Origin: Pseudomonadota bacterium
GTDB lineage: Bacteria; Pseudomonadota; Alphaproteobacteria; Acetobacterales; Acetobacteraceae
Direction: 5' to 3'
Assembly (NCBI GenBank): GCA_018240635.1
Contig: JAFEFJ010000009.1
Coordinates: 1 to 33,963 of the forward strand
DNA: 33,963 bases
The notes under the pieces are model-generated. The model was not told the DNA's origin and did not search any database. It saw only the letters and a program-made list of their open reading frames with translations. This document shows, one piece after another, positions 1-33,963 of this stretch. The stretch's first letter is position 1; every line of letters begins with the position of its first letter. Made by a program: the position numbers and the translations under genes.

Positions 1-120
1 CTTTTTGCGACGCGATGGCGATTTTGGGCTCTTGCGTCTCGCGCGAAGGTTTTGCACTGTGGGGTCGGGTCGCACGTTCTGTATGCACCCGGTCAGTTCA
101 CGGCCTGACATATCCCGTAA

Positions 121-133
121 CTGTCATTGACAG
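121..133. promoter_or_regulatory. 13-bp palindrome overlapping a TTGACA element upstream of csp
   Basis: CTGTCATTGACAG is a perfect 6-bp inverted repeat around one base. It contains a consensus -35-like TTGACA at 127-132. A weak -10 candidate (CATGCT, 152-157) follows at a long 19-base spacing. A related pair, GTCAG (92-96) and CTGAC (105-109), lies just upstream. This would give a 5' leader of over 100 bases, as is usual for cspA-type mRNAs. The palindrome is seen directly; its role as operator or promoter is inferred. Confidence 0.4.
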
Positions 134-244
134 GGACGGGTCTTTCTGTGCCATGCTTTAATCGCAATCGTATTTTGGCTTGGCTTGCTGCGCGTCCGTC
201 TGTCGTCGGGTGGTAACAAGACGTCCAAAGGCCCGGTTGTCTAC

Positions 245-267
245 GCCCCGCGTATTCCGCGCGGGGC
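245..267 (+). promoter_or_regulatory. Leader hairpin upstream of first csp gene
   Basis: GCCCCGCG (245-252) pairs perfectly with CGCGGGGC (260-267) around a 7-base loop. It ends 22 bases before the csp start and just upstream of the GGAGAG ribosome-binding site. Cold-shock mRNAs commonly carry structured leaders that control translation and stability with temperature; that role here is inferred. There is no U-run, so a terminator is less likely. Together with the palindrome at 121-133, this is all I can see in the gene-free first 289 bases. Confidence 0.45.
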
Positions 268-289
268 ACCGACGGAGAGTGACGCAGCA

Positions 290-493
290 ATGGCTATCGG
301 TACGGTTAAGTGGTTCAATACGACCAAGGGGTTCGGCTTCATCATGCCCCAGGACGGCGGTAAGGACGTGTTCGTCCACATCACCGCCGTGCAGGCCGCG
401 GGCCTGCGTGGCCTGAACGAGGGCCAGAAGGTCAGCTACGAAGTGGCGATGGAGCGCGGCAAGGCCGCCGCCACCAATCTGCGGTTGGCCTGA
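290..493 (+). CDS. cspA: CspA-family cold-shock protein (first of tandem pair)
   Basis: The product is a 67-residue single cold-shock domain (OB fold) that binds single-stranded RNA/DNA and acts as an RNA chaperone in the cytoplasm. The sequence starts [10 protein letters not shown] and has both RNA-binding motifs: KGFGFI (RNP1-like, about residues 13-18) and DVFVHI (RNP2-like, about 26-31). I chose the ATG at 290 because GGAGAG lies upstream and the family begins there; the frame is open further upstream, but that part reads as leader. A near-identical paralogue follows 118 bases downstream. Whether it is cold-induced or constitutive cannot be read from the sequence. Confidence 0.95.
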
Positions 494-558
494 CGGATCA
501 GCCAGCCGTGCCGGACGGACGTTTCAGCCTCATCCCCGACCCGACCTCCGGCAACCAC

Positions 559-582
559 GCGCCCGGCCGCCATGCCGGGCGC
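559..582 (+). promoter_or_regulatory. Leader hairpin upstream of second csp gene
   Basis: GCGCCCGGC (559-567) pairs perfectly with GCCGGGCGC (574-582) around a 6-base loop, in the 118-base gap between the two csp genes. It could end or attenuate the first csp transcript, or act as the leader structure of the second gene. A clean AGGAG (599-603) follows it. Confidence 0.4.
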
Positions 583-611
583 CTCAACGTGTCTTATCAG
601 GAGTAACGACG

Positions 612-815
612 ATGGCTGTTGGAACCGTGAAGTGGTTCAACGCGACGAAGGGCTATGGCTTCATCATGCCCCAGGACGGCGGCAAGGACGTGTTCGTCCA
701 CATCACCGCGGTGCAGGCTGCCGGCCTCAGCGGCCTGAACGACGGCCAGAAGGTCAGCTACGACGTTGCGATGGAGCGCGGCAAGGCCGCTGCCACCAAC
801 CTCAAGCTCGCCTGA
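612..815 (+). CDS. cspA: CspA-family cold-shock protein (second of tandem pair)
   Basis: This is a 67-residue cold-shock domain protein, identical to the first copy over most of its length. Differences include MAVGTVKWFNATKGYGF against [17 protein letters not shown], and DGQKVSYDV against EGQKVSYEV. The RNP1-like KGYGFI and RNP2-like DVFVHI motifs are intact, so it should bind nucleic acid. The start is fixed by AGGAG at 599-603, eight bases upstream. The coding sequences are much alike but the leaders differ, which points to an older duplication with separate regulation of the two copies. Confidence 0.95.
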   Translation: MAVGTVKWFNATKGYGFIMPQDGGKDVFVHITAVQAAGLSGLNDGQKVSYDVAMERGKAAATNLKLA

Positions 816-838
816 CGCGCGACCACGCCTGAGACGTA

Positions 839-863
839 GCGCCCGGGCCGGCGGCCCGGGCGC
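839..863 (+). terminator. Strong 11-bp hairpin after csp2
   Basis: GCGCCCGGGCC (839-849) and GGCCCGGGCGC (853-863) form a perfect 11-bp stem with a 3-base loop, 23 bases after the csp2 stop and 28 bases before the dehydratase start. There is no following T-run. It may be a G+C-type terminator or attenuator isolating the csp genes, or an mRNA-stabilising 3' structure; the sequence does not decide. Confidence 0.45.
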
Positions 864-891
864 CAGCGGCCGGAGGACGATCAACCGCGGG

Positions 892-1863
892 ATGTTCACG
901 CTCCCCGTCCTCGAGGCCGCGCTTGCCCTGGTGCACCAGAGCTTCCCCGGCACGCCCCAGTTCGCCTGGCCGCTGCTCGCCGCGCGCGCGGGCGCCGAAA
1001 TCTGGGTCAAGCACGAGAACCACACGCCCACCGGCGCCTTCAAGCTGCGCGGCGGGCTCGTCTACATGGAACGCCTGAAGCGCGAGCGCCCGCACGTGAA
1101 GGGCGTCGTCTCCGCGACGCGCGGCAATCACGGCCAGTCCCTCGCCTGGGCCGGGCGGCGCTACGGCGTGCCCGTGACCATCGTGGTGCCCGAGGGCAAC
1201 AGCGCCGAGAAGAACGCCGCCATGCGCGGCTTCGGCGCCCAGCTTGTCGAGCACGGCGCGGATTTCGAGGCCGCGCGGGCCGAGGCCGAGCGCATCGCGG
1301 CCGGACAGGGGCTGGAATTCGCCCCGTCGTTCGCGCCCGACTTGGTGGCGGGCGTGGCGACCTGGGCGCTGGAGCTGTTCCGCGCCGCCCCGCCCCTCGA
1401 CGTGCTGTACGTGCCGATCGGCCTCGGCTCCGGCATCTGCGGCGCGATCCGCACCCGCGACCTGCTGGGCCTGAAGACGGACATCGTCGGCGTGCAGAGC
1501 GTTGGCGCGGATTGCTACGCCCGGTCGTTGGCCGAGGGCAGGCGGGTCGTGCTCGACCGCGCCGACACGCAGGCCGACGGGATCGCGGTGCGGATGCCGG
1601 ACGAAGCCGCGCTTGCGATCGTGCGCGACGGCGCCGCCCGCATCGTGACCGTTTCCGACGACGCCATCGCCGCGGCGATCCGCGCCTACTGGACCGACAC
1701 GCACAACCTTGCCGAAGGCGCCGGGGCCGCCCCGCTCGCCGCGCTGCTGTCCGAACGCGAGCGGCTGCGCGGCAAGCGCGCCGGGGTGGTGCTGACCGGC
1801 GGCAACATCGACCTCGAACTGTTCCGCTCCTGGGTGCAGGGCTCCGCCGCAGGCATGGGCTGA
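892..1863 (+). CDS. PLP-dependent threonine/serine dehydratase
   Basis: This 323-residue fold-type II PLP enzyme probably deaminates L-threonine or L-serine to the 2-oxo acid plus ammonia in the cytosol. The Schiff-base lysine is K51 in HTPTGAFKLRGG, the substrate loop is in SATRGNHGQS, and a glycine-rich phosphate-binding stretch reads GLGSGICGAI. It has no C-terminal ACT domain, so it resembles catabolic-type rather than isoleucine-regulated biosynthetic enzymes. Related family members act on threo-3-hydroxyaspartate, so the substrate is not certain. I chose the ATG at 892, preceded by GGAGGA, over upstream in-frame codons that run into csp2. The next gene starts two bases after its stop. 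Confidence 0.88.
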   Translation: MFTLPVLEAALALVHQSFPGTPQFAWPLLAARAGAEIWVKHENHTPTGAFKLRGGLVYMERLKRERPHVKGVVSATRGNHGQSLAWAGRRYGVPVTIVVPEGNSAEKNAAMRGFGAQLVEHGADFEAARAEAERIAAGQGLEFAPSFAPDLVAGVATWALELFRAAPPLDVLYVPIGLGSGICGAIRTRDLLGLKTDIVGVQSVGADCYARSLAEGRRVVLDRADTQADGIAVRMPDEAALAIVRDGAARIVTVSDDAIAAAIRAYWTDTHNLAEGAGAAPLAALLSERERLRGKRAGVVLTGGNIDLELFRSWVQGSAAGMG

Positions 1864-1865
1864 GC

Positions 1866-3071
1866 ATGGACCACAAGACCGCGCTGATCGCGCTGCTGGC
1901 GATCAGCCTCGTGCTCGCGCTGATCGGCGGCTTCGTCGCCGCCAAGCTGCGGCTGCCGCCCCTGCTGGGCTACATCGTCGCCGGCATCGCCTGCGGGCCG
2001 CACACGCCGGGCTTCGTGGGCGACGCGGAACTTGCGCACCAGCTTTCGGAAATCGGCGTCATCCTGCTGATGTTCGGCGTGGGGATGCATTTCTCGCTGC
2101 GCGACCTGCTGGCGGTGCGCAACGTCGCGCTGCCGGGGGCGCTGATCCAGACCGCGCTCGTCACCGTGCTCGGCCTCGCGCTGGGCGCGGTGTGGGGCTG
2201 GAGCATCGGCGGCGGCCTGGTGCTGGGCCTCGCGCTGGCGGTCGCCAGCACCGTGGTGCTGCTGCGCGCGCTGGAGGACACCGGTGGGCTCGACACCATC
2301 GCCGGGCGCATCGTGGTGGGCTGGCTGGTGGTGGAGGACCTGCTGACGGTCGTGGTGCTGGTGCTGCTGCCGGTGGTGGCGGGGTCGCTTGGCGGGCCGG
2401 ACGGCGCGGGGGCGGTGCCTGCCGGCGCATTCGCGATCCTGCCGCTGGTCGCGCTGACGCTGCTGAAGGTCGGCGCCTTCGTCGCCTTCATGCTGCTGAT
2501 CGGCGCGCGCGTGCTGCCCTGGCTGCTGGGCCAGGTGGAGCGCACCCGCTCGCGCGAGCTGTTCACGCTGTCGGTCATCGCCATCGCGCTCGGCGTCGGC
2601 TTCGGCTCGGCCGAGCTTCTCGGCCTGTCCTTCGCGCTGGGCGCGTTCTTCGCGGGTGTGGTGGTCAACGGATCGGACCACAGCCACCGAGCCGAGCAGG
2701 ACACGCGGCCGTTGCAGGATGCGTTCGCGGTGCTGTTCTTCGTCTCGGTCGGGATGCTGTTCGATCCGAACATCCTGATTTCGGAGCCACTGCGGGTGCT
2801 TGCGGCGCTCGCGGTCGTGGTGATCGCCAAGCCGGTCATCGCCTGGGCGATCATGCGCGTGCTGCGCCAGAGCAGCCGGGCGTCCCGTCAGGTGGCGGCG
2901 GGGCTCGGACAGATCGGGGAGTTCTCGTTCATCCTGCTGGCGCTCGGCGTCTCGCTCGGCGTGCTGTCGCAGCAGGGGCAGGACGTGGCGCTGGCCGCGG
3001 CGTTGCTGTCGATCGGCCTCAACCCGTTCCTGCACCGGCTGCTGCTGCGCGCGCCCGCCCGGCCCTGCTGA
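1866..3071 (+). CDS. YbaL-like CPA2 cation:proton antiporter without RCK domain
   Basis: The product is an inner-membrane monovalent cation/proton antiporter of the CPA2 (Kef/YbaL) family, 401 residues and almost wholly hydrophobic. It closely follows E. coli YbaL through the membrane domain: GVILLMFGVGMHFSL, STVVLLRAL, the VEDL motif in the ion-binding helix, FALGAFFAGVVVN, and DAFAVLFFVSVGMLFDP. YbaL goes on for some 150 residues into a TrkA-N/RCK nucleotide-binding domain. Here the protein stops shortly after the last helix, and only 33 bases separate it from an opposing gene, so no RCK remnant can be present. It starts two bases after the dehydratase and is probably co-transcribed with it. 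The lack of RCK suggests loss of ligand gating. Confidence 0.88.
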   Translation: MDHKTALIALLAISLVLALIGGFVAAKLRLPPLLGYIVAGIACGPHTPGFVGDAELAHQLSEIGVILLMFGVGMHFSLRDLLAVRNVALPGALIQTALVTVLGLALGAVWGWSIGGGLVLGLALAVASTVVLLRALEDTGGLDTIAGRIVVGWLVVEDLLTVVVLVLLPVVAGSLGGPDGAGAVPAGAFAILPLVALTLLKVGAFVAFMLLIGARVLPWLLGQVERTRSRELFTLSVIAIALGVGFGSAELLGLSFALGAFFAGVVVNGSDHSHRAEQDTRPLQDAFAVLFFVSVGMLFDPNILISEPLRVLAALAVVVIAKPVIAWAIMRVLRQSSRASRQVAAGLGQIGEFSFILLALGVSLGVLSQQGQDVALAAALLSIGLNPFLHRLLLRAPARPC

Positions 3072-3104
3072 CGCGCGCCCGGCTGGCGCGCCGCGCGCGG
3101 CCGC

Positions 3105-3524
3105 TTAGCCGGTGCGCTGGCGCACCCGGACGCCGCGTTCGATGGCGGCGGCGACCAGCGGATCGAGGTCGAGCTCGTTGGTCAGGAATTCCAGCATGCG
3201 GAGCGATTCCTGGCCCACCTCCTGGTCGGCCGCGACCACGTCGCAGGCCAGCGCATAGGCGGTTTCGCGCAGGCGCGGGGGCAGGGCGTCGCGGATCAGC
3301 TTGGCGCCATGCGCCAGCCCCTCGGTCTCGTCCAGCAGCCGCACCGCCGCATCCGTCGCCACCCGCAGGCGTTCGGACGAGAAGCCGCGGAAGATCGGCA
3401 GCGTCTGCACCAGCGCCGTCATCGAGCCGATCTCGCGATCGGTGATGGCGCCATCGGCGGCGGCGACCAGCACCATCGTGCAGACCAGCGCCTCCTGCGG
3501 ATCCAGCGCTTCGCGGGCGAGCAT
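3105..3524 (-). CDS. TerB-like (tellurite resistance TerB domain) protein
   Basis: This is a 139-residue, all-helical, acidic protein resembling the TerB/DjlA-like domain. It has the family's duplicated acidic pattern, VAAADGAITDREI (about residues 20-32) and DVVAADQEVGQE (about 94-105), which in TerB relatives holds metal ions. There is no signal peptide or membrane segment. The ATG at 3524 has GGAGA about eight bases upstream. No other ter genes are nearby, so a tellurite phenotype should not be assumed; standalone TerB-domain proteins are common. It lies downstream of the lytic transglycosylase gene on the same strand (74-base gap) and converges with the antiporter gene. Confidence 0.7.
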   Translation of the reverse strand: MLAREALDPQEALVCTMVLVAAADGAITDREIGSMTALVQTLPIFRGFSSERLRVATDAAVRLLDETEGLAHGAKLIRDALPPRLRETAYALACDVVAADQEVGQESLRMLEFLTNELDLDPLVAAAIERGVRVRQRTG

Positions 3525-3598
3525 GGCAAGTCTCCGGCTCTGTTCGGGCGGAAGGTGCGCGAAGCGCGGCGCGGGATCAACACGGCCGATTGGCCGGA

Positions 3599-4360
3599 TC
3601 AGCGCGACGCGACGGCGCAGCCCGCGACCTTGCGGGGCAGGGTGGGGCCCAGGATCTTCGCGATCTGGCACGGCGTGAGCTGCTTGCGCACCCGCGCGGG
3701 CTGGCGGTTGCTGTTGATCCGCAGTACCGCGCCGCCCACCAGGTCGAGCCGCGTCATGGACAGGTGCCCCGTCGGCATCGGCCGGAACGGCCGCCCGGCC
3801 GCCACCGCGATCACCTGCGCGCGGTAGGCCGAGGCCAGCAGCTCGGTGCGCGAGTGATAGTAGCCGACGGCGGTGAACCAGTTGCCGCCCGCCGGCCCGT
3901 CGTGCAGCTCGCGCAGGAAGCGCGCGCCGTATTCCGCGTTGGCCACCGGGTCGAAGGCCTGTTCCAGCGAGGTGAAGGCCGTGGGGTGCATCCGCAGGTC
4001 GATCTGCATGCAGCCCACGTCCAGGAACGTCACGCTGCCGGAATCGAGGGCACGGCGGGACCACGCCACCGCTTCCTGCTTGGTCGCGAAGTAGAAGCCC
4101 TGCCCATCCGCGTCCACGGTCCAGGGCCAGGGCTGCAACGCGCCCGAGGGCGGCGTGGCGCGGCCGCTTTCCACCCGCGCGATGGTGGCGAGCAGGCCGG
4201 GCGGCGTCTGCCGGTGGCGCTCCGCCGCGGCGATCGCGCCCAGGCACTCAGTTGAGGGATCGGCAGGTCCGGCCGCCGCGCGCGCGGTGGGGCGCGGGCC
4301 CGCCGCAGCGGCCAGCACGGCAAGCACGGCCGCGAACAGAAGGCGTGCGGGCGGGCGCAT
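3599..4360 (-). CDS. Exported lytic transglycosylase (SLT domain)
   Basis: The product is a 253-residue exported protein with a signal peptide (MRPPARLLFAAVLAVLAAAA) followed by an SLT-type lysozyme-like domain, which cleaves peptidoglycan glycan strands in the periplasm to give 1,6-anhydromuropeptides. The probable catalytic glutamate is E64 in ARVESG. It is followed by the SLT signature DVGCMQIDLRMH, by NAEYGARFL and by AVGYYHS. A 120-base in-frame extension upstream is rejected because the ATG at 4360 begins the signal peptide. Similar small SLT proteins occur in secretion or conjugation loci, but none is seen here, so a housekeeping or accessory wall role is likely. It is divergent from the glutathione transferase gene across 124 bases. 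Confidence 0.82.
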   Translation of the reverse strand: MRPPARLLFAAVLAVLAAAAGPRPTARAAAGPADPSTECLGAIAAAERHRQTPPGLLATIARVESGRATPPSGALQPWPWTVDADGQGFYFATKQEAVAWSRRALDSGSVTFLDVGCMQIDLRMHPTAFTSLEQAFDPVANAEYGARFLRELHDGPAGGNWFTAVGYYHSRTELLASAYRAQVIAVAAGRPFRPMPTGHLSMTRLDLVGGAVLRINSNRQPARVRKQLTPCQIAKILGPTLPRKVAGCAVASR

Positions 4361-4484
4361 CGCCGCCAGTGTAACGTCCCGCGCCGCCGCGGGACAGACC
4401 GCGGGCGGGGCGTGCGGTCCGCCGCGGGTTGTCCGCGGCCGCCGCGCGCCCCACCTTGTCCGAAAACCCCTCCGGAGCAAGCGA

Positions 4485-5357
4485 ATGAGCAGTGACTACA
4501 CCCCGCCCAAGGTCTGGGTCTGGGACCAGCCGAGCGGCGGCCGGTTCGCCAACATCAACCGGCCCATCGCGGGCGCGACGCACGAGAAGGCGCTGCCGGT
4601 CGGGCGGCATCCGCTGCAGCTCTATTCGCTCGCCACGCCGAACGGCCAGAAGGTCACGGTGATGCTGGAGGAGCTTCTCGCCGCCGGCCACAGCGGGGCG
4701 GAATACGACGCCTGGCTGATCCGCATCGGCGACGGCGATCAGTTCGGCAGCGGCTTCGTCGCGGTCAATCCCAACTCCAAGATCCCCGCGCTGATGGACC
4801 GCAGCGGCCCGCAGCCGGTGCGCGTGTTCGAATCGGGCGCGATCCTTCTCTATCTCGCGGAGAAGTTCGGCGCCTTCCTGCCCACCGGGCCGGCGCGCGC
4901 CGAGTGCCTGTCCTGGCTGTTCTGGCAGATGGGCAGCGCGCCCTACCTGGGCGGCGGCTTCGGCCATTTCTACGCCTATGCGCCGAGCAAGATGGAATAC
5001 CCGATCAACCGCTTCGCGATGGAGGTGAAGCGACAGCTCGACGTGCTGGACCGCCGGCTGGCCGAGGCGCGCTTCCTGGCGGGCGACGAATACACCATCG
5101 CCGACATGGCGGTGTGGCCCTGGTACGGCGGTCTGGTGAAGGGCCTGTTGTACGAGGCGGGCGAGTTTCTCTCCGTGCAGGACTACAAGAACGTCCAGCG
5201 CTGGACGGACGAGATCGCCGTGCGGCCGGCGGTGAAGCGCGGGCGCATGGTCAACCGCGTGAACGGCGATCCTGCGAGCCAGCTGCACGAACGGCACGAC
5301 GCGAGCGACTTCGAGACGAAGACGCAGGACAAGATCGCCGCCCAGGCCGCCCAGTAG
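4485..5357 (+). CDS. yghU: YghU-type glutathione transferase / disulfide-bond reductase
   Basis: This 290-residue soluble protein is about the same length as E. coli YghU and follows it closely, with the N-terminal lead (YTPPKVWVWD...GGRFANINRP) that distinguishes YghU/YfcG-type enzymes. The thioredoxin-like domain (about residues 45-135) includes LYSLATPNGQKV, the cis-proline region NSKIPAL and the glutathione-contacting ESGAILLYLAEK. The helical C-terminal domain follows (about 140-270, including YTIADMAVWPWYGG). YghU relatives reduce organic disulfides using glutathione. The start at 4485 has CGGAG upstream. The gene stands alone between divergent and convergent neighbours. Confidence 0.9.
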   Translation: MSSDYTPPKVWVWDQPSGGRFANINRPIAGATHEKALPVGRHPLQLYSLATPNGQKVTVMLEELLAAGHSGAEYDAWLIRIGDGDQFGSGFVAVNPNSKIPALMDRSGPQPVRVFESGAILLYLAEKFGAFLPTGPARAECLSWLFWQMGSAPYLGGGFGHFYAYAPSKMEYPINRFAMEVKRQLDVLDRRLAEARFLAGDEYTIADMAVWPWYGGLVKGLLYEAGEFLSVQDYKNVQRWTDEIAVRPAVKRGRMVNRVNGDPASQLHERHDASDFETKTQDKIAAQAAQ

Positions 5358-5390
5358 CGGGCGGCGCGGTCGGGCGGGCGGGGCGGGGCG

Positions 5391-6338
5391 TCAGTCTTTC
5401 GTCACGTCCACGCGGACCCAGCTGAGATCGGGGTCGAACGTCGTCACGGACGCGGCGACGCGCGACGTTTCGGCCCCGAGATCTTTCTGATACACGTCGC
5501 CGTCGGGCCCCACGATGAAGGTCATGATGCCGGTCGAGCCGAACACCGCCGGCCATGCGATCATCGCGAAGCCGCCGGTCATGCGGCCCGACTGGATGAA
5601 GTTCCTGGCGCCGCCGTCGCCGTTCGGGCCCTGCGCCGTCAGGATGCGGAAATTGTATCCCTCGTAAGGGATCGGCTTGCCGCCAACCAGTTCGCCGGGG
5701 TAGCCGGCGTCCTGCGCGGCATCGATCAAGGGCCCGAGCGGGCTCTCGGCCTCGCCGCCGGCGACGGGCCAGTAGAGCCCGTCATGATGCCCGTGCGTGC
5801 TGATGAAGCGCGTGGCGTACGCCCCGGTGCCCCCGGTCTGTTTCATCCGGTTGAAATAGTCGTGCTGGGCGTCCACGGCGGCGAGCAGCGTGCGGATGGC
5901 CGACAGTTCGTTGCGGCCGATGCGGCGGTCCACGATCGTCTGCGCGCCCGCCTTGGTGTCGAACGACCAGCGCCCGTCGTGCTGCACGATCGGTATCGGC
6001 AGCGGCCAGTCGTCGGGGCCCACTTCCAGTTCGGCGCGGCCCGCTTCGGCCTGAACGATCGCGTGCTTCTGGTCGAAGAGTTCGACGAAGTGTCGGTGGA
6101 CTTCCCTGTCGGCGTATTTGTCGCCGGAGTTGATCACCCGGTCCGAGTCGGGCCCGAGGATGGCGTGCAGATCGGCGTTGCTGCCCGCGCGCAACGCAGC
6201 GACGAAGGCCGCCACCGCTTCCTCCGCCGTGGCGAAGCTGCGTTGCGCCTCCGGTGCGGTCGGGGCGGCATGCGCGATCCCGAACCAGAGGATGGCCGCA
6301 CCAAGGATGCAGGGCCAGCGCGTGTACCGCGTCATCAT
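5391..6338 (-). CDS. DUF2950 exported protein
   Basis: The product is 315 residues with a signal peptide (MMTRYTRWPCILGAAILWFG, cleavage probably after AHA), hence periplasmic or envelope-located. The body matches the DUF2950 family: FATAEEAVAAFVAALRAG near the mature N-terminus, GPDDWPLPIPIV, YFNRMKQT and FGSTGIMTFIVG near the C-terminus. Biochemical function is unknown. The start at 6338 is seven bases after the DUF3300 stop, and its ribosome-binding site (TAGGAGA) includes that stop codon, so the two are almost surely translationally coupled. DUF3300-DUF2950 pairing recurs in proteobacteria, which suggests one envelope function. Confidence 0.85.
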   Translation of the reverse strand: MMTRYTRWPCILGAAILWFGIAHAAPTAPEAQRSFATAEEAVAAFVAALRAGSNADLHAILGPDSDRVINSGDKYADREVHRHFVELFDQKHAIVQAEAGRAELEVGPDDWPLPIPIVQHDGRWSFDTKAGAQTIVDRRIGRNELSAIRTLLAAVDAQHDYFNRMKQTGGTGAYATRFISTHGHHDGLYWPVAGGEAESPLGPLIDAAQDAGYPGELVGGKPIPYEGYNFRILTAQGPNGDGGARNFIQSGRMTGGFAMIAWPAVFGSTGIMTFIVGPDGDVYQKDLGAETSRVAASVTTFDPDLSWVRVDVTKD

Positions 6339-6345
6339 AGATCTC

Positions 6346-8010
6346 CTACCGTCGCCCGCCGCCGCCGCCGCGTCCGCCGCCACCGCCGCCTCGCGCGCCG
6401 CCGCCCCCGCCTCCGCCGCGCGCGCCTCCGCCGCCGCCGGACCGCTGCTGGTGCTGGAACGAGCGGCTTTGCGCGCCGCGATTGGCGTACTGCCCCGCAC
6501 GCTGCCCGCTGCTCATGTCAGCGAATGCGCCGCGGGATGGCTGTGCGGCGGCGGGGCGCTGGCCGCCGGCATTCGGCCGTTGCGCCGACGCGCCGGGCCC
6601 GCCGGGGCGCGCAGCGCCGGCACCGACGCCGGCACCCCCGGGGCGCGCAGCCCCGGCGCCGACGCCGGCACCCCCGGGGCTACCGGGATGCGCAGCCCCT
6701 GCACCACCGAGCCCGCCAGGACCCCTCACGCCACCAGGTCCGCCAGGGCCATTCACGCCACCGGGCCCGCCCGGACCACCCACGCCGCCAAGCCCTCCGG
6801 GGCGTCCCGGTCCACCGGGACCACCGGGACCACCGGGACCGCCAGGGCCGCCGACTCCGCCGGGCCGCCCCGGCCCGCCGGGGCCTCCTGGGCCGCCGAT
6901 GCCGCCCGGCCCGCCTGTCCGTGTCGGAGGCCTGACGGCACTGCCGGGAACGGAGACCTGCGAACGGCCCGGCAGCCCCACCGGCCCGCTGGGCGGGCGG
7001 GAGAAATTGCCCTGGCGTGCGCCGGCAGCCGTGGGGCTCCACCGGTTCGAGGTGATCTGCGTGCGGTTCACGTTGATGTTGTTGTAGCGGTTCACGTTGA
7101 CGTTGGCGTACCCGCCGCCCCAGGACGGACTGGCCCATCCCCACAGGCCACCAACGATCGCCGCGCCGGCGGCGAAGGCCAGGCCGGTCGCCAGCACCGT
7201 GCCGAAGGCGTAGCCGGGCGGCGGCGGCACATAGTACGGCGGATAGGACGGCGAGGGCCATGTGCCGTACACCACCGCCGGATCGTAGCTGGGCACGTAC
7301 ACCACGTCCGCCTGCGCGGGCTGGATGACGATCGCCTCCTGCGGCGGCGGAGCCGGACCGCCGCCGGCCGTAGGCTCGGGGGTCACCTGCTGCGTGCTGA
7401 CCACCTGCTGCGGCGAGGACTCCAGCTTGCCGTTCGCCTGCGCCAGGCGGCGCAGATGCTGCACCGATGCGAACACGTCCGCCTGCTGATTCGCGAAGGC
7501 GTAGCCCAGCTGCTGCAGCCAGGTCAGGTTGTTGGACATCATCGCCAGCACGGCGGGGAACGGCACGAGCGATTTCACGCTCGGATCCCAGGGTTCTGCT
7601 TCCAGGGCCTTCGCCAACGTATCGCCCGACAGGTTCTTATGCGCCGGATCCTCCACCCAGCGCGAGGCCGCCACCACGTCGAGCGGGAAGGTCGATGCGA
7701 TCAGCGTCTGCGTCAGCAACTCGTCCGGATACAGCGCGATCGAGGCCAGGAGCGCATCGAGCTGCTCGGCATTGAAAGGCTGCGCGGCGTCCGGCTGCGC
7801 CACGGCAGCGGGCTGCCCGGCCGGGGCCGCCTGGGCCGCAGGCGCGGATTGCGCCAAAGCGCCGGGCGGCGTCATCGCGTTCAGGATCAGTCCGCTTGCC
7901 AGAAGCCGCATGAACGGGCCGGCGAGGCGCCCGCCAAGCGCCGCCGCGCCCGCCTTCCGCGGCGGGCTCGTCGGCGACCGCGATATGGGACTCTCTGTTC
8001 CGCCGGTCAT
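6346..8010 (-). CDS. DUF3300 exported protein with collagen-like Gly/Pro-rich C-terminus
   Basis: This 554-residue exported protein has a DUF3300 domain after the signal region (about residues 55-270, with LLASIALYPDELLTQTL and ADVVYVPSYDP). An Ala/Gly hydrophobic stretch and Asn-rich NVNVNRYNNINVNR follow. The C-terminal third is low complexity: a long Gly-Gly-Pro/Gly-Arg-Pro triplet run, a duplicated GAGVGAGAARPG segment (36-bp period), and a Gly tail broken by Arg. The ATG at 8010 has GGAGAG nine bases upstream; the signal sequence then has a long n-region, and an internal ATG at 7911 is a possible alternative. Function is unknown; surface anchoring or nucleic-acid/polysaccharide binding by the Gly/Arg tail is speculation. 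Confidence 0.85.
   Translation of the reverse strand: MTGGTESPISRSPTSPPRKAGAAALGGRLAGPFMRLLASGLILNAMTPPGALAQSAPAAQAAPAGQPAAVAQPDAAQPFNAEQLDALLASIALYPDELLTQTLIASTFPLDVVAASRWVEDPAHKNLSGDTLAKALEAEPWDPSVKSLVPFPAVLAMMSNNLTWLQQLGYAFANQQADVFASVQHLRRLAQANGKLESSPQQVVSTQQVTPEPTAGGGPAPPPQEAIVIQPAQADVVYVPSYDPAVVYGTWPSPSYPPYYVPPPPGYAFGTVLATGLAFAAGAAIVGGLWGWASPSWGGGYANVNVNRYNNINVNRTQITSNRWSPTAAGARQGNFSRPPSGPVGLPGRSQVSVPGSAVRPPTRTGGPGGIGGPGGPGGPGRPGGVGGPGGPGGPGGPGGPGRPGGLGGVGGPGGPGGVNGPGGPGGVRGPGGLGGAGAAHPGSPGGAGVGAGAARPGGAGVGAGAARPGGPGASAQRPNAGGQRPAAAQPSRGAFADMSSGQRAGQYANRGAQSRSFQHQQRSGGGGGARGGGGGGGARGGGGGGRGGGGGRR
6604..6950 (-). repeat. Gly/Pro-rich triplet and 36-bp repeats in DUF3300 gene
   Basis: Within the DUF3300 gene, codons for GGP, GRP, GGV and GGL triplets run almost without break over about 75 residues. 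Next to this is a 36-bp unit present twice in tandem (GGGGCGCGCAG starts at 6604 and again at 6640), each copy encoding GAGVGAGAARPG. Such repeats change length easily by slippage or recombination. Confidence 0.75.
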
Positions 8011-8044
8011 GCCACGCCACTCTCCCCGGTTCGCCACGCGCCGT

Positions 8045-9523
8045 TCAGGTCTCGACGAAGGCGGTCACGCGCCCCTTCCGCACCGCCGCTTTAAGCGCCG
8101 CGTGGTCACGCTCGGCCTGATCGGCGTAGGACACCGCGAAGGTCGCGATCGCCTCGTCGAACTCGTCGCTGCCCCCGAGATAACCGCTGATGGTCGCCGC
8201 GTCGCCTGCCTTGGCGTGCGCGCGCGCCAGCACCCAGCCGCACGCCTTGGCGTAGAACCGCATCAGTTCGTCGTCGAAGGTCTCGACCAGCGGCTTGATC
8301 TTCGCGTCGCGCAACTGACGCCCGTAGAAGTGCTTGCCCGTCTCGGGCACATGGAACCAGCCGAGGAATATGTCGGAGGCCGGCTGCATCAGCCGCTGGC
8401 CCATCACCACGCGCTCGCCGTGCTGCTCAAAGATGCTGGCGCCCGCATAGGGCTCCAGCACCGAGGCCACGGCTTCCTTGAACTGCAGGAACAGCGGGTC
8501 GTTGTCCGCCGACATGAAAAGGCCGATCCAGCAGCGCCGCCCCACGCTGCCGACGCCGACCACCTTGATCGCGGCATCGACCAGCCGGTAGCGGTCGAAC
8601 AGCACGCGGCGGTCTCCGGGCAGCGAGTCCCGGTATGCCTGCATGGAACGTTCGATGACCGACTCGAACTCGGGCAACTGCGCTTCCTGCGGATGGAAGA
8701 TCAGCGGCGGGGTGTCCCGGATGCCGAGCTTGCCGCCCACCATGTCGGTGAGCTTCGGAAAGTCCATCTCGGAGCTGTCGGTCTTCGCGGCCTTAGCGAC
8801 CCGGTCGTGCAGGCGTTGCTGCACCGATTTCGGCACCGTCGCGATAAGATCGTCGGCCGAGACGCGCGCATACCAGACATCGATCGGCGACATCGCCGCA
8901 AAATCGGCGAGCCGCTTGCGGTAGCTGCGCGCGGCGGTCAGCGCCGTGTCGCGCCCCTTGGCGTCGGACAACCCGTTCTCGCGCGAGGCGAGCACGAACG
9001 AGGCGGCGAGACGCTTGACGTCCCATTCCCAGGGCGCGGGCAGGGTTTCGTCGTAGTCGTTGATGTCGAACAGCACGCTGCGTTCGGGTGTTGCGAAGCC
9101 GCCGAAGTTCATCAGGTGGCAGTCGCCGCAGGCCTGCACATGGATGCCGGTGGACGGCGTGCGCGAAAGGTCGGACGCCATGATGCCCGCCGAGCCGCGG
9201 TAGAAGGCGAAGGGTGAGGCGAGCATCCTCCCGTAGCGGATCGGCACCAGGTCCGCCAGCCGGTCGGCGTCGGACGCCTGCAGGATGGCGACCGGGTCGG
9301 GCCGCTTGTCTTTCGTCCATCTGCGCTGATCGGCGCGCAGGACCTTCTCGCGCAGCGCCTTGCCGGCCGCCGCGCGTTCGTCAGGCGGGGTGGCGTGTTG
9401 GGCGCCGACGAACGCCGGCGCCGGCACTGCCGGAACGGGCGTGCTTCTGGCCGCTTGCGGCTTGGCCGCCCTGGCGTGCGACGGGCGAACGCGCGCGGCC
9501 TTGGACGCGGAGGACTTGACCAT
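8045..9523 (-). CDS. DUF2252 family protein
   Basis: The 492-residue product matches the DUF2252 family over nearly its whole length: RMLASPFAFYRGSA, GDCHLMNFGGFATPE (about residues 140-155), DINDYDETLPAPWEWDVKRLA, and a late ARAHAKAGDA motif. The family is thought to share a kinase-like phosphotransferase fold; the HLMNFGG and DINDYDE segments resemble the catalytic-loop and metal-binding elements of aminoglycoside-phosphotransferase-type kinases, but no substrate is known. The first 50 residues are Ala/Pro/Lys-rich linker without a clear signal peptide. The ATG at 9523 has GGGAG eight bases upstream; earlier in-frame sequence lacks this. It leads the DUF2252 > DUF3300 > DUF2950 unit. Confidence 0.85.
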   Translation of the reverse strand: MVKSSASKAARVRPSHARAAKPQAARSTPVPAVPAPAFVGAQHATPPDERAAAGKALREKVLRADQRRWTKDKRPDPVAILQASDADRLADLVPIRYGRMLASPFAFYRGSAGIMASDLSRTPSTGIHVQACGDCHLMNFGGFATPERSVLFDINDYDETLPAPWEWDVKRLAASFVLASRENGLSDAKGRDTALTAARSYRKRLADFAAMSPIDVWYARVSADDLIATVPKSVQQRLHDRVAKAAKTDSSEMDFPKLTDMVGGKLGIRDTPPLIFHPQEAQLPEFESVIERSMQAYRDSLPGDRRVLFDRYRLVDAAIKVVGVGSVGRRCWIGLFMSADNDPLFLQFKEAVASVLEPYAGASIFEQHGERVVMGQRLMQPASDIFLGWFHVPETGKHFYGRQLRDAKIKPLVETFDDELMRFYAKACGWVLARAHAKAGDAATISGYLGGSDEFDEAIATFAVSYADQAERDHAALKAAVRKGRVTAFVET

Positions 9524-9601
9524 GATGCCCGCTCCCTTCGGGATTTCTGCAACGATAGCATCGGCGCCGGGCGACAAAAGACGATATTTCAACGGGCTGC
9601 C

Positions 9602-9638
9602 TTGCGGTGGATCAAGCGCCCGCTGGATCAAGCGCCCG
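9602..9638. promoter_or_regulatory. Tandem 15-bp repeats with FNR-like half-sites
   Basis: TGGATCAAGCGCCCG occurs twice (9608-9622 and 9624-9638), start points 16 bases apart, in the 250-base gap between the divergent DUF2252 and patatin genes. The first copy is part of TTGC-N6-TCAA (9602-9615), which differs by one base from the TTGA-N6-TCAA FNR/FixK box. Regulator binding is inferred. I see nothing else definable in 9524-9773. Confidence 0.4.
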
Positions 9639-9773
9639 ACGCATGAAGCGCCACGCCGGCCGGCGCGGCGCCGCGCAACCAGCCACAAGGGCGCTTGGCG
9701 GCGCGCGGCGGTCATGCGAGGCATAAACCCAACACCGCCGCGCCCGCGCTGATCGAAGGACGAACCGAGCCCG

Positions 9774-10976
9774 ATGACCTGCTCCCGAGCCTCACGCCGC
9801 CAAGCCCTGCGGGTCGCCATGCTTGGCGCGGTATCCGGTCTCGCCGCCTGCGCCGAGGCGAGGCTGCCCGCGCCGCCGGAGACGGCCGTCGCCGACGTCC
9901 GCGTGCTCGGCATCCCCAATGCGCGCTTCTGGCTCGACCGTGGCAATGAGGCTTTGATCGAGGAGGCGGTGCAGGCCGAGGCGCGGGCGGTTGCCGCCGA
10001 CCCCGCCGCGCGCACCGCGCCAGTGTCGTTTCTGGCGGTTTCAGGCGGCGGCGATAAGGGGGCGTTCGGCGCCGGCCTGCTGTGCGGCTGGACCGAGGCC
10101 GGCAACCGGCCCGCGTTTCGGCTGGTGACCGGCGTATCCACCGGCGCGCTGATCGCGCCCTTCGCCTATCTGGGCCCGTCGCGCGATGCCGACCTGCGCG
10201 CGGTCTACACGCAAGTGTCGCCCGACGACATATACAGCGCCCGGTCGATGCTGGCGGCGGTGACGTCCGATGCGATGTCCGACACCACGCCGCTGTTCCG
10301 GCTGATCTCCAAGCACGTCGATGATCCGATGGTCGCGGACATTGCCCGCGAGTACGGCAGGGGCCGGCTGCTGCTGATCGGCACCACCAACATCGACCTG
10401 CAACGGCCGGTGCTGTGGAACATCGGCGCCATCGCGGCGAGCAGCAAGCCGGGTTCGGTCGATCTGATCCGCAAGGTGCTGCTGGCCTCGGCCGCCATCC
10501 CAGGCGCCTTTCCGCCCGTGCTGATCGACGTTGAGAGCGGCGGGCGCACCTATCAGGAAATGCATGTGGACGGCGGCGCAATCGGGCAGATGTTCCTGTA
10601 TCCGCCGTCGCTGAACCTGGGCGAAGAGACGCGGCGGCGTGGCATCCACCGCCAGCGGACGGCCTATCTGATCCGCAACGACCGGCTGGACCCGAGATGG
10701 GCCGACACCAACCGGCAGTTCCTGAGCATCGCCCAACGCGCCATCGACACGATGATCCATTCCAGCGGCGTAAACGACGTCTATCGCATCTACGCCACAA
10801 CGCAGCGCGACGGCGTGGCGTTCCGCCTGGCCTATATCGGCTCGGACTTCCCTGAGAGCCAGCATGCGCCCTTCGACCGTGCCTTCATGAACGCGCTGTT
10901 CAACGACGCATATGAGAAGGCGCGGAACGGCTACCCCTGGGCGACTGTCCCGCCGGGCTTCCGCCCTGCCGGCTAG
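9774..10976 (+). CDS. Patatin-like phospholipase, predicted lipoprotein
   Basis: The 400-residue product has a lipoprotein-type signal ending in LAAC (lipidated C26), so it is probably membrane-anchored. The patatin domain shows the oxyanion loop GGGDKGAFGAG (about residues 90-100), the nucleophile elbow GVSTG (S122) and the DGG motif with catalytic D266. These form the Ser-Asp dyad of lipid acyl hydrolases. All catalytic elements are present, so activity on phospholipid or other acyl esters is likely; substrate and cell-side are not known. A GAAGGA lies 13 bases before the start, a little far. It converges with a small lipoprotein-like gene, only one base separating the stops. Confidence 0.88.
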   Translation: MTCSRASRRQALRVAMLGAVSGLAACAEARLPAPPETAVADVRVLGIPNARFWLDRGNEALIEEAVQAEARAVAADPAARTAPVSFLAVSGGGDKGAFGAGLLCGWTEAGNRPAFRLVTGVSTGALIAPFAYLGPSRDADLRAVYTQVSPDDIYSARSMLAAVTSDAMSDTTPLFRLISKHVDDPMVADIAREYGRGRLLLIGTTNIDLQRPVLWNIGAIAASSKPGSVDLIRKVLLASAAIPGAFPPVLIDVESGGRTYQEMHVDGGAIGQMFLYPPSLNLGEETRRRGIHRQRTAYLIRNDRLDPRWADTNRQFLSIAQRAIDTMIHSSGVNDVYRIYATTQRDGVAFRLAYIGSDFPESQHAPFDRAFMNALFNDAYEKARNGYPWATVPPGFRPAG

Positions 10977-10977
10977 G

Positions 10978-11304
10978 TCAGCAGGCCGGCACCGTCAGCA
11001 CCGGTACCTGAGGCGTGACGCCGGTTTCGGCGAGCGAGAAAGGTTTCATCGCGCGCACCGTCACCTGCAGCACGCCGTCCGCCGGATAGTGGGCCTGGAT
11101 CGGCTCGAACACTTCCGACGGCGGCAGCGGCTGCAGCAGGCTGCGTGCGAACTTGCCGCCGGAGAGCGGCGCGTAGGAGATCGTCGGCCGGTCCCGCGGC
11201 ACCGAGCCGGGGCCGATCGAGCCGCAGGCGGAAGCCAGGGGGACAAACGCCGCCGCACCGGCGCCGCGAATTCCGCGCAGCGCGCCTGATAGCCCTGGAC
11301 GCAT
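10978..11304 (-). CDS. Small putative lipoprotein, unknown function
   Basis: A 108-residue product I do not recognise. Its N-terminus (MRPGLSGALRGIRGAGAAAF then VPLASAC) looks like a lipoprotein signal with a cysteine at about residue 27, though Ala at -3 is not ideal. The mature part is short and beta-rich in appearance (DGVLQVTVRAMKPFSL) and ends in a second cysteine (VLTVPAC). I chose the ATG at 11304 because AAGG precedes it and it begins the signal; a longer frame to 11418 would overlap the promoter area of the next gene. It ends one base from the patatin gene, so the two convergent transcripts must meet. Confidence 0.55.
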   Translation of the reverse strand: MRPGLSGALRGIRGAGAAAFVPLASACGSIGPGSVPRDRPTISYAPLSGGKFARSLLQPLPPSEVFEPIQAHYPADGVLQVTVRAMKPFSLAETGVTPQVPVLTVPAC

Positions 11305-11337
11305 GATGCCTTCTGCGACCGGAGTTGCACCGCCGGA

Positions 11338-11351
11338 TTGACCGAGATCAA
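11338..11351 (+). promoter_or_regulatory. FNR/FixK-type box upstream of DUF2254 gene
   Basis: TTGACCGAGATCAA matches TTGA-N6-TCAA exactly and nine of the ten fixed positions of TTGAT-N4-ATCAA. It lies 53 bases before the DUF2254 start, in the only intergenic gap between divergent genes here. I see no good -10 at class II spacing for this box, so promoter details stay open. Confidence 0.55.
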
Positions 11352-11404
11352 GGTTATGGCGGCGTGGTCGGCCGATGCAACGTGCCGCACGCAGGGGAGG
11401 GGGC

Positions 11405-12799
11405 ATGGGCTGGAGCACCCGCTACGCGGCGATCAGCTACCTGCGGTCCTCGTTGTGGATCGTTCCGCTGGTCGCGCTCGTGGCGGAGCAGGCGTTCATC
11501 CGCCTGGTCTTCGGGCTCGACGCCTATCTGCGCTGGGTGCCCGATACCGGCCTCACGGCGGGCGGCACGACGAGCGCGATCGACGTGATCGTGAATCTGT
11601 CGATGTCGTTCATCGTGTTCACCTTCGGCTCCATGCTCGTCGCGATCCAGGTGGCGAGCGGGCAGCTCACGCCGCGGATCATCGCAACCACGCTGCTGCG
11701 CGACAACCGCATCCGTTTCACCGTCGGGCTGTTCGTCTTCACGATGCTGTTCGCGCAGGGCACCAAGACGCGCTTCGTGAACGAGGTGCCGCCGTTCGCG
11801 GGCACGATGGTGGCGCTGCTCGGCATCGCCATCGTGGCGGCTTTCCTGTACCTGATCGACTACACCGCGCGGCTGCTGCGGCCGATCTCCATCGTGCGTC
11901 GGCTTGCCGATGGCGGCATCGGGGTGATCGAGAGCGTCTATCCGGAACCCGCCGCGATGCCGCCGCGCCCCGCGCCCGCGCGTCCGCTGCCCGAGGGCGC
12001 GGGGCGGGAGGTGGCGTATGCCGGCCATTCCGCGGTGGTGCTGGCCGTGAACCTGCCGGCGCTGGTCGCGATGGCGCGCGCCGCGGGCGGCGTGATCGAG
12101 TTCCTGCCCCGCGTGGGCGACTTCGTGGCCACCGGAACGCCGCTGTTCCGGCTCTACGAAGGCGCGGCTTCCATCGACGACCGCCGATTGCGCGCGCAGG
12201 TCGCCTTCGGGCCGGAGCGCACGATCGAGCAGGATTCCACCTTCGCATTCCGCGTCATCGTCGATGTCGCGATCAAGGCGCTGTCCAAGGCGATCAACGA
12301 TCCGACCACGGCGGTGGTGGCGATCGACCAGCTCCAGCGCCTGCTGCGCACGACCGGCCTGCGCCACCTGCACGACGACACGCTGGTGGACGCCGAGGGC
12401 CGGCTGCGGCTGATTTTTCCGACGCCGGACTGGACCGACTTCGTGCAGCTCAGCTTCAGCGAGATCCGGCTGTACGGCGCGGAGAACTTCCAGGTGGCGC
12501 GGCGCCTGCGCGCAATGATCGGCGACCTTGCGGCCACGCTCCCGGACTCCCGGCGCCCGGCGCTGGACCGCGAGCTGGCGCTGCTGGATGCGACGCTCGT
12601 CGGGCGCTATGCGCTGCCCGAGGATCTCGCGCTGGCGCGCGAGCCGGACACGCAGGGCCTGGGCGGCGCGGTGCCGCGCGCGCCGGGGGCGCCGGCGCAG
12701 CCTCGCGGAAATGACACAGGTCAATCGGATGCGGCCGCCGGGCGGATAGGCTACGGTCACCGAAGGCCGGTGGACGACGCCGCAGGGGGACGACGATGA
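11405..12799 (+). CDS. DUF2254 integral membrane protein
   Basis: The 464-residue product fits DUF2254 predicted membrane proteins. Four hydrophobic segments lie in the N-terminal 160 residues (about 15-35, 58-85, 103-125, 133-156), with the characteristic [20 protein letters not shown] between the second and third. A large soluble C-terminal part follows, with [20 protein letters not shown] and [14 protein letters not shown]. The function is not established; the shape suggests a channel or transporter-like protein with a cytoplasmic domain. GGGAGG precedes the ATG at 11405. Its stop overlaps the phosphoketolase ATG (ATGA), which implies coupled translation and a shared role or shared control. 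Confidence 0.85.
12711..12752 (+). promoter_or_regulatory. FNR-like box and -10 element upstream of phosphoketolase
   Basis: ATGACACAGGTCAA (12711-12724) differs at one base from TTGA-N6-TCAA and contains the palindrome TGAC-N4-GTCA. A TAGGCT hexamer at 12747-12752 keeps the key T, A and T of a -10 element. The box centre lies 41.5 bases from the start site this predicts (about 12759), which is the classic class II FNR/CRP arrangement. It lies inside the end of the DUF2254 gene and would give xfp its own promoter with a 37-base leader. Confidence 0.55.
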
Positions 12800-15198
12800 G
12801 CCAGGTCTTGTCGGATGCCGAACGCGCGTTGATCGATGCCTGGTGGCGCGCCGCGAACTACGTTTCGATCGGGCAGATCTACCTCTACGACAATCCGCTG
12901 CTGCGCGAGCCGCTTTCCGCCGCGCACATCAAGCCGCGCCTGCTCGGCCACTGGGGCACCACGCCGGGGCTGAACTTCCTGTACGTCCATCTCGGCCGGC
13001 TGATCCGCAAGCACGACCTGAACATGATCTACGTCACCGGCCCCGGGCATGGCGGGCCCGCGCTGGTGGCGAACGCCTATCTGGAAGGCACCTACAGCGA
13101 GGTCTACCCGAACATCTCCCAGGATGCCGACGGGATGAAGCGGCTGTTCACGCAGTTCTCCTTCCCCGGCGGGATTCCGAGCCATGTCGCGCCCGAAACG
13201 CCGGGCTCGATCCACGAGGGCGGCGAGCTCGGCTATGCGCTGTCGCACGCCTACGGCGCGGCGTTCGACAATCCGGACCTGATCGTGGCCTGCGTGGTGG
13301 GCGACGGCGAGGCCGAAACCGGCCCGATGGCGACGAGCTGGCATTCCAACAAGTTCCTCAATCCCGCGCGCGACGGCACGGTGCTGCCGATCCTGCATCT
13401 GAACGGCTACAAGATCGCCAATCCCACGGTGCTGGCGCGGATCAGCCACGAGGAGCTGGAGCAGCTTTTCCGGGGCTACGGCTACACGCCCTATTTTGTC
13501 GAGGGCGACGATCCCGCCACGATGCACGAGACGATGGCCGGGACGCTCGATGCCGTCATCGCCGACATCCACCGCATCAAGGCCAATGCGCGGCGCGAGG
13601 GTTTCACGCATCGCCCGCGCTGGCCGATGATCGTGCTGCGCACGCCGAAGGGCTGGACCTGCCCCAAGGAGATCGACGGCAAGCGCACCGAGGGCTACTG
13701 GCGCGCGCATCAGGTGCCGATGGGCGAGATGCACGAGAAGCCGGACCATGTGCGCATCCTGGAAGAATGGATGAAGAGCTACCGGCCCGGGGAGCTGTTC
13801 GACGAACAGGGGCGGCTGCGTACGGAGATCGCGGCGATGGCGCCGCGCGGCGAGCGCCGCATGAGCGCCAATCCCCATGCCAACGGCGGCCTGCTGCTGC
13901 GCGACCTGCGGCTGCCCGATTTCCGCGACTACGCCGTGGCCGTGCCGTCGCCCGGCGCCGCCTCGGCGGAGTCGACGCGCGTGATGGGCGGTTTCCTGCG
14001 CGACGTGATGACGCTGAACATGGAGGCGCGGAATTTCCGGCTGTTCAGCCCGGACGAGAACAACTCCAACCGCTGGCAGGACGTGCTGGACGTGACGAAC
14101 CGCGCCTGGGCCGCGGAGACGCTGCCGTGGGACGACCACCTCGCGCCCGATGGGCGCGTGATGGAGATGCTGAGCGAGCATCAGTGCCAGGGCTGGCTGG
14201 AAGGCTATCTGCTGACCGGGCGGCACGGCTTCTTCTCGTGCTACGAGGCCTTCATCCACATCATCGATTCGATGTTCAACCAGCACGCCAAGTGGCTGAA
14301 GGTGTGCAACGGCATCGGCTGGCGCCGGCCCATCGCGTCGCTCAACTATCTGCTGTCGAGCCATGTCTGGCGGCAGGACCACAACGGCTTCAGCCACCAG
14401 GACCCTGGCTTCATCGACCATGTCGTGAACAAGAAGGCCGAGGTGGTGCGCGTCTATCTGCCGCCCGACGCCAACTGCCTGCTGTCGGTCACCGATCACT
14501 GCCTGCGCAGCCGCAACTACGTCAACGTGATCGTCGCGGGCAAGCAGGTCGCGCCGCAATGGCTGACGATGGACGAGGCGGTGAAGCACTGCACGGCGGG
14601 CCTGGGCATCTGGGAATGGGCGAGCAGCGACCGCGGCGGCGAGCCCGACGTGGTGATGGCCTGCTGCGGCGACGTGCCGACGCTGGAGACGCTGGCCGCC
14701 GTGTCATTGCTGCGCGAGCACGCGCCCGACGTGAAGGTGCGCGTCGTCAACGTGGTCGATCTGATGAAGCTGCAACCGGCGAGCGAGCATCCGCACGGTT
14801 TGTCCGAGTACGACTTCGACACGCTGTTCACCGTGGACAAGCCGATCATCTTCGCCTTCCACGGCTATCCGTGGCTGATCCACCGCCTGACCTACCGCCG
14901 CCGCGGCCACGCCAACCTGCATGTGCGCGGCTACAAGGAGGAAGGCACCACCACCACGCCCTTCGACATGTGCGTGCTGAACGACCTGGACCGCTTCCAT
15001 CTTGTCTCGGACGTGATCGACCGCGTGCCTGGACTGGCGTCGCGCGCCGCCTACGCCAAGCAGGCGATCCGCGACAAGCTGATCGAGCACCGCGAGTATA
15101 TCTGCCGCCACGGCGACGACATGCCGGACGTGGCGAACTGGCGCTGGTCCGGCGCGGCCAAGCCCGGCGCGCGCTCGACCGAGAACGACAACGCCTGA
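12796..15198 (+). CDS. xfp: Phosphoketolase (xylulose-5-P/fructose-6-P)
   Basis: This 800-residue TPP enzyme is the usual family length. It cleaves xylulose-5-phosphate (and usually fructose-6-phosphate) with phosphate, giving acetyl phosphate plus glyceraldehyde-3-phosphate or erythrose-4-phosphate. Signatures are [11 protein letters not shown] (H85), [16 protein letters not shown], the TPP/Mg motif [18 protein letters not shown] from residue 169, and LDVTNRAW with the later [12 protein letters not shown]. Start and frame are fixed by homology and by the GGGGGA upstream. It overlaps the DUF2254 stop and lies ten bases before the HAD gene. No acetate kinase or phosphotransacetylase is in the window, so the acetyl phosphate must be used by enzymes encoded elsewhere. 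Confidence 0.97.
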
Positions 15199-15208
15199 CG
15201 GAAGTGCG

Positions 15209-15934
15209 ATGGGCGCCGGATTCCTCGGCGTTGTCTTCGATGTCGACGGCGTGCTGGTCGACAGCCCGCACGAGCGCGCATGGCGCGAGGCGCTGCCGCC
15301 CTTCGCCGATCCCGGGGGCTTCACCACCGCGTTCTATCAGGCGCATGTCGCGGGCAAGCCCCGCCTAGCTGGGGCGCGGGCGGCGCTGGAGCGGCTCGGC
15401 CCGCCCGGCGCGGTTGCGCGCGCGCAGGACTATGCCGATGCGAAGCAGCGCCTGATCGAACGCCTGATCGCGGAAGGCGCGTTCCATGCCTTCCCCGATG
15501 CGCTGCGCCTGGTCGCGGCGCTGCGCGCGATGGGGATGAAGCTCGCGCTGGCTTCGTCCTCGCGCAACGCGGCGGCGATGCTGCGGCAGGTCGCGATGCC
15601 GGACGGGCGCACGCTGCTTGCGATGTTCGACGCCGATCTCAGCGGCCGCCCCGTGCCGCGCGGCAAGCCCGATCCGGCGCTGTTCCTGCTGTCCGCGGAG
15701 GCGCTCGCGCTGCCGCCCGCGCGCTGCGTGGTGGTGGAGGACGCGCCGGCCGGCATCCGCGCCGCGCGCGCGGGCGGCATGGCGGCACTCGGCATCGCGC
15801 GCCTGCACGATGCCGCGCTGCTGCGCGAAGCGGGCGCGGACCTGGTGCTGACGCGCCTCGACGGCCTGGACACGTCCGCGCTTGCCGAGGGCGTGCTGCG
15901 CGCGCGCCCCGATCAGGAGAACGCCGATGCTTAA
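15209..15934 (+). CDS. HAD hydrolase, beta-phosphoglucomutase-like
   Basis: This 241-residue HAD subfamily I enzyme has the nucleophile motif FDVDGV (D11, D13), the motif II serine in LASSS, lysine in RGKPDP and the acidic pair in VVEDAPAGI. The cap start HERAW matches the HFRAW of Lactococcus beta-phosphoglucomutase, where the histidine relays protons; two residues fewer separate it from the nucleophile here. Its place between phosphoketolase and a GH65 phosphorylase fits conversion of beta-glucose-1-phosphate to glucose-6-phosphate. A simple sugar-phosphate phosphatase is the alternative. The next gene begins inside its last codons (8-nt overlap), indicating tight coupling. Confidence 0.85.
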   Translation: MGAGFLGVVFDVDGVLVDSPHERAWREALPPFADPGGFTTAFYQAHVAGKPRLAGARAALERLGPPGAVARAQDYADAKQRLIERLIAEGAFHAFPDALRLVAALRAMGMKLALASSSRNAAAMLRQVAMPDGRTLLAMFDADLSGRPVPRGKPDPALFLLSAEALALPPARCVVVEDAPAGIRAARAGGMAALGIARLHDAALLREAGADLVLTRLDGLDTSALAEGVLRARPDQENADA

Positions 15935-18212
15935 GGCAATGATGCCGACGCAGGAGCCGGGTTGGACGCTGGTCCACGAAGGCTACAACGTGCTGACCGA
16001 GAACGCGGTGGAGTCCCGCTTCGCCCTCGGCAACGGGTTCATCGGAATGCGTGCCGCGCGATCCGTCAGCCGCGGTCCGACCTGGACGAGCTGGCTTGGC
16101 TATATCCGCTGGGCGTCCTGGCCGCGCTGCTACCTGGCGGGATTGTTCGACGTGCCCAACACGGTGCCGCCGGTGCCCGCGCTGGTGCCGATCGCGGACT
16201 GGTCGCGCGTGCGCGTCCTGGTGGACGGCGAGTCGCTGCTGGCGCGCGACAGCGACGCGATCGTCGCTTCTCGCACGCTGGACATGCGCCGCGGCGTGCT
16301 GCTGGGCGCCTGGACCGACCGCACGCCCGCAGGCGTCGCCGCCACCGGGCAGGAACTGCGGCTGCTGTCGCTCGCCGACCGCTCGGTGGGCATGCAGGTG
16401 CAGCGCGCGGTTCTCGGCTTCGATGGCGCGGAGGTGCAGGTGGAGGCGAGCTTCGGCCTCGCCGGCCTCGGGATGGACCCGGTGACGCTGCACGACGATC
16501 TGGGCGTGTGGCGCACCGAGGGAACCAGGAAAGCCGTCGCGATGGCCGGTGCCGCGACGCTGCACGTGGATGGCAAGGTGGTGCCGCCCGAACGGCCGTT
16601 CCCATTGCGTTGGGTGTGGCGCTTCCGCTCGCGCGCCGGGCAGGTGGCGGAACTCGACCGTTTCGTCGCCGTCACGCGCGCCGACGCGGCGAACGAAGAC
16701 CCCGCGCCCGCCGCGCGGGCGGCGATGGCGCGCACCCGCGCGCTGGGCTGGCGCGCGGTGCTGGCCCAGCACGAGGCGGCGTGGCAGGCGCGCTGGGACG
16801 AAGGCGGCGTGACCATCGCGGGCGACGACGAGGCGCAGCGCGCCTTGCGCTTCGCGATCTATCATCTCACGAGCGCGGTCAACCCGAACGACGAGCGGGT
16901 TTCGATCGGCGCGCGCGGCCTGACGGGCGACGCCTATTTCGGCCATGTCTTCTGGGACACCGAGATCTATCTGCTGCCCTTCTACGTCGCGACCTGGCCC
17001 GAGGCGGCGCGCGCCCTGCTGATGTACCGCTTCCACACGCTGAACGGCGCGCGCGCCAAGGCGGCGAAGGGCGGCTGGAAGGGCGCGCTCTATCCTTGGG
17101 AGTCCGCCGACACCGGGGAGGAAACCACGCCCGACAGCGTGCTCGGGCCAAATGGTCAGCCGGTGGAGATACTGACCGGAAAGATGGAGCATCACATCAG
17201 CGCCGATGTCTCCTATGCGGTCTGGCAGTACTGGCTCGCCACGGGCGATGACGATTTCTTCCTGCGCGCGGGCGCGGAGATCGTGCTGGAGACCGCTCGG
17301 TTCTGGGCCTCGCGCGCGGTGGCCGAGGCGGACGGGCAGCGGCATATCCGCCACGTGATCGGCCCCGACGAGTACCACGAGGACGTGGACGACAATGCCT
17401 TCACCAACATGATGGCGCGCTGGAACATCGCGCGCGGGCTGGAGACGGCGGCGCTGCTCGACGCGCGCTGGCCGGACCGGGCGGCGGCGCTGCGCGAAAG
17501 CCTGGCGCTGCACGATGCCGAACTGAGCGACTGGCACGACGCGACCGTGCGGATCGCCACCGGCTTCGATCCGGCGAGCGGGCTGTTCGAGGAGTTCGCG
17601 GGCTTTCATGCGCTGGAGCCGGTCGATCTTGCGGCGTTCGCCGGCCAGCCCGGGCCGATCGACATGCTGATCGGCCGCGAGCGGACGCAGCGTTCGCAGG
17701 TGGTGAAGCAGGCTGACGTGGTGGCGCTGATCGGGCTGCTGCCGGAAGTGTTCCCGGGCGATACGGCCGAACGAAACTTCCGCCACTATGCGCCGCGCTG
17801 CGCGGACGGCAGTTCGCTCAGCGCGTCGATGCATGCGTTGGCCGCCGCGCGGCTGGGCGATACCGCGATGGCGCTGCACTATCTGCGCCGGGGAGCGGCG
17901 CTCGATCTCGATCCCGATCCGCAGAGCGCGGGCGGCGTGCGCATCGCTGGCCTGGGCGGGCTGTGGCAGGCCGCGGTGATGGGCTTCGGCGGCCTGCACC
18001 TGGCTGCGGAACGGCCGCGCCTTGCGCCCAGGCTGCCGGCGGAATGGCGGGAACTGTCCTTCCGCGCCTGCTGGCGGGGGCGGCGCTTCGCGGTGCGCGC
18101 AACGCCGGCCGACCTGTCCGTGACGCTGATTGCGGGTGCTGCGATGGAAATCGAGATGGCGGGCGCGGTGCGCCGGCTCGATCCCGGCGCGACCGTCACG
18201 GTGAAGCTGTAG
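15927..18212 (+). CDS. GH65 family disaccharide phosphorylase
   Basis: The 761-residue product has the GH65 layout: an N-terminal beta-sandwich (to about residue 270), a linker, an (alpha/alpha)6 barrel and a short C-terminal beta domain. In the barrel, GPDEYHEDVDDNAFTN supplies the general acid E482, and VVKQADV (residues 592-598) is the phosphate-site signature; GHVFWDTEIYLLPF is also typical. GH65 phosphorylases invert alpha-glucosides (trehalose, maltose, kojibiose, nigerose) with phosphate to beta-glucose-1-phosphate plus glucose; which sugar is used cannot be read here. There is no signal peptide, so it acts in the cytosol. AGGAG sits seven bases before the ATG at 15927, inside the HAD gene. 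The adjacent mutase-like gene supports phosphorylase over hydrolase activity. Confidence 0.92.
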   Translation: MLKAMMPTQEPGWTLVHEGYNVLTENAVESRFALGNGFIGMRAARSVSRGPTWTSWLGYIRWASWPRCYLAGLFDVPNTVPPVPALVPIADWSRVRVLVDGESLLARDSDAIVASRTLDMRRGVLLGAWTDRTPAGVAATGQELRLLSLADRSVGMQVQRAVLGFDGAEVQVEASFGLAGLGMDPVTLHDDLGVWRTEGTRKAVAMAGAATLHVDGKVVPPERPFPLRWVWRFRSRAGQVAELDRFVAVTRADAANEDPAPAARAAMARTRALGWRAVLAQHEAAWQARWDEGGVTIAGDDEAQRALRFAIYHLTSAVNPNDERVSIGARGLTGDAYFGHVFWDTEIYLLPFYVATWPEAARALLMYRFHTLNGARAKAAKGGWKGALYPWESADTGEETTPDSVLGPNGQPVEILTGKMEHHISADVSYAVWQYWLATGDDDFFLRAGAEIVLETARFWASRAVAEADGQRHIRHVIGPDEYHEDVDDNAFTNMMARWNIARGLETAALLDARWPDRAAALRESLALHDAELSDWHDATVRIATGFDPASGLFEEFAGFHALEPVDLAAFAGQPGPIDMLIGRERTQRSQVVKQADVVALIGLLPEVFPGDTAERNFRHYAPRCADGSSLSASMHALAAARLGDTAMALHYLRRGAALDLDPDPQSAGGVRIAGLGGLWQAAVMGFGGLHLAAERPRLAPRLPAEWRELSFRACWRGRRFAVRATPADLSVTLIAGAAMEIEMAGAVRRLDPGATVTVKL

Positions 18213-18222
18213 CGTCCCCATC

Positions 18223-18236
18223 CCCCGCGCGCGGGG
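18223..18236 (+). terminator. Palindrome after GH65 gene, possible terminator
   Basis: CCCCGCGCGCGGGG is a 14-base perfect palindrome 11 bases after the GH65 stop, in the 93-base gap before the amidohydrolase gene. There is no T-run, and a hairpin would need a tight loop, so this is only a weak candidate for the end of the xfp operon. Confidence 0.25.
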
Positions 18237-18305
18237 CTACCCGAAGCGCGCCGCGCGCCGTATGGGACAGTGATCGTTCTGCGGGGCGGAACAGCGGGGG
18301 CGGCG

Positions 18306-19331
18306 ATGAAGGCGGTCTATTCCGATCAGGCGGGCGGCCACGACCCGAAGCGGTTCGTGCTGCGCGGCAAGTTCGCGCCGGGCGAGGAACGGCCCGAACG
18401 CGCCGAGCGGCTGATCGCCGGGCTGCGCGCCGGCGGGCACGAATTGCGGCAGGCCGAAGCCTTCGGCCAGGGCCCGCGCCTCGCGGTCCACACGCCGGAC
18501 TACCTGCGCTTCCTGGAGGAATCCGCCGCCGAATGGCGCGCGCTGGCCGACGCCTCGGACGAGGTGCTGGGCAACGCCCATCCGGTCCGCCGCGCCGGCA
18601 CCATGCCGTCCTCGATCGTCGGGCGCGCCGGCTGGTTCATGCAGGACATGGCCTGCGGCATCGGGCCGGGAAGCTGGGCCGCGATCGCGAGCGCGACCGA
18701 CGTGGCGGTGACCGCCGCCGAATTGCTGCTGGGCGGCGAGCGCGCCGCCTACGCGCTGTGCCGCCCGCCCGGGCATCACGCCTATCGCGACATCGCGGGC
18801 GGGCACTGCTTCCTGAACAACACCGCGATCGCCGCGCAGCATCTGCGCGCGGCGCATCCGCGCGTCGCGATCCTGGACATCGACATCCACCACGGCAACG
18901 GCACGCAGGCGATCTTCTACGACCGCGCCGACGTGCTGACCGTGTCCGTCCATGCCGATCCGTCGGTGTTCTACCCGTATTTCTGGGGCTACCCGCACGA
19001 GCGCGGCGAGGGCGCGGGGGAGGGCTGCAACCTCAACCTGCCGATCCCGCGCGGCGCTTCGGACGAGGTGTTCCTCTCGGCCATCGACGCCGCCGCGCCC
19101 ACCATCCGCGCCTTCGTGCCCGGCGTGCTGGTGGTGGCGCTCGGGCTCGACGCCTCGGTGGAGGACCCGTTCGCGGGCGCCGCCGTCACGACCGATGGAT
19201 TCCGGCGCGCGGGGCAGGCGGTGGCGCGGCTCGGCCTGCCGACGCTGTTCGTGCAGGAGGGCGGCTACCTTTCGCCATCCCTGGGGTCCAACCTTCAGGC
19301 CGTGCTCGGGGGGTTTGAAGCGGCGGCCTGA
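18306..19331 (+). CDS. aphA: Acetylpolyamine amidohydrolase / histone-deacetylase family
   Basis: The 341-residue product is the same length as Mycoplana acetylpolyamine amidohydrolase and follows it closely. This zinc enzyme removes acetyl groups from acetylputrescine, acetylspermidine and related amines. The paired histidines are H157-H158 in CRPPGHHAY; the zinc ligands are D193 and H195 in DIDIHHGNGTQ, and D282 in GLDASVEDP; FVQEGGYL closes the site. All active-site residues are intact. HPVRRAGT near residue 97 is typical of the polyamine group rather than AcuC. The ATG at 18306 has a G-rich run just upstream. It is separated by 71 bases and a hairpin from the flavin monooxygenase genes, so joint function is unclear. 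Confidence 0.87.
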   Translation: MKAVYSDQAGGHDPKRFVLRGKFAPGEERPERAERLIAGLRAGGHELRQAEAFGQGPRLAVHTPDYLRFLEESAAEWRALADASDEVLGNAHPVRRAGTMPSSIVGRAGWFMQDMACGIGPGSWAAIASATDVAVTAAELLLGGERAAYALCRPPGHHAYRDIAGGHCFLNNTAIAAQHLRAAHPRVAILDIDIHHGNGTQAIFYDRADVLTVSVHADPSVFYPYFWGYPHERGEGAGEGCNLNLPIPRGASDEVFLSAIDAAAPTIRAFVPGVLVVALGLDASVEDPFAGAAVTTDGFRRAGQAVARLGLPTLFVQEGGYLSPSLGSNLQAVLGGFEAAA

Positions 19332-19332
19332 A

Positions 19333-19353
19333 CGCCGGGCGCTCCGCCCGGTG
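19333..19353 (+). terminator. Hairpin just after amidohydrolase gene
   Basis: CCGGGCG (19335-19341) pairs with CGCCCGG (19345-19351) around CTC. The stem extends by a G-T wobble and a C-G pair to 19333/19353. It begins two bases after the stop codon. There is no T-run, but position and strength suit a terminator or 3' stabiliser. Confidence 0.4.
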
Positions 19354-19402
19354 GCACCGATCTTGCTCCGTCTGCCGACACTTTCGGCCGAAGGAGCGGT
19401 GG

Positions 19403-20749
19403 ATGCCCAGGAAGATGCATCTCGCGTTCGACGTGTCCTACGCGCACATGGACGGGCGCTGGCGCATGCCGGGCTCCGCCTGGAAGGACCGCCGCTATCC
19501 GGACGTGGACACGTTCGAGGAGATCGCGCGCATCTGCGAGCGCGGGCTGCTCGACCTGCTGTTCTCGGGCGACGGCACGGGCGTGCCCTGCACCTGGCAG
19601 GGGAAGCCGGACGACGCGATCCGCTGGGGCATCAGTTGGCCGCGCCAGGACCTGAGCCCGCTGATGGTGGCGATGTCGCGCGTGACGAAGCATCTGGGCT
19701 TCGGCGTGACCTACTCCACCAGCTTCATGCACCCCTACTACCTGGCGCGGCACCTGAATTCGCTCGATCACGTCACCGGCGGGCGCGTCGCGTTCAACGT
19801 GATCACCTCCACCCGCAAATCCGATTTCGAGAACTACGGCTTCACCGAATTGCCCGATCACGGCGAGCGCTACGACCGGATGGAGGAGTTCATCGAGGTC
19901 TGCCGCCAGTTGTGGGACAGCGTGCCGGCGGACGCGATGGTGTGGGACTTCGACAGCGGCGTGGTGGGCGACCCGTCGAAGGTGCGCAACGTCGATCACG
20001 AAGGCCGGTTCTTCAAGGTGCGCGGCCCGCTGAACACGCCGCCCTCGCCGCAGGGCCGGCCGATCCTGGTGCAGGCCGGCGGCTCGCCCCGCGGCATCAA
20101 GGCCGCCGCCGCGATCGTCGATGTGGCATTCGGCGCCGACATGGCGCTGGAGCTTCAGATCCGCCAGCGCGAGACCTTCGACCGCGAGCTGGCGGCGATC
20201 GGCCGCGACCCGCAGAAGGTGGGCATCCTGTGGCAGCAGCCCGTCGTGGTGGCCGAGACCGAGGCCGAGGCGGTGGCGCAGCGCGAGCTTCTGCTGACCG
20301 CGATCCCGCGCGAGGGCGCGGGCGTCTATCTGTCGCACAATTCCGGCTACGACTTCTCGACGCTGCCGCAATGGTTCACGCTGGGCGAGCTGCACGAGCA
20401 GATCGTCGCCACCAACGCCTCGCCCGTGGGCTTCGTGCACGAGATGGCGCTGCGCTTCGGCCGCGACATGCCGATCTCCCGCGACGATTTCTTCGATCAC
20501 GGCCTGCGCGCGGCGACCGGCTACCAGAACACGCTGGCGGGCAATCCCGCGCAGGTGGCGGACCGGCTGGAGGAGGTGTTCGAGGCGACCGGCAGCCGCG
20601 GCGGCTTCATGCTGGGCCACACCGTCTCGATGCCCGACGACCTGACCCGGCTGGTCGATCTGCTTGTTCCGGAACTGCAGCGCCGGGGACGCTTCCGTAC
20701 CGCCTACAAAGGCCGCACACTGCGCGAGAACCTGCTGGACGACGAATGA
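19403..20749 (+). CDS. Flavin-dependent monooxygenase, NtaA/SnaA/DszA family (first)
   Basis: This 448-residue bacterial-luciferase-like TIM barrel belongs to the NtaA/SnaA/DszA group, whose members use reduced FMN and oxygen to oxidise N- or S-containing substrates. Family stretches are FGVTYSTSFMHPYYLARHL, HVTGGRVAFNVITS (about residues 127-140), NYGF...ERYDRMEEFIEV, RGPLNTPPSPQGRPILVQAGGS and, at the end, LLVPELQRRGRFRTAYKG. AAGGAG lies six bases before the ATG. A separate flavin reductase is normally needed; none is in the window. It leads a tight three-gene unit with the PhyH dioxygenase and a second monooxygenase. The substrate is unknown. Confidence 0.88.
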   Translation: MPRKMHLAFDVSYAHMDGRWRMPGSAWKDRRYPDVDTFEEIARICERGLLDLLFSGDGTGVPCTWQGKPDDAIRWGISWPRQDLSPLMVAMSRVTKHLGFGVTYSTSFMHPYYLARHLNSLDHVTGGRVAFNVITSTRKSDFENYGFTELPDHGERYDRMEEFIEVCRQLWDSVPADAMVWDFDSGVVGDPSKVRNVDHEGRFFKVRGPLNTPPSPQGRPILVQAGGSPRGIKAAAAIVDVAFGADMALELQIRQRETFDRELAAIGRDPQKVGILWQQPVVVAETEAEAVAQRELLLTAIPREGAGVYLSHNSGYDFSTLPQWFTLGELHEQIVATNASPVGFVHEMALRFGRDMPISRDDFFDHGLRAATGYQNTLAGNPAQVADRLEEVFEATGSRGGFMLGHTVSMPDDLTRLVDLLVPELQRRGRFRTAYKGRTLRENLLDDE

Positions 20750-20769
20750 ATGCGGCGAGGAGGATGACG

Positions 20770-21597
20770 ATGGCCGGCACCGTTACCGACGAAACCCTGG
20801 CGGACCAGCTCGCGCGGCTGCGCCCCGCCTACGAGCGCGACGGCGCGGTCTGCGTGCGCGGCGCGTTTTCCCCGGAATGGATCGCGGCGCTGGAGCGCGG
20901 GATGGAGGAGAACCTCGCGCATCCCGGCCCCTGGGCGAAGCACTACACGGCGGAAGGCAAGCCCGGCCATTTCTTCGGCGACTACTGCAACTGGCGCCGG
21001 ATCGAGGGCTACCGCGAGTTCCTGCTGCACTCCCCGGCCGCCGAGATCGCCGGGCGGCTGATGGGCAGCCGCAAGGTGAACCTGTTCCACGAGCATGTGC
21101 TGGTGAAGGAGCCGGGCACCGAGGAACCGACGCCCTGGCACCACGACCAGCCGTACTGGACGGTGGACGGGGCGCAGGTGTGCAGCCTGTGGACGCCGCT
21201 CGATCCGGTGGCGCGCGACACCGCGGTGGAGTTCGTCGCGGGCTCGCACCTGTGGGGCAAGCACTTCGCGCCGGCCAGCTTCTCGGACTCCAAGCCGCGC
21301 GAGGGCACGGGGCTTGAGCCGGTTCCCGACATCGCGGGCAACCCGGACAAGTACGAGCTGATCGGCTGGGACCTGGAGCCGGGCGACTGCATCGTCTTCC
21401 ACGGCCTGACGCTGCACGGCGCGCCCGGCAACAGGCGAAAGGGCCGCCGCCGCGCCTTCGCGTCCCGCTGGACGGGCGACGACGTCACCTTCGTCCTGCG
21501 TCCCGGCTACATGTCCCCGCCGCCGCCCGAGGACGCGCCGCCGGTGGGCGCGCCGATGGACAGCGACGTCTATCCGGTGGTGTGGCGGGCCGCCTGA
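20770..21597 (+). CDS. Phytanoyl-CoA dioxygenase (PhyH) family Fe(II)/2OG oxygenase
   Basis: The 275-residue product is a cupin-type non-haem iron, 2-oxoglutarate-dependent oxygenase. The facial triad is visible: H124 and D126 in PWHHDQPYW, and H216 in HGLTLHGAPGN. VNLFHEHVLVKEPG and VEFVAGSHLWGK are family features. I chose the ATG at 20770 because CGAGGAGG (20756-20763) lies six bases upstream; an in-frame ATG at 20746 overlapping the preceding stop and one at 20764 are less well placed. Bacterial PhyH proteins hydroxylate or demethylate varied small molecules, so phytanoyl-CoA need not be the substrate. It sits between two flavin monooxygenases and overlaps or abuts both, suggesting sequential oxidation of one compound. 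Confidence 0.87.
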   Translation: MAGTVTDETLADQLARLRPAYERDGAVCVRGAFSPEWIAALERGMEENLAHPGPWAKHYTAEGKPGHFFGDYCNWRRIEGYREFLLHSPAAEIAGRLMGSRKVNLFHEHVLVKEPGTEEPTPWHHDQPYWTVDGAQVCSLWTPLDPVARDTAVEFVAGSHLWGKHFAPASFSDSKPREGTGLEPVPDIAGNPDKYELIGWDLEPGDCIVFHGLTLHGAPGNRRKGRRRAFASRWTGDDVTFVLRPGYMSPPPPEDAPPVGAPMDSDVYPVVWRAA

Positions 21598-21599
21598 CG

Positions 21600-22913
21600 A
21601 TGGCAGCCAAGCCGTTCCATCTGGGACTGTTCCTGCAAGGCTCCAGCGCGCAGGCCTGGGGCGAGCCGTGGACCGGGCATATCGGCGAAAGCTGGATGCA
21701 GCCGAAACTGTTCCTGGATATCGCGCAGGCGCTGGAACGCGCCTGCTTCGATTACCTGCTGCTGGAGGACAGTTCCTATATCGGCGAGAGCTATAAGGGC
21801 TCGCGCGAGATCTACCTGCACAACGGCATCGCGGTGCCGCGCCAGGACCCTTCGGTGGTGGCGGCGCTGATGACATCCGTCACCACGCGGCTCGGCATCG
21901 TTCCCACCTTCGGCACCTTTGCCTATCCGCCCTATCTGCTGGCGCGGCTGATGGCGACGCTTGATCAGGTCTCGGCCGGGCGGATCGGCTGGAACATGGT
22001 GACCGGCAGCTCCGACTATGCCGCGCGCAATTTCGGGCTGGACGGGATGCCGGAGCACGATCTGCGCTACGACATGGCCGACGAATACATGCAGGTAGTG
22101 AACGGGCTCTGGGATTCCTGGGAGCCGGGCGCGCTGGTCGCCGACGCCGAGGGCGGGATGCTGGTGGACCACACCAAGGTCCGGCAGATCGACTTCGAGG
22201 GAAAGTGGTTCCGCGTGCGCGGGCCGCTGAACTCGGGGCCGTGCCCGCAGGGGCGACCGGTGATCGCGCAGGCGGGAGGATCGCCGCGCGGGCGCGATTT
22301 CGCCGCGGCCAACGCGGACACGATCGTGGCGCATGTGAAGGGTGTGGCGGCGATGCGCGCCTATCGCGACGACGTGCGCCGGCGGATGGTCGCGCAGGGG
22401 CGCGATCCCGACCGCTGCAAGATCCTGTTCCTGGTCGATCCGATCATCGGCGAGACCCGCGCCGACGCCGAGGCGCTGCGCGACCGCCGCCGCGCGCGCG
22501 AGGCCACGCAGGTGGACCGCAAGCTCGCGTTCCTGGGCAAGATCACCAACATCGATTTCGGCCGGTTCGACCTGGATGCACCGGTCGCCGACCTGACGAC
22601 GAACGGGCACCAGCAGACGCTGGACGAATTCAAGCGCCGCGGCGCGGGCAAGACGCTGCGCGAGGCGATGCTGACCTACAACGCCGAGGGCGGGTCGGTG
22701 TCGCTGTGCGGCTCCCCCGACGACCTGGCGGCGCAGATGGCGGAGGCGATGGAGGAAGCGGGCGGCGACGGCTTCCTGTTCTCGATGCCCGACATCAGCC
22801 GCCGCCGCATCGCCGAGATCGAGGACGGGCTCGTGCCCGCGCTGCAACGCCGCGGGCTGACGCGGCGGGCGTACGAGCACGCGATGTTCCGGGACAACCT
22901 GCTGGCGTTCTGA
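21600..22913 (+). CDS. Flavin-dependent monooxygenase, NtaA/SnaA/DszA family (second)
   Basis: The 437-residue product belongs to the same family as the one at 19403 but is clearly diverged. It has FGTFAYPPYLLARLMATLD, VSAGRIGWNMVTGSSDYAARNFG (about residues 125-147), RYDMADEYMQVV, RGPLNSGPCPQGRPVIAQAGGS and a similar end, LVPALQRRGLTRRAYEH. The paralogues are too different to be a recent duplication, so they probably do different steps or different substrates. The ATG begins three bases after the PhyH stop and has only a weak ribosome-binding site, so translation is likely coupled. No flavin reductase or transporter follows; a toxin-antitoxin pair does. Confidence 0.88.
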   Translation: MAAKPFHLGLFLQGSSAQAWGEPWTGHIGESWMQPKLFLDIAQALERACFDYLLLEDSSYIGESYKGSREIYLHNGIAVPRQDPSVVAALMTSVTTRLGIVPTFGTFAYPPYLLARLMATLDQVSAGRIGWNMVTGSSDYAARNFGLDGMPEHDLRYDMADEYMQVVNGLWDSWEPGALVADAEGGMLVDHTKVRQIDFEGKWFRVRGPLNSGPCPQGRPVIAQAGGSPRGRDFAAANADTIVAHVKGVAAMRAYRDDVRRRMVAQGRDPDRCKILFLVDPIIGETRADAEALRDRRRAREATQVDRKLAFLGKITNIDFGRFDLDAPVADLTTNGHQQTLDEFKRRGAGKTLREAMLTYNAEGGSVSLCGSPDDLAAQMAEAMEEAGGDGFLFSMPDISRRRIAEIEDGLVPALQRRGLTRRAYEHAMFRDNLLAF

Positions 22914-22940
22914 AGGGGCCGGCCTCGACAACGGGGGACG

Positions 22941-22965
22941 AATTAGCTAAATAAGTTGGCTAATT
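22941..22965 (+). promoter_or_regulatory. Palindromic operator/promoter of toxin-antitoxin pair
   Basis: AATTAGC (22941-22947) and GCTAATT (22959-22965) are a perfect inverted repeat. Inside it are two tandem near-palindromic octamers, TTAGCTAA (22943-22950) and TTGGCTAA (22956-22963). The patch is strikingly A+T-rich for this DNA and ends just before the antitoxin ribosome-binding site. Phd/YefM antitoxins usually repress their own operon from such sites. Confidence 0.6.
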
Positions 22966-22976
22966 CGGAGGCGGTC

Positions 22977-23207
22977 ATGACGACAGTCACGATCCACACG
23001 GCCAAAACCACGTTGTCGCAGCTGATCGCGCGCGTCGAAGCCGGGGAGGAGATCGTCCTGGCGCGTGGCAAGGTGCCGGTGGCGAAGCTGGTTCCGATAA
23101 ACACGATGCCTGCGCAGCGCCGGTTCGGCGCCCTTCGGGGCGTGGTGAGCGTGGGGCCTGAATTCTTCGAGCCGCTTCCGGAACCGGAACTCGCGCTCTG
23201 GGAGTAG
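22977..23207 (+). CDS. Phd/YefM-family antitoxin
   Basis: This 76-residue protein has the Phd/YefM pattern: an N-terminal DNA-binding fold (VTIHTAKTTLSQLIARVEAGEEIVLARG) with KVPVAKLVP, then a Pro/Glu-rich flexible tail (FFEPLPEPELALWE) expected to wrap the toxin. CGGAGG lies five bases before the ATG; an in-frame TTG at 22956 lies within the operator and is unlikely to be used. The PIN-domain gene begins four bases after its stop, the standard antitoxin-first order. It should neutralise the toxin and repress the operon through the palindromes just upstream. Confidence 0.87.
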   Translation: MTTVTIHTAKTTLSQLIARVEAGEEIVLARGKVPVAKLVPINTMPAQRRFGALRGVVSVGPEFFEPLPEPELALWE

Positions 23208-23211
23208 CGGC

Positions 23212-23598
23212 GTGCGACTGCTGCTCGACACCCACGCGTTTCTCTGGTGGCTTGCAGGTGACGCGGCGCTTTCCGATCCTGCCCGCGCGGCGATCGGGGA
23301 CACGGCGAACGACGTCCTTGTCAGCGCAGCGACCGCCTGGGAAATCACCACGAAGCACCGGATCGGCAAGCTGCCCGGCGTCGCTGCAATCGTCGCGGAT
23401 CTAGGAGCCGCAGTCGCCGCGCAGGGGTTTGCTACCGTGCCGATCAGCTTCCGGCACGGTCAAGCCGCCGGGGCGCTTCCCGGAACCCATCGCGATCCGT
23501 TCGACCGGATGCTGATGGCCCAGGCCATGATGGAAAATCTGGTCCTCGTATCGAACGAACAGGCGTTCGACGCCTACGGCGTGCGCCGCCTGTGGTAG
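23212..23598 (+). CDS. VapC-like PIN-domain toxin
   Basis: The 128-residue PIN domain is a metal-dependent RNase fold. Acidic residues lie at the expected places: D6 in LLLDTHAFLWW, E44 in TAWEITTKHRIGKL, and D95 and D98 in HRDPFDRMLMAQA. The last conserved segment reads VSNEQAFDAYGV, where many relatives have an acidic residue at the Asn. It starts at GTG 23212, with GGAG overlapping the antitoxin's end. VapC toxins usually cut tRNA or rRNA at specific sites; the target here is unknown. The pair interrupts the trend of metabolic genes and may be a small mobile cassette, although no ends are visible. Confidence 0.88.
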   Translation: MRLLLDTHAFLWWLAGDAALSDPARAAIGDTANDVLVSAATAWEITTKHRIGKLPGVAAIVADLGAAVAAQGFATVPISFRHGQAAGALPGTHRDPFDRMLMAQAMMENLVLVSNEQAFDAYGVRRLW

Positions 23599-23630
23599 CG
23601 CGGCAGCAAGGGATGCACCGCCGCCGCTGA

Positions 23631-24173
23631 CTAAATCCGCCGCGCCGCCACGACCGCTTTCTCGCTGCCGATCCCCACGACGCGGCACCATAGCCGCAGC
23701 AGCGCGCCCTGCGGCGCGGTATCGGCGGCGCGGGCTTCGTCGCGGTGTTCCACTTCGTCCTTGCGGCAACGCTCCAGCATCGCGCGGATGCCGGGCAGGA
23801 TGCACTCGGCGTCGAGGCGCTCGATCTGCTGGCGGTAGTGGTGATCGACGAAGGTTTCGACCGCATCGATCGTGGCGAACACCGCGCGCGGGCCGAACAG
23901 CGCGGGGAGCCCACCGGTGAGGAAGCCGGCGACGCGCCAGATCGGCAGCAGGCGGCTGTGCTGCGGCTTCGGCAGCACCTCGTTCAGCAAATCGAGATGC
24001 CCGGATTCCGTCTGCCGGTGGCGGGCGGCGAAGGCGCGCACCGCGGGATCGCGGCTGACCGCGAGGATGCCGTCGTAGATGCGCACCGCGCCGGTCTCCC
24101 CGGCATGGTCGGACCGAAGCTCGGCGATAAGCCATGCGGGCAGCGTGCGGTCGATGGGGGGCAGCGTGTCCAT
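23631..24173 (-). CDS. coq7: Demethoxyubiquinone hydroxylase Coq7
   Basis: This 180-residue di-iron protein hydroxylates demethoxyubiquinone in ubiquinone biosynthesis at the inner membrane. The ferritin-like ligands are all present: E26 in HAGETGAV, E56xxH59 in ESGH, E106 in VETFVDHHY, and E140xxH143 in DEVEH. A hydrophobic stretch around residues 75-100 fits membrane attachment. The ATG at 24173 fits homologue length, though no strong ribosome-binding site is seen; longer frames would run over the divergent gene. It supports an aerobic respiratory, ubiquinone-using organism. It converges with the toxin gene. Confidence 0.9.
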   Translation of the reverse strand: MDTLPPIDRTLPAWLIAELRSDHAGETGAVRIYDGILAVSRDPAVRAFAARHRQTESGHLDLLNEVLPKPQHSRLLPIWRVAGFLTGGLPALFGPRAVFATIDAVETFVDHHYRQQIERLDAECILPGIRAMLERCRKDEVEHRDEARAADTAPQGALLRLWCRVVGIGSEKAVVAARRI

Positions 24174-24245
24174 GCCGTGCAGATGGACGCGGCGCGCGCC
24201 AGGGCAAGCCCTGGCGGAACGGCCGTCCCGCCCCACCTGCACGCC

Positions 24246-24650
24246 ATGAGCAGGGAAAGCGAAGCCTCCGCCGCCGCGGTCTATTACGACGGCGCCTGTC
24301 CGGTCTGCGCGCGCGAGATCGCGCAGTACCGCCGCGCGCAGGGCGCGGCGTCGATCGACTTCGTGGACGTGTCGGCCTGCGCGCCCGACGCGTTGGGGCC
24401 GGGCCTGTCGCGGGACGCGGCGCTGGCGCGGATGCATGTGCGCACCGAAGATGGCCGGCTGGTGTCGGGTGCCGCGGCCTTCGCCGCGCTGTGGCGCGCG
24501 CTGCCGGGCTTCGCCTGGCTCGCACGGCTCGCCGCGCTGCCCGGCGCGCTGGCAGCGATGGAGGCGGGCTACCGGCTGTTCCTGCGCCTCCGCCGCCTGT
24601 GGCGCCGCCCGGCGGAGGCTGGCTACCAGGGCAGCGCCCCGCCCCGGTAG
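24246..24650 (+). CDS. DCC-family (DUF393) thiol-disulfide oxidoreductase-like protein
   Basis: The 134-residue product opens with YYDGACPVCAREI, the DxxCxxC signature that names the DCC (DUF393) family, proposed to have a thioredoxin-like fold. FVDVSA and the ALARMHVRTEDGRLVSGAAAFAALW region also match. The C-terminal part is hydrophobic with Arg-rich ends, consistent with peripheral membrane association. The role is unknown. It is divergent from coq7 (72 bases), and its last 28 bases overlap the 3' end of the opposing SDR gene. Confidence 0.85.
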   Translation: MSRESEASAAAVYYDGACPVCAREIAQYRRAQGAASIDFVDVSACAPDALGPGLSRDAALARMHVRTEDGRLVSGAAAFAALWRALPGFAWLARLAALPGALAAMEAGYRLFLRLRRLWRRPAEAGYQGSAPPR

Positions 24651-25339
24651 TCGAAGAAGCCGCCGCTGTCGGCGGGGCCGAGCGCGTCCAGCACCGCCAG
24701 CATCCGTGCCGCCGCTTCCGCGGGAGGACGCACATCGAGCCCGGTGCGGGCGAAGGGCGCGGAGAGCGGGGTTTCCACGGTGCCGGGGTGCAGCGCGACG
24801 CAGACGGCGTGCGGGCGGGAGCGGCGCAGCTCGATCGCGGCGGTGCGCACGAACTGGTTGAGCGCCGCCTTCGACGCGCGGTAGCTGTACCAGCCGCCCA
24901 GCGCGTTGTCGCCGATGCTGCCCACCTTGGCCGACAGCGTGGCGAACACCGATTTCCCCTCGCGCGGCAGCAGCGGCAGAAGATGTTTCATCAGCAACAT
25001 CGGGCCGATGGCGTTCACCGCGAAGGCCTGCGCCATGTGCGTCGGATCGAGCTGCCGCCAGGTGCGTTCGGGCATATGCGTCGCGGTGTGCAGCATTCCC
25101 GTGGCATCGACGACGAGGCGCGGCGCGAGCGGGGCCAGCGCGGCGAGGGCGGCGGCGATGGACGCCTCATCGGTGATGTCGAGCGGCGGGACGGTGCCGC
25201 GCCCGAGCCCGATCACGCGGGCGAAGCGGGGCGTGCCGGTCAGCGCCGCCAGGAACGCGCCGCCGATGCCGCCCGAGGCGCCGATCACCAGCGCATCGCC
25301 GCCCGGCGGCAGGCTGAGGGGGACGAAAGCGGTATCCAT
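24623..25339 (-). CDS. Short-chain dehydrogenase/reductase (SDR)
   Basis: This 238-residue Rossmann-fold oxidoreductase resembles the CsgA/C-factor-like SDRs. The nucleotide-binding motif is GASGGIG (about residues 20-26), followed by VNAIGPMLLMKHLLPLL with the structural Asn, an active-site Ser in FATLSAKVGS, and YRASK. LHPGTVETPLS is the usual segment after the active site. No Asp closes the second beta strand (GLGRG), which favours NADP(H). The start at 25339 fits the family. It ends inside the opposing DCC gene and lies 86 bases downstream of the Crp/Fnr regulator stop on the same strand. Confidence 0.85.
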   Translation of the reverse strand: MDTAFVPLSLPPGGDALVIGASGGIGGAFLAALTGTPRFARVIGLGRGTVPPLDITDEASIAAALAALAPLAPRLVVDATGMLHTATHMPERTWRQLDPTHMAQAFAVNAIGPMLLMKHLLPLLPREGKSVFATLSAKVGSIGDNALGGWYSYRASKAALNQFVRTAAIELRRSRPHAVCVALHPGTVETPLSAPFARTGLDVRPPAEAAARMLAVLDALGPADSGGFFDYRGGALPW

Positions 25340-25425
25340 TGCGCGGCCCTTCGGTTGCGAACCGCCGATGTGGGAAGGATTCGCGAAACGTCAGGCCGGC
25401 GCGCGGCAAGCACGCATCGCTGCGC

Positions 25426-26121
25426 CTAACCGGCGTCCACGAAGCGGCGCAACGCGACCGGATCGCGCACGACGACGCCGCGATACCCGATCTCGACCAT
25501 TCCCCCCGCCTTCAGCTTGCGGAGCGCCGTTCCGGCGGTGTTGCGCGACATGTTGGCGGCGGCGGCCAGCTCGTCCTGCGACAGCGGCACGGGATGGCGC
25601 TCGAGATCGTCGCTCCCGGCGGTGCGCAGCCCGCTCAGCCGCAGCAGCACCGCCGCGCATCGCCGTTCGCTGCTGCGAATGACCAGATCGGCGGCGGCGG
25701 CGACGACAGTATCGCCATAGGCCCAGGCCAGCGGCAGAAGGTGCCGCCACCAGTCCGGGCGTTCTTCCAGCATGCGCATGACAGTGGCGTGCGGCACGCT
25801 GGCAAGGCTGACATGGGTCCGCGCGGTGGCTGCCACGTTGCGCGGCTGGCCGGCCAGGATCGGCCCGTAGCCGATCCAGAACACGGGATGCTCCAGATGC
25901 ATCACCGGCGTGTCGGAGGGGCCGAGCGTCGTCCGCATTTCGAGGCAGCCGCTGGCCAGGCCGATCAGTTCGCCCACCGCCTCGTCGCCTGCCTGCACCA
26001 TGGCGCCCGGTTCCAGATGATACCAGCGGCACGCCGGCAACAGCGCCTGCCGGAACTCGGGCGGCGTGCGGTTCAGCCAGCCGCGCTCGGTCAGGATGCG
26101 CAGGCCCTCGTCACGATCCAT
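25426..26121 (-). CDS. Crp/Fnr-family transcriptional regulator
   Basis: This 231-residue regulator has an N-terminal cyclic-nucleotide-binding-like beta barrel (about residues 20-115), a dimerisation helix and a C-terminal winged helix-turn-helix (LSQDELAAAANMSRNTAGTALRKL, about 182-205). It lacks the N-terminal cysteine cluster of oxygen-sensing FNR; only scattered cysteines occur, as in PACRWYH and SERRCAAV. The phosphate-binding cassette of true CRP is not recognisable, so the signal is unknown. It is divergent from the DUF1254 gene, with an ATTGC-N10-GCAAT repeat between them, and may control that gene and itself. Confidence 0.85.
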   Translation of the reverse strand: MDRDEGLRILTERGWLNRTPPEFRQALLPACRWYHLEPGAMVQAGDEAVGELIGLASGCLEMRTTLGPSDTPVMHLEHPVFWIGYGPILAGQPRNVAATARTHVSLASVPHATVMRMLEERPDWWRHLLPLAWAYGDTVVAAAADLVIRSSERRCAAVLLRLSGLRTAGSDDLERHPVPLSQDELAAAANMSRNTAGTALRKLKAGGMVEIGYRGVVVRDPVALRRFVDAG

Positions 26122-26174
26122 CGCGATGTTGCCTCTCCATTCCCGCTACAGCCGGTCACGACCGATCGGGCCTG

Positions 26175-26194
26175 ATTGCACAAAAATGGGCAAT
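26175..26194. promoter_or_regulatory. Inverted repeat between regulator and DUF1254 genes
   Basis: ATTGC (26175-26179) and GCAAT (26190-26194) form a perfect 5-bp inverted repeat with a 10-base, A-rich spacer, in the middle of a 160-base divergent gap. Half-site size and overall length suit a dimeric Crp/Fnr-type protein, and such a gene begins 54 bases away. Binding is inferred. Confidence 0.45.
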
Positions 26195-26232
26195 TTCACA
26201 CCCCGGCGCGTGCTAACGAGGCTTTCCGCTGT

Positions 26233-26255
26233 GGACCTGCCGGCGATGCAGGTCC
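26233..26255 (+). promoter_or_regulatory. Leader hairpin before DUF1254 gene
   Basis: GGACCTGC (26233-26240) pairs perfectly with GCAGGTCC (26248-26255) around a 7-base loop, 26 bases before the DUF1254 start and just ahead of its ribosome-binding site (GAAGG). It may influence translation or mRNA stability, or may be a second DNA operator. Confidence 0.4.
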
Positions 26256-26281
26256 GATCGTTCTGGAAGAAGGCAATAGCC

Positions 26282-27820
26282 ATGAGCACGAACACCAAGC
26301 CCGCGACCCCGCTGGACCGCAGGGGTCTGCTGGCTGTGGGCGGAGCGTCGTCCCTCGCCGCGCTGTCCCTGTTGGCCGGGCAAGCGCAGGCGGCGCAGGT
26401 GGTGCCCGACGAAGGCGCCGCCGCCCATCCGGAAGCGGGCGCACAGGGCAAAGCCATCAAGTCGATGGAAACATGGGCGGGCTCGCTCGCTCTGCAGGCC
26501 GCGACCTACGCTGCCCCGCTCGTCGCCATGTACAATCTCCGGGCGACGGTGTGCTTCGGGCCGAACGCGAAGGCGCCGCCTGGGAAAATCTGGAATTTCG
26601 AGGATATCGCGACGCCGGCCCTGGCCGCCGAGTCCGGGTATGTCTCGCCCAACGTGAACGTGGTCTACGGCTTCGGCTTCGCCGATCTCGGCCAGGAACC
26701 GTACATCCTGACCGCGCCGGACTCGGGCGGCCGCTACTACATGATCGAGGTCGTGGACATGTGGACCCACGCCTTCGCCTATCCCGTCGGCGGCCCGTCC
26801 GGTTACAAGGGCGGACGGTTCGCCTTCGTCGGACCGGGCTGGAAAGGCGTGCTGCCGGACGGCGTCACACGCATCGACTGCCCGACCCGCTGGATCGAGT
26901 TCCAGCCGCGCGTGAACGTCAAGAACGAGGCCGACCTACCCGGCGCGCTTGCCGTGCTGCGCGCCATCAAGCTGCAGGGGCTGGCCGAATTCACCGGCGG
27001 CACACCGCCCAAGGCGCCTTCCTACAGCTACGAGATGCCGGCGATGAACCCCAAGGTCGCCAGCAGCATGATGGATTTCGCCGATCCCATGCAGTTCTGG
27101 TCGATCTTCGCCGCGGCCATGAACGAGAACCCGCCGCCCCAGAACGAAATCGATACGGTGCTGCCGCAGTTCAAATACCTCGGCATCGAGTTCGGCAAGC
27201 CGTGGAGTCCGAAGGGCGTCAATCCGATCTATCTGGCGGTGATGAAGAAGGTCTCGCAGGACATCGGTCCGATGGTGGTCGAGTCCATGCCTCTGGTTGG
27301 GCGTCTGAAGAACGGCTGGATCATTCCGCCCGCGAATACCGGAAACGCCGGTACCGACTACATGTCGCGCTGCGTCGTCGCGATCTTCGGCCTGACGGCG
27401 AACACGCCTATCCAAGCGGTGTACTATCCGGGGCCGCTGGACGCGCATAACCAACCGCTAACCGGCAAGAAGAAATATACCATGACGTTCACCGGCAAGA
27501 TGGAGTTCGCCCAGCCGGTGCCGCCCGGGTTCTGGTCGGTGACGATGTATGACGGCGTCACGCGCTACACTGCCCCCAACCCCATCAAGCGCTACACGCT
27601 CGGCAGCGACAACACGTTCGTGAAGAACGCCGACGGATCCTTCACGCTGTACCTGCAGCATGACAACCCCGGTCCGGACAAGGAGCCGAACTGGCTGCCG
27701 GCGCCGGCCGGGCCGTTCTACCTGATCCTGCGAAACTACGCGCCGGTGCCCGCAGTGGCCGAGGGCCTGAAGGACCTGGATACCTTCCAAGGACCGCCGC
27801 CAGTGGTGCCGGCCGGCTGA
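26282..27820 (+). CDS. Tat-exported DUF1254/DUF1214 protein
   Basis: The 512-residue product has a twin-arginine-type signal (DRRGLLAVGG then a hydrophobic run, cleavage probably after AQA), so it is probably folded before export. The mature protein carries DUF1254 (about residues 90-215, with NLRATVCFGPN and YVSPNVNVVYGFGFADL) and a C-terminal DUF1214 (about 385-500, with QPVPPGFWSVTMYDG and FTLYLQHDNPG). This two-domain arrangement is common in periplasmic proteins whose reaction has not been established, to my knowledge. GAAGG lies eight bases before the ATG. The outer-membrane barrel gene follows 16 bases after its stop, so the two probably form an operon under the divergent Crp/Fnr regulator. 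Confidence 0.88.
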   Translation: MSTNTKPATPLDRRGLLAVGGASSLAALSLLAGQAQAAQVVPDEGAAAHPEAGAQGKAIKSMETWAGSLALQAATYAAPLVAMYNLRATVCFGPNAKAPPGKIWNFEDIATPALAAESGYVSPNVNVVYGFGFADLGQEPYILTAPDSGGRYYMIEVVDMWTHAFAYPVGGPSGYKGGRFAFVGPGWKGVLPDGVTRIDCPTRWIEFQPRVNVKNEADLPGALAVLRAIKLQGLAEFTGGTPPKAPSYSYEMPAMNPKVASSMMDFADPMQFWSIFAAAMNENPPPQNEIDTVLPQFKYLGIEFGKPWSPKGVNPIYLAVMKKVSQDIGPMVVESMPLVGRLKNGWIIPPANTGNAGTDYMSRCVVAIFGLTANTPIQAVYYPGPLDAHNQPLTGKKKYTMTFTGKMEFAQPVPPGFWSVTMYDGVTRYTAPNPIKRYTLGSDNTFVKNADGSFTLYLQHDNPGPDKEPNWLPAPAGPFYLILRNYAPVPAVAEGLKDLDTFQGPPPVVPAG

Positions 27821-27836
27821 CAGGACGCCGGAAGCG

Positions 27837-28727
27837 ATGATGACCGGACAAGTGAAATGGCTGTTTCGGGCCATGACACTTGCCGCCTGCGTGCTGGGCG
27901 GCGCTCTCCGCCCGGCATCGGCCGCGCAAACCGCGGACCCCGCCGCGGCGCCTGCCGTGCGGCTACAGACCCAGGACGCGGGCGCCGCCCCCGATGTCAC
28001 GGAACTCGCCAAGAAGCTGCAGAACCCGATCGGCGACCTCTACAGCTTCCCGTTCCAGAACAACACCAACTTCAACGCCGGCACGAAAGGCGGCACGCAG
28101 AACATCCTGAACGTGCAGCCGGTGATTCCGATCCACATCAACGAAGACTGGAACATCATCTCCCGGACGATTCTCCCGCTGATCTGGCAGCCCACGTTCG
28201 AACCGGGCAGCACGGTACCGTTCGGCTCCGGCCCGACCACCGCGTCGCTGTTTCTCTCGCCCGCCAACCCGACGAACGGATGGCTCTGGGGCGTCGGGCC
28301 GGTCGTGCAGGTTCCCACGATCAGCAGCAGCAAGCTCGGCTCGAACGTGTGGGGCGCCGGCCCCACCGCCGTTCTGGTCTACATGAAAGGCCCGTGGGTC
28401 GCCGGCGTGCTCGTCAACAACGTATGGTCGCTCGGCGGCACGTCCGGGCGCAACGGCACGCGCTACAACCAGTTCCTGACGCAACCCTTCGTCAACTACA
28501 ATTTTGGCGAGGGCTGGTACGTCGGTTCCTCGCCGATCGTCACGGCGAACTGGCTCACCAGGGGCAGCAATGCCTGGACCCTGCCGGTCGGCGCCAATAT
28601 CGGCCGCGTGGTGAAGATCTTCGGCAAGCTACCAGTCAACTTCCTTGCTGGCGCCTACTATAACACGCTCCGGCCCGACTACGCGGGCGATTGGCAGTTG
28701 CGCACGCAGGTGACGTTCATCTTCTGA
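27837..28727 (+). CDS. Outer-membrane beta-barrel, transporter-like protein
   Basis: The 296-residue product has a signal peptide (cleavage probably after ASA) followed by alternating, aromatic- and Asn-rich strands typical of an outer-membrane barrel. It ends VTFIF, an aromatic C-terminus recognised by the barrel assembly machinery. LQNPIGDLYSFPFQNNTNFN and LNVQPVIPIHINEDWNIISR match a family often labelled transporter or neuromedin-U-like, common in proteobacteria and linked with hydrophobic compounds; no substrate is proven. A second ATG directly after the first is an equal start choice. It follows the DUF1254/1214 gene closely, so a shared envelope uptake or processing function is plausible. 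Confidence 0.85.
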   Translation: MMTGQVKWLFRAMTLAACVLGGALRPASAAQTADPAAAPAVRLQTQDAGAAPDVTELAKKLQNPIGDLYSFPFQNNTNFNAGTKGGTQNILNVQPVIPIHINEDWNIISRTILPLIWQPTFEPGSTVPFGSGPTTASLFLSPANPTNGWLWGVGPVVQVPTISSSKLGSNVWGAGPTAVLVYMKGPWVAGVLVNNVWSLGGTSGRNGTRYNQFLTQPFVNYNFGEGWYVGSSPIVTANWLTRGSNAWTLPVGANIGRVVKIFGKLPVNFLAGAYYNTLRPDYAGDWQLRTQVTFIF

Positions 28728-28791
28728 GCGCGCGGCGCACGCGACTGCTGTCGGTCACGTGGCAGCGCAGGACGGCGTCTGCGGCCTGCGC

Positions 28792-30012
28792 TCAAATCCC
28801 CAGCTTGCAGCCCGTCTGGCCCATCGGGCGGAACGCCTGGTCGCCCGGAATCACCTCCGCCACTTCCAGCAGGTCCCACTCGCCTTTCGACTGATCGGGG
28901 CGCTTGACGCGCAGCAGGAACATCTCGCGCACCACGCGCCCGTCGGGACGCAGCCTGCCGTCCTTCGTCATGAAGTCGTTGATCGGCAGCGCGCGCATCT
29001 TCTCCATCACCGCGCCCGCATCGTCCGTGCCCGCGGCCTTGATCGCCTTCAGGTAATGCGTCACCGCGCCCCAGGTTGACGCCTGGAAGGCGGTGGGCGG
29101 CGCGCCGTGGCGGGCCTTGAAGCGCGCGGCGAAGGCGCGCATCGGATCGTTGTAGTCCCAGTAATAGGGCTGGCTGAACACCAGCCCCTGGCCGGTGGCG
29201 AGCCCGATGGAGTGGATGTTCGTCAGCGAGCAGTTCAGCGCCGCGGGCGTGATGCCGTGCTTGATCAGGCCGAACTCGCCCATCTGCTTGGCGATGTTGA
29301 TCATGTCCGCGCCGCCCGCGCAGATGCCCACCGCCTCGGCCCCCGCCGCCTGCGCGCGCACGAGGTAGGAGGAGTAGTCGGTTTCCCCGAGCGGCGCGCG
29401 GACCGCGCCCACAACCTCGCCGCCATTGGCCTTCAGGATCTCGGTCGCGTTGGCTTCCAGCGAGATGCCGAAGGCGTAGTCGGAGGTGACGAAGAACCAC
29501 TTCCTCTTGCCCGCGCCGACCAGCACCTTCACCGGTCCCTTGGCGGCGGAGTAGTTGTCGTAGGTCCAGGCGATGCCGTAGGGCGAGCAGGCCTTGCCGG
29601 TCAGGTCCGTGGTGCCGGCGGCGATGGACACGTCGATGCGCTTCCTTTGCATCGACAGCTCCTGCACCGCGAGCGCGACGGCCGAGTTGCCGAGGCCGAA
29701 GATCGCATCGACGCCTTCCTCGTCGTACCATTTGCGCGCGATGGCGAGGCCGATGTCGGCGCGGTTCTGCAGATCGGCCTGGATCACCTGGATCGGCGCG
29801 CCGAGCACCGATCCGCCGAAATCCTCCGCCGCCATCTGCGCGGCCACGTAGTCGCCCATGCCCTGCTGGGCGGAGAACACGCTGGACATGTCGTCCAGCA
29901 CGCCGAGCTTCACCACGCCGCCCGAGATCGTGGCGGCGCGGGCGATATGCGGGCGGGCAAGTGCTGCGGCGGGCAGCGCGGCCGCGGCGGCCAGCAGGGT
30001 CCTGCGTTTCAT
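28792..30012 (-). CDS. ABC transporter substrate-binding protein, branched-chain amino acid type
   Basis: This 406-residue periplasmic binding protein (LivJ-like, Peripla_BP_6 group) has a Tat-like signal (MKRRTLLAAAAALPAAALAR). The mature part opens VVKLGVLDDMSSVFSAQQG and includes ADIGLAIARKWYDEEGVDAIFG and KWFFVTSDYAFGISLE. GGGAGG precedes the ATG at 30012. The frame stays open far upstream, but that part runs antisense-frame through the TPP enzyme gene and is not coding. Proteins of this type bind amino acids but also aromatic acids, amides and other small carboxylates. No permease or ATPase gene is in the window, so its partners must lie elsewhere. It follows the TPP-enzyme gene by 56 bases. 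Confidence 0.9.
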   Translation of the reverse strand: MKRRTLLAAAAALPAAALARPHIARAATISGGVVKLGVLDDMSSVFSAQQGMGDYVAAQMAAEDFGGSVLGAPIQVIQADLQNRADIGLAIARKWYDEEGVDAIFGLGNSAVALAVQELSMQRKRIDVSIAAGTTDLTGKACSPYGIAWTYDNYSAAKGPVKVLVGAGKRKWFFVTSDYAFGISLEANATEILKANGGEVVGAVRAPLGETDYSSYLVRAQAAGAEAVGICAGGADMINIAKQMGEFGLIKHGITPAALNCSLTNIHSIGLATGQGLVFSQPYYWDYNDPMRAFAARFKARHGAPPTAFQASTWGAVTHYLKAIKAAGTDDAGAVMEKMRALPINDFMTKDGRLRPDGRVVREMFLLRVKRPDQSKGEWDLLEVAEVIPGDQAFRPMGQTGCKLGI

Positions 30013-30068
30013 CCTGTTGTTCCTCCCTTGGTTTCGTTTCTTATGTCGCCGGAGCTGCCGTCGCCTCG

Positions 30069-31856
30069 CTACAGCGACAATCCCGCCGCCGCCAGCGCCT
30101 TCAGGAAATTGGGCTCGGGCTGCGGCAGCGGCGGCAGGTCCCAGCTTCCGGTGCCGATGGGGCGGATTTCGCGGTCCACCGGCACCTCGATCAGGTAGGG
30201 CCGGTTGGCGGCGATGCCGGTCTTGATCGCATCCTCCAGCTCGCTTGCGTGCGTGATGGTGTGGGACGCGACGCCGAAGGCCTTCGCAAGCATCGCGAAA
30301 TCCGGGTTGTAGAGCGCGCCCCGGCGTTCGTCCTTGAAATCGGTCGCGAGCGCGCGGCCGCCGAACATGCCCATCTGGATGTCGCGGATCGAGACGTAGC
30401 CGAAGTTGTTCCAGACGATCCAAACCACCGGGATATCCGCTTCCACGGCGGTGGCGAGCGCGTGCGGCGTCATCAGGAACGAGCCGTCGCCCACCACCGC
30501 GACGCAGGGCCGGTCGGGCGCGGCGAGCTTCGCGCCCAGGATGCCGGAGGTGCCGAAGCCCATCGCGGCGAAGCCCCAGGAATGCAGAAGCTGGCGCGGG
30601 CGCAGCACGTCGTAGAGCTGGATGATCCAGTTGTGGTGCACGCCCACGTCGCTCGCGACGATCGCGTCGTCGGGCAGCGCGCGGGACAGCGCGGCGAGCA
30701 GCCGTTCCGGCCGCAGCGGCATCTGGTCCGATGCGGACAGGCGCGACTGGTATTCGCGCCACACCGCGCGGCCCTTGCGCAGCCGGTCGAGCCACGGCGA
30801 CTGCGCGGGCCGCGCGCCGCCGAGCCGGGCCTGCGCCATCTCGGTCAGCAGCGCGAGCGAGGCGCGCGCATCGCCCAGGATGGGGAATTCCGCCTGGTAG
30901 TTGCGCGAAAGTTCCGCGGGGTCGATGTCGATCTGGATCAGCCGGCTGGGCGGGATCGACAGCGTGTAGCCATCCAGCCACGCGCTGGTCGCGCGGTCGT
31001 CGAAGCTGAAGCCGATGGCCAGGATCACGTCGGCGTTCTTCGTCGCGTCGTTCGCCGCATAGGCGCCGTTGCGGCCGATGCTGCCGAAGGCGAGGTCGTG
31101 GCGTTCGCTTATGCTGCCCTTGCCGTTCGGGCTGGTGACGACGGGAATGCCGGTCCGTTCCGCGAAGGCGCGCAGCGCGTCCGAGGCATGGCCGAGCATC
31201 ACGCCCTGGCCCGCGATGATCACGGGCCGCTCGGCCGCGAGCAGCGCGTCGAGCGCGGCCGCAAGTGCTGCGGGATTGCCGGGCGCGCCGTTCTCGATCC
31301 GCGGCGAGGGATCGGGCACCGTGACGTCCGCTTCCTCGACGAAGACGTTGAGCGGCACGTCGAGGTTCACCGGGCCGGGGCGGCCGGACAGCATCATGTC
31401 CCACGCCTGCCGCACCGCGAGCGGCATCATGTCCACGCGCGTCGGCTGGTAGCTGCGCTTGACGTAGGGGCGGATGACGGAGGGGAAATCGCCCTGGAAA
31501 TACCTGCCGGTTTCCTGGAACGGGCCGCGGTTGAACTGGCTGGTGGGCACGTTGCCGGTGATCGCGAGGAAGGCGGAGCTGTCCATCATCGCTGCCGCCA
31601 GCGCCACCACGAGGTTCGCCGAGCCGGGACCGCAGGAGGTGAAGGTCGCCACCGGCTCGCCGCGCACCTTGTAGTAGGCGTCGGCCATGTGGCCCGCGCT
31701 CTGCTCGTGGTGGGTGGAGATGGTGCGGACGCGGTTCTGCGCCTTGAAGGCCGCGTCCAGGAAGCCGACATTGCCGTGGCCGCAGACGCCGATCAGGTAC
31801 GGCACCTTCTGCTTCAGCAGAAACTCCACGATCACGTCGGCGCCGTTCATCGTCAT
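30069..31856 (-). CDS. Thiamine-diphosphate-dependent enzyme, acetolactate-synthase-like
   Basis: The 595-residue product has the three domains of the ALS/pyruvate-decarboxylase superfamily. The cofactor-activating glutamate is E51 in STHHEQSAGHMA. The middle domain reads AERPVIIAGQGVM, and the TPP/Mg motif runs GDGSF (D457) to WNNFGY about 27 residues later. FQETGRYFQ resembles the substrate region of acetolactate synthases, but a lone catabolic-type copy beside an IclR regulator, a dehydrogenase and a binding protein points to breakdown of a 2-oxo or 2-hydroxy acid, or carboligation, rather than valine/isoleucine synthesis. No small regulatory subunit gene is present. It begins 24 bases after the IclR gene and is probably in the same operon. 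Confidence 0.88.
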   Translation of the reverse strand: MTMNGADVIVEFLLKQKVPYLIGVCGHGNVGFLDAAFKAQNRVRTISTHHEQSAGHMADAYYKVRGEPVATFTSCGPGSANLVVALAAAMMDSSAFLAITGNVPTSQFNRGPFQETGRYFQGDFPSVIRPYVKRSYQPTRVDMMPLAVRQAWDMMLSGRPGPVNLDVPLNVFVEEADVTVPDPSPRIENGAPGNPAALAAALDALLAAERPVIIAGQGVMLGHASDALRAFAERTGIPVVTSPNGKGSISERHDLAFGSIGRNGAYAANDATKNADVILAIGFSFDDRATSAWLDGYTLSIPPSRLIQIDIDPAELSRNYQAEFPILGDARASLALLTEMAQARLGGARPAQSPWLDRLRKGRAVWREYQSRLSASDQMPLRPERLLAALSRALPDDAIVASDVGVHHNWIIQLYDVLRPRQLLHSWGFAAMGFGTSGILGAKLAAPDRPCVAVVGDGSFLMTPHALATAVEADIPVVWIVWNNFGYVSIRDIQMGMFGGRALATDFKDERRGALYNPDFAMLAKAFGVASHTITHASELEDAIKTGIAANRPYLIEVPVDREIRPIGTGSWDLPPLPQPEPNFLKALAAAGLSL

Positions 31857-31880
31857 GCGGGCTCTCTCGTCGGTATGTGT

Positions 31881-32705
31881 TCAGGCGGCGCGCGCGGCGG
31901 ATGGCGCCGGACCCGCGACCATCGCGGCGATGCGCGACGCGGCTTCGCGAAGCTGCGGCAGCAATTCGCCGATGCGCGCGGGGTCCATGCGCGAGGCGGG
32001 CGCGGACAGGGCGAGCGCGGCGGCGGCGCGGCCGGTGCCGTCCACGATTGGGACGCCCAGGCAGCGCAGGCCCTGCTCCATCTCCTCGTCGTCGAGCGCG
32101 AAGCCCTGCGCGCGGACGCGATCGAGTTCGGCGAGAAGCGCAGGAAGATCGGCGATGGTGCTGGGCGTGAAGCGGACGAAGGGGCGGCGCGCGACGGCGG
32201 CGGCGGCCTGGTCGGACGGCAGCGCGGCGAGCAGCACCTTGCCCAGCGCGCTTGCGTGCGCGGCCGTCCGTTTGCCCACGAAGGCGTGCATCCGCACGAG
32301 CCGCGTGCCCTGCGCCGCCTGCACGCAGATCGCTTCCCCGTCGTAGAGGATGCCGACATGCACCGTCTCGCCGGTCGCGGCGGCGAGGTCCTGCAGGGGC
32401 GCGAGGGAGTGCCAGCGCAGATGCTCGTGCCGCAGCGCCGCCGAGCCCAGCGTGTGGAAGCGCATCCCGAGCGAGTAGCGGCCGGTCTGCCGATCCTTGG
32501 CAACGTAACCGACGCTTTCCAGCGTGTGCAGGATGCGGAAGATCGTCGCCTTGCTCTGCCGCAGCGAGCCCGCGAGTTGCGCGAGGCTCCAGCTTTCCTG
32601 CCGGGCGAAGCAGTCGATCACCTCCAGGCCCTTGCGGAGCGATTCCAGAAGGTAGGGATCGCGTGCCGCGGCGCCCGTGCCGTCCTCTCTGTCCGCATTT
32701 CGCAT
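31881..32705 (-). CDS. IclR-family transcriptional regulator
   Basis: The 274-residue product has an N-terminal winged helix-turn-helix (about residues 20-80: SLRKGLEVIDCFA, WSLAQLAGSLRQSKATIFRILHTLE, GYVAKDRQTGRYSLG) and a C-terminal effector-binding domain (about 95-260, with AHASALGKVLLAAL). IclR proteins usually regulate neighbouring catabolic genes in response to a small organic acid. It lies directly before the TPP enzyme and binding-protein genes on the same strand and after the dehydrogenase gene (114-base gap), so these are the likely targets. I see no clear palindromic operator in that gap. Confidence 0.9.
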   Translation of the reverse strand: MRNADREDGTGAAARDPYLLESLRKGLEVIDCFARQESWSLAQLAGSLRQSKATIFRILHTLESVGYVAKDRQTGRYSLGMRFHTLGSAALRHEHLRWHSLAPLQDLAAATGETVHVGILYDGEAICVQAAQGTRLVRMHAFVGKRTAAHASALGKVLLAALPSDQAAAAVARRPFVRFTPSTIADLPALLAELDRVRAQGFALDDEEMEQGLRCLGVPIVDGTGRAAAALALSAPASRMDPARIGELLPQLREAASRIAAMVAGPAPSAARAA

Positions 32706-32819
32706 GATGAAACGCTGCTCCCCGCCTCGTGCGCGGGACGCTAGAGCCCGTCAGGGCGCTTTGCAATGCCGCCGGTTCGCGGGGTGTGGCGGCATTTCTC
32801 TATGTGAAACGCGGGGCTG

Positions 32820-33899
32820 TCAGCCCGCGCCGGGCACGATCATCACCTTGGCTTCCGCCCCCGGCGCGGCGAGGTCCGCGAAGGCGTCCGCCACGCCTTG
32901 GATGCCGATTTCGCGCGTGACGATCTGCGCCGCGCGGATGCGGCCTTCGGCGATGTTGCGCAGCGTCGCCGCGAACTCGTCCGCCGAGTAGCCCAGCACG
33001 AAGCGGTATTCCGCTTCCTTCGCGATGGAGATGCCCGGATCGAAACGGTCGGATTCCATGCAGACGCCGACGACGACGATCTGCGGCTTGGCGGGCGCGG
33101 CGTCCGCGATGGCCTGGATGACGCCGGGGACGCCCACGCATTCGAAGATCAGCGGGCGGCCCGGCTTGCCGCCGTCGGCGATGATGCGCGCGCGCTCGGC
33201 CCGCGTCGCGGGCACGCCGAAATCCTGCCAGCGCGTGTGCGGGGAATCGGACGCGGGGTCCACCACCTGGTCCGCGCCCATCGCTTCGGCCAGCGCGCGG
33301 CGGCCGGGCGCGAAATCGGCGGCGACGACGGGGCCGAAGCCGCGCGCCTTCAGCGCCGCGATCACCGCGAGGCCGACGGGACCGCAGCCCACCACCACCG
33401 CGCCGCCCGCGTCCGCAAGATCGGCGGCGGCGACGGCGTGCTCGCCCACCGCGAAGGGCTCGGTCAGCGCGGCCTCCACGGCCGAGAGGCCGTTGGGCAC
33501 TTCCAGCAGCAATTCCTCGGTCAGCAGCATCCGCTCCGCGTAGCCGCCGGGGAAGCGCGAGGAATAGCCGACGACATGCGCGCCCGACTGATCGGCCACG
33601 CGCGGCACGGACGTGACCAGCGTGCCGGGCTTGAAGCGGCGCGCGGCCTTCGGCCCGAAATCGAGGATCTCGGCGGAGAACTCGTGGCCGAACACGCAGT
33701 CGGCTTCGGGGTCGATCACGTTCTCCACGCCGCCGGCGCGGTAGAGCCGCGCGACCGTCTCGGCGTGATGGAGCGCGTGCAGGTCCGATCCGCAGATGCC
33801 GCAGGCGCGGGTGCGGACCAGCACCTGGCCCTCGCCCGGGACCGGGTCGGCGATTTCGTCGCAAACGATGCGCGTGCCGCGCTTGATGGCCGCGAGCAT
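32820..33899 (-). CDS. Zinc-type alcohol dehydrogenase (MDR family)
   Basis: The 359-residue product is a medium-chain dehydrogenase with catalytic-zinc ligands C36 (ACGICGSDLH) and H72-E73 (FGHEF), a further acid in TEPFAVGEHAV (E147), and the nucleotide-binding motif GCGPVG (residues 171-176). The four-cysteine structural zinc loop usual around residues 90-115 is absent: the region reads PRVADQSGAHVVGYSSRFPGG with no cysteine. The substrate is probably a secondary alcohol, diol or hydroxy acid. GGAAGG precedes the ATG at 33899. Its place upstream of IclR, TPP enzyme and binding protein suggests one catabolic pathway, the dehydrogenase making an oxo compound for the TPP enzyme; that link is inferred. 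Confidence 0.87.
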   Translation of the reverse strand: MLAAIKRGTRIVCDEIADPVPGEGQVLVRTRACGICGSDLHALHHAETVARLYRAGGVENVIDPEADCVFGHEFSAEILDFGPKAARRFKPGTLVTSVPRVADQSGAHVVGYSSRFPGGYAERMLLTEELLLEVPNGLSAVEAALTEPFAVGEHAVAAADLADAGGAVVVGCGPVGLAVIAALKARGFGPVVAADFAPGRRALAEAMGADQVVDPASDSPHTRWQDFGVPATRAERARIIADGGKPGRPLIFECVGVPGVIQAIADAAPAKPQIVVVGVCMESDRFDPGISIAKEAEYRFVLGYSADEFAATLRNIAEGRIRAAQIVTREIGIQGVADAFADLAAPGAEAKVMIVPGAG

Positions 33900-33923
33900 G
33901 GGTCGTCCTTCCGTTCCGTGGCG

Positions 33924-33963
33924 TCAGCGCCGGGCGCGCAGCGAGGCGGCGATCATCGTGGTG
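33924..33963 (-). CDS. Probable 3' end of a gene cut by the window edge
   Basis: On the minus strand, the last 40 bases read in one frame as TTMIAASLRARR then a TGA stop, 24 bases before the dehydrogenase start. Gene density and same-strand spacing suit the tail of an upstream operon member, but 12 residues cannot identify it, and chance cannot be excluded. Confidence 0.35.
   Translation of the reverse strand, partial: TTMIAASLRARR

Follow-up and report, generated by a model that had tools for sequence, protein, structure and literature searches.

A three-gene cassette of two flavin monooxygenases and a PhyH-family oxygenase in an Acetobacteraceae genome: a possible lineage-specific catabolic operon

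Two flavin monooxygenase genes in an Acetobacteraceae MAG directly enclose a gene for an Fe(II)/2-oxoglutarate oxygenase, and we tentatively favor reading this cassette as a catabolic operon specific to its lineage, in which three oxygenase genes are probably co-transcribed and whose products would carry out stepwise oxidative C-N dealkylation or cleavage of a small, amino-acid-like N-substituted compound, a reading to which we give somewhat less than even weight. The order of the three genes is unique within the loci searched, and the cassette looks like a recent, lineage-specific assembly of oxygenases from known families. The window, that is, the whole stretch of DNA analyzed (33,963 nucleotides), is one whole contig of a genome that comprises 551 contigs and is 91% complete.

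The three cassette genes lie on the forward strand, as do the deacylase gene and the leader described below. The first gene, LLM1 (19403..20749), encodes an NtaA/DmoA-family FMN-dependent monooxygenase of 448 amino acids, assigned from Pfam, NCBIfam and individual residues; the second (20770..21597) encodes a PhyH-family Fe(II)/2-oxoglutarate oxygenase of 275 amino acids, hereafter PhyH, assigned from Pfam, its match to MysH and an intact HxD...H plus Arg center; and the third, LLM2 (21600..22913), encodes a second NtaA/DmoA-family FMN-dependent monooxygenase of 437 amino acids, assigned from Pfam and NCBIfam and carrying a VTGSSD signature that its orthologues share. An earlier, sequence-only reading of this DNA had described two NtaA/DszA-type monooxygenases around a complete PhyH with almost no intergenic space, and both points are borne out: the families are confirmed, the three co-directional genes are intact, and the measured gaps are 20 bp between LLM1 and PhyH and 2 bp between PhyH and LLM2. 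Codon statistics trained on Pfam-confirmed genes back all three genes. The most likely start of PhyH is the ATG at 20770, behind AGGAGG (alternatives at 20764 and 20746), and that of LLM2 is the ATG at 21600 (alternative GTG at 21582). This spacing and shared direction are more than random proximity, and the three genes are probably co-transcribed. The same reading had noted neither a reductase nor a transporter alongside; we likewise found neither a flavin reductase nor a transporter among the window genes that were scanned with Pfam, and two flavin reductases are encoded elsewhere in the genome, on contigs C504 and C182.

The upstream flank holds genes for a phosphoketolase, a HAD hydrolase, a family-65 glycoside hydrolase and a deacylase, of which the first three are consecutive (12796-18212) and perhaps form a disaccharide-use cluster. 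Downstream, a Phd/YefM antitoxin and PIN-domain toxin pair (22956-23598) lies directly 3' of the cassette and is followed by COQ7 and other genes.

Synteny searches found this gene order in no other locus. Slightly more than 100 distinct loci with a PhyH relative were compared, most of them extending as far as 10 kb to either side and some ended by contig ends; they took in 21 further genomes from a same-family sample of 397. In none of these loci did an NtaA-like gene stand next to PhyH; nor did any of 38 loci of LLM1 or LLM2 relatives show an adjoining PhyH gene. The closest approaches are locus L207, where a gene with weak resemblance to PhyH lies about 6 kb from LLM2, and genome G013, where a PhyH gene and an LLM2 orthologue share a contig about 26 kb apart. 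Among 385 genomes of the class, LLM1 orthologues were found in one further genome. The co-occurrence of LLM1 and PhyH orthologues across genomes (2/12 versus 1.1 expected, p 0.31) is no more than chance, and that of PhyH and LLM2 orthologues is higher (7/12 versus 2.9, p 0.009), an excess for which larger genomes may account. Because the order recurs in no other searched locus, a conserved three-gene pathway, as the sequence-only reading had implied, is unsupported and was rejected; that reading had itself named uniqueness of the order to this strain as grounds for refutation, and the search comes close to that outcome. Its statement that no described pathway has this gene order holds, in that we found none. 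Since the order is not conserved, the argument for a shared substrate, which the close spacing makes plausible, depends on the operon structure of a single MAG; an order of steps and successive oxidation of one compound are likewise inferred, the latter from operon structure.

These results bear directly on the main alternative, in which oxygenase genes of expanded families met in this lineage and came to share a promoter while their products act on separate substrates. That account is possible, and the uniqueness of the order, the very varied neighbors of PhyH relatives, the chance-level co-occurrence of PhyH with LLM1 and the 15 or more further NtaA-like genes of this genome, of which some are in tandem, all agree with it. 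However, the near-zero gaps and intact frames suggest selection for joint expression, chance flanking of PhyH by two such genes would be unlikely even if about 20 of some 4,000 genes were of this kind (a rough estimate), and the PhyH/LLM2 co-occurrence, subject to the genome-size effect noted above, also points away from it. We give a joint pathway and opportunistic neighbors nearly equal weight, and consider organosulfur salvage and polyamine catabolism, both taken up below, less likely.

Both monooxygenases match Bac_luciferase in Pfam (4e-40 for LLM1 and 5e-40 for LLM2) and pass the curated cut-off of 279.7 bits for the NtaA/DmoA family TIGR03860 in NCBIfam, with 372.0 and 388.5 bits, respectively. 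Like characterized members of this family (DszA/BdsA, YtnJ, LadA, NtaA, EmoA), they keep the FMN contacts, as His156, Arg159 and Tyr160 (BdsA numbering) are retained in both enzymes and in the orthologues closest to them in an alignment to DszA/BdsA; unlike those members, they have no reductase partner nearby, and no single solved member stands out as their counterpart. Among solved structures DszA scores highest for both, and because YtnJ (the second-best match of LLM2 and the same protein as CmoJ), DmoA and LadA lie close behind, no specific function can be read for either enzyme. A short contig of the same genome (L292, G000:C164) also carries four NtaA-like genes or fragments in tandem.

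Comparison with the dibenzothiophene-type enzymes used the DBT-sulfone contact set of Phe12, His20, Phe56, Phe246, Val248, His316 and Val372 together with the nucleophile Ser139, which BdsA needs (PMC5819316). LLM1 keeps Phe56, Phe246 and Ser139, LLM2 keeps only Phe12, and columns 20 and 372 are gapped in both; position 139 is Gly in LLM2 and its close orthologues, where the alignment of the VTGSSD segment is perhaps one residue off. As most substrate-contact residues are not kept, a DszA/BdsA-type DBT-sulfone monooxygenase was rejected for both proteins. The two monooxygenases are about 33% alike and differ from each other at positions 56, 246, 248 and 316 (BdsA numbering); they belong to separate groups with unlike active-site signatures and are probably not interchangeable. 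In several genomes LLM1 orthologues adjoin NMT1-type or Liv-type ABC transporter genes, and LLM2 orthologues adjoin Pot-type ABC genes, which fits uptake of a small organic nitrogen or sulfur compound.

PhyH matches PF05721 at 5e-31 (109 bits; Pfam cut-off 22), and its H124, D126, H216 and R227 are intact, invariant in a 56-row alignment and common to MysH. The AlphaFold2 model is confident (mean pLDDT 93.5), and its closest solved fold is MysH, followed by SnoN/SnoK and, lower, by the free amino-acid hydroxylases proline hydroxylase H11, GriE and EctD. MysH is also the best solved match by sequence search (E 1.5e-41), with 75 of 237 aligned residues identical (32%). This cyanobacterial, palythine-forming enzyme shares with PhyH the HxD/H/R center and a WTGDDV motif, but has Lys and Asn at the positions where S139 and R233 are invariant in the family of the window PhyH. 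An identity as MysH was rejected at this level of identity and with no mycosporine-type cluster among the Pfam-scanned window genes. Plasmid-borne copies of the window PhyH were likewise rejected, as the relatives in all 23 plasmid records that carry one are less than 60% identical to it.

The proposed action of MysH is hydroxylation of an N-bound glycine, by which that side chain is destabilized (PMC10510106), and nitrilotriacetate monooxygenase, of the same family as LLM1 and LLM2, takes a glyoxylate group off an aminocarboxylic acid (PMC5395668). It is because of these two chemistries that we lean toward oxidative C-N cleavage, a preference that is plausible, although the roughly equal scores of LLM1 and LLM2 with desulfurization enzymes (DszA, DmoA, YtnJ) and other members count against it. 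In the joint pathway that we tentatively favor, the substrate would be imported by a transporter encoded elsewhere; LLM1 and LLM2 would take FMNH2 from a reductase also encoded elsewhere and form flavin hydroperoxides, and PhyH would use Fe(II), O2 and 2-oxoglutarate to hydroxylate a carbon adjacent to a heteroatom. Together they would bring about stepwise oxidative dealkylation or C-N cleavage, with C-S cleavage less likely, and would release an amine, amino acid or keto acid that the cell can use. The sequence-only reading had left the substrate as N- or S-bearing; nitrogen is now favored by MysH and by the PhyH relatives linked to histidine utilization (hut) described below, and sulfur chemistry of the flavoenzymes stays possible.

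Immediately upstream, 71 bp before LLM1, lies a gene (18270..19331) for an acetylpolyamine-amidohydrolase-like zinc deacylase, a candidate fourth member of the cassette. Its best solved matches are acetylpolyamine amidohydrolases (3men, E 8.8e-88), and the HH, DxDxHH and Tyr segments of the zinc site align to 3men by eye, which marks the protein as a putative enzyme of this kind. None of 29 loci of deacylase orthologues, viewed with 1.5 kb flanks, contains an LLM gene or a Pot-type binding protein, and the deacylase was accordingly rejected as an established cassette partner; the deacylase beside an LLM1 orthologue in locus L196 seems to be of a different, common paralogue class. The intergenic leader between deacylase and LLM1 (19332..19402) folds unusually well in one computation (z -3.8) and contains two strong predicted hairpins, the second of which pairs with the ribosome-binding region of LLM1. 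With no match to Rfam, a known riboswitch or other RNA family was rejected, and the predicted structure may separate the cassette from the deacylase gene or have a part in its regulation.

This arrangement invites comparison with organosulfur salvage, including the YxeK pathway (PMC9706529) and an established route in which two flavoenzymes act in sequence on an N-acetyl S-alkylcysteine before deacetylation (PMC10863075). In a CmoO/CmoJ-like version, one flavoenzyme would oxidize a thioether, the other would cleave C-S, and the deacylase would remove the N-acyl group. The cassette resembles that system in its two flavoenzymes and adjacent deacylation function, YtnJ ranks high for LLM2, and NMT1-type transporters adjoin LLM1 orthologues; the CmoO/CmoJ pathway, however, has an acetyltransferase, another kind of deacylase and no PhyH, whereas no acetyltransferase occurs among the Pfam-scanned window genes, and the deacylase here resembles acetylpolyamine amidohydrolases and has orthologues that do not stand beside these monooxygenases. 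Considering in addition that substrate-binding residues of BdsA differ in both LLM1 and LLM2, we regard this explanation as unlikely.

The resemblance to acetylpolyamine amidohydrolases would instead suit catabolism of an acylated polyamine or amine, in which the deacylase frees the amine and LLM1, PhyH and LLM2 oxidize it further, and Pot-type ABC genes do occur near some of the LLM2 orthologues and near a single PhyH relative (L074). Yet the Pot-type binding proteins of PhyH and LLM2 loci are only 27-45% alike, which does not imply a common substrate of these loci, and a shared Pot-type transporter was rejected on this ground. As the deacylase orthologues also lack such neighbors and the structured predicted leader parts the deacylase from LLM1, polyamine catabolism appears improbable.

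The best clue to the substrate of PhyH comes from the context of its relatives, the nearest of which, along with several further lineages, occur within or next to hut operons. In two Stella genomes a PhyH relative lies inside an operon HutI-HutH-PhyH-HutU with HutF adjacent; in Roseomonas PhyH is the last gene of an amino-acid ABC operon, from which a second 2OG oxygenase, HutU and HutH diverge; another alphaproteobacterial group has genes for a Liv-type transporter and for HutC, HutU and HutH in divergent orientation to PhyH; and Comamonadaceae encode HutH, HutU and an amino-acid ABC transporter at a distance of roughly 4-10 kb. The second Roseomonas 2OG-Fe(II) oxygenase (DIOX_N/2OG-FeII_Oxy), beside HutU, spans 5881-6930 in L058 and 13717-14700 in L305. 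Hut genes are within reach of 15/98 PhyH loci versus 0/38 control monooxygenase loci (Fisher p 0.011, a test that ignores relatedness), and because the hut label needs about six or seven changes on the PhyH tree, hut-linked PhyH occurs in several lineages. The linked loci (L066, L082, L058, L305, L040, L044, L057, L059 and L084-L098) represent about five lineages.

The PhyH proteins of the Stella, Roseomonas and Comamonadaceae hut operons are 55-68% identical to the window PhyH, which groups with a hut-linked Acetobacteraceae/Roseomonas clade and one unlinked row (97/72, below the threshold for firm support). In those operons, however, PhyH is partnered by HutH, HutU, HutC, HutI or an amino-acid ABC transporter and not by flavin monooxygenases, and no hut gene was found within 10 kb of the window PhyH among the Pfam-scanned window genes. 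Because HutH has no match in this 91% complete genome, the histidine link of the relatives is not directly transferable to the window PhyH; one HutU (urocanase) is encoded in another context (L303, G000:C444) without HutH nearby. A more speculative proposal, which we consider improbable, is that the window PhyH belongs to an unrecognized subfamily that processes a histidine-derived compound, such as an N-substituted histidine, before or alongside the Hut pathway; this genome, where no HutH was found, would then have swapped the Hut steps for the two flavin monooxygenases, which would open the ring or side chain that is left.

Within a single operon, the cassette joins flavin-hydroperoxide chemistry to that of an Fe(II)/2-oxoglutarate oxygenase; we found no described pathway for it, and, being known from one MAG, it is itself of limited general importance. 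Among the by-products of this analysis, the PhyH subfamily linked to hut genes is the most interesting, and we found no paper in the open-access literature that names a link between PhyH and hut genes. If confirmed, this link would provide a substrate class for many proteins that are at present annotated only as "phytanoyl-CoA dioxygenase family".
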